Positions 1 through 64,000 of a stretch of DNA of 64,000 nucleotides are shown piece by piece. Within the stretch, counting starts at the first letter, position 1, and every line of letters begins with the position of its first letter. This DNA comes from Phycisphaerae bacterium (GTDB taxonomy: Bacteria; Planctomycetota; Phycisphaerae; Phycisphaerales; SM1A02): positions 1 through 64,000 of the forward strand of contig PARI01000010.1 in the NCBI GenBank assembly GCA_002711415.1. Direction: 5' to 3'. The position numbers and the translations under genes are program-made. The notes under the pieces are model-generated. The model was given only the letters and a program-made list of their open reading frames with translations, did no database searches and was not told the origin of the DNA.

Positions 1-1368
<1,368 letters not shown>

Positions 1369-1444
1369 ACAGGCAAAATTTCAAACAACGAGAACACACA
1401 GCAACTCGACTCCCCGCGTGGGGGTCTCAGACGGAGAACACACG

Positions 1445-1735
1445 ATGGCAGTTCGACCACTTGAAGATCGCATACTCATCAAGCCCGTGGAAGCGGAGAC
1501 CATGACCGCCTCCGGCATCTACCTCCCGGAATCCGCCAAGGAGAAGCCCATGAAGGGCAAGGTCGTGGCGATGGGACCCGGAAAGCTCCTGGACAACGGC
1601 GAGCGGGTCAAGCCCGGCGTCAAGAAGGGCGACACGGTCGTCTACGGGAAGTATTCGGGCACCGAGGTCGAGATCAAGAACGTGAATCACCTGATCATGA
1701 GGGAATCCGAGCTTCTCGGCGTCATCGAGGGCTGA
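1445..1735 (+). CDS. groES: Co-chaperonin GroES
   Basis: The 96-residue co-chaperonin is the heptameric lid of GroEL. It has the usual length and begins MAVRPLEDRILIKPVEAE. A mobile loop with GIYLPESAKEKP is the segment that contacts GroEL, and it is followed by the GKVVAMGPG beta-barrel strand. The ATG at 1445 is chosen because GGAG at 1433-1436 sits 8 nt upstream; in-frame codons further upstream would run into the groEL1 tail. It lies between two groEL genes, 76 bp after groEL1 and 53 bp before groEL2, probably in one transcript. No CIRCE-type operator is visible here; the true operon promoter is outside the window. Confidence 0.97.
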   Translation: MAVRPLEDRILIKPVEAETMTASGIYLPESAKEKPMKGKVVAMGPGKLLDNGERVKPGVKKGDTVVYGKYSGTEVEIKNVNHLIMRESELLGVIEG

Positions 1736-1788
1736 TCGGATCGACACTGGATCACCAAGCAACCACACACACCTAGTCGGGATACACC

Positions 1789-3402
1789 ATGTCCACCAAG
1801 CAGATGAAATTTGATACAGGAGCGGCAGCGGAGCTGCTCCGTGGCGTCGACCAGATCGCCCAGGCAGTCGCAGTCACGATGGGACCGACCGGTCGCAACG
1901 TCGAGCTCGAGAAGTCCTACGGTGGTCCGAGCATCACCAAGGACGGCGTCAGCGTCGCCAAGGAAGTCGAGCTGGAGGAGCCGTTCGAGAACATGGGCGC
2001 CAAGCTCGTCAACGAGGTCGCCAAGAAGACGGCCGACCTGGCTGGTGACGGGACGACCGCGGCCACGGTGCTTGCGCAGTCGATCTTCTCTCATGGACTC
2101 AGGCATGTCGGTGCCGGTGCCAATGCGGTCGCCATCCAGCGGGGAATCAATTCCGCCGCGAAGGTCGCCAGCGAGGCGATCTCCAACGCCGCATGCAAGT
2201 GCAAGGGCAAGGACGACCTGAAGAAGGTCGCCACCGTCAGTGCCAACCATGACACCGAGATCGGCGAGATCATCTCCGAAGCCATCCACCAGGTGGGTGC
2301 CGACGGTGTCGTGGAGGTCGAGGAGGGCAAGACCGCCGACATGACCCTGGACTACGTCGAGGGCATGGCGTTCGACAAGGGCTTCCTGAGCCCGTACTTC
2401 ATGACCGATCCCAAGCGTGCCGAGTGCATTCTCGAGGATCCGATGATCCTGATCCATGAGAAGAAGATCAGCAACCTCAACGACCTGCTGCCGCTGCTGA
2501 ACAAGACGGCTTCGTCCAGCAAGCCGCTGCTGATCATCGCCGAGGACATCGAGAACGAGGCCCTCGCCGCCCTGGTCGTCAACAGGCTCCGAGGCGTGCT
2601 GAAGGTCTGTGCCGTCAAGGCACCGGGCTTCGGCGACCGCCGTAAGGCCATGCTCGGCGACATCGCCGCGCTGACCGGTGGGGAGTTCTTCTCAGAGGAC
2701 ATCGGAAGGAATCTCGAGGACATCGAGCTGAAGGAACTCGGCAGCGCCCGAAAGGTCGTGATCACCAAGGATGACACGACGATCATCGAGGGCAGCGGCA
2801 AGAAGAAGCAGATCGATGCCAGGGCGAGCCAGATCAAGACCCAGCTCGATAAGAGCACGAGCGACTATGACCGCGAGAAGCTGCAGGAACGTCTTGCCAA
2901 GCTGACCGGTGGCGTCGCGATCATCAGTGTCGGTGCTGCGACCGAGACCGAGATGAAGGAACGCAAGGATCGCGTCGACGACGCGCTTCACGCGACTCGT
3001 GCTGCAGCCAAGGAAGGATACGTCGCAGGTGGCGGCGTCTCCTACATCAGGGCGATCGATGCCGTCATGAACGGACGCAAGAAGGCGACCGGTGACGAGA
3101 AGCTCGGATTCGATATCATCGCGGACGCGATGGCCATGCCGACGTACCAGATCGCGTCCAACTCCGGCATCGATGGCGACCTGGCCGTCGAGACCATCAG
3201 AAATCAGAAGGGTGGATTCGGACTCAACGCCTCCACCGGCGAGTACGAGGACCTGATCAAGGCGGGGATCATCGATCCCGCCCTGGTGTCACAGACCGCC
3301 CTGACCAACGCCGCGAGTGTCGCGGGCCTGATGCTCACGACGGACGTGATCGTCACCGAGTTGAAGGATGACGAGGAGCCCGTCGAGGGCGCCACCTTCT
3401 GA
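1789..3402 (+). CDS. groEL: Chaperonin GroEL, copy 2 (no GGM tail)
   Basis: A complete 537-residue chaperonin 60. It shows the N-terminal ATP site ([32 protein letters not shown]), an apical domain and the [20 protein letters not shown] block. It differs from GroEL1 in its C-terminus, which ends in an acidic stretch ([14 protein letters not shown]) instead of Gly-Gly-Met repeats. It also has a Cys-containing insert-like stretch ([11 protein letters not shown]) near residue 130. The ATP-contacting loops are intact, so it should be an active ATPase. As in other bacteria with several chaperonins, it may serve special clients or form mixed rings; that is inference. It is followed by a long hairpin and then dnaJ. 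Confidence 0.96.
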
Positions 3403-3416
3403 AACGGGAATCCGGT

Positions 3417-3453
3417 CCACCGGGATCGCCTCGACCAGAGGCGTTCCCGGTGG
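3417..3453 (+). terminator. Hairpin between groEL2 and dnaJ (attenuator or terminator)
   Basis: A 16-bp inverted repeat with one mismatch and a 5-nt loop begins 15 bp after the groEL2 stop. The run of T after it is weak and interrupted, so it may partly terminate or protect the chaperonin mRNA rather than act as a full terminator before dnaJ. Confidence 0.5.
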
Positions 3454-3509
3454 GCACGTTTCCGTCCATGGGAATGTGACGGGAACACGCGACAGACCGG
3501 GACTTGAAC

Positions 3510-4661
3510 ATGCCCACGACCCGACGCTGCTACTACGAGGTACTCGAGGTGCTGAAGACCTCCTCCCAGGAGGAGATCAAGAAGTCCTACAGGCGGCTTG
3601 CGTTGATGTACCACCCCGATCGAAACAACGGCGATCCCGATGCCGAGCAGGAATTCAAGGCGTGTGCAGAGGCATACGAGATCCTCTCCGATCCGCAGCG
3701 TCGAGCCAGATACGACCAGTACGGACACGAGGGCCTCAGGTCGGCCGGCGGCGGGGTGGACTTCTCCGGCATGGGCGTGGACGACATCTTCTCGATGTTC
3801 AATGACATCTTCGGGGGAGGCGTCGGCGGTCAGCGCGCCGGCAACCGTTCGGCAGCCACCAGGGGATACGACCTCGAGACTGAGACCGAGATCACGCTCG
3901 AGGACGTCTTCAACGGTACGACCAGGGATGTCGAGTTCAAGAGGCTCGACACGTGCGAGACCTGCGAGGGCAGTGGATGCAAGCCCGGCAGCCAGCCGAA
4001 GACGTGCGATACGTGCAGTGGATCCGGTCGTGTGCAGCAGGCCGGTCTCGGAGGCATGTTCCGCATGGTCGTCGGCTGCCCCGAATGCAGGGGACGCGGA
4101 ACCATCATCACGGACAAGTGCGGGGATTGCCGGGGATCCGGACGGGTCTCGATCAAGCGGAAGCTCTCGGTCAAGATTCCACCGGGAATCCAGGACGGGC
4201 AGGCCGTTCGAGTCCAGGGCGAAGGCGAGCCCCCTGCCGTGGAGAACGCATCGATGGGTGCCGGTAGGCGTGGAGATCTCCACGTGGTCATCCGGGTCCA
4301 GCAGCACGAGACCCTCGAGCGTGACGGGGACGATCTCCTGATCGCCCAGCCGATCGCCTTCGCGCAGGCGGCGCTCGGCGCCACGCTGAACATCGAATCG
4401 CTCGAGGACGAGCTTGAATTGAAGATCGAGCCGGGCACACAGCATGGAGACATATTCCGCCTGCCGGGCGAGGGACTACCCAACCTCAGGAGCGGAAGGC
4501 GCGGAGACCTGGTCGTCATCGTGCAACTGGTTGTTCCACGCAAGCTCTCAGAGGATCAGCGGACCCTGCTGAAGGAGTATGCACGGAACGAGGAACTTGA
4601 CGTGGGCGACCAGTCGCGGTCGCTCTGGGAAAAGATCAGAGGAAAAGTCACCGGGAAGTGA
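3510..4661 (+). CDS. dnaJ: Chaperone protein DnaJ
   Basis: This Hsp40 co-chaperone delivers clients to DnaK and stimulates its ATPase. The protein has about 383 residues. The J domain is at the N-terminus with the YHPDRN motif. A Gly-rich region follows (SGMGVDDIFSMFNDIFGGG). Then come four zinc-binding CxxCxGxG repeats (CETCEGSG, CDTCSGSG, CPECRGRG, CGDCRGSG) and the C-terminal substrate-binding domains. The ATG at 3510 is preferred to the in-frame TTG two codons upstream. grpE follows 27 bp later, a conserved dnaJ-grpE pairing; dnaK is not in the window. Confidence 0.97.
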   Translation: MPTTRRCYYEVLEVLKTSSQEEIKKSYRRLALMYHPDRNNGDPDAEQEFKACAEAYEILSDPQRRARYDQYGHEGLRSAGGGVDFSGMGVDDIFSMFNDIFGGGVGGQRAGNRSAATRGYDLETETEITLEDVFNGTTRDVEFKRLDTCETCEGSGCKPGSQPKTCDTCSGSGRVQQAGLGGMFRMVVGCPECRGRGTIITDKCGDCRGSGRVSIKRKLSVKIPPGIQDGQAVRVQGEGEPPAVENASMGAGRRGDLHVVIRVQQHETLERDGDDLLIAQPIAFAQAALGATLNIESLEDELELKIEPGTQHGDIFRLPGEGLPNLRSGRRGDLVVIVQLVVPRKLSEDQRTLLKEYARNEELDVGDQSRSLWEKIRGKVTGK

Positions 4662-4688
4662 GTGATCCGGAACCCGAGGAATTGCACC

Positions 4689-5243
4689 ATGCCATCTCGA
4701 GCAGAAGATGCCAACGAACCAGCAGAAGCCCGTCCATCCGACCAGTCGATCGATCAGGATGTCGGCGAGCAAGAGGTGGAACTGAGCGAACTGGAGCAGT
4801 TGAAGCTCCAACTGGATGAAGCCGTTGCCGCGCGGCAGCGGGCACTGGCGGACTACCAGAACTTCCAGCGCCGGTCATCTGAGAACGAGGCAAGAGCCAG
4901 ACGTTCAGGCGTCTCCGAGATGGCCCGAGGCATTCTTCCGTCGATCGACAACATCGAGCTGGCTCTCGGGCAGGAGACCGAGGCCTCTGCCGACCAGCTC
5001 CGGGACGGGATCAAGATCCTCAGGGATGACCTTCTGAAGGCGCTCGCCACCGTCGGCATCACGCGGATCGAACCGGAACGAGGGGACGAGTTCGATCCGA
5101 ACATGCACGAGGCCATGCTGAGGCAGCCGGATCCCGAGATCCAGAACAACCATGTCGTGATGATGATGCAGGCCGGGTATGCACTGGGCGATCTGGTCCT
5201 ACGGCCGGCCAAGGTCACGGTCGCCTCCAACCAGGATGGCTGA
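4689..5243 (+). CDS. grpE: Nucleotide exchange factor GrpE
   Basis: GrpE releases ADP from DnaK. The product has 184 residues: an acidic, disordered N-terminus, a long coiled-coil helix (VELSELEQLKLQLDEAVAAR, then ADYQNFQRRS) and a C-terminal beta-wing ending in VLRPAKVTVA. The ATG at 4689 has a GAGGA ribosome binding site at 4676-4680. A GTG at 4662 in the same frame would overlap nothing but has no such site. The gene sits in the dnaJ-grpE-zinc ribbon-rnr run, and the next gene starts 3 bp after its stop, so translation is probably coupled. Confidence 0.95.
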   Translation: MPSRAEDANEPAEARPSDQSIDQDVGEQEVELSELEQLKLQLDEAVAARQRALADYQNFQRRSSENEARARRSGVSEMARGILPSIDNIELALGQETEASADQLRDGIKILRDDLLKALATVGITRIEPERGDEFDPNMHEAMLRQPDPEIQNNHVVMMMQAGYALGDLVLRPAKVTVASNQDG

Positions 5244-5246
5244 ACG

Positions 5247-5582
5247 ATGCCCACATACGAGTACGAATGCCCGGATTGTGGACACCACTTCGAGCTCTTC
5301 CAGCAGATGAGCGATCCCGTCAAGCGGAAGTGCCCCGAGTGCTCCGGAAGAAAACTCAAGAGGCTGATCGGTACGGGCGCCGGCATCATCTTCAAGGGCT
5401 CCGGTTTCTATGAGACCGATTACCGGAGCGAGTCCTACAAGGAGGATGCGGAGGCCGACTCCAAGTCCAAGACCGACAAGACCGCGAAGAAGGATGGCGG
5501 ATCGAAGAAGAAGGACGCCGCCACCAAGACTGAAAAGAGCAGCGCCAAGTCATCGGGCAACAAGACTGGCAGCAGCGAGTAA
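5247..5582 (+). CDS. FmdB-type zinc-ribbon protein
   Basis: A small 111-residue protein. Its N-terminal half is an FmdB/CxxC regulatory zinc ribbon: MPTYEYECPDCGHHFELFQ, then a second CPECSG pair. This is followed by a Gly-Ile-Ile-Phe-Lys-Gly-Ser-Gly-Phe-Tyr-like motif (GAGIIFKGSGFYETDY) common in this family. The C-terminal 45 residues are a Lys/Ser/Thr/Asp-rich disordered tail. The cellular role of the family is not firmly known; a nucleic-acid or protein-binding function is assumed. It starts 3 bp after grpE and ends 2 bp before rnr, so it is an operon member. Confidence 0.85.
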   Translation: MPTYEYECPDCGHHFELFQQMSDPVKRKCPECSGRKLKRLIGTGAGIIFKGSGFYETDYRSESYKEDAEADSKSKTDKTAKKDGGSKKKDAATKTEKSSAKSSGNKTGSSE

Positions 5583-5584
5583 CC

Positions 5585-7966
5585 ATGCCAAGGCAATTCA
5601 AACAAGCCGTACTGGACCTTCTCTCGACGAAGGAATATGTTCCCTGTCCCAAGGGGGAACTGGCTTCACGACTCGACGTGCAGGGCGAGGATCGACCATC
5701 GCTGTACGACACGCTGGAGCACCTGGTCCAGGACAAGATCATCGAGATCGGTGACGATGGACGGATCCGTCTTCCACGCTGGGAGGACGAGGCGATCGGC
5801 ATCCTCAGGGTGAACAGGCGCGGGTTCGGTTTCCTGGAACCGGACACCCCGATGCGAGGTGGAGCGCTGTTCATTCCGCCGGGCGAACTTTCCGACGCGA
5901 TCGACGGCGATCGTGTCAGGGCCAGGGTGATCATCCGGAAAGGTCGTCAACGCGGCCGGGATCGGGGTGGAACGGACATCACGGGGCGGATCACCGAGGT
6001 CATCGAGAGAAGCCAGGAACAGTTCGCGGGAGAGCTGGCCCGCCAGGGTGGGCAGTGGCTCGTCGTTCCGGATGGGCGCAAGCTGAGATATCCTGTCATG
6101 GTCAGGGATGCGGCCGCGAGCAACGCGGTGGCCGGGGACAAGGTCATCATCGAGATGGTGCACTTCCCCGAGGGCGACTACCTCGGTGAGGGTGTGATCG
6201 TCAAGCTCCTCGGACGAGCCGGGGAACCCGATGTCGAGACCCAGGCCGTGATCGCGTCATGGGGGCTCAGGGACGAGTTCCCGGAGGAGGCGACCAGGCA
6301 GGCGACGGAATCATCGCGGCAGTGGAACCAGTCCGGCTCCGAGGGACCGTGGGAGGATCGGGTCGACCTGACCGAACAACTCGTCTTCACGATCGATCCA
6401 CCGGATGCTCGCGACTTCGATGACGCCATCTCGATCGAGCGAGACCAGCAGACCGGAGAATGGACGCTCGGGGTGCACATCGCAGACGTCAGTTCCTTTG
6501 TCGAGTCCGGAAGCCCGCTCGATGTCGAGGCCGCAGCGAGGGGCAACAGCGTCTACCTCCCGCGCCACGTGATCCCGATGCTTCCCGAGACGTTGTCCAA
6601 CGGGGCATGCTCGCTCCAGCCCGACGTGCCCCGGCTCACCCGGACCGCATGGATCACGTTCGATGACCGGGGACGGGTCATCGGTCAGCGGCTCGCCGCG
6701 ACGGTGATCCGATCACGGATCCGCATGACGTACCTCGAGGCCCAGTCGATCATCGACGGGAACATCAAGGAGGCACCGTCACACGCGGTGGAAACGAACG
6801 AATACGAGGAGGACGTGGTCAGGGCCCTGGGGATGTGCAACGAGCTGGCTCGACTCCTGCTGAAGCGACGACACGAGGACGGCATGCTCACCCTCGAACT
6901 GCCCCAGGTCCAGCTCCTGTACGACGAGAAGGGCAAGGTCAGGGATGCCGAGCCAGAGGATGATGCGTTCACGCACAGGATCATCGAGATGTTCATGGTC
7001 GCCGCCAACGAGGCGGTCGCCCGGACGTTCTCCTCCTTGGACATCCCCCTCCTCAGGCGAATCCACCCCGAGCCCCGGTTCGAGAACGATCATGAACTGA
7101 GGGCCTTCGCGAAGATGGCGGGATTCAACCTGCCCGATGAACCTCATCGACGAGACATCCAGGCCCTGGTCGATGCAACCAGTGGCGGGCCATTGGCCCG
7201 GGCGGTGCACATGGTCGTGCTCAAGAGCCTCACCCGCGCATGCTACTCCCCGGCTGAAATCGGGCACTTCGCACTGGCCTCGGATCACTACGCGCACTTC
7301 ACGAGTCCGATCCGTCGCTATCCGGACCTGGTCGTCCACAGGGCGATGAGCGCCTTCCTTGACGCGACCGAAAACGGAGCGAAGGTCCCGGGCGGTCGAT
7401 CAAGGAACCGGTTGACCGACCGGCTGCTCCAGGATGATCGAATCCTCGATGAATCGGAACTCCAGCTCATCGGAGTCGAGTGCAGCAACACCGAAGATGT
7501 CGCTGAAAATGCAGAGCGGGACCTCAGGAGCTTTCTCGTACTCCAGTTCCTCATGGAAAACCACCTCGGTGACATGATGAGCGCGGTCGTCACGGGTTTC
7601 TCATCACAGATGGTCTTCCTCAGCATCGACAAGTACCTCGCCGAGGGATCGGTGCGGATCCGGGATCTTCCCAGCAGCCATGACCGTGCGGATCGGTGGG
7701 AACCGGACGAGTTCGGGACCCGACTGGTCGCCAACAGGAGCGGCGCCATCATCGGAATCGGGGACCAGGTCCAGATCGTGATCCAGGCGGTCGACCTGTC
7801 CGCCCGCGAGATGCGCGTGGAGATCGTGCAGTTGTCGGAATCGCCCCGAAAACCCATGCCGGATCAGCAGGAACCGCGCCGGGGCCGCCAGAGAGGCCGC
7901 AAGGGTGGGCCGGACAAGGGACGAACCCGAAAGGACAAGTCCAGGGGACGCAAGCGACAACGCTGA
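5585..7966 (+). CDS. rnr: Ribonuclease R (RNase II/VacB family 3'-5' exoribonuclease)
   Basis: A processive 3'-5' exoribonuclease that degrades structured RNA. The 793 residues show an N-terminal helix-turn-helix, two cold-shock-like domains (RRGFGFLEPDTPMRGGALFI) and the catalytic RNB domain. The metal-binding block TIDPPDARDFDDAISI is at about residues 268-283, and further motifs are VHIADVSSFV and FTSPIRRYPDLVVHRAM. A C-terminal S1 region follows, then a very basic tail rich in Arg, Lys and Gly, which is typical of RNase R and distinguishes it from RNase II. The start overlaps the end of the zinc-ribbon gene region (2-bp gap). It is the last gene of the chaperone run. Confidence 0.95.
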   Translation: MPRQFKQAVLDLLSTKEYVPCPKGELASRLDVQGEDRPSLYDTLEHLVQDKIIEIGDDGRIRLPRWEDEAIGILRVNRRGFGFLEPDTPMRGGALFIPPGELSDAIDGDRVRARVIIRKGRQRGRDRGGTDITGRITEVIERSQEQFAGELARQGGQWLVVPDGRKLRYPVMVRDAAASNAVAGDKVIIEMVHFPEGDYLGEGVIVKLLGRAGEPDVETQAVIASWGLRDEFPEEATRQATESSRQWNQSGSEGPWEDRVDLTEQLVFTIDPPDARDFDDAISIERDQQTGEWTLGVHIADVSSFVESGSPLDVEAAARGNSVYLPRHVIPMLPETLSNGACSLQPDVPRLTRTAWITFDDRGRVIGQRLAATVIRSRIRMTYLEAQSIIDGNIKEAPSHAVETNEYEEDVVRALGMCNELARLLLKRRHEDGMLTLELPQVQLLYDEKGKVRDAEPEDDAFTHRIIEMFMVAANEAVARTFSSLDIPLLRRIHPEPRFENDHELRAFAKMAGFNLPDEPHRRDIQALVDATSGGPLARAVHMVVLKSLTRACYSPAEIGHFALASDHYAHFTSPIRRYPDLVVHRAMSAFLDATENGAKVPGGRSRNRLTDRLLQDDRILDESELQLIGVECSNTEDVAENAERDLRSFLVLQFLMENHLGDMMSAVVTGFSSQMVFLSIDKYLAEGSVRIRDLPSSHDRADRWEPDEFGTRLVANRSGAIIGIGDQVQIVIQAVDLSAREMRVEIVQLSESPRKPMPDQQEPRRGRQRGRKGGPDKGRTRKDKSRGRKRQR

Positions 7967-8075
7967 TCACAACGGGGAGCCTCGTACCACGAAAATCGGC
8001 AGGCTCGAATCGAACCATCGAATCAGGCTGATACGCTCCGCGAATCCTCACGCCGGGGCAAGCCTGTGAGATCCC

Positions 8076-9368
8076 ATGACCATCACATATCGCGTGGCAA
8101 TCGTGCTGGTTTCCTCGCTGTTCATCGCGCTGCCTGCGAAGGGGTTCCAACACAGTCGGACCCGTTGCCTGTATTCACCAACAAGCAGCATCGAGGACCG
8201 ATTTGGTTCCAGCATCGACATCGAATCCGGACTCCTGATCATCGGTGATCGCAATGACGACACCGCAGGAACCAATGCCGGGTGCGCCTGGGTTGTGCTT
8301 CATGGACCCGGTGGATGGGTGTTCTTGGAGAAACTGATTCCATCCATGCAGGCGGACCACCAGGCACTCGGCCATGCTGTTTCGCCCGACGGTCGGACGG
8401 TCGCGATCGGATCCCCCGGGGCCTCCAATCAAGACGAACTGCCGATCAGTGCAGGCAGCGTCATCGTGTACAGGGTGCAAGCATCGGGACTGCACGAGGA
8501 TGGAAATCTCCTTCATCCGGACCCGGATTCATGGGACCGGTTCGGCCAGGCCGTGGCTCTCCATGGCGATACCATCGCCGTGGGATGTCCGAGAGACGAT
8601 ACGTCCGGAAGTGATTCGGGATCGGTTCACATGTTCAGGAAAGCCGGAGGAGACTGGCTGCACGAGGGCACGCTCATTCCATCGGATGGTGAAGCACACG
8701 ATCAATTCGGAATGAGCGTGTCTCTCGGCAGCGATCTGGTCATCATCGGTGCGCCAGGAGACGATGATCGGGGCCTCGATTCCGGTGCGGCGTGGATATT
8801 CAGGAGATCACCGGAGGGATGGATTCCGTCATCGAAGATCCATCCTCGACAGCCTGGCGATTTCCAGTGGTTCGGATTCTCCGTCACCACAGACGACCAG
8901 GCGTTCGCGATCGGATCACCCCTGGCCGGCACCACGCCTCCGAACCATGGCCGGGTCGACATCTACGGGATCAATGGCTCGAAGCCGGAGTTGACTCGTT
9001 CCATTCGATCACCACTGGGTGGTGATGACGACTGGTTCGGATACAGCGTCGACATGAGTTCCGGTCGGCTGATCATCGGTTCGCCTGGAGCGGATCTCTC
9101 GAATCTGGAGGAGGGGTGCGCCTGGATCGTGCACGAGGTTTCCGGCGACTGGCATCTCAAGAAAGTACTCAGACACGGCTCGCCGCAGGCCGGCTACCAG
9201 TCGGGGCATTGCGTCGGCATCGACGGCGAATTCGAGGCGATGGGACGATACGATCACGAGGACGAGGAATCCAGACCGGGAAGTGTCTGCGTGCGTCAGG
9301 CCATCGATCCGGAGTACGAGTTGTCATCGGTGACCGATGACGGGGTCTCCTCGGATGATTCAAGGTAA
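8076..9368 (+). CDS. Secreted FG-GAP repeat protein
   Basis: A 430-residue exported protein of unknown function. An N-terminal signal peptide (YRVAIVLVSSLFIALPAKG) is followed by about seven repeats of the FG-GAP/integrin-alpha-like type. Each repeat has a FGxSV/I core, an IGSPG or VGCPRDD turn and a DSGAAWIF or GSVHMF strand (for example DRFGQAVALHGDTIAVGCPR and DQFGMSVSLGSDLVIIGAPG). Seven such units would close a beta-propeller. Such proteins are usually extracellular and bind calcium or ligands. The last 73 bp overlap the 3' end of the convergent dus gene, so the two C-termini are encoded by opposite strands of the same DNA. A possible -10 (TACGCT near 8031) gives a short leader. Confidence 0.85.
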   Translation: MTITYRVAIVLVSSLFIALPAKGFQHSRTRCLYSPTSSIEDRFGSSIDIESGLLIIGDRNDDTAGTNAGCAWVVLHGPGGWVFLEKLIPSMQADHQALGHAVSPDGRTVAIGSPGASNQDELPISAGSVIVYRVQASGLHEDGNLLHPDPDSWDRFGQAVALHGDTIAVGCPRDDTSGSDSGSVHMFRKAGGDWLHEGTLIPSDGEAHDQFGMSVSLGSDLVIIGAPGDDDRGLDSGAAWIFRRSPEGWIPSSKIHPRQPGDFQWFGFSVTTDDQAFAIGSPLAGTTPPNHGRVDIYGINGSKPELTRSIRSPLGGDDDWFGYSVDMSSGRLIIGSPGADLSNLEEGCAWIVHEVSGDWHLKKVLRHGSPQAGYQSGHCVGIDGEFEAMGRYDHEDEESRPGSVCVRQAIDPEYELSSVTDDGVSSDDSR

Positions 9369-10474
9369 TACTGGTCGATCACATCCCGCCATTGCCTGGA
9401 GTTGGAACAGTTGATGAACTGCTTTCTGACCTGCTCCCCCTCCGGGTGGTGATGGGAGAACTTGATGCCGAACTTCCTCATCATCCGACCGGCACGCTGC
9501 TCGCCATGGATGACCATGGAATAGTCGAAGTGATGAAGCAGGGCCTCCCGTTGTTCCGAGATGGTCGGTTCCAGGACTGGCTCACCTTGCATCAACTGCC
9601 TCGCCTGCCTGAAGATCCAGGGGTTGCCGATGCATCCCCTGGCGACGGATACGGCGTGGACACCGCAGTACTCGAGCATCGCGAAGATGTCATGGACCTC
9701 CCAGATGTCGCCGGAGCCGAAGATCAGTCGGTCCGGGTATCGACGGACCAGGTCCCGAAGAAAATCCCACTTGCCCGGACCGATGTACTTCTGCTTCACG
9801 GTCCTGCAGTGAACGGTCGCCCATGAATACCCCATCTCGTAGCTCGCCTCGAAGATCCGGTAGAAGTTCTCCGCCATCTCGGACGTGTCATCGAAGGCGC
9901 GTCGCAGCTTGAGGGTGCAGGGAACATCGTCAGGGACCGCCTCGCGAACGGCATGAAGCACCTCGATCGCATCATCAGGATACGCAAGAAAGTGACCTCC
10001 CCTGTTGTGCTTCCGGATCTTCTTGACGGGACAGGCCAGGTTGACGTCGATGACGTCGTAGTTCATCCCATGCAGCAGGGCTGCGGCCTGGGCCATCTCC
10101 CCGGGGAGCGTCCCCATCACCTGCCCGGCGATCGGGTGATCATCCAGTCCGGCGATCTTGTTCTCATCCGGATCGCCCATGCCGCACTCGGAGGCGATCA
10201 GGTCAGGATCCTCCTTGCGACGTGCCTTGCCACCATTGATGAGCGTTCGATCCAGCAATGCCTCGGTCACGCAGAAGGGACAGCCATACCGTCGGGCGAC
10301 GAGCCGCATGGCACCATCGGAGTACCCGGCCAGTCCGGCCTGAAAGAACGGCGCATCGAAGCCGGGAACGAGTCGTCTGATTCGCGAATCGACCGTGGTC
10401 GTGGACGCGATCTGATCGATCGATCTTTCCAGGCAGGGCCTGGAGACGCCTTCTGGTTCCATCTCGACTGACAT
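9296..10474 (-). CDS. dus: tRNA-dihydrouridine synthase (Dus family)
   Basis: A flavin-dependent enzyme that reduces uridine to dihydrouridine in tRNA. The 392-residue protein has a TIM-barrel start (FFQAGLAGYSDGAMRLVARR), a substrate and FMN region (QVMGTLPGEMAQAAAL) and the active-site block DVNLACPVKKI with the proton-donating Cys near residue 150. Downstream are HCRTVKQKYIGPGKWDF and IFGSGDIWEV. It is longer than DusA/B/C, with a 30-residue N-terminal extension and a Ser/Thr-rich C-tail that overlaps the FG-GAP gene. The start ATG has a TATCAT box exactly 6 nt upstream, so the mRNA may be leaderless. The first codons lie in a 156-bp repeat duplicated at 13245-13400. Confidence 0.9.
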   Translation of the reverse strand: MSVEMEPEGVSRPCLERSIDQIASTTTVDSRIRRLVPGFDAPFFQAGLAGYSDGAMRLVARRYGCPFCVTEALLDRTLINGGKARRKEDPDLIASECGMGDPDENKIAGLDDHPIAGQVMGTLPGEMAQAAALLHGMNYDVIDVNLACPVKKIRKHNRGGHFLAYPDDAIEVLHAVREAVPDDVPCTLKLRRAFDDTSEMAENFYRIFEASYEMGYSWATVHCRTVKQKYIGPGKWDFLRDLVRRYPDRLIFGSGDIWEVHDIFAMLEYCGVHAVSVARGCIGNPWIFRQARQLMQGEPVLEPTISEQREALLHHFDYSMVIHGEQRAGRMMRKFGIKFSHHHPEGEQVRKQFINCSNSRQWRDVIDQYYLESSEETPSSVTDDNSYSGSMA

Positions 10475-10480
10475 GCCAAC

Positions 10481-10486
10481 ATGATA
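10481..10486 (-). promoter_or_regulatory. Putative -10 box of dus
   Basis: TATCAT on the minus strand ends 6 nt before the dus ATG, which would put the transcription start on the A of the start codon. The box is duplicated intact in the second repeat copy at 13277-13282. Confidence 0.45.
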
Positions 10487-10513
10487 CAGGCAGGTGGTGC
10501 ATTATCCGGCTGC

Positions 10514-10604
10514 TCAATCGGACGCATCGTCCCCGGCGGAACCATCCTTTGATTCCTGGCCGTGGGCAGGCCTGATACCGGTCCTGTTCAACTTGATCGA
10601 ATAC
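10514..10604 (-). pseudogene. Duplicated 3' fragment of the SMP-30-like gene
   Basis: The minus strand encodes YSIKLNRTGIRPAHGQESKD and nine further residues before a stop. This matches the intact C-terminus of the gene at 13310-14272 with one amino-acid change (Thr to Pro). No upstream coding sequence of that gene is present here, so this is a non-functional remnant created by the repeat duplication. Confidence 0.9.
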
Positions 10605-10680
10605 GATGAGGTACCACATGCAGCGCGGGGCCAGGAACCTGCGACGTCCAGCCGCAAATAAGAAGAACTGGATTTCCAGA

Positions 10681-11751
10681 TCAGGGCCTGTTCAATCGGC
10701 TGATTTGCTTGGCCAATTCCTCAGATATCTTCATGGCACTGGCTGAATCAAGGTGGCTGCCGTCGTACTGGCGAAGTTCGAGCGTGTCAGGCAAGTCCAA
10801 CCAGATGCCACCATGATCCATGAAATCAGTGCGCAGTTGCCTGAAGTCCACGTTGAACAGTTGTTCCTCGTAGGATGCAATATCCTCAGACACTGGCACC
10901 CTGAATGACACCACCATGATCCCCGCGGAGGTCCACTCGCGTGTCTTTGCAAGAAATTGGTGGATATTGCCCTCATCCGTCTCGTACAGATTCTTTCTTT
11001 CCTTGAGTGTCATCTTCCATTGTTCACCAGGGTTCTCGACGTGTCGGTCAGAGGCCACCCAGCCATTGAGATGAAACAACTGATTGTATTCGCCTTTTAT
11101 TGCACTCTTACGGCTTCTGAATGACTCCATGCCTGCCCACAATGCGAACGAACGAATGATCGTATCTGGTCGGTAGCGTCGGAACTGAATGAGACCTTCG
11201 TCGAGGATTCGCTTGAATTGAATAGGAAGTTTGTTATCCAGATTGTCCTGCACTGCATTCGTGTATCCACTGCCAGCCGCTTCCCGGTTCGTGAATGAAA
11301 ATGCGGATATTCCAAAGATGATGGTGGGTACTTCAGCTGAGGCATCAACCACCTCACGAACATAGTCGAGATATGGCGAACTTAATTTTTCACTACTGAA
11401 GCCAATATTCAGTGCCCTGATCTCTAACTGACGCTCGAAGATTGATGGGTCAACACCACGGTATACACGGGAATCACCTGCAATGACCAATGGACATTCC
11501 TCGATCCAGTTGGCCTTCATCATCCAATACCAATCTGGATCCCTCGACTCTTGAGGATCGTTCCGTGTGAGTCCGATCAACAGGACAAGGGCAAATGCGA
11601 CGGCCATGGTGATGGCTGCAGGATCCCTGTAAGCAGGACAACCACGTTGATCAGGGCCCGGTGGCAACCAGTTGATCGTCGGATCTGGAGAATCATAGAT
11701 GATCGACTCTGCATCCCGTGTTTTAGAACTGGAAGTAGATGAACTCATCAC
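10681..11751 (-). CDS. Membrane-anchored SGNH-like protein (AlgJ/AlgX/DltD-type acetylation partner)
   Basis: A 356-residue protein with one N-terminal membrane anchor (AITMAVAFALVLLIGLT). A periplasmic SGNH-hydrolase-like domain follows: block I is VIAGDSRVYRGVDPS, and the C-terminal catalytic-type Asp/His block is YDGSHLDSASAM. Proteins of this kind act with an MBOAT membrane acyltransferase to put O-acetyl groups on an extracellular polysaccharide or wall polymer. The MBOAT gene is immediately upstream, and the two coding regions overlap by 29 bp. The substrate cannot be told from the sequence. The gene has visibly lower GC than its surroundings. A weak hairpin with a T-rich tail follows on the minus strand near 10657-10672. 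Confidence 0.75.
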   Translation of the reverse strand: MMSSSTSSSKTRDAESIIYDSPDPTINWLPPGPDQRGCPAYRDPAAITMAVAFALVLLIGLTRNDPQESRDPDWYWMMKANWIEECPLVIAGDSRVYRGVDPSIFERQLEIRALNIGFSSEKLSSPYLDYVREVVDASAEVPTIIFGISAFSFTNREAAGSGYTNAVQDNLDNKLPIQFKRILDEGLIQFRRYRPDTIIRSFALWAGMESFRSRKSAIKGEYNQLFHLNGWVASDRHVENPGEQWKMTLKERKNLYETDEGNIHQFLAKTREWTSAGIMVVSFRVPVSEDIASYEEQLFNVDFRQLRTDFMDHGGIWLDLPDTLELRQYDGSHLDSASAMKISEELAKQISRLNRP

Positions 11752-13129
11752 CTTGCCCTCTCAGAAAGATCGCCATCAGGATGCCAACAACCACCAGAGT
11801 TCCTCTCCTGAGCTGACTTGACTCTTCAGGTCGCCTGACCATACGCAGTGCCTGCAGGGCCCAGTAACCACTGAATACAAGGCTGAGCAAAAGGGCCATG
11901 CCGGATCCAGCATCCATCGCATCTATCATGCCAACCAATTTCCAGTTACCAAAAAACATGGCGGCAATGATGTCAAAGGCCTGGCCGATTGAATCGGCTC
12001 TGAAGAATATCCAGCCGACAAGCACACCCACCATCGTGATGATCCAGCCCAGGCACTGCCTGAATCGAGAGAGCCCTGCATATGCCACACCAGGGATTCG
12101 CTCAAGCAGGAGAAACAAACCATGCAGCCCTCCCCAGGCAAGAAAAGTCCAGTTTGCGCCATGCCAGAGCCCAGAGATCAGCATCGTGAACATCAGGTTC
12201 ATGTTGGATCGTGCAGCACCGGACCTTGAGCCTCCAAGTGGTATGTAGACATAGTCTCGAAACCATGTAGACAGGGAGATGTGCCATCGCTGCCAGAATT
12301 CCCTGAAACTCCTTGCTGCATACGGCTGTCGAAAATTCTCTGGGTATCGATAGCCAAGCCACCTGGCAATTCCACATGCTATGTCTGAATAGCCGCTGAA
12401 ATCTGCAAAGATCTGGATGGCGAAGAGGATTGCTGCCAACCACCACAACGGAGCATCGGGGGTCACATCAACCTGACCGAAAATGCTGTTGACCACTGGC
12501 GCAATATTGTCGGCAATAACGAGCTTCTTCACGAATCCCCAAGTCGCCTGCTGGACTCCTGCCATACGATTGGCCTTGTTGAAATGGCCCGGCGTCTCGA
12601 GTTGCGGGAGGAGATCTCGTGCACGAACGATCGGGCCTGCTACCAGTTGGGGAAACATCGACAGGTATGAAAAGAAGTGAAGTGGGTTGCGAACAGCGGA
12701 CATGCGACCCATGTATACGTCTATGGTGTAGCTCATCGACTGAAACGTGTAGAAACTGATTCCGATTGGCAGGATCACGGAGTCAGTCCATCCCCACTGA
12801 GCATCAGGAATATCCAGAAAATATCGTAGTTGCTCGACTCCAAAGGACAGGTACTTGAAGAAGACCAGGGAGCCGATGTTTGCAACGATGGAGAAGCACA
12901 GAAGCATGCGACGCCAACCTGGCTTCCGTACCATCAGGTATGCGGCCACGAAGTCGATCAACCCCGTACCCATGAGCAGGAACAGGAAACGCCAATCCCA
13001 CCACCCATAGAAGATGAAGGAAAACACGCAGATGGTCACCCATCTACGGTTGTTTCCTTGTCGAGCCCAATCCCAGGCCATCATCAATGCCAGCATCAGA
13101 ATCAGGAATGGGATCGAAGTAAATGACAT
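11723..13129 (-). CDS. MBOAT family membrane O-acyltransferase (AlgI/DltB-like)
   Basis: A polytopic membrane acyltransferase of 468 residues that moves acetyl (or another acyl) groups across the membrane to a polymer. Family marks are clear: LMVRKPGWRRMLLCFSIVANI, the LPIGISFYTFQSMSYTIDVY block and the long motif YPENFRQPYAARSFREFW with WRHIS-type residues (QRWHISLSTWFRDYVYIPLG). The catalytic-type His is in SGLWHGANWTFLAWGGLHG. The N-terminus is hydrophobic from residue 1. The next gene overlaps by 29 bp and is the expected SGNH partner. Low GC and the flanking repeats suggest acquisition by transfer. No polysaccharide synthesis genes accompany the pair. Confidence 0.9.
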   Translation of the reverse strand: MSFTSIPFLILMLALMMAWDWARQGNNRRWVTICVFSFIFYGWWDWRFLFLLMGTGLIDFVAAYLMVRKPGWRRMLLCFSIVANIGSLVFFKYLSFGVEQLRYFLDIPDAQWGWTDSVILPIGISFYTFQSMSYTIDVYMGRMSAVRNPLHFFSYLSMFPQLVAGPIVRARDLLPQLETPGHFNKANRMAGVQQATWGFVKKLVIADNIAPVVNSIFGQVDVTPDAPLWWLAAILFAIQIFADFSGYSDIACGIARWLGYRYPENFRQPYAARSFREFWQRWHISLSTWFRDYVYIPLGGSRSGAARSNMNLMFTMLISGLWHGANWTFLAWGGLHGLFLLLERIPGVAYAGLSRFRQCLGWIITMVGVLVGWIFFRADSIGQAFDIIAAMFFGNWKLVGMIDAMDAGSGMALLLSLVFSGYWALQALRMVRRPEESSQLRRGTLVVVGILMAIFLRGQGDEFIYFQF

Positions 13130-13165
13130 CTTCTGGTGTGATGAGTCTACTTGAAAGCCAGCGTA

Positions 13166-13270
13166 TCAATAGTGGTTGCAGGACTTGGAAAGACTCAATA
13201 TGCAATGAAAGCCAATTTGGACCATAGTGAAAGTTATGGATACACCTTCTGGTTCCATCTTGACTGACAT
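13166..13270 (-). pseudogene. Truncated 5' copy of dus with its promoter
   Basis: Within the right repeat copy the start of dus is duplicated: MSVKMEPEG against MSVEMEPEG in the real gene. After about nine codons it runs into unrelated low-GC sequence and stops after 34 codons. The TATCAT box 6 nt upstream of the ATG is retained, so this fragment could still be transcribed towards the inserted genes. Confidence 0.8.
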
Positions 13271-13400
13271 GCCAACATGATACAGGTAGGCAACAAGTTC
13301 TCCGGCTGATCAATCGGACGCATCGTCCCCGGCGGAACCATCCTTTGATTCCTGGCCGTGGGCAGTCCTGATACCGGTCCTGTTCAACTTGATCGAGTAC
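13245..13400. repeat. 156-bp direct repeat, right copy
   Basis: Partner of 10449-10604, in the same orientation and without gaps. It contains the intact 3' end and stop codon of the SMP-30-like gene and only the first codons of dus. The right copy therefore belongs with the SMP-30 gene and the left copy with dus. Confidence 0.95.
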
Positions 13401-14272
13401 AGGCCGGTTCGGGCAGTGATGTAAAGCGTGTCGAACTCTGTCCCACCGATCGTGCAGTTGGATGGCCCCTCGGGCACATCGACCGACTCGATGATCGAAC
13501 CATCGGGATCGATGACCAGGATCTTCCGACTGCGCGGCTGCGTGATGTACAGGGTTCCAAGGGTGTCGCAAGTAAGACCATCTCCTCCACCCTCAAGCTT
13601 CGCCAGCCTGCCACCCTTCCCAAGAACGCCCGGCGATGTGATCGAGTAGGCCATGAGCTCGGGCTGACCTGCAGGAAGCACGTACAGGGTCTTCATGTCG
13701 GGCGAGAGAAGGATCCCATTGGGTCGCCTGAATCCATCAAGGATCCTCGTCACCTTGCCGCCGGAATCGCTGTAGTAGACCGCTTCATCAAGAGTCGAAT
13801 CCGGATTCCGCCAGTACGCAGGATCCGTGAAGTAGACGCCGCCATGCTGATCAAGAGCGAGATCATTGGTCGTGATGAACGGGCTGTCCTCGTACATGGT
13901 CACCAGAGGCGTGATCTTCTTGGTCGCCGGATCGATGCGGACGACACGCCCCTTCTGCCCCTGGCAGGCGACGAGTCGTCCATCCTTGTCGAACTGCAGA
14001 CCGTTGCACCCATCGGTGCGCTCCATCACCGTGTGGATGCTTCCGTCCTCGTCGCAGCGGAGGATCTGTGACCGGGCGATGTCCGTGAACCAGATCCGTC
14101 CACGGCCGTCGGGCGCGGGGCCCTCGGTGAACTCGAATCCACCGGACACCTTCTTCAACTTCCCGTCAAACACGGATCCTGTCTCGCCGACCTGTTCGGG
14201 AGTGCCGGCCTGTTCGGCCTGGATCGAAGCGGACAAAGCGACCATCAAGAACATGAGCATGGAAGTGATCAT
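13310..14272 (-). CDS. Secreted SMP-30/gluconolactonase-like beta-propeller protein
   Basis: A 320-residue protein with a signal peptide (MITSMLMFLMVALSASIQA) and a six-bladed SMP-30/gluconolactonase fold. The metal-binding residues are in the expected places: Glu in FTEGPAPDGRG, Asn in TTNDLALDQHG, Asn in RRPNGILLSPD and Asp in GGGDGLTCDTLG. Family members hydrolyse sugar or other lactones, but many planctomycete paralogues have unknown substrates. The start has a strong GAGGAG site 7 nt upstream (14280-14285). The 3' end lies inside the 156-bp repeat. It was probably the direct upstream neighbour of dus before the insertion. Confidence 0.85.
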   Translation of the reverse strand: MITSMLMFLMVALSASIQAEQAGTPEQVGETGSVFDGKLKKVSGGFEFTEGPAPDGRGRIWFTDIARSQILRCDEDGSIHTVMERTDGCNGLQFDKDGRLVACQGQKGRVVRIDPATKKITPLVTMYEDSPFITTNDLALDQHGGVYFTDPAYWRNPDSTLDEAVYYSDSGGKVTRILDGFRRPNGILLSPDMKTLYVLPAGQPELMAYSITSPGVLGKGGRLAKLEGGGDGLTCDTLGTLYITQPRSRKILVIDPDGSIIESVDVPEGPSNCTIGGTEFDTLYITARTGLYSIKLNRTGIRTAHGQESKDGSAGDDASD

Positions 14273-14295
14273 CGGTGTTCTCCTCGTGAGGCCCC

Positions 14296-14301
14296 ACTAT
14301 A
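14296..14301 (-). promoter_or_regulatory. Putative -10 box of the SMP-30-like gene
   Basis: TATAGT on the minus strand lies 23 nt before the start codon, leaving room for a short leader with the GAGGAG ribosome binding site. In contrast with several neighbours, this gene looks leadered. Confidence 0.4.
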
Positions 14302-14345
14302 CGCCAGGAACCTGGCGACCGAGACAGGACGCTTCGGCGATCGGC

Positions 14346-15119
14346 TCAGGGTGATTCCTCCACGACCAGATCGCCGGTGCCGATGGTTCCCGTGGTGATC
14401 GTCCTGGCATACACGCCCAGGCACGGGCTGGGCCCACCATCGCCCAGTACCAGTGCATTGTGGTCCGCAAGCGTCTTCAGCACCGCCGGATCACCTGGCA
14501 GATCGCCCTGGGCCATGGTGGTCATGATGCAACGCGAACAGGGACGGGTGAACTCGATGACCAGGTCGACGCCTATCCGGATCCTCCTGCCGATCCATTC
14601 GTTTTCCACGAATCCTCCCGTCGATCCCGGGAAGTCGATCAGCAGGTTGGGGCGGAAGCGATCGATGGCCGGTGCAGAATCCGGATGAAGCTGCTCCAGG
14701 TGCGCCATGGTCCCTCGATCGATCACGTGCAGGGGCGCCAGGTCGAAGAAGGCGGGCTGATCGTGCGCGGCGGCTCCCAGCGTCGTGGGAAAACCGAATC
14801 GCCGGCTCAGGAGATCATCGATCCCAGGATCACTGCTGGAATACCTGGCACCGTCGGGAAACTCCAGGATCACCGGGCACGGCCACTCTCCACCACGCTC
14901 CTGCTCGAGATGAACCTCGACATCCATCAGGTTGCCCCACCGCGAAGCCTGCTTCGCAGACGCGGGGCGATCGTCCTGGACATCAAAGAGTGCCAAGCCG
15001 CGATCACCGGGAATACCGTGTTCGCCAACGAAGATGGAATCGACCCGGTGACCACGCATCGACTTGACCGGGTAGAACCAGATCCCGTGAACGAGATGTT
15101 CAGCTTCGGACGCTCCCAC
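14346..15119 (-). CDS. MOSC domain protein
   Basis: A 257-residue protein with the N-terminal MOSC beta-barrel (HGIWFYPVKSMRGHRVDSIF, GDRGLALFDV) and the C-terminal MOSC core (FRPNLLIDFPG, PCSRCIMTT with the conserved Cys). MOSC proteins bind a molybdenum-sulfur cofactor and reduce N-hydroxylated compounds or sulfurate enzymes; the exact substrate here is unknown. The GTG at 15119 is chosen because CAGGAG sits 6 nt upstream and the MOSC fold begins right after. An ATG at 15191 in the same frame would leave only 8 bp to the divergent lipoprotein gene and add 24 residues not seen in the fold. Confidence 0.85.
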   Translation of the reverse strand: MGASEAEHLVHGIWFYPVKSMRGHRVDSIFVGEHGIPGDRGLALFDVQDDRPASAKQASRWGNLMDVEVHLEQERGGEWPCPVILEFPDGARYSSSDPGIDDLLSRRFGFPTTLGAAAHDQPAFFDLAPLHVIDRGTMAHLEQLHPDSAPAIDRFRPNLLIDFPGSTGGFVENEWIGRRIRIGVDLVIEFTRPCSRCIMTTMAQGDLPGDPAVLKTLADHNALVLGDGGPSPCLGVYARTITTGTIGTGDLVVEESP

Positions 15120-15185
15120 GTCATGCTCCTGGACAACCAACCGATGGAATCCGCTGATGGTAGCACCGGATCCACCGAATCGTGG

Positions 15186-15191
15186 TAGCAT
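15186..15191 (+). promoter_or_regulatory. Putative -10 box of the lipoprotein gene
   Basis: TAGCAT ends 8 nt before the ATG at 15200, which implies a leader of only a couple of bases. Confidence 0.3.
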
Positions 15192-15199
15192 CCGCTGCG

Positions 15200-15643
15200 A
15201 TGAAACACTGGAACCACCTCATACTGCTCGTGCTTGCGGCGATGTTCGCGATGTCGATCGGCTGCATCCCCCGCCGATACGACCCGGCCAAGGCGACGAG
15301 AAACTACCCGGCGGAACTGGGCCAGGTCGAGACCGTGAACATGCAGGTCTTTCAACTGTCCCACTCGATCCGGATCGTGAACGCCTCCCCGCAGAACTAC
15401 TCCGACTTCGACCTGTGGATCAACCAGAGGTACATGGTGCACGTGGACTCACTGGAGGCTGGCCAGTCCATCGAGATCTCGATGAACGACATGTGGGACG
15501 TCAGGGGCGACGGCCCGAATCCGGGTGGGTGGTTCCGATGGTACGACCCCACCCCGATCAGGCTAGTGCAGATCCAGGCCGACCAGGAGAGTCCGCTGAT
15601 CGGCCTCGTGGCGATCCTCCCCGAGGACGAGAGAGAAGACTGA
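15200..15643 (+). CDS. Predicted lipoprotein, unknown function
   Basis: A 147-residue protein that begins with a lipoprotein signal: basic start, hydrophobic core (LILLVLAAMFA), then the lipobox SIGC with Cys at residue 23. The mature part has no family I recognise. It contains an NASPQNYSDFDLWINQRYMV segment that resembles a small beta-sandwich. The ATG at 15200 is preferred to an in-frame GTG at 15182 because the signal peptide begins there. The nitrilase gene follows 17 bp downstream, probably in the same transcript. It is likely an inner- or outer-membrane lipoprotein facing the periplasm. Confidence 0.7.
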   Translation: MKHWNHLILLVLAAMFAMSIGCIPRRYDPAKATRNYPAELGQVETVNMQVFQLSHSIRIVNASPQNYSDFDLWINQRYMVHVDSLEAGQSIEISMNDMWDVRGDGPNPGGWFRWYDPTPIRLVQIQADQESPLIGLVAILPEDERED

Positions 15644-15660
15644 TTCCAGGAGTTCATGTC

Positions 15661-16497
15661 GTGAAGAAGGTGGCCCTGATCAGCCAGGTGTTCCACGATG
15701 ACCAGTCAGGTCCCGACCTGGTGACGCTGCTGAAGCAGGCATCGGGTGATGGCGCCGATATCGCCGTGCTTCCGGAGCTTCCATTGAACCGCTGGTCCCC
15801 CTCGACGGACCGCGTCGATCCCGCGGATGCCGAGCCCCTTGGAGGACCTCGTTGCACCAGGCAGTCCGAGGCCGCTGCCGAGGCGGGAATCACCCTGGTC
15901 GGAGGAGCGATCATTCTTGATGATGACGGGTCGAGGCACAACACGGCACTGGTCTACGGATCCGATGGCCACCTGCTCGGCACCTATGAGAAATGCCATA
16001 TCCCCGATGAGCCCGGATTCCTCGAGATCGCGCACTATGAACCGGGCCGCAAGCCTCCCATGCCGATCCGGTGCGACGGTATCGACATGGGCGTGCAGAT
16101 CTGCTCGGACGTGAATCGACCCGAGGGATCGCACATGCTGGGAGCCTCCGGTGCGGTGCTCATCGTCGCGCCTCGCGCGACCGAGCTGGCCACGTGGCCT
16201 CGATGGAAGCCCGTGCTCGTCGCGAACGCACTGACAAGCTGCTGCTTCGTGGCGAGCGTCAACCGCCCATCTCCGGAGGACGGGGTCCTCATCGGGGGAC
16301 CGTCGTTTGCGGTCGATCCGACCGGACGGATCCTGGTCGAATCAACCGACGTGATCTCATGCTTCCAGGTCGACGTCGATTCGATTCCCGATCGTCGCAT
16401 CGAGTACCCGGGGTACCTGGACATCAGGACGGATCTCTACGTGGAGGGGTGGAAGCGACTCGAGGGCAGGACCTACAAGTGCGTGGATGAATCATGA
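15661..16497 (+). CDS. Carbon-nitrogen hydrolase (nitrilase superfamily)
   Basis: A 278-residue cytosolic hydrolase of the nitrilase/amidase fold, which cleaves amide or nitrile C-N bonds. The Glu-Lys-Cys triad is visible: Glu in VLPELPLNRW, Lys in YEKCHIPDEPGF and Cys in VQICSDVNRPEG. The subgroup (N-carbamoyl-putrescine amidase-like or other) cannot be fixed. The GTG at 15661 is the start, with AGGAG at 15648-15652. The 3' end overlaps the convergent glucan phosphorylase gene by 25 bp. Confidence 0.88.
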   Translation: MKKVALISQVFHDDQSGPDLVTLLKQASGDGADIAVLPELPLNRWSPSTDRVDPADAEPLGGPRCTRQSEAAAEAGITLVGGAIILDDDGSRHNTALVYGSDGHLLGTYEKCHIPDEPGFLEIAHYEPGRKPPMPIRCDGIDMGVQICSDVNRPEGSHMLGASGAVLIVAPRATELATWPRWKPVLVANALTSCCFVASVNRPSPEDGVLIGGPSFAVDPTGRILVESTDVISCFQVDVDSIPDRRIEYPGYLDIRTDLYVEGWKRLEGRTYKCVDES

Positions 16498-18617
16498 TTC
16501 TGGCTCGCATGCGCGGGCCGGTAGGAATCGTTGAGATAGTCCCCGACCATCCTGGTGGCATTGAACTGTGACGGGACCGTGGCCACGCCTTCAAGCGCCC
16601 GCTTGACCCACTTCCGGGGAACGCCCCTGCTGTTTCGATCATAGAACTCCGGAATGATGTCGTTGCTCAGCAGCTTGTAGAGCGCGTTGGCATCATGCTT
16701 GTCCTGCTCGTGTCGGTTCCTGCGTTCGGAGCTGTCACCGATCTGCCAACCGTTCCTGCCATTGAACCCCTCCGGCCACCAACCATCGAGGATCGAGCAG
16801 TTGATGCCGCCATGCATGGGGCATTTCATGCCGCTGGTTCCACTGGCCTCGTGCGGCCTGATCGGATTGTTCAGCCAGACATCGACACCGGAGGTCATCA
16901 TCCGCCCCACGTGCATGTCGTAGTCCTCCAGCAGCGCGATCCGACCCACGAACTCCGGCTTGCGGGCAAGCTGGTAGATCTTCCTCGCATCCTCCTGCCC
17001 GGCGGCATCCTGCGGATGAGGTTTGCCGGCGAACACCAGTTGAACGGGCCGCTTGGCGTTCTGGAGGATACGGCTGAGCCGGTCGTGATCGTAGAGAATC
17101 AGCGGAGCTCGCTTGTAGGTCGCGAACCTGCGGGCGAACCCGATCGTCAGGGCGTCCTCGCTGAACGCGCTGGCGGACATGCCGATCTGATCGGGGCTGT
17201 CCCCCCTGCGACGGGACTGGGCGATCAACCGGTTCCGGAGGAACCAGATGAACCGGCGCCTGAGCTTGTTCCTGAGATCCCAGAATTCGTCTGGATCGAC
17301 ATCGGTCGCCTTGTGCCACGGGGTCTTGCCGAGGGACTGGGTGCCGAACTTGAGAGCGATCCTCTTTCTCCAGAACTCCGCGGCTCCTGGATCAAGCCAT
17401 GTCTGGATGTGGACTCCGTTTGTTATGTGGGTGATGGGCACCTCGTCGGCATCCTTCGCCCCGTAATACCCCTTCCACATCTGCCTGGTCACGTCTCCAT
17501 GAAGCTGCGCGACTCCGTTGACGAACTTCGACTGGTGCAGCGCGAGTGCCGTCATGCAGAACGGCTCGGCATCATCGCCGGTCCGCTCGCTGCCCAGCTG
17601 CTTGATTTCACGCTTCTTCAGCCCGGCCTGGCGGGCCGTGAACTTGATCGCGTTCCACACCTTGTCGGGACAGTACCTGTCGTGCCCTGCGGGCACCGGG
17701 GTGTGCGTGGTGAACACGGTGCTGTTCCTGATTCGATCCCATGCCGAGTCGACATCGAATCCCCTGACCCGGTGATCCCTGAACCGTTCAAGGCCGACGA
17801 AGGCGGCATGTCCCTCGTTCAGGTGATACACGGTCACCTTCTCGCGCAGAGCACGCAACGCAATGACGCCACCGACGCCCAGAATGACCTGTTGCTTCAT
17901 CCGGCGATCAGGCGCACCACGGTACAGACCCTCGGTCAGGAGCTGGTCCTCATCGGAGTTGGATGGAAGGTTGGCATCGAGAAGATAGAGATCCACCCTG
18001 CCGACCTGCATCTTCCAGATGCGAAGTCGCACCAGCCGATCCTCGAGCGGGCAGGTGATCTCGATTCCGGTATCGATGATCGGCATCCTGGAGTAGTCGA
18101 ATGTCTGTCGCAGCACCTCGGTCGAACCATCCGGTGCGTACCGCTGCCTGTAGTACCCCGACTTGTAGAGAAGCCCGACCCCGACGATCGGAATTCCCAG
18201 GTCGGACGCGGCCTTGAGGTGATCGCCTGCGAGGACGCCGAGACCTCCGGAGTACTGCGGGATGCTCTCGTGCAGGGCGTACTCGCAGCAGAAGTAGGCG
18301 ATCTTCATTCCAGCGTCGGACTTCTTCTGGTTCTTCTGGAACCACGATCTGGATTGGAGGTACTCGTCACACCGATCGATCGCCTCCTGGAGGATGCTGC
18401 CCCAGGAGTCATGGGACAGCATGTATTCACGATCAGTCGGATCGCCCTGCCGCAGCACGGCGAGCGGATCGTGGTTGAGGGCCTCCCAGGCTCCCGGGTC
18501 GAGAGCGGCGAACGGACGTCGGCCCACAGGATGCCAGCTCCACCAAAGATTCATCGCCAACTCGTGAAGCTGAGCCAACCTCGTATCGACCGACTTGCGA
18601 CTGTTGCCACTTCCCAT
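16473..18617 (-). CDS. glgP: Alpha-glucan phosphorylase (GT35, MalP/GlgP type)
   Basis: This enzyme phosphorolyses glycogen or maltodextrin to glucose-1-phosphate. The 714-residue protein belongs to the shorter alpha-glucan phosphorylase branch that starts with a distinctive N-terminal domain (LHELAMNLWWSWHPVGRRPF). Key sites are NEGHAAFVGLERF, HYEGYY-like residues (WKGYYGAKDADEVPITHITNGVH) and the PLP-lysine block EASGTSGMKCPMHGG. The start has AGGAG 9 nt upstream. It is the first gene of a minus-strand run that reads phosphorylase, 20-bp gap, malQ; the GH13 gene lies upstream with respect to transcription. The run degrades alpha-glucans. Confidence 0.93.
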   Translation of the reverse strand: MGSGNSRKSVDTRLAQLHELAMNLWWSWHPVGRRPFAALDPGAWEALNHDPLAVLRQGDPTDREYMLSHDSWGSILQEAIDRCDEYLQSRSWFQKNQKKSDAGMKIAYFCCEYALHESIPQYSGGLGVLAGDHLKAASDLGIPIVGVGLLYKSGYYRQRYAPDGSTEVLRQTFDYSRMPIIDTGIEITCPLEDRLVRLRIWKMQVGRVDLYLLDANLPSNSDEDQLLTEGLYRGAPDRRMKQQVILGVGGVIALRALREKVTVYHLNEGHAAFVGLERFRDHRVRGFDVDSAWDRIRNSTVFTTHTPVPAGHDRYCPDKVWNAIKFTARQAGLKKREIKQLGSERTGDDAEPFCMTALALHQSKFVNGVAQLHGDVTRQMWKGYYGAKDADEVPITHITNGVHIQTWLDPGAAEFWRKRIALKFGTQSLGKTPWHKATDVDPDEFWDLRNKLRRRFIWFLRNRLIAQSRRRGDSPDQIGMSASAFSEDALTIGFARRFATYKRAPLILYDHDRLSRILQNAKRPVQLVFAGKPHPQDAAGQEDARKIYQLARKPEFVGRIALLEDYDMHVGRMMTSGVDVWLNNPIRPHEASGTSGMKCPMHGGINCSILDGWWPEGFNGRNGWQIGDSSERRNRHEQDKHDANALYKLLSNDIIPEFYDRNSRGVPRKWVKRALEGVATVPSQFNATRMVGDYLNDSYRPAHASQNHDSSTHL

Positions 18618-18637
18618 TGATCAAGAACTCCTGCGAA

Positions 18638-20083
18638 TCAATCCTGAGATTCCGGTGAATGCTCGCGCATCCGACCGCATGTCCTGCATTCTTCCCGGTA
18701 GGACTCGGCCAGTTCGCTGCTCAGCAGGTCACCATCCAGCCTCCAAGTCCAGTTTCCTTCAGCGGTGCCAGGGATATTCATCCTCGCATCGCTGCCCAGG
18801 CCAAGAAGGTCCTGGATGGGAACAATGGCGGTGTTTGCGGGCGATGTCAAGGCCAGGCGGATCATGCCGATATGAATTTCGCCGGGCTCGAGGCCGCCAT
18901 AGAGGATCGCTCGATCGCGATCCTCATCAGGCAGGGTGGCCCACCAACCGACGGTCGTGTCGTTGTCGTGGGTGCCCGTGTAGGCGACCGAGCAGTGAGG
19001 GTGGTTGTGAGGCAGGTCGGGTGAATCCTCTTCACCGAAGGCGTTGTGGAGGACTCGCATCCCGGGGAAGCCGAAATCATCCCGCATCGAGACGATCTCG
19101 GGAGTCATCACCCCGAGATCCTCCGCGATCAACGGCAGCACCCCGTGTGCATCCTGCAGGCAGCCGAAGAAATCACGTCCCGGCGCCTCCACCCAGGTGC
19201 CGCTGGTGGCGTCGCTGGCATCGGCCTGGATCTCGTACGCATGGTGAAACCCGATGAAGTGATCGATCCGCAACGCATCGAACCGCTCCAGCTGGACCCT
19301 GATCCTGTCACGCCACCACCGGAACTCGCTGGCCTGGTGGGCCCCCCACTGGTAATGCGGATGCCCCCAGAGCTGCCCGGTATCCGTGAACTGGTCCGGA
19401 GGCGTTCCGGTCAGGACCTCGGGGTTACCGTGCTGGTCGAGTCTGAACAGCTCGGGATTGGATTTCACATCGGCCGAATCAGCGACCACGAAGATGGGAA
19501 CGTCACCGAGCAGCAGGATGCCACGGTCCCGTGCATGCCGGTGCATGTTCGACCACTGGTGATCGAACATGAACTGGAGGAATGTCTCGTAGTCACGGTC
19601 ATTACCAACGAAATCGATCCAGTGTTCAAGCCATGACGCGTTCTCATGGATGAACCGCTCGTACGGTCCGGACCACTGGTCGAACCTCTCGCGGAACCTG
19701 GAATGAGCGATCCTGAACAGGGGTTTCTTGAATGCCGCAACGGCTTCGAAATCGACATGGCAGCGGTCTTGATCCGCGAACGCGGGAATCTCCGATCGAT
19801 CCAGCAGGCCGTCCTGCTCGAGCCCCTCGATCGAGATGTACAGCGGCTCCCCGGCGAACGCCGACGTCGAGCTGTATGGCGAGAATCCGCAGCCGATCGG
19901 TCCGACTGGAAGCATCTGCCAGAAGGTCTGCCCGGCGGCGACGAGCCAGTCGATGAACCCGTGAGCGGCAGGCCCGAGATCACCAATACCGTGTGGCCCC
20001 GGAAGACTGCTCAGGTGCACCAGCAGGCCTGAACTCCTGCGATCGAAGATTGGATGTGGATCGCTCAGACCTTCTGTCTCCAC
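18638..20083 (-). CDS. malQ: 4-alpha-glucanotransferase (amylomaltase, GH77)
   Basis: This enzyme transfers maltosyl and longer units between glucans, reshaping short dextrins for the phosphorylase. The 481-residue length is normal for GH77. The early block LLVHLSSLPGPHGIGDLGPAA is diagnostic of amylomaltase. The three catalytic acids are visible in LRIDHFIGFHHAYE (nucleophile Asp), LPLIAEDLGVMTPE (acid/base Glu) and YTGTHDNDTTVGWW (third Asp). The start overlaps the end of the GH13 gene by 19 bp, so translation is coupled, and glgP follows 20 bp downstream. Confidence 0.95.
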   Translation of the reverse strand: METEGLSDPHPIFDRRSSGLLVHLSSLPGPHGIGDLGPAAHGFIDWLVAAGQTFWQMLPVGPIGCGFSPYSSTSAFAGEPLYISIEGLEQDGLLDRSEIPAFADQDRCHVDFEAVAAFKKPLFRIAHSRFRERFDQWSGPYERFIHENASWLEHWIDFVGNDRDYETFLQFMFDHQWSNMHRHARDRGILLLGDVPIFVVADSADVKSNPELFRLDQHGNPEVLTGTPPDQFTDTGQLWGHPHYQWGAHQASEFRWWRDRIRVQLERFDALRIDHFIGFHHAYEIQADASDATSGTWVEAPGRDFFGCLQDAHGVLPLIAEDLGVMTPEIVSMRDDFGFPGMRVLHNAFGEEDSPDLPHNHPHCSVAYTGTHDNDTTVGWWATLPDEDRDRAILYGGLEPGEIHIGMIRLALTSPANTAIVPIQDLLGLGSDARMNIPGTAEGNWTWRLDGDLLSSELAESYREECRTCGRMREHSPESQD

Positions 20084-22470
20084 ACAGCACCGCCAAGGGA
20101 GGGAATCGTGATCGAGGGTGGACTGCCCGCCGGTTCGTCGGGAAACACCTGTTCCCAGGGACCGGGCAGGTCAGGGACCTCGATGGAGACATCTTCACCC
20201 GAAGCGTTGATGGCCACAAGCACCCTCTCGGACTGATCCTGGCGGAGGAAGATCCAGGTGCGGAGATCATCGTGGACCAGGACCGTACGGAAGTCGCCCT
20301 GGCGGAGAGCCGCATGGTCGTTCCGAAGGGCGATGATCCTCTTGTAGTACTCGAGATGCTCCTGGTCGATGTGGTTCTGCCCGGGTTCGTCGTACGGCTG
20401 CAGCTCCGGCCACAGCATCGGTTTCCGGTTGTTGGGATCGTCCGAGCCCCACATGCCGACCTCGTCGCCGTAGTAGATCATTGGTGCACCGACATAGGTC
20501 ATCTGTACCAACGCGATCAGGCGGGCCTTCCGATAGGAGTAGTCATCCGGCTTGGAACCGTCGTAGGAAGGATCGTCCTGTTCACGGTTCTGTGGACCGT
20601 CGAATGGGCGATCCGGGTTGAAGAGCTTCGACACCATGCGATCGGTGTCGTGGCTGTCGACCAGGTTCTGGAGGACGTAACTGATCTCGGCGGGATACGC
20701 CTCCCGGAGTTCCCACAGCCTCTTGTCGGCCTCCGTGGGGCTGATCTGCTTGTCCCTGTTCCCGATGTACTCGTAGAGAACCTCGCAGAACTGGTAGTTC
20801 ATGACGGCATCGAAGGATGTTCCGTCCAGCCACTCATCCGCACGGGTCCAGATCTCCCCGGTGATGTACGCATCCGGGTTGATCGACTTGACCAAGCTGC
20901 GCCACTGCACCCAGAAGGGACGCGCGATCTCGTTTGGAACGTCGAGTCTCCACCCGTCGATCCCGTCGGAAGGATCCCCGTCACCATCCGGATCCATCCA
21001 TCGACGGGTCACCGCGGCGATGTGATCGACCACCTCCTGAGAGGCGATCCCGTCGTCACTCTTCCGAAAGACGGGAAGCGACTTGAAGCCCCCCCATCCC
21101 TGCCATTCGATCGGATCCCACGAGATGATCGAGAACCAATCGGCATACCGTGAATCCTTGCCATGCTCGAGCACGTCCTTGAACGCGGGATGATCGACGC
21201 CGACGTGGTTGAAGACCGCATCGATGATCACCCTGAACCCACGCGCCTTGGCTTCCTTGAGAAACCGGCGGAACATCATGTCGCTCTCGGTCCACTTCCA
21301 CGTGGTCGGATCCAGCAGATCCTCGCCACTTGCAATGGATTCATAGTCGCCGGGTATCCCGTAATGCTCGTCCACATGGATATAGCTCGTCGCGTTGTAC
21401 TTGTGATGCGACGGTGACTGGAAGACGGGATTCAGGTACAAGGCGTTGACGCCCAGTTCAGACAGGTAGTCCAACTTGCTCGTGAGCCCCTGGAGGTCTC
21501 CCCCGTAGAGCCGGTCGAACACGAAGTACTCGTAGAACGTCTGACCGTCGTTGCCCTCGAAATCACTCGGCGTGTACCACTCGCTGGTCCAGGGGCGCAT
21601 CGGGGTGGGATCGTTGGACCGTTCGCCATTGCAGAACCGATCAACCATCACCTGGTACCAGATCGCATCGCGAGCCCATGCGGGAACCCCCTCAAGGCTT
21701 TCGTGTTCGGGCAAGGAGTAGAACTGTGGATCCTGCAAGGTGACTTCTCCATCCTGGAGGACGAATACATATTGATCGATATCGGCATCAGCGGGCAGTT
21801 CCGCCTGCCAGAACTGGAACCCATCGACACAGATGACGGGCTCCAGCTGAAGTAAGAGGCCACTGTCCAGCACGCATCGGACCGACTCGACGTCGGAACC
21901 GGCCGTCCGGTAGCGAAGGATGTGACCGCCATTGATCCCCGGCTTCCGATACAGGGAACGATCGGGAAGATGCTGAAGGGACGGCACGTGGATGGTCCCA
22001 TCCCCGATGCTCGAACCCGGCGGGGGCTTCTGCGACCCGGCCCCGATCCTGAGGATCGAGTTGAAACCGCCATAGCCGTCCTCCACCCGTTCGGTGTTCA
22101 GGGGATCGGGAAGCCAGTCCCTGCCGTCATGGACGAACTTGTAGTAATGGACCCCAAGTGGCAGTCGCAGCTGCAGGCCCCATGATCCGTCGCCCAGCGG
22201 GGTCATCTCGTGGGCGTTGCGATTCCATCCATTGAAGTTCCCCGCGACATGAACCGTGTCGACGGGCGACTCAGGCCGATGACGGAGGTCGATGAGCCAT
22301 GCATCATCCTCGACGATCATGCCCTGGACGGATCCGGGCAGCATCCTCGACAACTCCTGCCGGGTGAGTTGGAACTCGGGGTGTCCAGGTGGCCATTCGA
22401 CGTGCTGCTGGAAGGCCAGCATGTGCATGTGGGATGTCGCCAGGGCGAGCAGCAGTATTGATGGAAACAC
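20065..22470 (-). CDS. Exported GH13 alpha-glucan hydrolase (neopullulanase/cyclomaltodextrinase-like) with glycogen-binding domain
   Basis: An 801-residue GH13 enzyme. A signal peptide (MFPSILLLALATSHMHMLA) is followed by a CBM48/AMPK-beta-like glycogen-binding domain (VHVAGNFNGWNRNAHEMTP) at about residues 70-140. A second N-terminal domain of cyclomaltodextrinase type precedes the catalytic barrel. Catalytic sites are GWRLDVPNEI (nucleophile Asp, about residue 508), YITGEIWTRADEW (acid/base Glu) and NLVDSHDTDRM (Asp). A short C-terminal beta domain ends the protein. The start is GTG with an AGAGG site upstream. It probably acts in the periplasm or outside, feeding maltodextrins to the divergent importer. 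Exact specificity is not determinable. Confidence 0.88.
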   Translation of the reverse strand: MFPSILLLALATSHMHMLAFQQHVEWPPGHPEFQLTRQELSRMLPGSVQGMIVEDDAWLIDLRHRPESPVDTVHVAGNFNGWNRNAHEMTPLGDGSWGLQLRLPLGVHYYKFVHDGRDWLPDPLNTERVEDGYGGFNSILRIGAGSQKPPPGSSIGDGTIHVPSLQHLPDRSLYRKPGINGGHILRYRTAGSDVESVRCVLDSGLLLQLEPVICVDGFQFWQAELPADADIDQYVFVLQDGEVTLQDPQFYSLPEHESLEGVPAWARDAIWYQVMVDRFCNGERSNDPTPMRPWTSEWYTPSDFEGNDGQTFYEYFVFDRLYGGDLQGLTSKLDYLSELGVNALYLNPVFQSPSHHKYNATSYIHVDEHYGIPGDYESIASGEDLLDPTTWKWTESDMMFRRFLKEAKARGFRVIIDAVFNHVGVDHPAFKDVLEHGKDSRYADWFSIISWDPIEWQGWGGFKSLPVFRKSDDGIASQEVVDHIAAVTRRWMDPDGDGDPSDGIDGWRLDVPNEIARPFWVQWRSLVKSINPDAYITGEIWTRADEWLDGTSFDAVMNYQFCEVLYEYIGNRDKQISPTEADKRLWELREAYPAEISYVLQNLVDSHDTDRMVSKLFNPDRPFDGPQNREQDDPSYDGSKPDDYSYRKARLIALVQMTYVGAPMIYYGDEVGMWGSDDPNNRKPMLWPELQPYDEPGQNHIDQEHLEYYKRIIALRNDHAALRQGDFRTVLVHDDLRTWIFLRQDQSERVLVAINASGEDVSIEVPDLPGPWEQVFPDEPAGSPPSITIPSLGGAVWRQKV

Positions 22471-22517
22471 GGGAAACCACCTCTTCTGACCAGCAGGAAC
22501 ACGTACTATAGCCCTTC
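22471..22517. promoter_or_regulatory. Divergent promoter region between GH13 and sugar-importer genes
   Basis: Only 47 bp separate the two divergent starts. TACTAT at 22504-22509 serves as a -10 for the importer, 8 nt before its ATG. The overlapping minus-strand TATAGT (22505-22510) could serve the GH13 operon. One bound regulator here could control both sides, but I see no clear operator palindrome. Confidence 0.45.
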
Positions 22518-24881
22518 ATGTCACGGGTGAACTCGAACATCCCAGGATGCCTGGCACGGGGAGCCCAGTGGAGCCTCGCCCTCATCGCCGTGGTCCTGGT
22601 CACCTGGGCATTCGCTCGGGTCATCGCGAGGGAGGCTGATCGGCTGATCGGCAGGGAGAACTCGATCGAACTGGTCGTGATGCACTGGTCCGGTGGTGGC
22701 GGCCAGCAGGAGGACCAGATCGTCCAGGACGCACTCGACCGATTCCAGGAGGAGCACCCGGACATCCGGATCAGGAGGATCAACTCTGGAGACAGCGGGC
22801 AGTACTTCACCAAGCTCCAGACGATGATGGCCGCCGGAGAGGCACCGGATGTCTTCTACATGGACTACGCCCGGCTCGGACCCTACGTGAAGGCCGGTCA
22901 GCTCGCCCAGATGGATGAACTACTCGGGAATTCGATCGACCAGTTCTACCCGAGCACGATCGAGGCCTTCAGGCATGACGGGACGTCGATGGGACAGGGA
23001 CCGATCTGGGGTGTACCGAAGGATTTCACGACGGTCGGGTTCTACTACAACAAGGATCTGCTGGAACGTGCAGGTGTCGAGGAACCATCTCCGGGCTGGA
23101 CATGGAACGATTTCATCGAATCGGCTCGTGCCGTGGGGCGGCTTCCAGGTTGCACGGGGGCGGAGTTCGTCACATGGCCTTGGATCCTACGCGGGTACCT
23201 GTGGTCCGAGGGCACCGACCTTGCTGATGGAGACTGGAGTCGGCTTCGGATCACCGATGAACAGGTGATCGGTCCGCTGGAGCGCCTTCGAAGCTGGAGA
23301 CATGACGAGGACGGGACACTGGCCAGGCCGCAACCCGGCATCGATCCGGCGTCCATGTTCCTGACTGGCAGGCTCGGTTTCGCGGGTCCCTTTGGACGAT
23401 GGATCGTGCCCACCTACCGGGAGATCCCCGCTCCAGGAACACCGGGAGGATTCGAATGGGACTTCGCCAGGCTTCCGCGAGGAAGCGAGCAGGCCAACGT
23501 CCTGGCGACCGTCGCATGGTCGATGTCCAGCGGGACCGAGCATCCGGAAGAATCAATGGAACTGGTTCGGTGGCTGACATCCGAACCGATGCAGATGGAA
23601 CTGGCTGAACTCGGACTCGCTATCCCGAGCAGGATCAACGCCGCGGAGGGAGATGCCTTCATCGATCCGGATGTCCCCCCGTACCGGGATCGGGAGTTCC
23701 TGGACACGGTCGCCACGGCACGGGTCGCAGACTGGCCGGATGACATCAAGTTTCCGGATGAGTTCGGCAAGTACATGAACATGTCCCTGCAGGCGGGTGG
23801 TTCACTCGAACAGGCGACGGCGGGATTCGAGGACTGGTGGTCGGCCAGGCGAGAATCGCCCCTGAGGGATCAACACCCCCCAATCCGCTGGGGCCTGGTG
23901 CTGCTGGTCATGATCGCGTGCCTGGTCCTTGGATTCTTGTGCCTGCTCCTGCTGGCCAGGAAGACGCGGCCGGGCCGATCCGAACGCTCGGAGGAGCGAT
24001 GGGGCTACCTGCTGTCGAGCCCGTGGCTGATCGGATTCTCCCTCTTCATGCTGTTCCCTGTCCTGCTGTCACTGGTTCTGGCCCTGTCCAACTGGAACGG
24101 GATCGGCACGCTGGACACGGCCGGCTTCGTGGGTCTGGGGAACTTCGCGCACATCCTGTTCCATGACGAGACGTTCTGGACGAGCCTGAAGGTCACCGTG
24201 TACTACGTGATACTCGCGGTCCCGATCGGACAGGTCTGCGCACTCATGGGCGCGGTGCTCCTGAGTTCTCGACTTCCGGGAATGGGATTCTTCAGGGCCG
24301 CGTGGTACCTGCCGAGCGTCCTGGCCGGTGTGGGCGTGTCGATCCTGTGGCTGTGGGTGTTCCGACAGGACGGACTGCTCAACACGCTGCTTGAACCGAT
24401 GCTCGGCCTGGTCGGCGCCTCCCCGCCCGACTGGTTCAACAAGGATGCGGCGACCTGGGGAGTGCCGGCATTCGCGTTGATGAGTCTCTGGATGGTCGGA
24501 GCCAGCATGATGATCTACCTGGCCGGACTCAGGGGCATCCCAACGTCGCTCTACGAGGCGGCATCGATCGATCGTGCCGGTCCGATCAGGCAGTTCTTCA
24601 GGATCACCATCCCGATGCTCGGACCGGTGATGCTCTTCAACGGGATCATGTCGATCATCGGTTCGTTCCAGGTCTTCACACAGGCATTCATCATGACCGG
24701 GGGCGAACCCCGCGACCTCACGCGGTTCTACGTGCTGAACATCTACAACCAGGCCTTTGACTACTACGAGATGGGTTACGCCTCGGCGCTGGCCTGGATA
24801 CTGCTGGTCATGGTCCTTCTCCTGACGATGCTGGTCATGAAGGGGAGTTCGAAGTTCGTCTACTACGAGGGACTTCGATGA
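22518..24881 (+). CDS. Sugar ABC transporter: substrate-binding protein fused to MalF-type permease
   Basis: A 787-residue fusion. A membrane segment at about residues 17-34 (SLALIAVVLVTWAFARVI) anchors a family 1 extracellular sugar-binding domain (about 50-430): VVMHWSGGGGQQEDQIVQDA, APDVFYMDYARLGPYVKAG and GFYYNKDLLERAGV. A second membrane segment lies near 457-480, and then comes a complete MalF-like permease with the ATPase-contacting EAA loop (EAASIDRAGPIRQFFRITIP, about residue 681). Normally these are two proteins. No frameshift or internal stop is visible. The partner permease overlaps by 4 bp; no MalK-type ATPase is in the window, so a shared one elsewhere is assumed. The likely substrate is maltodextrin, inferred from the divergent glucan genes. 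Confidence 0.9.
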   Translation: MSRVNSNIPGCLARGAQWSLALIAVVLVTWAFARVIAREADRLIGRENSIELVVMHWSGGGGQQEDQIVQDALDRFQEEHPDIRIRRINSGDSGQYFTKLQTMMAAGEAPDVFYMDYARLGPYVKAGQLAQMDELLGNSIDQFYPSTIEAFRHDGTSMGQGPIWGVPKDFTTVGFYYNKDLLERAGVEEPSPGWTWNDFIESARAVGRLPGCTGAEFVTWPWILRGYLWSEGTDLADGDWSRLRITDEQVIGPLERLRSWRHDEDGTLARPQPGIDPASMFLTGRLGFAGPFGRWIVPTYREIPAPGTPGGFEWDFARLPRGSEQANVLATVAWSMSSGTEHPEESMELVRWLTSEPMQMELAELGLAIPSRINAAEGDAFIDPDVPPYRDREFLDTVATARVADWPDDIKFPDEFGKYMNMSLQAGGSLEQATAGFEDWWSARRESPLRDQHPPIRWGLVLLVMIACLVLGFLCLLLLARKTRPGRSERSEERWGYLLSSPWLIGFSLFMLFPVLLSLVLALSNWNGIGTLDTAGFVGLGNFAHILFHDETFWTSLKVTVYYVILAVPIGQVCALMGAVLLSSRLPGMGFFRAAWYLPSVLAGVGVSILWLWVFRQDGLLNTLLEPMLGLVGASPPDWFNKDAATWGVPAFALMSLWMVGASMMIYLAGLRGIPTSLYEAASIDRAGPIRQFFRITIPMLGPVMLFNGIMSIIGSFQVFTQAFIMTGGEPRDLTRFYVLNIYNQAFDYYEMGYASALAWILLVMVLLLTMLVMKGSSKFVYYEGLR

Positions 24882-25744
24882 GGAATCCGATGCGCACCAA
24901 TCCGCTGGCCTACATCCCGCTGGTTCTGGGAACGATCGTCATGCTCTTTCCACTCTGGTGGATGTTCATCGTGAGCCTGGAGACCGAGGAGAAGGCCGGC
25001 AGCGCGATGGTCTCGGGCAGCATGCTTCGCCTGATGCCCGAGGATCCACAGTGGAACAACTACCCGGATGCCCTGCGAGAGGTCGGCTCGGTCGCGTGGA
25101 CCGGGTTCCTCGATGCCCTGGCCAACTCGATCGTGATCACGGTGCTCGTGGTGATCGGCACGGTCCTGTCCTCGAGCCTGGTGGGGTTCGCCTTCGCGAG
25201 AATCCGCTTCAGGGGACGGCGGTTCCTGTTCATACTGATGCTGTCGACGATGATGCTCCCTGCACAGGTCACGATGATCCCGCTGTTCCTCCTGTTCAGA
25301 AGCCTCGGATGGGTCGACACGATCCTGCCCCTGGTGGTGCCGTCGTTCTTCGGCACCGCGTTCTTCATATTCATGTACAGGCAGTTCATCGCGCAGATAC
25401 CAGAGTCACTCGTGGAGGCCGCGCGGATCGACGGATCAGGCATGCTGGGGATCTGGTGGAGGATCATCCTTCCGATCTGCAAGCCGGTATCGGCACTGAC
25501 CGCGGTCTTCACCTTCATCTACGTGTGGAACGACTTCATGGCACCGTTGATCTACCTGCATTCGGACGAACAGATGACGCTCGCCGTTGCATTGAACTCG
25601 TTCAGGACCCAGTACAGCGGCGTCGAGGACGTGCACCTGCTCATGGCGGTGAGCATCGTGACGATGGTCCCGTGCGTGCTGCTGTTCCTGGCCGCGCAGA
25701 AGTACTTCATCGAGGGACTGGGTCGTGGTGGCCTGAAGGGCTGA
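24878..25744 (+). CDS. Sugar ABC transporter permease (MalG type)
   Basis: A 288-residue inner-membrane permease with six predicted helices: the first is AYIPLVLGTIVMLFPLWWMF and the last is LLMAVSIVTMVPCVLLFLAAQKYFIEGL. The EAA loop is EAARIDGSGMLGIWWRIILP at about residue 180, and the C-terminal GLGRGGLKG is typical of MalG-like proteins. The ATG overlaps the stop of the fusion gene by 4 bp (ATGA), so the two are translated together and form the heterodimeric channel. A convergent thyX follows. Confidence 0.94.
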   Translation: MRNPMRTNPLAYIPLVLGTIVMLFPLWWMFIVSLETEEKAGSAMVSGSMLRLMPEDPQWNNYPDALREVGSVAWTGFLDALANSIVITVLVVIGTVLSSSLVGFAFARIRFRGRRFLFILMLSTMMLPAQVTMIPLFLLFRSLGWVDTILPLVVPSFFGTAFFIFMYRQFIAQIPESLVEAARIDGSGMLGIWWRIILPICKPVSALTAVFTFIYVWNDFMAPLIYLHSDEQMTLAVALNSFRTQYSGVEDVHLLMAVSIVTMVPCVLLFLAAQKYFIEGLGRGGLKG

Positions 25745-25752
25745 CTGGAACC

Positions 25753-26670
25753 CTAGTCCACCAGTCCGAGCTGCTTCTTCTTGGCCTCCCACTCGTTGTT
25801 CTCTCGCTTGTTGGTCGTGTCCAGCGGCTTGTTGTTCCGCAGGGCATCGACCTCGAGACCGGTCAGGTAGACCGCGTTGAGCCTGTAGTCCTCGAAGGCC
25901 TCGCACGCGATCGGGACGATCGGCTTGATCAGTTCGAACATCGCAACCGCGTACTCTCTGATCTCGATCTGCGCATGTGGATCCATGCGCAGGGAGAGGA
26001 AGTGAAGGATGTTGTGAAGATCGCACTTCCAGTACCACTCTGTATACACGTTCACTGGCAGGACGCTGCGAGCAAGCTCCCTAGCAACACCCTTCTCGGA
26101 CAGGTTCAGGTATTCCTGATAGTTGGACTCCGCCTTCGCCAGAAGCTCGAGAAACTGCTCGGCGGTTCCGACCTCGACGGGCTCATCGCCTCCCTGTCGG
26201 TTGGTCGTGCTCTGCTTGCGGATGTTGTCGATGGAGGGCCTGTAGAACCGATCCGGGAGGATCGAGTACCTGGCCGAATACTCGTTGACGTTGGCCGTCC
26301 TGTGCCTGATCCACTGTCGAGCAATGAAGATCGGCATCGAGATGTGGAACTTGAACTCGATCATCTCGAACGGAGTCGTATGCCGATGCCTGAGAAGGTA
26401 CCGGACGAGTCCACGATCCTCGTTGACCTTCTTGGTGCCGGCACCATAGGAGACACGGGCCGCCTGCACGATGGCCTGGTCGGCGGTCTGGCCTTCCGGC
26501 ACCAGCCGCGGCATCGAGTCGACCAGCGCGATGAAACCATGCTCATGGATTGGAATCTGCCACCTTGATGCACCATCCATCACGTCGACGAGGGGCGTTT
26601 CCGGTTCCACTTTCTGGACCTGGAGGTTCATCGTCGAGGCAAGATCTTCCGTTGATGTCGGGTTGCTCAT
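25753..26670 (-). CDS. thyX: Flavin-dependent thymidylate synthase ThyX
   Basis: ThyX makes dTMP from dUMP using FAD and methylene-tetrahydrofolate. The signature RHRTANVNEYSARYS fits the ThyX motif RHRxxSxNExSxR, with Asn replacing the first Ser. Upstream is FEMIEFKFHISMPIFIARQW, which binds FAD. At 305 residues it is longer than the roughly 220-residue thermophile enzymes, mainly through an N-terminal extension and a C-terminal Lys/Glu-rich tail. The ATG at 26670 is chosen over a TTG at 26694. An A/T-rich stretch 4-7 nt upstream may be the -10 box. No thyA is seen here. Confidence 0.94.
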   Translation of the reverse strand: MSNPTSTEDLASTMNLQVQKVEPETPLVDVMDGASRWQIPIHEHGFIALVDSMPRLVPEGQTADQAIVQAARVSYGAGTKKVNEDRGLVRYLLRHRHTTPFEMIEFKFHISMPIFIARQWIRHRTANVNEYSARYSILPDRFYRPSIDNIRKQSTTNRQGGDEPVEVGTAEQFLELLAKAESNYQEYLNLSEKGVARELARSVLPVNVYTEWYWKCDLHNILHFLSLRMDPHAQIEIREYAVAMFELIKPIVPIACEAFEDYRLNAVYLTGLEVDALRNNKPLDTTNKRENNEWEAKKKQLGLVD

Positions 26671-26759
26671 GGGGTCTATATTCGCACAACTCAAGCCCGG
26701 ATTCCAGAGCCCGATCGATCAACGATTCATCCAGATCGAACACCCTCACCCAGGCCTGA

Positions 26760-27269
26760 TCACAGCAGGAGGAACATCGCGATGACACCGATGAACAACA
26801 CCCCGAGAATGATGGCTACGATGGAGTGAACCCCACCACCGATGCCCTTGATTTTCCTGGACCTGTACAGCCCGATGATCCCCAGAACCAAGGCAAAGGG
26901 GGCCAGGGGCCAGATGATCAGGCCGAAGACCCCGAGGTAGTAACCGATCAGGGCGGGCGGGTTCTTGGAAGGGATCATCCTTCCCATGAAGGTCTTGGGC
27001 TCGGGGTACGACACATCGGGTGATTCAACAGGACCCGGACTCGTCGGAGGGATCGTTGGGGGAACCGCCGGAGAGGCCTGAGTCACGTGCGAGTGGATCC
27101 ATGGAACCTGGAACAGGGGAAGGGGTTCCTGGCCGGGCACATCGGGGCCGAGAATGGTCGACTTCATGGGAAGCCGGCCCTGGTCGATCAGGTCCAGAAC
27201 CTCCTCTTGCGTCGAGCACTCCATACTGGACCCGTCGGGAGAACTAATCGTGTACTGGTGTCTTGCCAT
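26760..27269 (-). CDS. GYF-like domain membrane protein
   Basis: A 169-residue membrane protein. Residues 1-60 (QYTISSPDGSSMECSTQEEV, then LIDQGRLPMKSTI and EPLPLFQVPWI) look like a GYF_2-type domain, a fold that binds proline-rich peptides. A proline-rich linker (PAVPPTIPPTSPGP) follows, then two hydrophobic helices near 105-128 and 145-168, resembling the DUF4190 pattern (LGIIGLYRSRK between them). The function is unknown; such proteins are common in planctomycetes. It stands in a minus-strand run with the next two genes. Confidence 0.65.
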   Translation of the reverse strand: MARHQYTISSPDGSSMECSTQEEVLDLIDQGRLPMKSTILGPDVPGQEPLPLFQVPWIHSHVTQASPAVPPTIPPTSPGPVESPDVSYPEPKTFMGRMIPSKNPPALIGYYLGVFGLIIWPLAPFALVLGIIGLYRSRKIKGIGGGVHSIVAIILGVLFIGVIAMFLLL

Positions 27270-27289
27270 GAATCTCTGATCCGGATGTG

Positions 27290-27763
27290 TCAGCCAGAGG
27301 ATGCTTCACGCAACTGGAGCAGCCAGGAGTTAACCAGTTCGATCGTACCCAGCCCACTCGGTCGCCCATCGGTTCCGAGAACGGGCGCCAGGGTCGGATC
27401 GGTTGCATAGGTGATGTTGATGCTCTCGGTGGCTTCATCAAGGGGCATCCAGGGGAGCCCCTGGAGCGCCTGTTCCATCGACGACGGAATGTCCGATCCG
27501 GCCGATTCAGGAAGCGTGATCTGCTCACTGGGCCTGGTCTGGAGAAGTTGCTCCTGCGATGTCGGGAACCGACCTTCATCCTCGGTCGCGTGCACCAGCA
27601 TGGTCCACGCCACCGACCGCAAGGCCGAGTCCGTGCTACGAGCCTGCTCCCGAACATCGCTGACCACGAAGGCACCGAAGATCCCCGTCCCGACAAGGGA
27701 AGCGACCAGGACGATGATGAAGCAGATCACGAAGATCCGACCGGAGCGATCCTGACCAGCCAT
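27290..27763 (-). CDS. Single-pass membrane protein, unknown function
   Basis: A 157-residue protein with one N-terminal membrane helix (IFVICFIIVLVASLVGTGIF) and a mostly polar outer domain. The outer domain contains STDSALRSVAWTMLVHATED and a Gly/Pro-rich end (LAPVLGTDGRPSGLGTIEL). I do not recognise the family. The ATG at 27763 shares its A with the stop of the ABC ATPase gene (TGATG), so it is translationally coupled to that gene. This makes a link with the transporter plausible but unproven. Confidence 0.6.
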   Translation of the reverse strand: MAGQDRSGRIFVICFIIVLVASLVGTGIFGAFVVSDVREQARSTDSALRSVAWTMLVHATEDEGRFPTSQEQLLQTRPSEQITLPESAGSDIPSSMEQALQGLPWMPLDEATESINITYATDPTLAPVLGTDGRPSGLGTIELVNSWLLQLREASSG

Positions 27764-28647
27764 CACATTCGCATGCCTTCGTACTTGATTCGGTTCTTGA
27801 CTCGTCTCGGATCCACGTCGGGAACCGCGGACAGGAGGGCTCGCGTGTACTCATGCTGAGGATCATTGATGATCTGGTCACGATCACCCTCCTCGACGAT
27901 CTTCCCGTTGAACATCACGGCGATCCTGTCGCAGACATGGTGAATGACGGCCATGTCATGGCTGATGAACAGGTAGGAGAGGTTGAACTCCTCCTGGAGA
28001 TCATCAAGAAGGTTGAGGATCTGAGACTGGATAGAGACGTCCAGGGCGGAGGTCGGCTCGTCACAGACGATCAGCTTCGGTTCGAGTGCAAGTGCTCGTG
28101 CAATACCGATTCGCTGGCGCTGTCCTCCGGAGAATTCATGGGGGTACCTGTCAGCGGCCTGCTTCCACAAGCCACACCGCTCGAGCAGGTGCTCGACTCG
28201 TTCCTGCAGTTCGTCGCCGGACGCCATGCCGTGAACCTCCAGGGGTTCGCCCACGATCCGGCCGACCCTCATCCTCGGATTGAGGCTGCCCGCGGGATCC
28301 TGAAAGATGATCTGCATCTGCCTGCGGAGCCTTCGCATCTCCTGGGGTGGCTGATCGAAGACGGACTCGCCCTTGTAGAGTACGCGGCCACCCGTGGCTG
28401 GGATCAGCTTGAGGAGTGATCGACCGACGGTCGTCTTGCCGCAACCGCTTTCACCGACCAGGCCGAGTGTCCTGCCCGGATCGATGGAGAAGCTCACACC
28501 ATCAACGGCCTTGACGTGCCCGACGACTCGCTGGAAGAAACCACGACGGATCGGAAAGTGGGTCTTCAGGTCCTCGACGACCAGGAGAGGATCGTGCCCG
28601 TTTCCTGGCTGGCTGGTTTCATGGTCCATGTTGGCCTCACTCGACAT
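27763..28647 (-). CDS. Oligopeptide/dipeptide-type ABC transporter ATP-binding protein (OppF/DppF)
   Basis: A 294-residue ATPase subunit. Walker A is [18 protein letters not shown], the signature is [17 protein letters not shown] and Walker B is [17 protein letters not shown]. The C-terminal extension [16 protein letters not shown] is specific to peptide-type importers. No OppB, C, D or A partner is adjacent, so it must work with subunits encoded elsewhere. The ATG at 28647 is chosen because a TACCAT box lies exactly 7 nt upstream; an ATG at 28656 would sit inside that box. Confidence 0.9.
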
Positions 28648-28654
28648 TCGGACC

Positions 28655-28660
28655 ATGGTA
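28655..28660 (-). promoter_or_regulatory. Putative -10 box of the OppF-type gene
   Basis: TACCAT on the minus strand, 7 nt before the ATG at 28647; this implies a leaderless mRNA. Confidence 0.4.
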
Positions 28661-28686
28661 GCTGATCCACTGGAGCCGTGGTGGGA

Positions 28687-30168
28687 TCAGCGCAGTCTGA
28701 GCTGGTAGGTATGCGTGGATCCGTCCGGGAGTATCGCCATGAGGGGGACGCTGGATTCGAGGTTGTACCGGACGGCTTGGTCGCGATACCGCTTCAGCCT
28801 CGTATAGAGGTCGTCCAGCGTGCCGATCGGCTGATCAACCGCCGACACGATGATGCTGCCCACGGGCAGCGCCTCCTCCAGCGTGGGTTCCACATCGAGG
28901 ATGATGACCCCCCTGTGGAAATCCACGGACTCGATCCTTGCAAGCTCCCGCGTGGCGGTCTGCAGGTCGTTGAATCCGGCCATCCGGAGGCTCCGGACGA
29001 TCTGCTCGGCGTTGACGCCGGGTTCCAGTCGTGCCAAGACGACCTCGAGATTCAACTTCTCGAACTGCTCACCGGATTCGTCGAGGCGATGGATGTCCAG
29101 GGTGATCGTCTGTCCTGGTCTCTTCGAGCTGACCATCGCGGGAATCTGGTCGTACTGCGTGATCCTGGTCCCGTCACAGTGCGTGATGATGTCACCGGTC
29201 TGGATGCCGATCTTCTCGGCCGGACTTCCCGGAGTCACGGTCGTGACGAGGACGCCTTCACCCTTGTACATCTCGTCGATCGTGCGCATCCTGGGATATC
29301 GAAGATAGGTTGGGTGAATCTGGCCGATCTCCTGAAGGCTGACGCCAAGGAAGCCCTTCTGCACCTCGCCACCGTCGATCAACTGGGTCACGACGTTCTC
29401 GATCATCGACATCGGGATCGCCAGGCCGATGCCGGCGAACTGTCCCTGCCCAAGGCTGCGGCCCCTGCCGGTGGCGATGGCCGTGTTCATCCCGATCACA
29501 TCGCCATGGATGTCGGTCAACGGCCCGCCGGAATTGCCGGGGTTGATCGCTGCATCGACCTGGATGAAGTTCTCGTAATCAATGTCGGCAAGACCCGCTG
29601 ATCGACCGAGACCGGAGACGATGCCGCTTGACATGGAGAACCTGAAGTCGAACGGGGATCCGAAGGCGAACACGAGATCGCCCTGGGACACCGTGGCACT
29701 GCTGCCGCGATGGGCCGGATGAAGATCACCGTCGTCGATTCGAACGACCGCGATGTCAGTCCTCAGGTCGATGCCGATCAGCTCGGCCTGGCGGATCCTG
29801 CCGTCGTGCAACTGGACCTCGATCCGGCGTGAGCCGTCGACGACATGCGCATTGGTCACGACGTGTCCCAGTTCATCCCAGATCCATCCGGAACCCGAGG
29901 ACGTGAAGTCACGGGCACCCCGACGACCGCTGACGACACCCGTCGTCGATACATGGACCACCGATGGCTCGACCAGGCGGGCGATCTGCCTGGTCGCCAT
30001 GTTGAACTCCTCGAGGATCGTCGTCGACTGGAGGTAGTTGGATGCCTGGACGATCTGGACCTCGGCCTGGGCATGGCTGAACTTGCGAACAGCCGTAGGG
30101 CCGAGCAGGAGCAGGGATGATGCCGCGACAATGACGATGATTCCGGGGGCGAGGTACCTGAAGTTCAT
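28687..30168 (-). CDS. HtrA/DegP-family serine protease with PDZ domains
   Basis: A 493-residue periplasmic protease tethered by an N-terminal helix ([20 protein letters not shown]). The trypsin-like triad is seen as His in [11 protein letters not shown] (about residue 106), Asp in [13 protein letters not shown] and Ser in [11 protein letters not shown] (about 214). A PDZ domain follows ([29 protein letters not shown]), and a second, more diverged PDZ-like region fills the C-terminus. It degrades or refolds damaged envelope proteins. An AGGAAGG-like site precedes the ATG, and TATTCA further upstream may be the -10. Confidence 0.9.
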
Positions 30169-30258
30169 GAGACACCTTCCTGTCTGAATATCCTGGGCGA
30201 AGCTGGATACCAGTAGTACATGGTACGTTGAGAACTTGTCCGAGACCGTGATTTTGGA

Positions 30259-31170
30259 TCAATCAAGCTCGAGTTTTCGCAGCTCATCCATGTCCATCTC
30301 GTACGGCAACGGGGGCAGGTCGCCACGCTCGACCCTGTCGATCCAATTCGTGGCCGACTCCATCAGCGTTGTACCCATCTGGCACAAGGGTGGCGCGAAT
30401 CCGGGCTGCCAGTCTGTCAGGCCCAGCAGGTCCTGGAGCACGACGATCTGCCCGTTACAGCTTACTCCTGCTCCACAACCGATCACGGGGACGCCCGCAC
30501 GTTCAACGATGATTCTTGAAACCGCTTCGGGAATGGCTTCCAGCAGGAGCATGACCGCACCGGCCTCCTCGAGCAGCCGAGCATCGTTGATGATCCTCCT
30601 CGCCGTCTCGGCCGTCTTGCCGACGGAGAAGTACCCGCCCTTGAGCATCGACTGCTGGGGGCGTGCACCGATGTGTGCGACGACCGGAATGCCTGCACGT
30701 GACATCCGTCCGACCAGGTCCGCGAAGGAACCATCAACCTCGATCTTCACGGCATCGGCGAGTCCCTCGGTCATGAAGCGACCGGCGTTGCGGATTCCTT
30801 CAGCCTCGTCGGCCTGGTAGCTCAGGAACGGCATGTCGGCCATGACGAAGGTGGATGGCGCGCCTCGCTTGACGGCTGCGGTGATGGTCACGAGAAAGTC
30901 CAATGGTGTGTGAATCGTGTTGGAGTAGCCGAGGATCACCTCCCCTGCGGTGTCACCGACCAGGAGCACCGGTACGCCGGCACGCTGGAGCCACCTGGCG
31001 GTCGTCGCGTCGTACGCCGTCAGGCAGGCGAACTTGGTGTCCTCCCGCATCCAACGGGCCAGGGTTCGCAGCGTGATGGGTGGATGCCATTGCTGCTTGT
31101 CGTCCGTGGTGTCCGAAGGAGCCGATGACTCACCGGGATCAGGTGAAAGTGGTCGCTTGAAGAGATCCAT
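30259..31170 (-). CDS. panB: 3-methyl-2-oxobutanoate hydroxymethyltransferase
   Basis: The first step of pantothenate synthesis: ketoisovalerate plus methylene-tetrahydrofolate gives ketopantoate. The 303-residue protein has the TIM-barrel motifs FACLTAYDATTARWLQRAGV, VLLVGDTAGEVILGYSNT, the metal-binding VMADMPFLSYQ, and VVAHIGARPQQ. A 35-residue N-terminal extension rich in Pro/Ser/Asp is added compared with E. coli PanB. A perfect TACACT box sits exactly 6 nt before the ATG. coaD lies in the same run, two genes away, so two CoA-pathway genes are neighbours. Confidence 0.95.
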   Translation of the reverse strand: MDLFKRPLSPDPGESSAPSDTTDDKQQWHPPITLRTLARWMREDTKFACLTAYDATTARWLQRAGVPVLLVGDTAGEVILGYSNTIHTPLDFLVTITAAVKRGAPSTFVMADMPFLSYQADEAEGIRNAGRFMTEGLADAVKIEVDGSFADLVGRMSRAGIPVVAHIGARPQQSMLKGGYFSVGKTAETARRIINDARLLEEAGAVMLLLEAIPEAVSRIIVERAGVPVIGCGAGVSCNGQIVVLQDLLGLTDWQPGFAPPLCQMGTTLMESATNWIDRVERGDLPPLPYEMDMDELRKLELD

Positions 31171-31176
31171 GCTGTC

Positions 31177-31182
31177 AGTGTA
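31177..31182 (-). promoter_or_regulatory. Putative -10 box of panB
   Basis: TACACT with a TGTACA hexamer 18 nt further upstream as a possible -35. Only 6 nt separate the box from the ATG, so transcription would start on the start codon. Confidence 0.5.
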
Positions 31183-31213
31183 CGCACTCGTCGAACCGGC
31201 TGTACAGATCGGT

Positions 31214-31900
31214 TCAGAAAGGTCGGCGAATCGGGTTCAGCACGAGGTTATCGCGACCAAGAACCATGGCATCGGCGATCTCGACGGCCTCGGCGAACGA
31301 CTCCTTGGCCTTTTCCAGGTCCGCGCAATGCGGCAGCACCTTGCCCTGCTGCAGGTGTCCAAAAGTGGGAATGGCATCACCGGTTACCAGCAGGCTCATC
31401 GACGGAGGCGTGAGCAGCAGGCCGGTCAGCCCTGGAGTCACGCCGTGCAACGGGAACAGGTCGATGCCTTCAGCGATCGAGTCCGGGGCCGCGGAGGTTC
31501 GTCGCAACATATCGATCTCAGCCTTGAGCACCTGGACGAGGTCCTGGTCGTCATGCTCCTGGGCCTCCTCCATCTTCTCGATCAGGCCGACTCCCACCGT
31601 TTCACGTTCATGCTCGGAGATCAGCCACGAGGCGCTGTCGAATGCCTCGATGCCACGCCGCATCTCGGGGTGATAGCAGGTCAGGAACACGTGCGTGACC
31701 TGGTCGGGCTTGAGGTTGGCCCGGTCCGCCAGGCGTGGAACAAGGAGCTCACAGGGAAGCGATGGATCGACCAGGATCACGGCTTCCTCGCTTCGAACAA
31801 GTGTCGTCGTTGCATGGCCCGGTCGGACATCCGTCCTCTCGTTCCAGAGAGGATTGGCGGACATCTGCCCGATCGAGATCACGGTGTATTCAAGGTCCAT
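31214..31900 (-). CDS. Degenerate metallo-beta-lactamase-fold protein
   Basis: A 228-residue protein with the MBL fold: TTTLVRSEEAVILVDPSLP at the N-terminus, then the strand VTHVFLT. The usual metal-binding HxHxDH is replaced by CYHPEM (about residue 72), so one His, the Asp and the last His are missing. The later His (PLHGVTPGLTG) and Asp (LLVTGDAIPT) positions are kept. It may bind one metal or none, so hydrolase activity is doubtful. It lies 9 bp upstream of nothing obvious but directly after coaD in transcription order (coaD start to MBL start run, minus strand), so co-transcription with coaD is likely. Confidence 0.75.
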   Translation of the reverse strand: MDLEYTVISIGQMSANPLWNERTDVRPGHATTTLVRSEEAVILVDPSLPCELLVPRLADRANLKPDQVTHVFLTCYHPEMRRGIEAFDSASWLISEHERETVGVGLIEKMEEAQEHDDQDLVQVLKAEIDMLRRTSAAPDSIAEGIDLFPLHGVTPGLTGLLLTPPSMSLLVTGDAIPTFGHLQQGKVLPHCADLEKAKESFAEAVEIADAMVLGRDNLVLNPIRRPF

Positions 31901-31909
31901 GCGATGAAA

Positions 31910-32476
31910 TCACTCCGCCAGTGGATCGTTGATCAGCCTGGACAAGGGCTGGTTGGGATCCGTCTGCTTCCGGATCAATGCGTCGATCACGAGATCCGGC
32001 ACGATCGCCGACAACTGTTGAGGCTTGCCGCCAAGGGCCGTGATCTGCTTGATGAGGCTGGAACTGGTGTAGGCGTAGGCTTCGCCGGTGACGATGAAGA
32101 TGGTCTCGATGCCCGCCACCTGCCTGTTGGTGATCGCCAGTTGGCACTCGTCGGCGACATCACTGACATTGCGGATGCCCCTGATGATCGCGCAGGCCCC
32201 GACCTTGCGTGCAAAGTCGACGGTCAGGCCCTCGTAGGATTGCACGGAGACCTCGGCCAGCCCCGGGGCATCATCGCCGAGGAGCTGTTCCACCAAGGTC
32301 TGGAGCATCTCCAGGCGTTCCTTGAAGCTGAAGAGGGCGGGCTTCTCCGGGTTGTTCCCGATGGCAACGACGACCTTGTCGAACATCCCCCGGCTCCGCC
32401 TGAGGACATCGAGATGCCCGAGTGTCACGGGGTCGAACGAGCCAGCATAGACGGCTATGTGCAAGTCGCTTCTCAC
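31910..32476 (-). CDS. coaD: Phosphopantetheine adenylyltransferase
   Basis: CoaD joins ATP and 4'-phosphopantetheine to make dephospho-CoA. The 188-residue protein shows the nucleotidyltransferase start AVYAGSFDPVTLGHLDVLRR, VVVAIGNNPEKPALFS, IIRGIRNVSDVADECQLAI and TSSSLIKQITALGG (the SSSxxR-like motif, with Lys). The GTG at 32476 is the start; a TACAAT box lies exactly 6 nt upstream. A short C-terminal extension ends in PLSRLINDPLAE. The MBL-like gene follows 9 bp later. Confidence 0.95.
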   Translation of the reverse strand: MRSDLHIAVYAGSFDPVTLGHLDVLRRSRGMFDKVVVAIGNNPEKPALFSFKERLEMLQTLVEQLLGDDAPGLAEVSVQSYEGLTVDFARKVGACAIIRGIRNVSDVADECQLAITNRQVAGIETIFIVTGEAYAYTSSSLIKQITALGGKPQQLSAIVPDLVIDALIRKQTDPNQPLSRLINDPLAE

Positions 32477-32482
32477 GCAGCC

Positions 32483-32488
32483 ATTGTA
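32483..32488 (-). promoter_or_regulatory. Putative -10 box of coaD
   Basis: TACAAT on the minus strand, 6 nt before the GTG start, predicting a leaderless transcript. Confidence 0.5.
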
Positions 32489-32519
32489 GACGATGCGAAC
32501 GGATCACACAGATCCCGGC

Positions 32520-32675
32520 GCGGCCGTTACAACAGGAACAGACCGACGATCGACCTGATCATGTCTCCATTGGCCCTTGCAAGGCAAGGGTGGAATTGGA
32601 TTGTTGGTCTTGTTGATAGCGTGCCCTGGATCGGCCCCGTATCGGTTTGCCTCCCCGTGCGGGGCCACCTTTTTA
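32520..32675 (+). other. Structured intergenic segment with terminator-like hairpin
   Basis: This spacer can fold on the + strand. An 11-bp helix (two G-U pairs) joins GACCGACGATC near 32538 to GATTGTTGGTC near 32605 and encloses a hairpin with stem CCCTTGC/GCAAGGG. A GGCCCCG/CGGGGCC hairpin then ends in a run of five T (32670-32674), which touches the stop codon of the convergent hotdog gene. I see no good promoter or ORF. It may be a small RNA, or simply the 3' region of the fatty-acid trio. Confidence 0.3.
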
Positions 32676-33203
32676 TTCCGAGGTCGTGGTGCAGAGTCGC
32701 TCGAGGATTCCACTGTTGGCCAGGATGGTCCTGAAATTCTCACCGAACACGAAGTTCTCCTCCGGGAACTCGATGCCCGCCCGATTCTGGTCCAAATGGC
32801 TGAACATCAGGTCGATCCGACCAAGATCCCTCCAGGCACCATCACGATGATCCAGCAACTGGACCACCCCGGCCGTCGATGCGCCAGTCTGGTCGATCCT
32901 CTGGAGGTTCGCGGTGTACCGGATGGTCTGTCCGGGAACGACGTCGTCGAGCAGTTCCGCGGAGATGATCTTCGCGAGAATCACCTTCTCCTTGAAGTTC
33001 CTGGTGCTGCCGACGAGGATTCCGGCCGCCTGGGCCATTCCCTCGATGATGAGGGAGGCCGGCATCACGGGGTAGGCGGACAGGTCACCCTGGGCAGGAA
33101 AGTGGTCGTGCAGGTGAAGCTCGGCAAGCGATACGTTCTTGATCGCAACGAGTTGCTGCTCAGGCTCGCAGTCGATGATGGTGTCGATCCACATCCATCT
33201 CAC
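32673..33203 (-). CDS. FabZ/FabA-like hotdog-fold dehydratase, variant 1
   Basis: A 176-residue hotdog protein of the 3-hydroxyacyl-ACP dehydratase group. The active-site His is in HLHDHFPAQ. The usual HFPGxPxMPG is broken by an insertion (HFPAQGDLSAYPVMPASLI) before the helix IEGMAQAAGILV. The rest (KIISAELLDDVVPGQTIRYT) matches FabZ. It is the last of three genes (hotdog, ACP, hotdog) on one strand, with 45 bp to the ACP, and probably acts on acyl chains carried by that ACP. The altered catalytic loop suggests a special substrate. Confidence 0.8.
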   Translation of the reverse strand: MRWMWIDTIIDCEPEQQLVAIKNVSLAELHLHDHFPAQGDLSAYPVMPASLIIEGMAQAAGILVGSTRNFKEKVILAKIISAELLDDVVPGQTIRYTANLQRIDQTGASTAGVVQLLDHRDGAWRDLGRIDLMFSHLDQNRAGIEFPEENFVFGENFRTILANSGILERLCTTTSE

Positions 33204-33248
33204 GATTCATGCTCCATCGATCGATCGAGGGGACGGGGCGCCATGTTC

Positions 33249-33656
33249 TCAGGAATCGAGCTTCCGCTCGACGAAATCAACGAGGGACTTGACGGTGAAC
33301 ACCTCGGAGATCTTGTCGATGCTTCGATCCTGGTCGAACAGGGAGAAGTCCACGTGCGGCATCCGCTCCTTGAGCATCTGGATTCCCTTGTCGGTCACCT
33401 TCCCGTCCTGGACGAGGGACTCATCGGACATGAGATTCTCGGGAAACAACTCCCCCTGCTCGATCTTGAAGGGTTTCTCGGGAGTCGAGAACTTCTTCTC
33501 GAGACGGAAGACGATGTCGAGGAAGTCGATGGATTCGGCCTCGAGATCACCCATGAGCGTGGCATCGAGGGTGACCTCGTCATGATCGACACCAAGGGCT
33601 TCCTCAAGGACATCCTGGACGTTCTCGATGATCTCATCTCGTGTCATGACTTCCAT
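33249..33656 (-). CDS. Acyl carrier protein, extended form
   Basis: A 135-residue carrier protein. The phosphopantetheine attachment Ser is in GDLEAESIDFLDIVFRLE (about residue 39), preceded by the standard helix I (IENVQDVLEEALGV). About 45 extra residues, rich in acidic and Pro residues (FKIEQGELFPENLMSDESLV), separate helix II from the final helix (SEVFTVKSLVDFVERKL). Ordinary ACPs have about 78 residues. The ATG at 33656 has AAGGAG 6 nt upstream. It sits between two hotdog dehydratase genes, so it is probably their dedicated carrier. Confidence 0.88.
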   Translation of the reverse strand: MEVMTRDEIIENVQDVLEEALGVDHDEVTLDATLMGDLEAESIDFLDIVFRLEKKFSTPEKPFKIEQGELFPENLMSDESLVQDGKVTDKGIQMLKERMPHVDFSLFDQDRSIDKISEVFTVKSLVDFVERKLDS

Positions 33657-33695
33657 GGATCTCTCCTTGCTCTGATCAGGCGACACCCTTCAAAC

Positions 33696-34157
33696 TCAGC
33701 CCTGCCCGGTTGTTCCGGCAGGTCCGCACTTCATCGGCCGCATTGTAAACCGACCGGATACCGCTGTCTCCTCATCGGCATTGTCGGCCGCTCCAGTTGC
33801 CAGAACTTGACCGGAGCCCTTGAAATCGAACTGGTCATCAACGGTCTTCTTCAACTCGACGCGAACTCGGAGGCTCTGGCCGGGCCGGACAAGGTTGCCG
33901 TATCTCAGCGTCTTGACCTGACCGAGCACCGTGCGGGGGTGTCCATGAAGCTCGGTCACCTTCCGGGCTGCCTGGATCATGACCTCGAGCATGAAGACGC
34001 CCGGCAGGATCGGGAAGCCGGGAAAGTGGTCCGCCAGATAGGACTCGTCCTCCCTGACGTCCTTCACGACGATCGCGTGGTCCTGCTCGAGCTCCACGAT
34101 TGTGTCAACGAGGTTGAAGTTCATCTGCTCCTTGGCCGCCTGATACTGGTTCACCAT
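33696..34157 (-). CDS. FabZ-like 3-hydroxyacyl-ACP dehydratase, variant 2
   Basis: A hotdog-fold dehydratase of about 153 residues with the canonical active site ADHFPGFPILPGVFMLEVMIQ: the His and the helix Glu are both present. LRYGNLVRPGQSLRVRVEL follows as in FabZ. It is the first gene of the hotdog/ACP/hotdog trio. The ATG at 34157 is preferred to one at 34193. A CATAAT box at 34161-34166 lies 3 nt before it, and exactly 6 nt before a GTG at the next codon, so that GTG is a second candidate start. ftsK is divergent. Confidence 0.85.
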   Translation of the reverse strand: MVNQYQAAKEQMNFNLVDTIVELEQDHAIVVKDVREDESYLADHFPGFPILPGVFMLEVMIQAARKVTELHGHPRTVLGQVKTLRYGNLVRPGQSLRVRVELKKTVDDQFDFKGSGQVLATGAADNADEETAVSGRFTMRPMKCGPAGTTGQG

Positions 34158-34249
34158 CGGATTATGGCCGGAATTCAAGCAAGATCCGGGCATCCTTTAG
34201 TGCTGTTTCTATGCCCGGGAGGCCTCTTTTGTCGATGAGGGTAAGCGAA

Positions 34250-36850
34250 ATGACACCATCAAGCAGGAAATCACGGTCGAGCAGCAGGATTGGAAGCCTC
34301 CTGGACAACACCCCGGGAGGGCTGCTCTGGATGAGAATCGCATGGATCGCCCTCCTGGGCTGCTGGCTGTTCCTGGTCCTGAGCCTGGCCAGCTTCAACG
34401 CCGAGGACCCCCCCAGCCACGTCGTGAGTCACCACAATGATCCGGTGGCCAACCTCTGCGGCTGGGTCGGCTCGACCACGGCCTACTGGATCAAGGTCTC
34501 GATCGGCAATGGGGCATGGATCCTGCTGGCTGGTGCCGGACTGGCCCTGTGGGTGACCGCGGCGGGCGGGCGGATCGGTCACCCGGTCGTTCGATTCGTC
34601 GGCCTGGTCATGATGGCCATATCGGTCTCATGCCTGCACGCCCTCTGGTTCTCCGGAAGCGGCAGCCTGACCGGAGCGGAGGCGGGAATGCTCCCCATGT
34701 TCCTGGTCGACCAGCTTGAACAGCGGTTCAACGGCGTCGGCGTGTCCCTGATCCTGCTGGTCAGCCTGGCCATGGGCACGGTCGTCGCAATCGACCAGTT
34801 CGTTCTGGCGCTTCCGGGCCTGATCCGGAAGGGTCTGGGGTCACTCGAACCACTGCGGAAGATGAAGCCGCACCGATTCGCTTCGAGGTTCAAGCTCGCC
34901 AACATCCCCGTCCTTGCCGGAATCGGTGGACGTGGCGGCTCGATCCAGCACGAACTGGATGATGAGTACGAGGAGGAAGAGGACTACGACGGCGAGTACG
35001 AGGATGAGGAGGAGGAATACGAGGACGAGGACATCGATGACGAGGGGTACGCCGAGGAGGACGAGTACGAGGAGGATGAGTACGAATACGAGGACGAGGA
35101 AGAGGACGAGGAAGAGGCCCCCCCACAACCCAGGCGTGCACGGCCGGCGGCCCAGGAACCTCCTCGCAAGCTCAGTTCACGGGAACTGAAGGACAAGATG
35201 GACAAGCTGCCGCTCCGCATGTCCAACCAGTCGACGGCCGTCGCCAAGGACGAGGACATCCCACGTGACGAGGACTACAAGGGATACCAGTTCCCGACCC
35301 TGGATCTGCTGGAGGATCCTGAGTCCAACTTCAGTGCGAAGATCGAGGCCATCGTCCGTAAGCAGGCCCAGCACCTGGAGGAGGCGCTGCACAACTACCA
35401 GATCCATGCGGAGGTCACCGGCATCGAGAGCGGCCCGGTCGTCACGCTGTTCTCGATCCAGCTGGCTCCTGGAACACGGGTGGCGCGGCTGCAGGCGATC
35501 TCCCTGGACATCGCGCGTGCACTGGGTGCCCAGAACATCAGGATCCTTCCGAACATGGAAGGCAAGACCACGGTCGGAATCGAGATCCCCAACAAGCAGA
35601 AGGAGAAGGTGAGGCTGAAGGAACTGATGTCCGGCGGCCACGCCAAGGGCATGACCCTACCGATGTTCCTCGGCAAGGACTCCGCAGGGGAACCGCTGGT
35701 CGAGGATCTGACCAAGATGCCGCACATGCTGATCGCGGGCAGCACCAACTCCGGCAAGAGCGTCTGCATGAACACGATCATCATGAGCTGGCTGTACACC
35801 AAGCGGCCGGATGAACTGAAGCTGATCCTGGTGGATCCGAAGATGGTCGAGATGAACCAGTTCTCGCAGATCCCGCACCTGATGACCCCCGTCGTGACCG
35901 AGACTGCTCGAGCGGCCGGCATCCTCGAATGGGCCGTCGGGAAGATGGAGGAACGCTACGAGCTTTTCAGGGAGGTCGGCGTCCGGAACGTCAGTGCCTA
36001 CAACGAGCTGGAAGAGCAGGATCTCTACGAGCGTCTCGAACTCACTGACGAGGTCGAGCAGGCCAAGGTACCCAAGAAGCTGCCGCTGATCGTGTTCGTG
36101 ATCGACGAGTTGGCGGACCTGATGATGACCAACAAGGACGTCGAGCACTCCATCGTGCGAATCGCCCAGAAGGCCAGGGCCGTCGGGATGCACCTGATCC
36201 TGGCGACCCAGCGACCCCAGGCCAACGTCGTGACCGGCCTGATCAAGAGCAACATGCCCAGCCGGTGCAGCTTCCGGGTCGCCAGCGGCATGGACAGCAG
36301 GATCGTGCTGGACCAGAAGGGTGCGGAGCTCCTGCTTGGTCAGGGCGACATGCTCTTCCAGTCACCGGAGATCTCCGAGATCAGGCGGGCCCAGGGCACG
36401 CTGGTCACGGATGGTGAGATCCGCAAGGTGGCGAAGTTCCTCAAGACCGTGGCCGGACCGAGCTTCGAACGCAGCCTGATGAAGATCCGGCCCGGTGGTG
36501 GCACCTCGGGTGACGAGGACGGCGAAGTGAGTGCTTCGGAACGGGATCCGCTGTTTGGAAAGGCCGTGGAGATCATGATCGAGTCCGGTCGTGGCTCGGT
36601 CTCCCTGCTCCAGCGTCGGCTCGCCATCGGGTACAGCCGGGCCAGCCGGCTCGTAGACCAGATGGGACTGGCCGGAATCCTCGGTGAGCACAAGGGATCC
36701 GTTGCCCGCGAAGTCATGATCTCGCTGGAGGACTGGCAGCGGATGCAGGCCATGGAAGACGGTCACGAGGAGGAGGATCTGCAGGACGGCATGACCGAGG
36801 ACCAGGACGAGCCGGTCCCGGCCGAGCTCGAGGGTGAGTACCTGGACTGA
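34250..36850 (+). CDS. ftsK: DNA translocase FtsK
   Basis: A septum-located DNA pump that clears chromosome dimers and aligns termini during division. The protein has about 866 residues. Four membrane helices fill residues 30-200 (IAWIALLGCWLFLVLSLASF and others). A remarkable acidic linker follows at about 235-290: some three quarters Asp/Glu with nine Tyr. The motor comes next, with Walker A MLIAGSTNSGKSVCMNTIIM, Walker B LIVFVIDELADLMM and RPQANVVTGLIKSNMPSRCS, and the DNA-binding gamma winged helix (LLQRRLAIGYSRASRLVDQM). The ATG at 34250 has GAGGG upstream. An in-frame ATG at 34211, 9 nt after TTTAGT, is an alternative start. Confidence 0.95.
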   Translation: MTPSSRKSRSSSRIGSLLDNTPGGLLWMRIAWIALLGCWLFLVLSLASFNAEDPPSHVVSHHNDPVANLCGWVGSTTAYWIKVSIGNGAWILLAGAGLALWVTAAGGRIGHPVVRFVGLVMMAISVSCLHALWFSGSGSLTGAEAGMLPMFLVDQLEQRFNGVGVSLILLVSLAMGTVVAIDQFVLALPGLIRKGLGSLEPLRKMKPHRFASRFKLANIPVLAGIGGRGGSIQHELDDEYEEEEDYDGEYEDEEEEYEDEDIDDEGYAEEDEYEEDEYEYEDEEEDEEEAPPQPRRARPAAQEPPRKLSSRELKDKMDKLPLRMSNQSTAVAKDEDIPRDEDYKGYQFPTLDLLEDPESNFSAKIEAIVRKQAQHLEEALHNYQIHAEVTGIESGPVVTLFSIQLAPGTRVARLQAISLDIARALGAQNIRILPNMEGKTTVGIEIPNKQKEKVRLKELMSGGHAKGMTLPMFLGKDSAGEPLVEDLTKMPHMLIAGSTNSGKSVCMNTIIMSWLYTKRPDELKLILVDPKMVEMNQFSQIPHLMTPVVTETARAAGILEWAVGKMEERYELFREVGVRNVSAYNELEEQDLYERLELTDEVEQAKVPKKLPLIVFVIDELADLMMTNKDVEHSIVRIAQKARAVGMHLILATQRPQANVVTGLIKSNMPSRCSFRVASGMDSRIVLDQKGAELLLGQGDMLFQSPEISEIRRAQGTLVTDGEIRKVAKFLKTVAGPSFERSLMKIRPGGGTSGDEDGEVSASERDPLFGKAVEIMIESGRGSVSLLQRRLAIGYSRASRLVDQMGLAGILGEHKGSVAREVMISLEDWQRMQAMEDGHEEEDLQDGMTEDQDEPVPAELEGEYLD

Positions 36851-36869
36851 TCTTTCCCTGGAATTGGCC

Positions 36870-36898
36870 TTGCCGTTCCGGTTCGACCGATCAATAAT
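36870..36898 (+). promoter_or_regulatory. Sigma-70-like promoter ahead of the candidate RNA
   Basis: TTGCCG at 36870-36875 and AATAAT at 36893-36898 are separated by 17 bp, close to consensus. Transcription would start near 36905. Confidence 0.5.
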
Positions 36899-36904
36899 CA
36901 AGTA

Positions 36905-37224
36905 TCGCACACGAAACGAGTCATGGGCACGTGCGAAATGCTGCACACCCACCTCGAACAACCGTGCGACGACCGGCCTGATCTTGGTCGGGCTGGGCGA
37001 TGTGCTCCTTGGGACGCCGAGGAGATGGTTCTTCCAGCGGCAGGAGCCCACAATGGCCCTGTGACTGCTGGAGAGGAGCGCTTCATGAGAGGAGGTGGTC
37101 CAGTGATCAATTGTGACTGTACGAAGGGTCGGCACGCATAGGATTTGCGCCCGACGGGGTTGCACAGCGTGCCACCCAAGCGATAAAAGGACCCGGCAGC
37201 ATAACGCTGCCGGGTCCGTTTTTT
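36905..37224 (+). ncRNA. Candidate structured non-coding RNA, about 320 nt
   Basis: The 529-bp gap after ftsK has no credible protein gene. It holds a near-consensus promoter, a series of stable hairpins and a perfect terminator. Visible helices are CTCCTTGG/CCGAGGAG (37005-37012 with 37017-37024), CCAGC/GCTGG around 37034-37071 with a bulged inner stem, GGCACGC/GCGTGCC (37131-37137 with 37167-37173) flanked by GGG/CCC, and a nested TGC/GCA hairpin. The size fits RNase P RNA or tmRNA, but I do not find their conserved core motifs, the tmRNA tag frame or an SRP GGAAGCAGC loop. The family is unknown. The remainder of the gap (37225-37379) is the leader of the next gene. Confidence 0.5.
37189..37224 (+). 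terminator. Strong intrinsic terminator
   Basis: A perfect 12-bp stem (GGACCCGGCAGC with GCTGCCGGGTCC), a 5-nt loop and a run of six T at 37219-37224. It ends whatever is transcribed from the promoter at 36870-36898, and possibly ftsK read-through. Confidence 0.9.
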
Positions 37225-37304
37225 CCCTGAGACAGACCTGGAAGACCGCTCCATGGGGCCTCCAAGGGGGTGGGCCCGCTGATGTGCGAAATGACGGGTT
37301 CGGA

Positions 37305-37310
37305 TACAAT
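37305..37310 (+). promoter_or_regulatory. Putative -10 box of the secreted Tyr-rich protein gene
   Basis: TACAAT about 70 nt before the ATG at 37380; no good -35 is seen. AAAGG 9 nt before the ATG serves as a ribosome binding site, so this gene looks leadered. Confidence 0.35.
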
Positions 37311-37379
37311 CTCCCCTCGCCAAGGGGCGGTCCCGGACAGTAGCCGGGGTTCGAAACAGAAACGAGAAAGGCACTATCA

Positions 37380-38270
37380 ATGACTCATGCTTTCAGATGT
37401 CTCCTGCTTGCTGGAATGGTCCTTGTGACCGGTTCCCAGGTCATGGCACAGACCGACCAGGCCATGCAGAATCTCCAGCTGGAATTGAACGCACTCAACT
37501 CGATGACCGACACCATCGGCCCGATGGTCGGTGATGCCAAGCAGAGGCTCGCCCAGATGCAGGCGTTCATCAAGGAGAAGAACCTGACGGGCGAGTACTC
37601 GTCGTTCAAGGCCGCCGACAACGCCCCCCAGAAGCCGAGCCTGACCTTCATGCAGGCGTACAACGAGGCGATCAAGGCTGAGAAGCTCAAGGGCACGGTC
37701 ACCGTCAGCACGAAGGATCTCGGCCTGCTCAGCCGGGAAGTCGACGCAACCACGTCCATGGTCAAGCAGAGCTGGGCGAACCTGAACAGCAAGCGACAGG
37801 ATGTCGCCGAGATGACCGCCTTTCTCAACGACAAGGGCATGATGAACGACTACACGGCATGGGGACCGACCTACCAGGCCGAGCAGAAGAAGATCGCCAA
37901 GCAGAACGCCGCCAAGGAGCAGGCTGCATGGGATGCCAAGCAGAAGAAGATCAATGCCGCCTACAACGAGCTCCAGAAGCGATGGGACTACCTCGGGTAC
38001 TCCACCGGCCTCGACTACAACTACCCGGTGAGCCAGGGCGGAACCTACGGTGGCTCAGGTGATACACAGGGCATCTCCCGTGGCTCCACCGGCTACTCGG
38101 GATCGAACTACTACTCGGGCTCGTACTGGAACGGCTACTACGACCCCTACTACGATGTCCATGGATATCCCCGAAGGGATGCCGCGGGCTCCGTCGACTC
38201 CTGGAACAGGGCTGAATCGCACCACCGAAGGGAATCGACCCCGACCGCTGCAAGCAGCGTCAAGGGCTGA
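37380..38270 (+). CDS. Secreted protein with helical core and Tyr/Gly/Ser-rich tail
   Basis: A 296-residue exported protein of unknown function. The signal peptide is FRCLLLAGMVLVTGSQVMAQ. Residues 25-215 are alpha-helical and rich in Lys, Gln, Ala and Met, with coiled-coil character (MQNLQLELNALNSMTDTIG, QKKIAKQNAAKEQAAWDAKQ). The C-terminal 80 residues are low-complexity and rich in Tyr, Gly and Ser (STGYSGSNYYSGSYWNGYYD), then end in a His/Arg/Thr-rich segment. I know no family with this layout. It may be an envelope or extracellular structural protein. A strong bidirectional hairpin follows. Confidence 0.75.
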   Translation: MTHAFRCLLLAGMVLVTGSQVMAQTDQAMQNLQLELNALNSMTDTIGPMVGDAKQRLAQMQAFIKEKNLTGEYSSFKAADNAPQKPSLTFMQAYNEAIKAEKLKGTVTVSTKDLGLLSREVDATTSMVKQSWANLNSKRQDVAEMTAFLNDKGMMNDYTAWGPTYQAEQKKIAKQNAAKEQAAWDAKQKKINAAYNELQKRWDYLGYSTGLDYNYPVSQGGTYGGSGDTQGISRGSTGYSGSNYYSGSYWNGYYDPYYDVHGYPRRDAAGSVDSWNRAESHHRRESTPTAASSVKG

Positions 38271-38297
38271 ACCCAGAATCACAGTGCCTCAACATGC

Positions 38298-38325
38298 AAC
38301 GCCGTCACCGCGAGGTGACGGCGTT
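38298..38325. terminator. Bidirectional hairpin between convergent genes
   Basis: A 12-bp perfect stem (AACGCCGTCACC with GGTGACGGCGTT) and a 4-nt loop lie between the secreted-protein gene and the convergent deaminase gene, 2 bp from the deaminase stop. T-runs are weak on both sides. Confidence 0.65.
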
Positions 38326-38327
38326 GT

Positions 38328-38777
38328 TCATTCCCCGATGTCCTCGGCCCACAGGTCGGGCTTCTCATCGAAAAGCCGCTGCATCAGCTCCTTGCAACGA
38401 CTGCAGTCCAGGTTGATGATCTCGACCCCGTGATCGTCCATCCAGTGCTCGGCACCCTGGTAGGAGACGTTCTCGCCGATGATCACCAGTGGAATCCCAT
38501 GGAGGATGGCGGTTCCGGTGCACATGTGACATGGACTGAGCGTTGACACGAGGGTCAGGCTCTTCCAGTCACGGCGACGTCCGGCATTCCGGATGCAGAC
38601 GACCTCGGCATGGGCGGTCGTGTCATGGGCCTGGACTCGCATGTTGTGTCCGCGAGCGATGATCTGCCCACCCTGATCGACCAGGACCGACCCGATCGGG
38701 ATGCCACCCTCGTTCCACGACTTCTCGGCCTGCTCGATCGCCTCGTCCATCCACTGCCTGTGGCGCTGATCACTCAT
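38328..38777 (-). CDS. Cytosine deaminase, Fcy1-like (CMP/dCMP deaminase superfamily)
   Basis: A 149-residue zinc deaminase. The active site is THAEVVCIRNAGR (zinc His and catalytic Glu) and TLSPCHMCTG (two zinc Cys). Its motifs follow yeast cytosine deaminase closely: GGIPIGSVLV, ARGHNMRVQ, TLSPCHMCTGTAILHGIPLV, IIGENVSY and the C-terminal EDIGE. This makes conversion of cytosine to uracil (pyrimidine salvage) more likely than tRNA or guanine deamination, although TadA-like nucleoside deaminases cannot be fully excluded. The start overlaps the end of the epimerase gene by 4 bp, so the two genes are translationally coupled. Confidence 0.85.
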   Translation of the reverse strand: MSDQRHRQWMDEAIEQAEKSWNEGGIPIGSVLVDQGGQIIARGHNMRVQAHDTTAHAEVVCIRNAGRRRDWKSLTLVSTLSPCHMCTGTAILHGIPLVIIGENVSYQGAEHWMDDHGVEIINLDCSRCKELMQRLFDEKPDLWAEDIGE

Positions 38778-39763
38778 GTCGCTGCAGGCCTCATCGAATC
38801 AACCGTCGAGACGATTCCGTCCTGGAATGACACGATTGGCTCGTACCCGATCAATGCTGCTGCAGCCTCGATGGAGGCCTCGGAATCACGAACATCACCG
38901 GTCCTGGCCGGCTCAAGGACGGGTTCGGCCGAGTGGCCGATGCTCAAGGCGATCGTCTCCAGCAGTTGAAGGAGGCTGTACCGGGCACCACACCCGATGT
39001 TGACGACCTGTCCCTGCAGGGAAGCGTCGGCACCACCAGCCAGCAGGTTGGCATGCACCGCATTGGCGACGTAGGTGAAGTCCCTGGTCTGGAGACCATC
39101 GCCGTAGACGATTGGTTGCTCTCCCTGGAACAGCGACTCGATCCACCTCGGAATCACCGCAGCGTAGGTCGAGTCGGACCGCTGCCTTGGACCGAAGATG
39201 TTGAAGTACCTCAGGCAGACCGCATGCATCTGGTAGCAGAGAGCGTACGAACGGACCAGGTGCTCCCCAGCCAGCTTGCTCGCGGCGTAGGGTGACCGTG
39301 GGTCCGGGCACATGGTCTCGGTCTTCGGAAGCGACGGCTGGTCGCCATAGGCACTGCTGCTGGCCGCATAGACCACCCGACTGGAGTTGCGGCGTGCCGC
39401 GTCCAGGACCAGCCCGGTTCCGAGGGTGTTGGCCTGCAGGTACTCCAGTGGCATCTGGACGCTCCTGGGCACCGAGCCCAGTGCCGCCTGGTGAAATACC
39501 ACGGAGGCTCCATCGACCGCATCAGCCACGGAAGTGGCATCGAGGACGCTTCCCTCGATGAAACGGACACGATCGGCGAATCCGGCGATGTTCTCGATCC
39601 GGCCGTTGGACAGGTCGTCGATGATGGTGACGGAGGCACCCAGATCCACGAGTGCCTCGCAGAGGTGTGATCCGATGAAGCCGGCCCCACCGGTCACGCA
39701 GACGGCCTTGGTTACGTACGCCTCGCGATGAGCATCGAGGACTGTTTCGGGGATGACACTCAT
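38774..39763 (-). CDS. NAD-dependent sugar-nucleotide epimerase/dehydratase
   Basis: A 329-residue extended short-chain dehydrogenase. The NAD site is VCVTGGAGFIGSHLCEAL, and the catalytic Ser and Tyr/Lys are in VYAASSSAYGDQ and PYAASKLAGEHLVRSY. CLRYFNIFGPRQRSDSTYAA and VYGDGLQTRDFTYVANAV are typical of UDP-N-acetylglucosamine or UDP-glucuronate 4-epimerases (WbpP/GalE group); the precise sugar is uncertain. The ATG at 39763 has a TATCCT box 7 nt upstream and replaces a longer TTG start at 39796. It is coupled to the deaminase gene downstream by a 4-bp overlap. Confidence 0.88.
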   Translation of the reverse strand: MSVIPETVLDAHREAYVTKAVCVTGGAGFIGSHLCEALVDLGASVTIIDDLSNGRIENIAGFADRVRFIEGSVLDATSVADAVDGASVVFHQAALGSVPRSVQMPLEYLQANTLGTGLVLDAARRNSSRVVYAASSSAYGDQPSLPKTETMCPDPRSPYAASKLAGEHLVRSYALCYQMHAVCLRYFNIFGPRQRSDSTYAAVIPRWIESLFQGEQPIVYGDGLQTRDFTYVANAVHANLLAGGADASLQGQVVNIGCGARYSLLQLLETIALSIGHSAEPVLEPARTGDVRDSEASIEAAAALIGYEPIVSFQDGIVSTVDSMRPAAT

Positions 39764-39770
39764 GGGGATG

Positions 39771-39776
39771 AGGATA
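39771..39776 (-). promoter_or_regulatory. Putative -10 box of the epimerase gene
   Basis: TATCCT on the minus strand, 7 nt before the ATG at 39763; this implies an almost leaderless mRNA. Confidence 0.35.
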
Positions 39777-39807
39777 TCACAACATGATGCGTTCAAGACG
39801 AAGGACA

Positions 39808-39832
39808 GGGGTCCCGCCTGCGGCAGGACCCC
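39808..39832 (-). terminator. Hairpin after atpA
   Basis: On the minus strand GGGGTC...GACCCC with an inner GCC/GGC pairing forms a GC-rich hairpin 27 bp after the atpA stop. The T-run is poor. It supports the view that the ATP synthase transcript ends after atpA. Confidence 0.5.
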
Positions 39833-39858
39833 TTGAGTGTCGTCTCATGGTTGATCGA

Positions 39859-41412
<1,554 letters not shown>

Positions 41413-41516
41413 GTTCCTGACCTCGAAAGCTGTGGCGACTGGCGCCGGTGTTCATGAGCCTGCTTGGTTCGCCATGACCGGGAGTCGGCTCATCACTCCC
41501 GGGTGGTATGACTGGT

Positions 41517-42128
41517 TCAGGCGGATTCGTCCATGAAATCCGTGTACTGCTCCCGGATCCTCGCGGAACCGGAATCGATCATCTCCTGGTGGAGACGGCG
41601 AAGCTGGGTCTGGATCGATCCGTCGATCAGTTCATCCCCGATGCGGAGCTTGATACCACCGATCATGGAGTCATCCTGGTAGGTATGCAGGATGGCCTCC
41701 TTGCCGATGGTTGACTTGATGCGCTGCTTGAGCGATTCGGAGATCTCGGGCGACAAGGACTGGCCTTCAGGCGTGTAGACGTCGACCTCCACGCGGCCGC
41801 ACGCCTCCTGAAGCTGGTGGTCGAAGGCATCATTGATGTGGGAGAGATGACCCAACCGGCCCTTCACGTTGAGAACAAGCATGAATCGAAGCAGGAGATC
41901 ATCGATGCGACCCTGGAAGATCTGCTTCAAGGCAGCCTCCCGACGCCCCTGGTCGATGATCGGTGTCTTCAGGAACTCCGCGAACGAGGCATCACCACGC
42001 ACCAGCTCGCAGACCTGCTCGAGCTGGCCTGCCATCGCCTGGGCCTTCTCGGTACCACCATCGTCGGCACAGAGCTCGAAGAGGCTCCGTGCGTAGACGT
42101 TGGCGACCTGGTCCATCTGCTTCGGCAT
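41517..42128 (-). CDS. atpH: F-type ATP synthase subunit delta
   Basis: The peripheral-stalk subunit that ties F1 to the b subunits. The 203-residue protein begins MPKQMDQVANVYARSLFELC, and its C-terminal part is typical (KEAILHTYQDDSMIGGIKLR, IGDELIDGSIQTQLRRL). The ATG at 42128 is preferred to an upstream TTG that would overlap atpF. It lies between atpF and atpA, with 104 bp to atpA, in the standard order. Confidence 0.92.
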   Translation of the reverse strand: MPKQMDQVANVYARSLFELCADDGGTEKAQAMAGQLEQVCELVRGDASFAEFLKTPIIDQGRREAALKQIFQGRIDDLLLRFMLVLNVKGRLGHLSHINDAFDHQLQEACGRVEVDVYTPEGQSLSPEISESLKQRIKSTIGKEAILHTYQDDSMIGGIKLRIGDELIDGSIQTQLRRLHQEMIDSGSARIREQYTDFMDESA

Positions 42129-42157
42129 TGCGTTCTGGTGCTCCGTGAGTGCCGGTT

Positions 42158-42679
42158 TCAAACGGCGTGTTCGGACAGTTCCTTCAAGGACTCCTCGACA
42201 AGCTGCTTCTGGTCGGCGGCATTGACCTCGCGATCGAGGATCTTGCCGGCGACCGCCGCGGCCAGGTCGGCTGCACTGTCGTGCAACTGGCTGATGGCCG
42301 CCTTCTTGGCGGTCTCGATGTCATGCGATGCCCGCTTGAGGCGCTCGGCAAGCTCGGCCTCGTTCTTGGCCTTCAGATCCTCAGCGACCCGCTTGGCCTC
42401 GGCACGAGCGGACTGGATCATCTGGTTGGCCTCCTCGCGGGCCTCCGCAAGATTGCGTTCGTACTCGGCCAGGGCGGCCTTGGCCTGTTCACGAGCTTCC
42501 TCGGCCGACTTGATCTCGGAGAGGATCTTCTCGTTCCTATCATCGAGGCCCTTGCTGATCTTGGGCCAGACGAACAGGGACAGGACCACCAGGACGATCA
42601 GGAAGACCACGATCGCGGTGACACCGGGCATCCAGTTGAACGCCGCAGGGTTGTCTGCAGCGAGAACAAGAGGGTTCAT
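42158..42679 (-). CDS. atpF: F-type ATP synthase subunit b
   Basis: The 173-residue stator subunit has one membrane helix near the N-terminus (TAIVVFLIVLVVLSLFVWPK). A long charged coiled coil follows (EKILSEIKSAEEAREQAKAA, and REEANQMIQSARAEAKRVAE). The early residues (MNPLVLAADNPAAF) may be periplasmic. It follows atpE with a 37-bp gap, in normal gene order. Confidence 0.93.
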   Translation of the reverse strand: MNPLVLAADNPAAFNWMPGVTAIVVFLIVLVVLSLFVWPKISKGLDDRNEKILSEIKSAEEAREQAKAALAEYERNLAEAREEANQMIQSARAEAKRVAEDLKAKNEAELAERLKRASHDIETAKKAAISQLHDSAADLAAAVAGKILDREVNAADQKQLVEESLKELSEHAV

Positions 42680-42716
42680 CGATGAACTCCTTCAGGTAGC
42701 GGAAGACCGACTCCGG

Positions 42717-43106
42717 TCAACCTGCGCTGCCGAGTGTTCCCTGCAAGGCGAGGAAGCCTGCAACGATGGCGAACAGTGCAACACCTTCGATGAGTGCCGC
42801 CGTCAGGATCATGTTGATGAAGATCCTGCCGGCCATTTCGGGCTGGCGTGCGATTGCCTGGACGGCGTCGCCACCGATACGGCCGATGCCGATACCCGCA
42901 CCCACTGCGGCCAGGCCGGCGGCAATACCACCACCGATGCCCTTGCCGAAGCCTGAGCCACCTGCACCGATCTGCTCATTGACCGAGGCGGCCATCTGTG
43001 CCTGTGCACGAGCTTCGGCATCGGTGTCCTGTGCAAGCGCGATGCCTGCATCGAATGCCACGAGGGCGAGGAAGGCGATAACGAACATTGAAATGAGATT
43101 CTTCAT
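42717..43106 (-). CDS. atpE: F-type ATP synthase subunit c with N-terminal signal-like extension
   Basis: The ring subunit that carries protons. The hairpin is complete: helix 1 with the Gly-rich AAGLAAVGAGIGIGRIGG, the polar loop AIARQPE and helix 2 with the essential Glu in LTAALIEGVALFAIVAGF. The residues around the Glu and the lack of a helix-1 Gln fit a proton-type rather than sodium-type ring. It is unusually long, 129 residues instead of about 80. The first 25 residues look like a signal peptide (LISMFVIAFLALVAFDAGIA), followed by an Ala/Gln-rich spacer. The ATG at 43106 is the only sensible start. Confidence 0.94.
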   Translation of the reverse strand: MKNLISMFVIAFLALVAFDAGIALAQDTDAEARAQAQMAASVNEQIGAGGSGFGKGIGGGIAAGLAAVGAGIGIGRIGGDAVQAIARQPEMAGRIFINMILTAALIEGVALFAIVAGFLALQGTLGSAG

Positions 43107-43216
43107 TTGGAGTCGATTCTCCGTTGAGCTTTCTTGACGCGGTGGGTCGCGTCTTCTTCTGGTCTCGTGAATTGCTGGTCGTGACCTCCCACTGTCGCGA
43201 CCATAGTGCTTGAAAA

Positions 43217-44155
43217 TCAGTGCCCCGCCACCGCCGCCTTTGCATCCTCCGCCTCCTCGAGTTCGAGCTCGTGCTCCTCGTGAGACATGAGGCTGATGAA
43301 GACCGCGGTCAGGAACATGAAGATGAACGCCTGGAGGAACGCAACGAAGATCTCCAGGAATGAAATCATGACTGTGAATATCGTGCTGACGAGCGTGATC
43401 GTGCCACCTCCGAGCAGGCCGAGACCTCCACTGAAGGCCATGTAGCCGAACAGGAGGAGCGTGCCCATCATGGTGTGGCCACCGACCATGTTGGCGAAGA
43501 GGCGGATGGCCAGGGCGGCGGGCTTGATGAACAGGCCCGCGATCTCGACGGCGAAGACGATGGGGACGATCAGCCAGAGGCCGATCGGGCCGTCGATCAG
43601 GCCACCGGTCATGTGCTCGAGGAAACCCTTGACCCCGAGCTCCCGGAATCCATGGACCTGGATCACGACGAAGGAGATCAGGGCAAGGCCGCAGGTGATC
43701 GCGATGTTCGCGGTCGCCGTCCCGCCGAAGTAGTAGTGGTGATAGTTGTCCGAACCGGTGAAGAAGACGTACAGCAGAGCCTGCATGTCGGCGAAGGGGA
43801 TGATGCCGAAGAGGTTCATCGTGAGGATGAAGAAGAACAGGCTCAGCAGGTACGGCAGGTACTTGCGGGTGGAGTGCTCGCCCATGACGGGCAGGAGCAT
43901 CTCGTTGCGAAGGTAGACGACCATCGCCTCGATGAGCTGGGCGAACTTGCCCTTGGTGACGAATCTGGCGTTGCCTTCGGTCTCGGGGCCGGTCACGATG
44001 GCTCGTGAGGCGATCCAGAGCAGGAACACGGTGACGAACCCCGCGATGACCATCGTCACCATCTGGGTCGTCAGCACGGGCGTGCCACCAACCGACCAGA
44101 GGACGTGATCGACCACGTGCGAGGTGGGACTCATTTCCGCGATCAGAAGCGACAT
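43217..44155 (-). CDS. atpB: F-type ATP synthase subunit a
   Basis: The membrane stator half-channel subunit. The 312-residue protein has the conserved Arg of the proton path in helix 4 (KPAALAIRLFANMVGGHTMM) and the Gln/Glu-containing C-terminal helices (FVAFLQAFIFMFLTAVFISL). The early region WIASRAIVTGPE lies in the first loop. The C-terminus ends in an acidic Glu/His-rich tail (SHEEHELELEEAED). It is in place between the atpI-like gene and atpE. Confidence 0.95.
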   Translation of the reverse strand: MSLLIAEMSPTSHVVDHVLWSVGGTPVLTTQMVTMVIAGFVTVFLLWIASRAIVTGPETEGNARFVTKGKFAQLIEAMVVYLRNEMLLPVMGEHSTRKYLPYLLSLFFFILTMNLFGIIPFADMQALLYVFFTGSDNYHHYYFGGTATANIAITCGLALISFVVIQVHGFRELGVKGFLEHMTGGLIDGPIGLWLIVPIVFAVEIAGLFIKPAALAIRLFANMVGGHTMMGTLLLFGYMAFSGGLGLLGGGTITLVSTIFTVMISFLEIFVAFLQAFIFMFLTAVFISLMSHEEHELELEEAEDAKAAVAGH

Positions 44156-44290
44156 ACCTGACCTGGAACTCCGGTATCACACCCGATTAGTCCGGGTGCT
44201 CCTGCGAACATGGACGGGCGGGCATTCTCGAACCCATCAACGCGATGGGCTTCCGTCCGTCTCGACCTGCCACGATGTCCGATGGTCCTC

Positions 44291-44722
44291 TCAGGATCCC
44301 TGCCTGTGGAGGGATCTCGAAATGGCCCAGACCTCAGTCACTAGGGTCAGGAGGTAGGCCCCCGCGAGGCAAAGAACATAGGGGACTGGCTCGGGTCGAG
44401 TTGCGGAGTATATCAGGAAACCAAGCAGCGGGGTCACCAGCAGTCGTATGACGGTCGAGGCCAGCCAGAGCGTCATCCAGGTGCCGACGGTCCGGGGTTT
44501 CCAGGGGGCCAGCACGATGATCGAGGCGAATCCGACGGCGAGCACGACACCGATCCCCTCGATGCCGGAGAGTACCGTTCGGGCCTCGAGGTCCATGAGC
44601 TGGCCGAGCAGGAGCATCAACAGGCCGCACAGGAGTCCCACACCGAGCACGGACAACAGAAGCCCCATGACTGGCATCGTCCGAACGGGTCCATCGAGGC
44701 CTGCTGGTGCCTCAGTCATCAT
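44291..44722 (-). CDS. AtpI-like four-helix membrane protein of the ATP synthase operon
   Basis: A 143-residue protein with four hydrophobic helices (PVMGLLLSVLGVGLLCGLLM, GVVLAVGFASIIVLAP, LASTVIRLLVTPLLGFLIY, VLCLAGAYLLTLVTEVWAI). Position and topology match ATP synthase protein I, which helps c-ring assembly, although sequence similarity in this family is always low. Its start overlaps the upstream AtpZ-like gene by 11 bp, indicating coupling. Confidence 0.7.
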   Translation of the reverse strand: MMTEAPAGLDGPVRTMPVMGLLLSVLGVGLLCGLLMLLLGQLMDLEARTVLSGIEGIGVVLAVGFASIIVLAPWKPRTVGTWMTLWLASTVIRLLVTPLLGFLIYSATRPEPVPYVLCLAGAYLLTLVTEVWAISRSLHRQGS

Positions 44723-45053
44723 TGTCGTCCTGCTCCTGGAAATCGTCGTCCGTCAACGGGGTCCCCCTGCCCCTGGTCGGAGCCGTCCGCTCGAGCATCG
44801 AGTTGAGCTTCCAGGCACCCCGGACCAGGGTGACCAGGCCGGTGAGTACACCGACCCCTGCACCAACGGTCACCCAGACGTATTCCTGGCCAAGCCACCA
44901 GTCGATGAGCCAACCGATCCCACCTCCGGCGATGACCTGCCCGATGACCTCCCCGGCCAGACCGAGCATCTTGAGACCGGCTGAAAACTCCGCCCTGTGC
45001 ATTCGGCGAGAGCCCGTGGACACCCTTCCTGAAGAATTGGCTTGATCATCCAT
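44712..45053 (-). CDS. AtpZ/AtpI-family ATP synthase accessory protein
   Basis: A 113-residue protein with two membrane helices joined by a short turn: LAGEVIGQVIAGGGIGWLID and WVTVGAGVGVLTGLVTLVRG. The GGGIGWLIDWWLG motif is typical of the AtpZ (F0F1 ATPase subunit, DUF-type AtpI) family. The ends are charged and disordered (TDDDFQEQDDNDD). It is the first gene of the atp operon, with a TATCTT box 8 nt before its ATG. Confidence 0.8.
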   Translation of the reverse strand: MDDQANSSGRVSTGSRRMHRAEFSAGLKMLGLAGEVIGQVIAGGGIGWLIDWWLGQEYVWVTVGAGVGVLTGLVTLVRGAWKLNSMLERTAPTRGRGTPLTDDDFQEQDDNDD

Positions 45054-45061
45054 CGCTTCAG

Positions 45062-45067
45062 AAGATA
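45062..45067 (-). promoter_or_regulatory. Putative -10 box of the atp operon
   Basis: TATCTT on the minus strand ends 8 nt before the first start codon of the operon. Confidence 0.35.
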
Positions 45068-45079
45068 TCCGGGCTCATG

Positions 45080-45132
45080 TTGACCTGCAAAAAGAAGTGC
45101 GGGGAGATTCTGATACTTGAACCGCAGGTCAA
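45080..45132. promoter_or_regulatory. Inverted repeat in the atp / nuoI-like divergent region
   Basis: TTGACCTGC (45080-45088) and GCAGGTCAA (45124-45132) are perfect 9-bp inverted copies, 35 bp apart, in the 107-bp region between the two divergent transcription units. They could be paired operator half-sites or a stem in the leader of either gene. Confidence 0.4.
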
Positions 45133-45160
45133 GTAAGATATTTGATACGAAAGCATCACC

Positions 45161-45718
45161 ATGCCCATAGATGACAAGGACATCATCGATGTGACCCCCA
45201 GGAAGCTCAACAGGAGTGAGAGCCTGTTCATTCCAAGCGTATTCAAGGGGATCGGCACGACGATGAGACATGCCTTCGAGAACTTCGGCCGCAACGGGAC
45301 CAATAAGAAGAACATCTGGGTCCTGCAGTACCCCGAGCAGAAGCGGGATGATCGAGACGTCGAGGATGGCGGACAGTACCGGCCGACCTTCAGGGGGGTT
45401 CACAGGCTCAACAAGGACGAGGATGGCCGCGTCCGGTGCGTGGCATGCTTCATGTGTGCAACGGCGTGCCCGGCAAACTGCATCCACATCGTCGCCGAGG
45501 AGAGCCCGTGGGAGGATCGCGAGAAGTACCCGATGCAGTTCGACATCGACGAGCTTCGATGCATCTACTGCGGCATGTGCGAGGAGGCGTGCCCCTGTGA
45601 TGCCATCGAGCTGACGCCCCACTACGAGATCACGGGCCTGTCACGGGCTGAGATGATCCTCGATAAATCAAAGCTTCTCGAGGTCTTCGACCGCACGATC
45701 GACGAGAAGCCGATGTGA
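45161..45718 (+). CDS. nuoI: NuoI-like ferredoxin subunit (complex I 23-kDa type)
   Basis: A 185-residue protein with two [4Fe-4S] clusters in the order CVACFMCATACPANCIHI and CIYCGMCEEACPCDAIEL. It has the complex I context residues YRPTFRGVHRLNKDEDGRVR and, after the clusters, ELTPHYEITGLSRAEMI. This matches NADH-quinone oxidoreductase subunit I, which carries electrons to N2. No other nuo gene is adjacent, so it is an orphan copy or a member of a split complex I. The start is 35 bp downstream of the inverted repeat arm. Confidence 0.9.
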   Translation: MPIDDKDIIDVTPRKLNRSESLFIPSVFKGIGTTMRHAFENFGRNGTNKKNIWVLQYPEQKRDDRDVEDGGQYRPTFRGVHRLNKDEDGRVRCVACFMCATACPANCIHIVAEESPWEDREKYPMQFDIDELRCIYCGMCEEACPCDAIELTPHYEITGLSRAEMILDKSKLLEVFDRTIDEKPM

Positions 45719-45736
45719 GCCGCGGCTTGGCCGCGA

Positions 45737-47284
45737 TCAGTCGGACTTCCACAGATTGGCGTTGAACAGGGCCAGCACCGCGAACAACTCGAGCCTTCCC
45801 AGGAGCATGCCGATCGAGAGCAGGATCTTGCTCGGCCCGCTCAGCCAGCCGTAATGATCGATCGGACCAACCTCGCCGAGTGCCGGACCGATGTTGCAGA
45901 CCGAGGACAGGGCCGCACTGCCGGCGGTCGTCAGGTCGATCCCGTGATCGGATTCGAACACCATCAGCGAGATCGTCAAAAGCCCGATGATGATCAGGAA
46001 CCCGAAGAAGAGCGCTGCGGCGGCGATCTTGACCGAGACGTCGACCGCAGAACGGCTGATCTTGAGCGGGCGGATGACATTGGGACGGAACTCGCGTTCG
46101 ATCTCCCCGCCGGTCATCCTCAACACGATCCACAGCCTGATCACCTTCGCGCCACCTGCGGTCGAGCCCGAGCATCCGCCGATGAAGCACAGTGTGAAGA
46201 TGATCGCCAGGGGAAGGACGGACCACGTGGCATAGTTGGCATCGCAGTACCCGGTCGTGGTCGCCATCGCCGTAACCGTGAAGAGGGATGCGAAGAATGC
46301 ATTGAGAAGGCTCGCCGGCTCCTCGGATCCGTTGATCATCTGGATCGGATCGCCCGAGACCATGAGCACGGACATCGTGACGATGATTCCACACACCAGC
46401 AGCGCAAGGAAAAGTCGCAGCTCGGTGCTCTGGAGCAGGGATCGAAGATCCCGCTTCAGCATGAGGTAATACAGCGAGAAGCTCACCGAGGACAGGATCA
46501 TGATCAGTACGAGGCTGAGGTCGACCGCTCTGGACTCGAAGGCCGCGATGCTTGCGTTGCGCGTGCTGAATCCAGCCGTCGATACGCTTGTGAAGGCGTG
46601 GTTGATCGCGTCGAACAGGTCCATTCCGCTGAGAAGGAGCAGCATGATCGCGAGCGTGGTCAGCGACAGGTAGATCGTCAGGAGTACGCGAGCTGTCTCC
46701 CTTGCGTGAGGTCGGATCCCCTTCGGGCTGGGCCCGGTGCTCTCGGCCATGAAGAGCTTCTTGCCCCCGAGTCCGAGCGATGGCAGGATCGCGACGAAGA
46801 GGACGACGATCCCCAGACCGCCGATCCACTGGGTGAGGCTTCTCCAGAGCAGTATGCCGTCGGGCAGTGATTCGATGTCCGTCAGCACGGTCGCGCCGCA
46901 CGTCGTAAGTCCGCTCATGGCCTCGAAGTAGCACGCGCTGTAGGTCGCCAGGGCCTGCTCGGGAAAGTCGGGGCCGACCAGCATCGCCCAGAACCAGTAC
47001 GGAAACGCCGCGAGGAACGAACCGATGATCCAGCTCGTAGCAACGAGCATGACGGCCTCGCGTCGACCGACCTGGGCCGTGGATCTGCCTCCATAGGGTC
47101 GCAGCAGGATCCCGATCGCCATGCAGAGCACGCTCGAGCCACAGAGCGCGATGATCGACTCGAACTCGTCCCTGTCCCTGAGGAACTGCCAGAGCACGAA
47201 CGACCAGGCCGCCAGCTTCAACTGAACGAGGCCGAACACCAGCGAGAGCAGGCCGAGTTGATTCAATACGGTCCGGAACTTCAA
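45737..47284 (-). CDS. trkH: TrkH-family potassium transporter, membrane subunit
   Basis: A potassium channel-like uptake protein of 515 residues with about ten helices. Four pore loops carry the selectivity glycines: EAMSGLTTCGATVL, SVSTAGFSTRNAS, TATTGYCDANY and CNIGPALGEVGPID. The Gly at each centre is present. A GCSGSTAGGAKV segment lies before the third/fourth domain. trkA follows upstream with a 27-bp spacer, so the pair is one operon; TrkA gates this subunit by binding NAD(H) or ATP. Confidence 0.93.
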   Translation of the reverse strand: MKFRTVLNQLGLLSLVFGLVQLKLAAWSFVLWQFLRDRDEFESIIALCGSSVLCMAIGILLRPYGGRSTAQVGRREAVMLVATSWIIGSFLAAFPYWFWAMLVGPDFPEQALATYSACYFEAMSGLTTCGATVLTDIESLPDGILLWRSLTQWIGGLGIVVLFVAILPSLGLGGKKLFMAESTGPSPKGIRPHARETARVLLTIYLSLTTLAIMLLLLSGMDLFDAINHAFTSVSTAGFSTRNASIAAFESRAVDLSLVLIMILSSVSFSLYYLMLKRDLRSLLQSTELRLFLALLVCGIIVTMSVLMVSGDPIQMINGSEEPASLLNAFFASLFTVTAMATTTGYCDANYATWSVLPLAIIFTLCFIGGCSGSTAGGAKVIRLWIVLRMTGGEIEREFRPNVIRPLKISRSAVDVSVKIAAAALFFGFLIIIGLLTISLMVFESDHGIDLTTAGSAALSSVCNIGPALGEVGPIDHYGWLSGPSKILLSIGMLLGRLELFAVLALFNANLWKSD

Positions 47285-47311
47285 GGTTCACCCCGTTCGT
47301 GCCAACGTGCC

Positions 47312-48652
47312 CTAGGAGACGTCGAACAGTTCACGCAACTGCTTCTCCTGGTCCTTTCGACCGATGATCATGACGATGTCACCGGGCTCGATGGTGTCAT
47401 CGGCATTCGGGACCATGGTCGTTTGATCCCGTTGCACGGCGATGACCGACCAGTTCGGCGTGAGCTTGATCGATCGCAGTCGCTGGCCGAGGACATGTGA
47501 CTGGTCGCCGACCTCGATCCTGTAGATGTCCAGGACGCCACGTGCGACGGACGTGATCCTGCGGATCGGGCTGCTGTCCAGCACGTTCTCGATCTGGCGG
47601 GCCGCCTCGATCCTCGGACTGAACGCACGATCGACCCCGATGTCGAAAAGCAGGTCGAGGTAGTTGGATCTCTGGGCGATCGAGACCACCTTCCGGACAC
47701 CACGCATCTTCGCGAAGACGGCCGCGATGATGTTGTCCTCGTCATCGTCCAGCAGCGCGACGAAGTCGTCGGCTTCGGCGAGCCTTTCCTCGAGGAACGT
47801 GTTCTCGTCGGTCGGGTCGGCGTTGATCACGGTGACCCAGTCCAGTTCCGCGGCAAGTTCCTCGGCACGGGCATGATCGCGTTCAAAGACCCGGATCGAG
47901 TGCGTGCGGTCGTGCAATGCGTTGCAGAGCCAGACCGTGATCTGTTCTCCACCCATGATCACCACCTTGCGACGGCCGGGCTGCTTCTCCCTGAAGAGCT
48001 TCCTCGCCTGTTCGAAGATGCCCGAGTTGGAGACCAGGAAGACCACGTCACCGGGCTGTGCGACCGTGGCGCCGTCGGGAATGATGACCTCGCCGTTCCG
48101 CTCGATCGCGACGAGCCTCGATCCGACGGGCAGCGGGACGTCCGACAAAGGCCTCCCTATGGCGGGGGCATCGTCGGTGACCGGGAACTGCTCAAGCTCG
48201 ATCTGGCCTCGCGCGAACGACTCGACGGCCATCGCGGCGGGGTTTCGAAGCGTCTGCGAGATTGCCGAGACCGTCGTGAACTCCGGGCAGATCAGTTCAT
48301 CGATGCCCAGGTGGATCCGGTAGTCGACCCCCCGTTCACCCAGGTACGCGTAGTCGTGCACGCGGGCGATCGTCTTGCCGGCTCCGAGCCTCTTTGCGAC
48401 CGAGGCCGTCAACAGATTCACCTCGTCCATTTCCGTGGCGGCGACGACCATGTCGGCCTTGGAGACACCCGCCTGCTCGAGGATGTCCACGTGGGAGCAG
48501 TTCCCGTGCAGGGTGCGGAGATCGGCGATCTCCTCGATCGACCGGAGCTTGTGGTTGTTGGTGTCGATGACGGTAATGCTGTGACCACGCTGATCAAGCA
48601 CTTCCGTGGCATGGCTGCCGACTTCACCGGCTCCACAGATGATGATTTTCAT
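47312..48652 (-). CDS. trkA: Trk system potassium uptake protein TrkA
   Basis: The cytosolic regulatory subunit of 446 residues with two TrkA-N nucleotide domains and two TrkA-C domains. The first Rossmann site is IIICGAGEVGSHATEVLD. The second one (VVIMGGEQITVWLCNAL, about residue 230) lacks the full Gly-x-Gly-xx-Gly, so it may not bind nucleotide. The C-terminal domain ends in EPGDIVMIIGRKDQEKQLRE. A TACAAT box lies about 45 nt upstream. It is co-directional with trkH. Confidence 0.92.
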   Translation of the reverse strand: MKIIICGAGEVGSHATEVLDQRGHSITVIDTNNHKLRSIEEIADLRTLHGNCSHVDILEQAGVSKADMVVAATEMDEVNLLTASVAKRLGAGKTIARVHDYAYLGERGVDYRIHLGIDELICPEFTTVSAISQTLRNPAAMAVESFARGQIELEQFPVTDDAPAIGRPLSDVPLPVGSRLVAIERNGEVIIPDGATVAQPGDVVFLVSNSGIFEQARKLFREKQPGRRKVVIMGGEQITVWLCNALHDRTHSIRVFERDHARAEELAAELDWVTVINADPTDENTFLEERLAEADDFVALLDDDEDNIIAAVFAKMRGVRKVVSIAQRSNYLDLLFDIGVDRAFSPRIEAARQIENVLDSSPIRRITSVARGVLDIYRIEVGDQSHVLGQRLRSIKLTPNWSVIAVQRDQTTMVPNADDTIEPGDIVMIIGRKDQEKQLRELFDVS

Positions 48653-48846
48653 GGTTGCGGCTTCTCCGTCGCGAGCATTCGCGATCGACCAAGCAGGTAT
48701 TGTACGACCGCTTCAGGCAAGGGGCCAATGAAGCAAGCCTGTTATTGAAGGCCCAGGCCTCTTGGTCGGATAAGATCACGCACCGCGGTCACTGCAAGCC
48801 ATCCATGATCGACGTTTCTCCAGGGAAGATCGTCGCCTGGCCGCTG

Positions 48847-51800
48847 CTACCTGTTCTTCTCGATGATGTCGAAGATCCCCTTGATGAGGTTCCCGACCCC
48901 CTCGGGGTCCTTGAGGATGTCGCCGAGATCAGGCAGCTCGATCTTCTCCTTCAGGGGCAGGCGCCTCCCCTGCTCATCAAGCAGCGGTCCCGACCAGACG
49001 ACCTGGACCGACAACGTGTTGAGGATCGATGGTGGCACCTGCCTGAGTTCCTTCACCGAATTGGCGAAACTCTCTGCGGGAAACTTCGCGGTGATGCGGT
49101 CGACCATCGGGACCTTGCCGGTCAGGTCGATCCGACCAGTGGAGGTGATGCTGTACTTGTATCCCTGTCCGTACCGGCCGACGTTGAAGACGAGATCGTC
49201 GTAGAAGACGATTCCATCCACCATGTTGATGGTCAGCGGCTCGATCGTGCCGGGAAAACGATCGGCCTGGGAGGTTCCCGTGAGCTTGAGGAAGCGGTTG
49301 AGGACGCCCTTGGTCTGGAACTGGACCTCCCCGAACTTGAACTTCACGAGCCCGTTGAGCCTGCTCCAGTCCGAGTCGACGGGCATCGACAGAGCCGGTA
49401 TCGAGAGGTCCACCAGATCACCACCGACGGTCAGGTCGGAGAAGATCGGGTTGACCAGGGCGAGCAGTTCCTCCCGCATCGACTCGCTGAGTGCGAACTT
49501 CCCGGTGATCGGAGCGTCCCCCTCCAGCGTGGCGATTCCCTTGATGAACTTCATCCCGGGAACGCTCAGCGAGCCCTCCCTGGAATCCAGGTCCGCCAGG
49601 AAGGTACCCGTGTCCCGTGAGAGATCCACGGCCTTCGCAGTGGCGTTGACCGTTGCGCCCAGGGCCGATGTCAGCTTGCCACCGGTATCGGCCAGAATGT
49701 CGACCAGAGGCGTGGGAAACGAACTGATGACCGAATCCAGGTCGAGCCTCATCGTGCTCGTGTCGATCGCACCATCGTCATCGATGAGCCTGGTCGCGGA
49801 TCCACGGACCGAGAGCGAGGTCGTCCCCTCGTGATCGCCGGCCGCGCTGGAACGGATGTCCAGCCTGATGCCCGATGACAGGTCGTCGCAGTTGAGCATC
49901 GCGGTCGAATCGGTGAACTCATAATTCCCCGCGTCGACCAGGTCCAGGGTGAACGGGCTGACCGAGAGCGCGAGCTTGAAGACGCACTGGTCGGCGGGAA
50001 ACGGCTCGTTTCGGAAGAGGGCCGTGGGCACCCTGAATCCATCGATCGAAGCACTGATGTCCATCGGGGCCTTGAACGCGCCCACCGTGCCCGGACCGGC
50101 GCCGGCCTCGGCGATTCGATCGAGGTTCGCTGGTGGGATCTTCAAGTTGACCGTGGTCGGATCGAGTTCCACCGCGGCGGTGGATGCGGTGCCGGAGAGA
50201 CTTCCGTCGAACTGCGGCGTGCGGAGATCGATGTCGAACCGGGCATCGGTTCCGATCGCCTTGATGTTGCCGTTGATCGAGCCACGGCCACCCAGCAGAT
50301 CCACGAACGTTCCGGGGCGGGTACCGAGCAGTTCTTCAATACCCTCGATGCTCACCAGGTCGGCGGTGATGATGGCGTCGGTCCTGCTTGCGGTCTCTTC
50401 ATCGGGAGTGATCGAGCCGCTTGCATCGAGCTTGAGGATCTTCGATCCATCCGCATCCATGACGGTCGAGGTGATCTGCAGCGACGAGAGCTCCTGCTCG
50501 TGCATGGAGAACTCCAGGTCGACGTCCTTGACCCGGAGCTGTCCGGTGACCGATGGCAGCCTGTCCAGCATGATCTCGCTGCAGTCGATCGCACCGGTGA
50601 TGTCGGGCGGGGAGAACGAACCGTCACCGAGCGAGGAGACCGGGATCTCGATGCGATCCAGCCGGAACCCGAGTGATGCCGGTGAAACCAGCTGCACAGG
50701 ATCATCGGATTCGTCCTGCAGCATTGAGACCAGTACGGGCCGCATCACGTACCGGCCTGACAGGTCAAGTCCCACGGTTCCGGCAGGATCCCCCTGCACT
50801 TCGCAGGAGAAGTCCAGTCCGCTTCCGGTCAGCTTGATCGAGGCGGACAGTCCGGACCTGCCGTCACCCGGTCGGGCCGGGGCGAATGTCGCGAGCATCC
50901 TGCTGCTCGTTGGAAGCGCTGCCTCCAGAAGCGACGGGGCCTGGCCGCTGAAGGTCGCGACCGTGCCAGGCGTGATCCCGTCAAGGTTGATCGTTCCATC
51001 GATGCGTGAGTACCAGTCTTCGCTGAGCCGACCCGATCTCGACATGAGGCCAGTGAGCTCCTGGCGGATGTCGATGGTCGTGGAATCGACCTTCGCGGAC
51101 CCGGTCACGACCAGCGAATCCAGGAGCGAGACGGATTCAAGAGAGAGCCCCACGTCTGTGATCGTGACTGGAGCTGTCTCGAGGACGTCCACGAGCTCGA
51201 GATCACCGTCAAGCGACAGTCGTCCCTTGAACGACACGTCACCGATTCCAGGGATCGAATCATCATCCGGCAACCGGATCGAGAACGAGTCCAAAGTGAT
51301 CATGCCTGTGGACGACCCGGACACCTTCGTTTCCAGGAGGCTCGCGACGATGTCGGCGATCGCCCCGGTTTTCAGCTCGAGCGAGTCACCCACGATGAGA
51401 TGGCCGCCCCTGTCCCTGCTCGCGGAGAGCCTGATGCTCGTCCGTGGCGAGGACAGGGAGGCTGCGAGCGTCCTGGTGTCGATGCCGGATGCGGTCACAT
51501 CCAGGTCCACAGCCGGGCCGAAGTCACGCTGGGCGTCGATCGGCGTGTCGATGAAGGCCAACTGCAAGAGGGCCGCGGGGAACCGACTGGCACGGATCGT
51601 CCCATTGACGGCATCGGTGTCGAAACGGAACCGGCCATCGGTCCCGACAAGGCCACCCGAGTCAATCGATGCACTGACCGTGCTGCGATCTCCACCGGAA
51701 TAGCGACCATCGGAGTCCATCTCGAGACTGGCCCCCTTGCCGAGCGAGGTGCTGTCGATCGAGAGTGCCATTGAATCCAGGACCAGGACGTCCTCCCCGA

Positions 51801-52530
51801 TCGGGATGGTGATGTCGCTGGCATCGGCGGTGCATCGGAGCCCGGCTGATGCGAGGTCGGGCCGACCGTTGGAATCGAATGCGTTGGCCAGTTCCGCGTC
51901 CAGCGTCATCCGCCCTTCATCGGCGGCATCCACAGTGAATGACACGGTGGTCGTCGAGCTCGTGGAGAGGGAGAGCTTCATGGTCGAGCTCATGTCGTAC
52001 CGACGTCCATCGATCGCGGCCAGCGAGAGTGAACCATCGGCCGTGATGTCCAGGTCGGGAATTGTCGAGTCACCACCGGCTGAACCCGATTCACCCTGCG
52101 ACGGGGCTGCGTCGGACCCGTCCGGGGAGGTCTCCGGAGCGTTGAACAGGTGCACCAGGCCCGGAAGACCATCCTCGCCGATTTCATCCGTGACCATGTA
52201 CTTGATGTCGATCGATGTCCCGGAGAGGCCATGCAGCAGCAACGACGACAGTGAGCGATCCACGACGACATCGGCCTTGATGCTCGTGGCACATTCATCA
52301 CAATCATCCCTGACCAGGATCCCGGAGATCTCCTGGCTGCTGAACCAACCGAAGCTGGTTGCGCCGACCGACACACGTCCATCGACCTGTCTCTGGATGA
52401 TACCAGCGACGACGGGCGACCCGAAGGTCCATGATGCAATCGTCGGTGCCATCAGCACCAGCAGCAGTGCACCGAGTACGAAGGGCACCAGGATCCGTAT
52501 CAGCTTCTTGGAACGTGAAGGCCGAGACAT
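48847..52530 (-). CDS. Giant AsmA-like envelope protein
   Basis: A 1227-residue protein with a basic start (SRPSRSKKLIR), one N-terminal membrane helix (ILVPFVLGALLLVLMAPTIA) and a very long beta-strand-rich periplasmic part full of Asp, Ser and Thr. The N-terminal region (VAGIIQRQVDGRVSVGATSF) and the C-terminal region (GIVFYDDLVFNVGRYGQG, then STGRIDLTGKVPM) resemble AsmA/TamB-type repeats, which are thought to form grooves for lipid transfer between membranes. Family assignment is by pattern, not by a search. The ATG at 52530 has a GGAG about 9 nt upstream. No partner is adjacent, and a PilZ gene lies upstream on the same strand. Confidence 0.65.
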   Translation of the reverse strand: MSRPSRSKKLIRILVPFVLGALLLVLMAPTIASWTFGSPVVAGIIQRQVDGRVSVGATSFGWFSSQEISGILVRDDCDECATSIKADVVVDRSLSSLLLHGLSGTSIDIKYMVTDEIGEDGLPGLVHLFNAPETSPDGSDAAPSQGESGSAGGDSTIPDLDITADGSLSLAAIDGRRYDMSSTMKLSLSTSSTTTVSFTVDAADEGRMTLDAELANAFDSNGRPDLASAGLRCTADASDITIPIGEDVLVLDSMALSIDSTSLGKGASLEMDSDGRYSGGDRSTVSASIDSGGLVGTDGRFRFDTDAVNGTIRASRFPAALLQLAFIDTPIDAQRDFGPAVDLDVTASGIDTRTLAASLSSPRTSIRLSASRDRGGHLIVGDSLELKTGAIADIVASLLETKVSGSSTGMITLDSFSIRLPDDDSIPGIGDVSFKGRLSLDGDLELVDVLETAPVTITDVGLSLESVSLLDSLVVTGSAKVDSTTIDIRQELTGLMSRSGRLSEDWYSRIDGTINLDGITPGTVATFSGQAPSLLEAALPTSSRMLATFAPARPGDGRSGLSASIKLTGSGLDFSCEVQGDPAGTVGLDLSGRYVMRPVLVSMLQDESDDPVQLVSPASLGFRLDRIEIPVSSLGDGSFSPPDITGAIDCSEIMLDRLPSVTGQLRVKDVDLEFSMHEQELSSLQITSTVMDADGSKILKLDASGSITPDEETASRTDAIITADLVSIEGIEELLGTRPGTFVDLLGGRGSINGNIKAIGTDARFDIDLRTPQFDGSLSGTASTAAVELDPTTVNLKIPPANLDRIAEAGAGPGTVGAFKAPMDISASIDGFRVPTALFRNEPFPADQCVFKLALSVSPFTLDLVDAGNYEFTDSTAMLNCDDLSSGIRLDIRSSAAGDHEGTTSLSVRGSATRLIDDDGAIDTSTMRLDLDSVISSFPTPLVDILADTGGKLTSALGATVNATAKAVDLSRDTGTFLADLDSREGSLSVPGMKFIKGIATLEGDAPITGKFALSESMREELLALVNPIFSDLTVGGDLVDLSIPALSMPVDSDWSRLNGLVKFKFGEVQFQTKGVLNRFLKLTGTSQADRFPGTIEPLTINMVDGIVFYDDLVFNVGRYGQGYKYSITSTGRIDLTGKVPMVDRITAKFPAESFANSVKELRQVPPSILNTLSVQVVWSGPLLDEQGRRLPLKEKIELPDLGDILKDPEGVGNLIKGIFDIIEKNR

Positions 52531-52689
52531 CGAGCTTGCTCCGGGTGGAGGGGAACGCCGGCCCGGAGGCATGCCCGGACACGACCGGTTCATTTCACCA
52601 GAGTGGAGCGATGGTGTCGATCCTGAAGGACAAACCGCCGGAACAACGTTCCAGCGGTGGGCTTCAATGAGCGAATCCCTCGACGGGCC

Positions 52690-53037
52690 TCAGGCGGCCA
52701 GTTGAAGCTGAGGACCCGTCATCGATTCGAGCACGCTGTCGAACCTGATCGCAATGTTCGTGCGGCCCTCGCAGGACAATGACCTGAGGACGGTTGCAGG
52801 GATCATCTCGTCGGCGAAGAGGAGCGAGTCGCGTCGCTTCATCGCGACTCCGACGTGGATCCTCGTACCCGGTTCGAAGGGCACCTGGGTCTCGATCTCG
52901 ATGCAGGCGCCTCCGGCGCTGAGGTTGGATGTCGTTCCCGCGACATAGCGATCCAGCCGCTTGTGATGGACCTTGGTGGGACGATTGATGTCGATGCGAT
53001 CGTGGACCCTGCGATCAATGTGGGAGGAAGTGTTCAT
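52690..53037 (-). CDS. PilZ domain protein (c-di-GMP receptor type)
   Basis: A 115-residue single-domain PilZ protein. The c-di-GMP-binding RxxxR is at DRRVHDRIDI and the (D/N)xSxxG motif is SNLSAGGACIE, so both binding elements are kept. PGTRIHVGVAMKRR and TNIAIRFDSV complete the barrel. It would act as a small adaptor that answers c-di-GMP. Neighbouring genes do not suggest the target. Confidence 0.88.
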   Translation of the reverse strand: MNTSSHIDRRVHDRIDINRPTKVHHKRLDRYVAGTTSNLSAGGACIEIETQVPFEPGTRIHVGVAMKRRDSLLFADEMIPATVLRSLSCEGRTNIAIRFDSVLESMTGPQLQLAA

Positions 53038-53217
53038 GTATGGAGTCTCGTGGTGCTGGAAGGGATCAAGGTGCCTGAGACCGAAGGGTCGCGCGGATCG
53101 GGTGATTGGACCGGCGGGGCGTTTCGGGCCTCAGGACCCTCATGTCTTCGGAAGGAACCGGGGCGAACTTTGGTCGATGTGGCCGGATCGGGGGATTTAC
53201 TGGTTTGAAACAGTGGA

Positions 53218-53223
53218 TATGCT
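53218..53223 (+). promoter_or_regulatory. Putative -10 box of ispE
   Basis: TATGCT ends 7 nt before the ATG at 53231 and overlaps another ATG at 53219, which favours the downstream start. Confidence 0.4.
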
Positions 53224-53230
53224 GCTCAGA

Positions 53231-54127
53231 ATGCATGGAACCCTCCAAGTCGACTGCCCGGCCAAGGTGAACCTGGCCCTCGCCGTCGCCCCCCCGGGGC
53301 TGGACAACATGCACCAGATCAGCAGCTGGTTCATCACGATCGACATGAAGGACACGCTCGAGCTGACCGCCCTGCCTGATGATGGCATCTCCTGCTACGG
53401 AATCGTCTGGGCAGATGATGCGCCTCGAAAGACCGAGATCGAGTGGCCGATCCAGGACGACCTGGCCGTTCGTGCGCACATGGCGCTGGAGCGACAGGTC
53501 CGGAGACGCCTGCCCGTGAAGATGAAGTTGACCAAGAGAATCCCTGTCGGCGGCGGACTTGGAGGCGGCTCGTCAAACGCAGCGGCGATGCTGCGTGGCC
53601 TGAACCGGTTGTTCCAACTGGAGATTCCGAACGAGCAGCTCGAGGAAGTGGGCTCAGGACTCGGCTCTGACGTTCCGTTTCTGGTCTCGGGCGGCTCGGC
53701 GCATGTCCGAGGACTCGGCGAGAAGCTGAGCCCGGGTCGAGTCCCCGGGTTGCACATGGTCCTGGTGTTCCCCGAGGCATCGTGCCGGACCGGCAGCGTC
53801 TATGGTCACTTCGACACGATGCTCCGGGAGGATCACGTGATCGATGATGAACGCGTCTCCGGTCTGATCGACTCGGCCGTCGTCTCACCCGATGCGCCGT
53901 TCAACGATCTCCAGGATGCGGCCATGGACCTCTACCCGGAACTTGCCGACGTCGCATCCCGGGTCGAGGCGCTGGCCGAGAGGTCGGTGCACCTGTCAGG
54001 TTCGGGCTCCACCCTGTACGTGATCTGTGACGACCCATTGCATGCCGAAGCGCTGGCTGCAGCGATCAGCGAGCAGCTGGAGATCCCCGCGATTGCAACC
54101 GGTTCGCAGCAGGAAGAGGGCTCCTGA
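53231..54127 (+). CDS. ispE: 4-diphosphocytidyl-2-C-methyl-D-erythritol kinase
   Basis: The GHMP kinase of the MEP isoprenoid pathway. The 298-residue protein starts MHGTLQVDCPAKVNLALAV, the IspE substrate region. The ATP-binding Gly-rich loop is IPVGGGLGGGSSNAAAM, and the third motif is VHLSGSGSTLYV. The ATG at 53231 is preferred to one at 53219 because the latter sits within a TATGCT promoter box. No other isoprenoid gene is adjacent. Confidence 0.92.
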   Translation: MHGTLQVDCPAKVNLALAVAPPGLDNMHQISSWFITIDMKDTLELTALPDDGISCYGIVWADDAPRKTEIEWPIQDDLAVRAHMALERQVRRRLPVKMKLTKRIPVGGGLGGGSSNAAAMLRGLNRLFQLEIPNEQLEEVGSGLGSDVPFLVSGGSAHVRGLGEKLSPGRVPGLHMVLVFPEASCRTGSVYGHFDTMLREDHVIDDERVSGLIDSAVVSPDAPFNDLQDAAMDLYPELADVASRVEALAERSVHLSGSGSTLYVICDDPLHAEALAAAISEQLEIPAIATGSQQEEGS

Positions 54128-54263
54128 AGCCGTTGAGGCTGTTCTCCCGCGACTGCGAGGAAACCTGGAAGCGTCTACACTATGAGGTCCCGCCGTGGCG
54201 CATGCCCTGGCGAGGACGTCATCGTGACATTGAACCACGCAACCACGACAAGCAGGTCCGAAC

Positions 54264-55958
54264 ATGAGCAGCACGATTACCATCCCGGAAGAACTCGACG
54301 CCACGCAGTGGTCACAGATCCAGCCCCTCTACCAGGAACTTCTCGATCGGAAGTTGAACTGCTCCGGCTGCCTGGAGACCCTGCTGCTCGATCGCAGCAA
54401 CCTCGACGCGAGGACGTCGGAGGCGGAGGCTGATCTCTACATCAACATGACTTGTCACACCGATGACGAGTCGTGCAAGAAGGCGTACCTCGACTTCGTC
54501 GAGAACGTCGAACCGGAACTCAAGAAGGTCGGATTCGAACTGGACAAGAAGATCGCCGAGTGCCCCTTCGCCAAGGACCTGGACCAGGACCGGTATCAGG
54601 TGCTCCTGAGAGCGCTCAGGACGAGCGTCGAGATGTTCCGCGAGGAGAACATCCCGATCTACACCGAGATCACCAAGCTCGACCAGTCCTACAGCGAGAT
54701 CAACGGTGCGATGACCGTCGAGTTCGAAGGCGAGGAGAGGACCATGCCCCAGATGGCTCGCTACCTCGAGGAGACCGACAGGGACGTGAGGATGAAGGCC
54801 TGGACCGCGATCGCCGAACGCAGGCTCAAGGATTCCGAGCGGATCAACGATGTCTTCGACGAGATGATCAAGCGCCGGCACCAGATCGCGCTGAACGCGG
54901 GCTTCGACAACTTCAGGGACTACCAGCATCAGAAGATGCTCCGGTTCGACTACACCCCCGTCGACTGCGAGAAGTTCCACGAGGGTGCCGAGAAGGTCTG
55001 CATGCCCCTGCTGAGGACCTTGAACAAGGAGCGGAAGCACGAGCTCGGGGTCGACGTCCTCAGGCCGTGGGATGTCGCCGTGGACACCAAGGGCCGCAAG
55101 CCACTGCGTCCGTTCGATGGGGCCGATGATCTGATCGAGAAGACCTCGACCCTCTTCCACAAGATGGACGACGAGCTCGGCACCATGTTCGACTCGATGC
55201 GGGACGGCGTATCACTGGATCTGGAATCGAGAAAGGGCAAGGCCCCCGGTGGATACCAGTACTACCGCCCATGGTCCAGGAAGCCGTTCATCTTCATGAA
55301 CGCGGCCGGGCTGCAGCGAGATCTCGAGACCATGGTGCACGAGGCCGGACACGCCTTCCACTCGATCCTGTGCAACCACGAACCACTGCTGTCATACAGG
55401 CACGCACCGATGGAGTTCTGCGAGGTCGCCTCGATGAGCATGGAACTTCTCAGTTTCCCGTACCTCGACATCTTCTATTCCGAGGCGGATGCGGATCGAT
55501 CGCAGCGACATCATCTCGAGACACTCGCGACGATGATCCCGTGGATCGCGACGATCGACGCGTTCCAGCACTGGATCTACACGAATCCGGAACACTCCCG
55601 ACAGGAGCGGACCGACAAGTGGGTCGAGCTGATGGGTCGCTTCGGTCCCGATGTGGACTACACGGGCTACGAGGATGTGCTGGCGATGATGTGGCAGCGG
55701 CAGCTGCACCTGTTCGGCGTCCCCTTCTACTACATCGAGTACGGCATCGCCCAGCTGGGCGCCCTGCAGATGTGGATCCAGTCGAAGAAGGATCCGGCCG
55801 ACGCGCTGGCACACTACAAGTCAGGCCTGACCATCGGGGGAGCCAAGCCGCTTCCCGCCCTCTTCGAGGCCGCAGGGCTCGAGTTCGAATTCGGGCCGGA
55901 GATGATGAAGGGCCTCATGGACGACGTCCAGGAAACGCTGAAGACGCTCCCAGCCTGA
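54264..55958 (+). CDS. M3-family oligoendopeptidase (PepF-like)
   Basis: A zinc metallopeptidase of 564 residues that trims oligopeptides. The zinc motif HEAGH is in LETMVHEAGHAFHSIL at about residue 358, with the third ligand Glu in APMEFCEVASMSMELL. The helical N-terminal half and LYINMTCHTDDESCKKAYLD fit the family. TACACT at 54176-54181 is a possible -10 with a leader of about 75 nt. A strong terminator follows. Confidence 0.9.
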   Translation: MSSTITIPEELDATQWSQIQPLYQELLDRKLNCSGCLETLLLDRSNLDARTSEAEADLYINMTCHTDDESCKKAYLDFVENVEPELKKVGFELDKKIAECPFAKDLDQDRYQVLLRALRTSVEMFREENIPIYTEITKLDQSYSEINGAMTVEFEGEERTMPQMARYLEETDRDVRMKAWTAIAERRLKDSERINDVFDEMIKRRHQIALNAGFDNFRDYQHQKMLRFDYTPVDCEKFHEGAEKVCMPLLRTLNKERKHELGVDVLRPWDVAVDTKGRKPLRPFDGADDLIEKTSTLFHKMDDELGTMFDSMRDGVSLDLESRKGKAPGGYQYYRPWSRKPFIFMNAAGLQRDLETMVHEAGHAFHSILCNHEPLLSYRHAPMEFCEVASMSMELLSFPYLDIFYSEADADRSQRHHLETLATMIPWIATIDAFQHWIYTNPEHSRQERTDKWVELMGRFGPDVDYTGYEDVLAMMWQRQLHLFGVPFYYIEYGIAQLGALQMWIQSKKDPADALAHYKSGLTIGGAKPLPALFEAAGLEFEFGPEMMKGLMDDVQETLKTLPA

Positions 55959-55982
55959 TCAAGGCCGCACGGAACCGGTTCA

Positions 55983-56012
55983 ACGGGTGGAGCAACGGCT
56001 CCACCCGTTTTT
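55983..56012 (+). terminator. Intrinsic terminator after the M3 peptidase gene
   Basis: An 11-bp perfect stem (ACGGGTGGAGC with GCTCCACCCGT), a 4-nt loop and a run of five T. Confidence 0.88.
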
Positions 56013-56091
56013 CAATATCGGGGATCGGCCATCCATGCGATGGCGTGATGACGCTACAGTGTTCCTATCGGCAGGCAATCAAAGGAGTCCC

Positions 56092-57384
56092 ATGATGGAC
56101 ACGCCCAACAGGAGAGATTTCATCGTGACCGCAGGAGCTGCTGCAGCCGCTGCGGCGATGGGACCGGTCACCATGGCCACCCCGAGACGGAAGAACCCGC
56201 TCGAGATGCTGAACATCGGTATCGTAGGCACCGGTGGCCGGGGAACCGGCGCGTGCAACGATACGCTGACCGCCAACAAGGATGTCCGGCTGGTCGCGAT
56301 GAGTGATCTGAACATGCAGAAGTGCCAGTCGGCCCGCGACAACCTGGCCAAGGCCCACGGGGACCGCGTGGCCGTCGAGGACTCCAAGATGCATGGCGGT
56401 CTTGACGGTTACCTGGAAGTGATCAACGACCCGAACGTCGACCTGGTGCTCCTGACGACGAGCCCCGGGTTCAGGCCGCAGCATGTCGAAGAGGCCGTCA
56501 AGGCGAAGAAGCATGTCTTCGCGGAGAAGCCGGTCTGCATCGACCCCGCCGGGTACAGGGCGTGCAGGAACGCCCATGCGATGGCGGAGGAGCAGGGAAC
56601 AGCGATCGTGACGGGAACCCAGTACCGCAGACAGGACAACTACGTCGATGCGATCAGGATGATCCATGAGGGCGTGATCGGCGAGCCCGTGACCGCCACC
56701 GGCCGCTACTGCGGAACCGGCATCTGGTACCGGCCGAGGCAGGAGGGTCAGACGGATGCGGAGTACCAGCTCAACAACTGGATGCACTTCATCTGGCTGT
56801 CAGGCGACCAGATCGCTGAGCAGGCCGTGCACAACATCGACGTCATGAACTGGGCGATGAACTCGACCCCGGAGCGGGCGTTCGGTTCGGGCGGACGGTT
56901 CACTCGACCGGATGACAGCGAGATGTGGGACAGCATGTCGGTCGACTACGACTACCCCGGCGGAAAGCTCGTCTCGTTCATGTGCAGGCAGCTTCCTGAC
57001 GCCACGGTCGACGTCGACAACGTGATCTACTGCACCGAGGGCACCTGCTACATCAAGGCGATCAACGGCGGCTCAAGGATCGTCGACAAGAACGGTCGCG
57101 AGATCTACTCGGCTCCGGGCAACATCGGCGCCGCGTACCGGCAGGAACACAAGGACCTCGTCGAATCGATCAAGGCGGGAAGTCCCATCGTGGAACTGAA
57201 CCAGACGGCCGACAGCAGCCTGACCGCCGCCATGGGCCGGATGGCCTCCTACACGGGCAAGGAAGTGACCTGGGAGTTCGTGACCGAGAAATCCAAGCTC
57301 GACACCTTCCCGAAGGATCTCACGCTCGAGTCCTCGCTGCCGTCGAACGGATACGCCGTGCCCGGCACGACCAAGCCCACGTAG
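56092..57384 (+). CDS. Gfo/Idh/MocA oxidoreductase with Tat-type signal
   Basis: A 430-residue NAD(P)-dependent oxidoreductase of unknown substrate, probably a sugar. The N-terminus has a twin-arginine signal: NRRDFIVTAGAAAAAAAMG. The Rossmann site is LNIGIVGTGGRGTGACNDT, and the catalytic block HVFAEKPVCIDPAG has the EKP motif. Exported members of this family are very common in planctomycetes. GGAG at 56084-56087 lies 4 nt before the ATG at 56092 and 7 nt before the next ATG at 56095, so the second Met may be the real start. A terminator follows. Confidence 0.88.
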   Translation: MMDTPNRRDFIVTAGAAAAAAAMGPVTMATPRRKNPLEMLNIGIVGTGGRGTGACNDTLTANKDVRLVAMSDLNMQKCQSARDNLAKAHGDRVAVEDSKMHGGLDGYLEVINDPNVDLVLLTTSPGFRPQHVEEAVKAKKHVFAEKPVCIDPAGYRACRNAHAMAEEQGTAIVTGTQYRRQDNYVDAIRMIHEGVIGEPVTATGRYCGTGIWYRPRQEGQTDAEYQLNNWMHFIWLSGDQIAEQAVHNIDVMNWAMNSTPERAFGSGGRFTRPDDSEMWDSMSVDYDYPGGKLVSFMCRQLPDATVDVDNVIYCTEGTCYIKAINGGSRIVDKNGREIYSAPGNIGAAYRQEHKDLVESIKAGSPIVELNQTADSSLTAAMGRMASYTGKEVTWEFVTEKSKLDTFPKDLTLESSLPSNGYAVPGTTKPT

Positions 57385-57413
57385 CAGGGGCCGGACACAG
57401 AAGCACCAGTGCG

Positions 57414-57438
57414 CACCCCGACCTCGGTCGGGGTGTTT
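57414..57438 (+). terminator. Intrinsic terminator after the Gfo/Idh gene
   Basis: CACCCCGACC / GGTCGGGGTG, a 10-bp perfect stem with a 2-nt loop and a short TTT tail. It lies between the Gfo/Idh stop and the decarboxylase start and argues against any decarboxylase start before 57438. Confidence 0.75.
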
Positions 57439-57459
57439 CGTATCCACAGCGGCTTGGAC

Positions 57460-57465
57460 TACCAT
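57460..57465 (+). promoter_or_regulatory. Putative -10 box of the decarboxylase gene
   Basis: TACCAT ends 9 nt before the ATG at 57475. Confidence 0.3.
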
Positions 57466-57474
57466 GCCAATGCC

Positions 57475-58932
57475 ATGGACATGAGCCGGACAGATTCGAT
57501 CCACATGGATCCCGAGGAGTTCAGGAAGCACGGTCACGCGATGATCGATTTCATCGCCGAGTACCTGGGCCGGGAACCGAAGCGACCGGTGCGCAGCGAG
57601 GTCGAACCCGGCTTCGTCCGCTCAAGGCTCCCGGAACATCCACCGGAAGCCGGCGAACCGTTCGAATCCGTCATGAAGGATGTGCGCGAGATCATCATGC
57701 CGGGCATCACGCACTGGCAGTCCCCCGACTTCTTCGCCTACTTTCCGGCCAACAACAGCGAGCCGTCGATTCTGGGGGAACTTCTCTCGGCCGGGCTCGG
57801 GGTGCAGGGAATGCTGTGGTCGACCTCGCCGGCGTGCACCGAGCTCGAGACCCACGTGCTGGACTGGCTGGTGCGGATGAAGGGACTGCCGGAGCGGTAC
57901 CTCTCATCCGGAAGCGGCGGAGGCGTGATCCAGGACACCGCCAGCAGCGCCACCCTGTGTGCGTTGATCGCGGCCAGGGAGCGGACGGATTCCTTCGAGT
58001 CGGGTTCCAGCGGCGTGAACCAGGCCGACTCATCGATGATCACCTACTGCAGCAGCCAGGCTCATTCATCGGTCGAGAAGGCGGTTCGCATCGCGGGCCT
58101 CGGAACCGACAACCTGCGGATCATCGATGTCGATGGCGACTACGCGATGGATGTCGAACACCTGAAACGCGTCATCAAGGACGACATCGACGCGGGCAGG
58201 CGCCCCTGCATGGTGGTCGCGGTGTCGGGAACGACCTCGAGCAATGCGTTCGACCCGATCGACCGGATCGCAACACTGTGCCGAGAACATGGCATCTGGC
58301 TGCACGTGGATGCCGCCATGAGCGGGACGGCCATGCTGTGCCCGGAACACAGGCACCTCTTCGACGGAGTGGAGCATGCGGACAGCTACTGCTTCAATCC
58401 GCACAAGTGGATGTTCACCAACTTCGACTGCAACTGCTTCTGGGTCGCGGACCGTTCCGACCTGGTGAAATCCCTGAGCATCCTGCCCGAGTACCTCAGG
58501 AACAGCGCGACCGAAAGCGGACGAGTGATCGACTACAGGGACTGGCAGATTCCACTCGGACGGAGGTTTCGTGCACTGAAACTCTGGTTCGTCATCAGGC
58601 ACTACGGCGTGAACGGCCTGCAGGAACTGGTGCGCGGGCACATCGACCTCACCGCGGAATTCGCCCGATGGATCGAGGAGGACGACCGGTTCCAGCTTGC
58701 CGCCCCGGCGCCGCTGAACCTGGTCTGCTTCAGGCACGTCGAGGGTGACGAGTTCAATGAGCGCCTCCTGGAGAAGCTGAACCACGAGGGCGAGATGTAC
58801 CTCAGCCACACGCGGCTCGATGACCGGTACACGCTTCGCATGTCGATCGGTCAGTCGAGGGTGGAGCGTTCGAACGTGGAACGGGCGTGGAGCAACATCC
58901 GCCGGGTCGCGAGCGACCCCGGGGACACCTGA
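57475..58932 (+). CDS. PLP-dependent amino-acid decarboxylase (aromatic-L-amino-acid type)
   Basis: A group II decarboxylase of 485 residues. The N-terminus MDPEEFRKHGHAMIDFIAEY is characteristic of aromatic amino-acid decarboxylases. GITHWQSPDFFAYFPANNSE binds substrate. The PLP contacts are SSGSGGGVIQDTASSATLCA and HVDAAMSGTAM, and the Schiff-base Lys is in NPHKWMFTNFDCNCFW (about residue 310). The likely substrate is an aromatic amino acid such as tryptophan, tyrosine or DOPA; the sequence does not decide which. A 4-bp gap separates it from the convergent phosphoesterase stop. Confidence 0.9.
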   Translation: MDMSRTDSIHMDPEEFRKHGHAMIDFIAEYLGREPKRPVRSEVEPGFVRSRLPEHPPEAGEPFESVMKDVREIIMPGITHWQSPDFFAYFPANNSEPSILGELLSAGLGVQGMLWSTSPACTELETHVLDWLVRMKGLPERYLSSGSGGGVIQDTASSATLCALIAARERTDSFESGSSGVNQADSSMITYCSSQAHSSVEKAVRIAGLGTDNLRIIDVDGDYAMDVEHLKRVIKDDIDAGRRPCMVVAVSGTTSSNAFDPIDRIATLCREHGIWLHVDAAMSGTAMLCPEHRHLFDGVEHADSYCFNPHKWMFTNFDCNCFWVADRSDLVKSLSILPEYLRNSATESGRVIDYRDWQIPLGRRFRALKLWFVIRHYGVNGLQELVRGHIDLTAEFARWIEEDDRFQLAAPAPLNLVCFRHVEGDEFNERLLEKLNHEGEMYLSHTRLDDRYTLRMSIGQSRVERSNVERAWSNIRRVASDPGDT

Positions 58933-58936
58933 TCGA

Positions 58937-59821
58937 TCAGGCTGGCTCCTCGCTCGCAGAGAACGGGCCGTTCCTCAGCTCGATCAGCACCACCTCCGGT
59001 GGACAGTGGACACGGATCGGGAACCAGGACCCGATGCCAGTCGTGACGTACAGTGCGCTGGGTTCCCTCCAGTAGAGACCCGCGTTGTGCCTGTGGGCGA
59101 AGGCGAGGTTCCGCCTCGTGTTGTTGCGGGCGGCGACCTGTCCACCATGGGTGTGTCCGGCGAGGGTGAGCGGAATCCGCCTCCGGGAGGCCTCGATGAA
59201 CGCCTTCGGATTGTGGGAAAGCAGCAGGTCGACGTGATCGGTCTCGAGACGATCGATCATGCCCGAGAGTTGCTTGACCTTCTTGGCCCAGCCGATGCCG
59301 CCGACATTGAGGACGTGGTCACCCACCGGCACCCGCATCACCCTGTCCTCGAGAACGTTGATGCCCGAGTCCTCGGCGATGGATGCAACGGCCACGGGGT
59401 CATCGAGGTGATCGTGATTGCCGAGGACCAGGAACGAGCCGAGTGGCGCGTCGATCGATCCGATCGCCTGCATGAGCGGGTCGACCCCCTCATGGTGCAG
59501 ATCGACGACATCACCCGTGCAGGCCACGAGATCGGGTGAGAGGTTCGAGAGGATCTCGACGGCCTCGAGTCCCCGCTCGAGGGGGAGCAGATCCCCGTAG
59601 TGGAAGTCGCTGAAGTGACCGATGCGCATCCCGTCACAGTGGGCTGGCCATCCGGGCAGGGTCAGACTGACGTGCTTGGTCACGATCTCCTGCTTGAGGT
59701 GCTTCCGGACCAACGCTCCGCCGGACAAGCGGTCCGGCGCGATCGTGAAGAGCGCATGACGGAACCGAGCTCGCTTGAACTTGCCGCTGGTCCTTCGTTT
59801 GTGATCATCTTGTCCAGGCAT
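58937..59821 (-). CDS. Calcineurin-like metallophosphoesterase
   Basis: A 294-residue two-metal phosphoesterase. All five motifs are visible: DFHYGD, GDVVDLHHEG, GNHDHLDDP, LLSHNPKAF and AGHTHGGQVA. The type resembles YkuE/UDP-diacylglucosamine hydrolase-like enzymes near the membrane, but no membrane helix is seen at the start. The ATG at 59821 avoids overlap with the upstream barrel gene, whose stop is at 59835; an earlier start at 59896 would overlap it by 62 bp. Confidence 0.85.
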   Translation of the reverse strand: MPGQDDHKRRTSGKFKRARFRHALFTIAPDRLSGGALVRKHLKQEIVTKHVSLTLPGWPAHCDGMRIGHFSDFHYGDLLPLERGLEAVEILSNLSPDLVACTGDVVDLHHEGVDPLMQAIGSIDAPLGSFLVLGNHDHLDDPVAVASIAEDSGINVLEDRVMRVPVGDHVLNVGGIGWAKKVKQLSGMIDRLETDHVDLLLSHNPKAFIEASRRRIPLTLAGHTHGGQVAARNNTRRNLAFAHRHNAGLYWREPSALYVTTGIGSWFPIRVHCPPEVVLIELRNGPFSASEEPA

Positions 59822-59834
59822 GTTGGTCGCCGGT

Positions 59835-60752
59835 TCAGAATTCGAGCGTGGCTCCGAAAACGAGTCCCTGGAGCCCACCCTTGAACTTGCTGTCATCAGC
59901 CTTCAGGTCGACGTCCAGCAACTTGTACCCCGTGTAGACCGAGATGTTCGGGGTGAAATGCAGCCTGAGCCCGGCATCGACCTGCCAGATCCAGCTGGAA
60001 TCGCCTCCGAAGGCGGGGCCGAGCATCGTATTGACGTCCAGGCTGAATCGATCGATGAACGGCAACTGGTCCTTCATCCAGATGTCCAGCTGGATCCCGC
60101 CGCCCGCATTCACCGCGAACCAGCCGTGCTCGAACTCGTCCGATCGTGACAGGGTCAGGTCGGTCAGCTGCTGCCTGAAATGAACGTACCTGAATCCTCC
60201 TGAAAGCATCAGCTTCAGGTCGGCGCGATACCCTCCGCCGGGCCGGGTGTTCGCCGGATCCGGATCCGATCCGCTCCAGGGAAACCTGTGATCGGCGAAG
60301 GGCCTGTAGATGGCGACCGAGCACGTTCCAGCGACAGACCACATGTCCGCGCTGGAGTCGAGCCGGTTGCCAGCATTGACGTTGATCGTACCGAAGCGTC
60401 CGGCCGTGGGAGCAGTGACTGTGGAACTCGTGGAGAAGGCGAACCCGGAGATCGACGCTTCGATCCAGTTCCAGGTCCCCTTGATCTCGCCGGTGAAGGT
60501 CGGCTCGACTGAATCCAGTTGAAGGTCGTTGTCGACGTCGAACTCGGTTCCGGCCGGGCCGACGGTGATGTCGCCCACCAGCCTCGGGAGCCAGGCGGCC
60601 GCCGTGAACTCGAGCCTGAAGGACTCGCTTGGACGTGACAGTTCCTCGATGGACTCCAGCCCGGACGTGTCGGCGAGAACGACTGTTGAAAGCTGGTCCA
60701 CCGTGAGTGTCGATATGATCAGTGCAGCCAGCGTGGTCATGTGTCCTCGCAT
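59835..60752 (-). CDS. Predicted outer-membrane beta-barrel protein
   Basis: A 305-residue exported protein. The signal region is HMTTLAALIISTLTVDQLST. The mature part is a series of alternating polar and hydrophobic strands ending in the aromatic C-terminal signal (GLVFGATLEF), as expected for a Bam-inserted barrel. Strands such as GTWNWIEASISGFAFS and LMLSGGFRYVHFRQQL alternate with loops. The function is unknown, possibly a porin-like or OmpA-type barrel. The start has AAGGAG 8 nt upstream. The phosphoesterase gene follows 13 bp later. Confidence 0.75.
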   Translation of the reverse strand: MRGHMTTLAALIISTLTVDQLSTVVLADTSGLESIEELSRPSESFRLEFTAAAWLPRLVGDITVGPAGTEFDVDNDLQLDSVEPTFTGEIKGTWNWIEASISGFAFSTSSTVTAPTAGRFGTINVNAGNRLDSSADMWSVAGTCSVAIYRPFADHRFPWSGSDPDPANTRPGGGYRADLKLMLSGGFRYVHFRQQLTDLTLSRSDEFEHGWFAVNAGGGIQLDIWMKDQLPFIDRFSLDVNTMLGPAFGGDSSWIWQVDAGLRLHFTPNISVYTGYKLLDVDLKADDSKFKGGLQGLVFGATLEF

Positions 60753-60791
60753 GTACGCATCTCCTTGCTCTTGGTCCACAGAGGGTACACC

Positions 60792-61262
60792 ATGAACGGT
60801 CCAGGCGAAGATCCAAGGAAAGATGGTCCCGATCAGGCCGGGTCGATCGAACTCGGCCGGGGCTGCTCGGTCCAGGAACGTGCGATCAAGTGGAGCTTCA
60901 GCCGGTCCGGAGGTCCGGGCGGGCAGCACGTCAACACCACGGAGACGAGGGTCCAGATGCGCGTGCCTGTCAGCAGCATCAAGGGACTCGATGAACAGGG
61001 ACGGAAGCGGCTTGCATCGATCGCCGGTTCGAAACTGCTCGAGAGCGGCGATCTCCTGATCACGAGGGATCGATCCCGGTCACAAAGAGACAACAGGCGT
61101 GAGTGCATCGAGCAGCTCGCTTCGATGGTCGCCGAGGCCGCGGTCAGGCCGCGATCAAGGCAGAAGACACGTCCAAGCAAGGGCGCAATGGATCGAAGGC
61201 GAAAGAGCAGGGATCAGCATTCCAAGCGCAAGTCCGACCGAAGATGGTCCCCCGAGGACTAG
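60792..61262 (+). CDS. arfB: Peptidyl-tRNA hydrolase ArfB (alternative ribosome rescue)
   Basis: A release-factor-like protein of 156 residues that frees stalled ribosomes. The catalytic GGQ is in SRSGGPGGQHVNTTETRVQM at about residue 44. LITRDRSRSQRDNRRECIEQ is typical of the family, and the C-terminal tail is highly basic (PSKGAMDRRRKSRDQHSKRK), needed to enter the mRNA channel. The stop overlaps the convergent purM stop by 4 bp. Confidence 0.9.
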   Translation: MNGPGEDPRKDGPDQAGSIELGRGCSVQERAIKWSFSRSGGPGGQHVNTTETRVQMRVPVSSIKGLDEQGRKRLASIAGSKLLESGDLLITRDRSRSQRDNRRECIEQLASMVAEAAVRPRSRQKTRPSKGAMDRRRKSRDQHSKRKSDRRWSPED

Positions 61263-62374
61263 CTCCTGTCCTCGAGCCTGACCTCGCCGGTGCCGCTCGT
61301 GATGCGGCCGATGATGGTGGGTGTCTCCCCGAGCCGTACGAGCTTCTTCATGATCGAATCGACGAAGGCGGGCCGGGCGATGATGGTGTACCCGATTCCC
61401 ATGTTGAAGACGTTGTACATCTCCTCCCGGTCGATGCGTCCGTGGTCCTGGAGGAACCCGAACAGTGGAGGGACCTGCCACGAGGCCATGTCGATTTCCG
61501 CGTCGACATCGCCCGGAAGCGCCCGGGCAAGGTTGCCGGCGATCCCACCGCCGGTGATGTGGGCCATTCCGCTGATCACCCGCTTCTTCTTGTACCCCGA
61601 CAGCAACTGCACGATCGTCCTGGAGTAGATGCGGGTCGGCTCCAGGAGGATCGAACCGAGGGTCCCGGCCCCGATCTGCTCATGGGTCGAGGAGGGATCC
61701 AGTCCGGCCACCTCCATGACCTTGCGAACGAGCGTGTAGCCGTTGGAATGGATGCCCGAGGATGAAAGACCGATGATCACGTCATCCGGCTCGACTCGCA
61801 TCGGGTCGATCGCCCTGGAGAGTTCCACGACACCGACCGCGAATCCGGCGATGTCGAAGTCACCCTCGGCGTAGATGTCCGGCATCTCGGCACACTCTCC
61901 GCCGATGAGCGCACAACCGGCGATCTCACATCCTCTGGCGACACCGGAGATGATCTGGGCCGTCCGTTCAGGATCGGTCTTGTGCAGGCCGAGGTAGTCG
62001 AGGAAGAACAGCGGCTCGGCCCCCTGGACGATCATGTCGTTGACATTCATCGCCACGCAATCGATGCCGACCGTGTCGAAGACCTCGAGCTCGGCGGCCA
62101 GCTTGACCTTCGTTCCCACCCCATCGGTACACGCGACCAGGACAGGGTCACGGTAGTTCCGCTTGAAGAGCTTCTCGTTGAAATCCAGCCTGAACATGCC
62201 GGCGAATCCGCCATGCGGACCCAGGACACGAGGGCCGTGCGTCTTGCGCAGTGTGGCCTTGATCAGGTCGACGACCTTGTCACCGGCCTGGATGTCCACA
62301 CCGGACTGGGCGTAGGTCAGCCCGTCCCCCTGCCCGGGGGCGTGATCCGAACGTGTTGCCGGGGATGCTGCCAT
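61259..62374 (-). CDS. purM: Phosphoribosylformylglycinamidine cyclo-ligase
   Basis: AIR synthase, step five of purine synthesis (FGAM to AIR). The 371-residue protein has [20 protein letters not shown], the catalytic region [36 protein letters not shown] and the C-terminal [27 protein letters not shown] box sits 7 nt before the ATG. The 4-bp overlap with arfB is tail to tail. Confidence 0.96.
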
Positions 62375-62381
62375 CGACCCC

Positions 62382-62387
62382 AGTGTA
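62382..62387 (-). promoter_or_regulatory. Putative -10 box of purM
   Basis: TACACT on the minus strand, 7 nt before the ATG, predicting a leaderless mRNA. Confidence 0.45.
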
Positions 62388-62464
62388 CCGGGTGTCAGCG
62401 TCTGATGAGGACGAAGTCGCCTGAAAGTAGAGGCGGGAGGGATGTCATCGGCGGTGAAGATGTG

Positions 62465-62470
62465 TATGCT
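62465..62470 (+). promoter_or_regulatory. Putative -10 box of sucD
   Basis: TATGCT ends 9 nt before the ATG at 62480. Confidence 0.35.
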
Positions 62471-62479
62471 GTTGCCCCC

Positions 62480-63445
62480 ATGTCAATCATCATCGATGGA
62501 ACAACTCGGGTCATCTGCCAGGGCATCACAGGCTCCGCCGGGGCATTCCATACCAAGGGATGCCTGGACTACGGCACGAAGATGGTCGGTGGCGTGACCC
62601 CGGGCAAGGGTGGCCAGGAGGATGCGAACGGGCTGCCGATCTTCGACACCGTGTCCGATGCGGTCGACGAGACCGGTGCCAACGCGACGATGATCTTCGT
62701 CCCCCCACCGTTCGCAGCTGACGCGATCATTGAGGCGGCGGCGGCTGGAATCGACGTGATCTGCGCGATCACGGAGGGCATTCCGACACTCGACATGGTT
62801 CGCTGCACGGAACTGCTCAGGGACTTCCCCATGGTCACGCTGATCGGCCCGAACTGCCCTGGAATCATCACCCCGGGCCGCAGGGTATCCGGCGAAGGCG
62901 CGGATGCGACCTTCGCCGATGGATGCAAGATCGGGATCATGCCCGGCTACATCCATCTCGCAAGAGAGGACGCGCCGACCGGCAAGTCCGTCGGCATCAT
63001 CAGCCGTTCCGGAACGCTCACCTATGAGGCGGTCTGGCAGTGCAGCGATCTCGGCATCGGGCAGACCACGTGCATCGGCATCGGTGGAGACCCGGTCAAG
63101 GGAATGAACTTCATCGAACTGCTCGAGCTGTTCCAGGACGATCCGGAGACCGACGGCGTCATGATGATCGGCGAGATCGGAGGCTCCGACGAGAACATCG
63201 CCGCCGAATGGATCCAGCAGAACATGACCAAGCCGGTCGTCGGGTTCATCGCCGGACGCACGGCGCCGCCCGGCAAGAGGATGGGGCACGCAGGCGCGAT
63301 CATCGGTGGCGCCGACGATACCGCCGAGGCCAAGATGAAGGCGTTGGACCAGGCCGGGGTCAACGTCGCCGAGAGCCCCGCGATCCTCGGACGATCCATG
63401 GCCGAATCCCTCGGCGTGAGCGTCATGGACGAATCAGCCAGCTAG
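62480..63445 (+). CDS. sucD: Succinyl-CoA ligase subunit alpha
   Basis: The CoA-binding and phosphohistidine subunit of succinyl-CoA synthetase (TCA cycle). It has 321 residues. The CoA site is [20 protein letters not shown], followed by [14 protein letters not shown] and [13 protein letters not shown]. The active-site His is in [13 protein letters not shown]. The usual beta-subunit gene sucC is not adjacent, so the two subunit genes are separated, unlike in most bacteria. The start ATG at 62480 follows a TATGCT box. Confidence 0.95.
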
Positions 63446-63490
63446 ACGGATTCCCTTCCATCGCCTGGTCACCCGGGAGTCGACACAACG

Positions 63491-64000
63491 ATGAAGACAC
63501 TGCTCGCACTGCTCTGCCTGGGCCACTGCCTGATGTTCGACGCCGGGCGGGATGGCCGCGTCCAGGAAACTGCGACGCAGGAGGTTGAGACTGGAACATG
63601 GAACGCGGACCTGCTTGATCGGATCGGGTTCATCGGTGCCAGCGCCAGTGCCGGGTTCGCCACGAGGGTCGACTATGAGTTCGATGGTCGCGAGATGTTC
63701 AACTCGATGACGCTCTCGGAAGTGTTCGAGGTGGCCGCGCCCGACGATGACGAGGGTGGAACCATGGTGACCGATCGATCGACGGCGAGCTTCTTCATGA
63801 GCCCTGTCAGGAACGGCAGGAAGATGGTGGATGAGATCCTGGAGACTCGGCCGACGCTGGTCATCGGCGTGGACTTCCTTTTCTGGTACACCTACGGAAC
63901 ACGCGGGGCCGATGGCAGACCTCTGGAGTCGGAGGCCGGTCGCCTTGAGCTGCTCGAGAAGGGACTGGAGCAGTTGGATCGGTTCAAGTGCCCGGTCATC
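63491..64000 (+). CDS. Exported SGNH/GDSL-like hydrolase (3' end outside window)
   Basis: An open frame of 170 codons running off the window. An N-terminal signal (MKTLLALLCLGHCLMF) leads into LLDRIGFIGASASAGF, which looks like SGNH block I (GxSxxxG-like), and then PTLVIGVDFLFWYTYG, which looks like block III. These are esterases or acyl hydrolases acting outside the cytosol. The C-terminal Asp/His block would lie beyond the window, so the call is provisional. Confidence 0.6.
   Translation, partial: MKTLLALLCLGHCLMFDAGRDGRVQETATQEVETGTWNADLLDRIGFIGASASAGFATRVDYEFDGREMFNSMTLSEVFEVAAPDDDEGGTMVTDRSTASFFMSPVRNGRKMVDEILETRPTLVIGVDFLFWYTYGTRGADGRPLESEAGRLELLEKGLEQLDRFKCPVI

Follow-up and report, generated by a model that had tools for sequence, protein, structure and literature searches.

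An MBOAT-SGNH gene pair between copies of a gene end at two loci in Phycisphaerales

The genome of a marine-type Phycisphaerales bacterium carries a low-GC operon, coding for an MBOAT-family O-acyltransferase and an SGNH-like protein, between two copies of the junction of its dus and SMP-30 genes. The explanation that we favour, and to which we give about an even chance, is that this foreign operon of ~2.6 kb entered by recombination at the SMP-30 3' end and left the 156-bp junction in duplicate, as in insertion with long target duplication. A homologous pair again lies between copies of its target gene's end, that of queC, in a genome of another genus (G032), so the module probably entered by recombination and not as a transposon. 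The initial annotation had preferred recombination to an insertion sequence, which is still the best reading and with which the independent queC case agrees. Many small foreign segments of bacterial genomes have no recognisable mobility gene, and little is known of their entry route. One and the same two-gene module occurs here in two genera and at two different target genes, each time between long copies of a gene end, and the relatives of G032 allow native and incoming sequence to be separated.

The duplicated junction and the genes it encloses

The window, i.e. the whole stretch of DNA analysed, comprises the opening 64 kb of a contig of 141 kb, in a genome of 2.8 Mb that is 94% complete and assembled in 45 contigs. 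Both relatives that were traced by name are metagenome bins from Phycisphaerales. The features of the locus are as follows.

9296..10474, minus strand: dus, tRNA-dihydrouridine synthase, intact (Pfam PF01207, E 3e-45)
10449..10604, minus strand: repeat copy 1, the distal one, joined to dus; orphan 3' end of SMP-30, intergenic sequence and first 26 bp of dus
10605..10680, minus strand: module tail, 76 bp, from the SGNH stop to the distal repeat
10681..11751, minus strand: SGNH-like membrane-anchored protein, 356 aa, with the catalytic blocks GDS and D-x-S-H
11723..13129, minus strand: MBOAT-family O-acyltransferase, 468 aa, DltB/AlgI-like (Pfam PF03062, E 9e-31)
13130..13244, minus strand: module head, 115 bp outside the repeat and upstream of MBOAT, from the repeat limit to the MBOAT start
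13245..13400, minus strand: repeat copy 2, proximal, attached to SMP-30; SMP-30 3' end, intergenic sequence and orphan first 26 bp of dus
13310..14272, minus strand: SMP-30/gluconolactonase-like gene, intact (Pfam PF08450, E 2e-44)
14346..15191, minus strand: MOSC-domain gene (Pfam PF03473), absent at this place in the nearest genus

The copies at 10449-10604 and 13245-13400, spaced by 2,796 bp, align without a gap over 156 bp with 143/156 identical positions (91.7%) and 13 differences, which bears out the two gapless direct repeats of about 92% identity reported in the initial annotation. A BLAST match within the 140-kb contig reaches to 10441/13237 (164 bp, 90.9%, E = 3e-59). Read on the minus strand, each copy consists of the final 91 bp of SMP-30 including the stop, 39 bp of intergenic sequence and the first 26 bp of dus; each is thus a copy of the dus/SMP-30 junction with both gene ends, as had been proposed. 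The perfect runs between the copies measure 56, 30, 25 and 16 bp, and homology breaks off sharply at both limits. The pair of repeats is not due to chance: in 1.99 Mb of the source genome, only two other loci have a repeat of at least 70 bp and at least 90% identity at such a spacing, and one of them is ambiguous. Direct repeats flanked 10-18% of the small variable segments surveyed in three species, most of these repeats being shorter than 30 bp (PMC2884548), so repeats as long as those of the window are unusual. The differences between the copies amount to 2/91 in the SMP-30 part, 10/39 in the intergenic part and 1/26 in the dus part, and seven of the ten intergenic ones form one contiguous block. 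Counted with this block as one event, the uneven spread has P = 0.11, and the suggestive polarity of the window, with higher identity in the gene end and lower identity beyond it, leans largely on these seven bases.

Both enclosed genes are coded on the minus strand and overlap by 29 bp. The MBOAT protein, in which the WHG motif is invariant, has DltB (6bug, 8jem) as its relatives in the PDB and matches the NCBIfam model LTA_dltB with E 4.5e-46, under that model's cut-off. The call of the SGNH-like protein stands on its GDS and D-x-S-H blocks, which are unchanged in four homologues. Foreign origin of the module is well supported by composition. Ranked against the 1,037 ORFs of the genome that reach at least 250 aa, the GC content of the MBOAT gene (52.2%) lies at the 1.6th percentile and that of the SGNH-like gene (49.9%) at the 0.7th, i.e. 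both are in the lowest 1-2%, in keeping with the low-GC segment noticed earlier; their synonymous codon usage falls at the 3rd-5th percentile. Both genes are therefore outliers from the genome average, whereas SMP-30 and dus have an ordinary composition.

The predicted function of the pair is probably the O-acetylation of a secreted polysaccharide. Pairs of an MBOAT and an SGNH protein that perform O-acetylation include AlgI/AlgJ and PatA/PatB. The present pair is similar in that a DltB-like MBOAT adjoins a membrane-anchored protein with SGNH blocks, but differs in its SGNH partner, which has no sequence match in Pfam, NCBIfam or the PDB and belongs to a rare family, found in 4/400 genomes of the order. 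In the relatives G123 and G132, genes for a hexapeptide acyltransferase, a glycosyltransferase or a sugar oxidoreductase occur close to the pair, which places it in probable polysaccharide loci. No flanking repeat was found around the pair in G123 or G132, although the G123 contig starts inside the MBOAT gene.

Several carriers were considered and rejected. An insertion sequence or composite transposon is at odds with the lack of a transposase ORF in the segment and with a duplication of 156 bp, which is too long. An integrative element with its own tyrosine recombinase gene was set aside, as the inserted segment holds no recombinase, a point already made in the initial annotation. Plasmids give only short matches to the MBOAT, and phages no match to the SGNH-like protein; 11 viral contigs carry MBOATs at 35-45% identity.

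A second case behind queC and the proposed course of events

In G032 a homologous pair directly follows queC and is enclosed by 111-bp repeats of that gene's 3' end; six congeners have queC without the pair, as a single target with no insert. The queC repeat of G032 was the only comparable one in ~774 kb of overlapping loci of relatives. The two copies show no difference over their first 83 bp and eight over the last 28 bp (29%), six of which fall at third codon positions; the clustering has P = 1.6e-5 for a uniform spread. The distal copy runs on into sequence common to the congeners, and its tail differs from five of the six at 4-6 positions, against 9-11 for the proximal tail, which forms the present end of queC. 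Judged from these comparisons, the native copy is the distal one and the tail of the proximal copy is foreign, and the incoming DNA thus probably carried its own gene end. The pattern of differences accordingly points to a crossover inside queC with an incoming, diverged queC end, and not to random decay of a duplicate.

This pattern bears on a local origin of the repeats, in which a staggered break or template switch would have copied the recipient's own 156 bp, captured foreign filler and left the copies to mutate. The sharpness of both limits in the window is consistent with it, as are the 13 differences, which fit drift if the 7-base block was one event, and the identical first 83 bp in G032 are expected under it. 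However, the clustered, mostly third-position differences of G032 (P = 1.6e-5) and its foreign proximal tail need an incoming homologous gene end, and no Ku gene was found in the source genome; we consider a local duplication decidedly unlikely.

Under the favoured reading, i.e. insertion by recombination, the incoming DNA would probably have brought along an SMP-30/dus junction of its own, derived from a related strain. Through a crossover in the common SMP-30 3' end, SMP-30 would have acquired a donor-derived 3' flank (copy 2), and the native gene end with its junction (copy 1) would have ended up beyond the module, beside dus. Copy 1 is then probably the native junction and the downstream part of copy 2 probably donor-derived, by analogy with G032. 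The polarity is alike at both loci: identity is higher in the gene end than beyond it, in the window only suggestively so, the target gene has a complete 3' end and the displaced end is distal. We infer that the window copy arose as in G032, and that ordinary homologous recombination was responsible. A circle may have entered by one crossover, or one end of the incoming DNA may have been anchored by homology and the other joined without it. G032 has an identical stretch of 83 bp, a foreign tail and a sharp distal limit, which fit such an anchor and join; in the window the limits are sharp on both sides.

Some observations count against this explanation. A donor junction with only the first 26 bp of dus is an unnatural arrangement and needs an earlier event, and a plain crossover of a circle does not predict 83 identical bp followed by 29% difference in G032. 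Moreover, the 94% complete source genome has no match to ComEC, which counts against natural competence as the route, and the lack of a Ku gene there also counts against end joining. Conjugation is an alternative route of DNA entry (PMC3240628).

Insertion with long target duplication has been reported for restriction-modification modules in Helicobacter (Nobusato et al. 2000, after PMC1643837, PMC3031569 and PMC4978471). Our case resembles it in that a foreign pair without a recombinase lies between long direct repeats of target sequence and, at queC of G032, relatives have an insert-free site. It differs in that the cargo is an acyltransferase pair (the insert holds only the MBOAT and SGNH genes and no restriction-modification genes), the host belongs to Phycisphaerales and one repeat copy of G032 is partly foreign. 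A further likeness is found with the effector modules of the Vibrio type VI secretion system, for which displacement of native sequence by anchored recombination has been proposed (PMC5361080): in this homology-facilitated illegitimate recombination, a conserved stretch anchors the incoming DNA and the native sequence is pushed downstream. The displaced item is here a gene 3' end with the start of the next gene and not an immunity gene, and, as a further difference, no ComEC was found. What is new here is the kind of cargo and the lineage, and further that one module recurs at two gene ends and that a repeat of G032 is partly foreign. Such loci are a sequence record of recombination that adds genes without wrecking a neighbour. 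The repeats also predict that clean loss of the module is possible: a deletion across them, plausible and possible in principle, would restore both neighbours, since each copy holds both gene ends; the longest perfect run between the copies, 56 bp, exceeds the RecA threshold cited for E. coli, roughly 30 bp (PMC2884548).

Possible site-specific integration and a tRNA-Gly locus of the same genome

Some islands integrate in the 3' ends of tRNA or protein genes and restore the target gene from their own copy. The present locus is similar to such tyrosine-recombinase islands in that the target gene is left with its 3' end complete and the displaced end is found on the far side. The repeats could accordingly be attL/attR-like sequences left by site-specific integration at gene 3' ends, with a tyrosine recombinase acting in trans or since lost, a possibility that we hold to be real but on the whole somewhat improbable. 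The same polarity in the window and in G032, with the complete 3' end kept and the displaced end distal, would fit it. However, the module has no recombinase, and no common 9-mer or longer core appears when the SMP-30 and queC junction regions are compared, a comparison that a short or degenerate core would escape. The window repeat also crosses the intergenic region into the next gene, exceeding a typical core. The genome has four tyrosine recombinase genes (PF00589), on contigs C10, C22 and C45 and far from the module; the two on C10 are probably Xer and the other two are on phage-like contigs.

Support for site-specific integration comes from a third site, on contig C5 of the source genome (C5:54267-57839; L189:14267-17839), where a tRNA-Gly(gcc) is accompanied by two decayed copies of its 3' half. 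The 3' half from the anticodon loop, together with the terminator, is repeated around a 488-aa low-GC ORF and a 427-aa ORF, and no recombinase lies near this cargo. In two of the three tRNA-Gly copies there is also sequence resembling the final ~30 bp of a DEAD-box helicase ORF. The T loops of both partial copies have changes in common that are absent from the intact tRNA, so the second duplication came after the first remnant had decayed. The site looks like a case of site-specific integration at a tRNA, with what look like two successive integrations, and its anatomy keeps this rival open for the window. More speculatively, the MBOAT-SGNH pair could be a compact mobile cassette of Phycisphaerales without its own recombinase, which repeatedly enters gene 3' ends and duplicates 110-160 bp by recombination or by a recombinase in trans; we regard this wider idea as unlikely.

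Other repeats were seen in the source genome. A 98-bp repeat of 99% identity (C5:1-98 / 2619-2716; L137) surrounds an 844-aa FG-GAP-type ORF beside a fur-like gene. It may be a further case or a tandem paralogue, and was not counted because of its position at a contig end and this possible paralogy. Weaker repeats elsewhere are mostly paralogous genes, a tRNA pair or on a phage-like contig. In addition, contigs C22 (L235) and C45 (L236) share an integrase-like gene (94% identity over 3 kb), behind which lies a low-complexity repeat array; C22 seems phage-like.

History of the neighbourhood

The initial annotation had taken the dus/SMP-30 junction to be ancestral, which does not hold beyond this lineage. 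In the nearest genus (G005 and G108) dus lies ~350 bp from a small gene that the window has beyond MOSC, with neither SMP-30 nor MOSC in between. Among the SMP-30 relatives listed in 181 family genomes none has dus beside it, and none is on the contig of a listed dus. SMP-30 and MOSC are therefore lineage-specific at this place, and the junction is older than the module yet specific to this lineage. Compared with the nearest genus, the segment from dus to the small gene (window 10475-15181) has gained at least four genes (SGNH, MBOAT, SMP-30 and MOSC) and may be an insertion hot spot. The insertions of the window and of G032 are at the ends of one conserved block consisting of dus, rnr, grpE, dnaJ, groEL, queC and gyrB.

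The assembly itself, fragmented in 45 contigs and with strain variation (a 2.7-kb overlap of C2 with C9 at 99.3%), could suggest that the repeats are an artefact of mixed strains. However, 13 sites distinguish the two copies, which lie on one contig and symmetrically on either side of the module, and G032, an independent assembly, has the same anatomy with a homologous module, making an artefact highly improbable. Window positions 82-2818 overlap contig C2 of the same genome over 2.7 kb at 99.3% on the reverse strand; the two contigs adjoin at the groEL genes and are probably held apart by strain variation. Contig C2 carries queC without the module. Finally, an acidic, degenerate run of GAG/GAC-rich repeats at window positions 34955-35127 probably codes for a Glu/Asp-rich protein segment.
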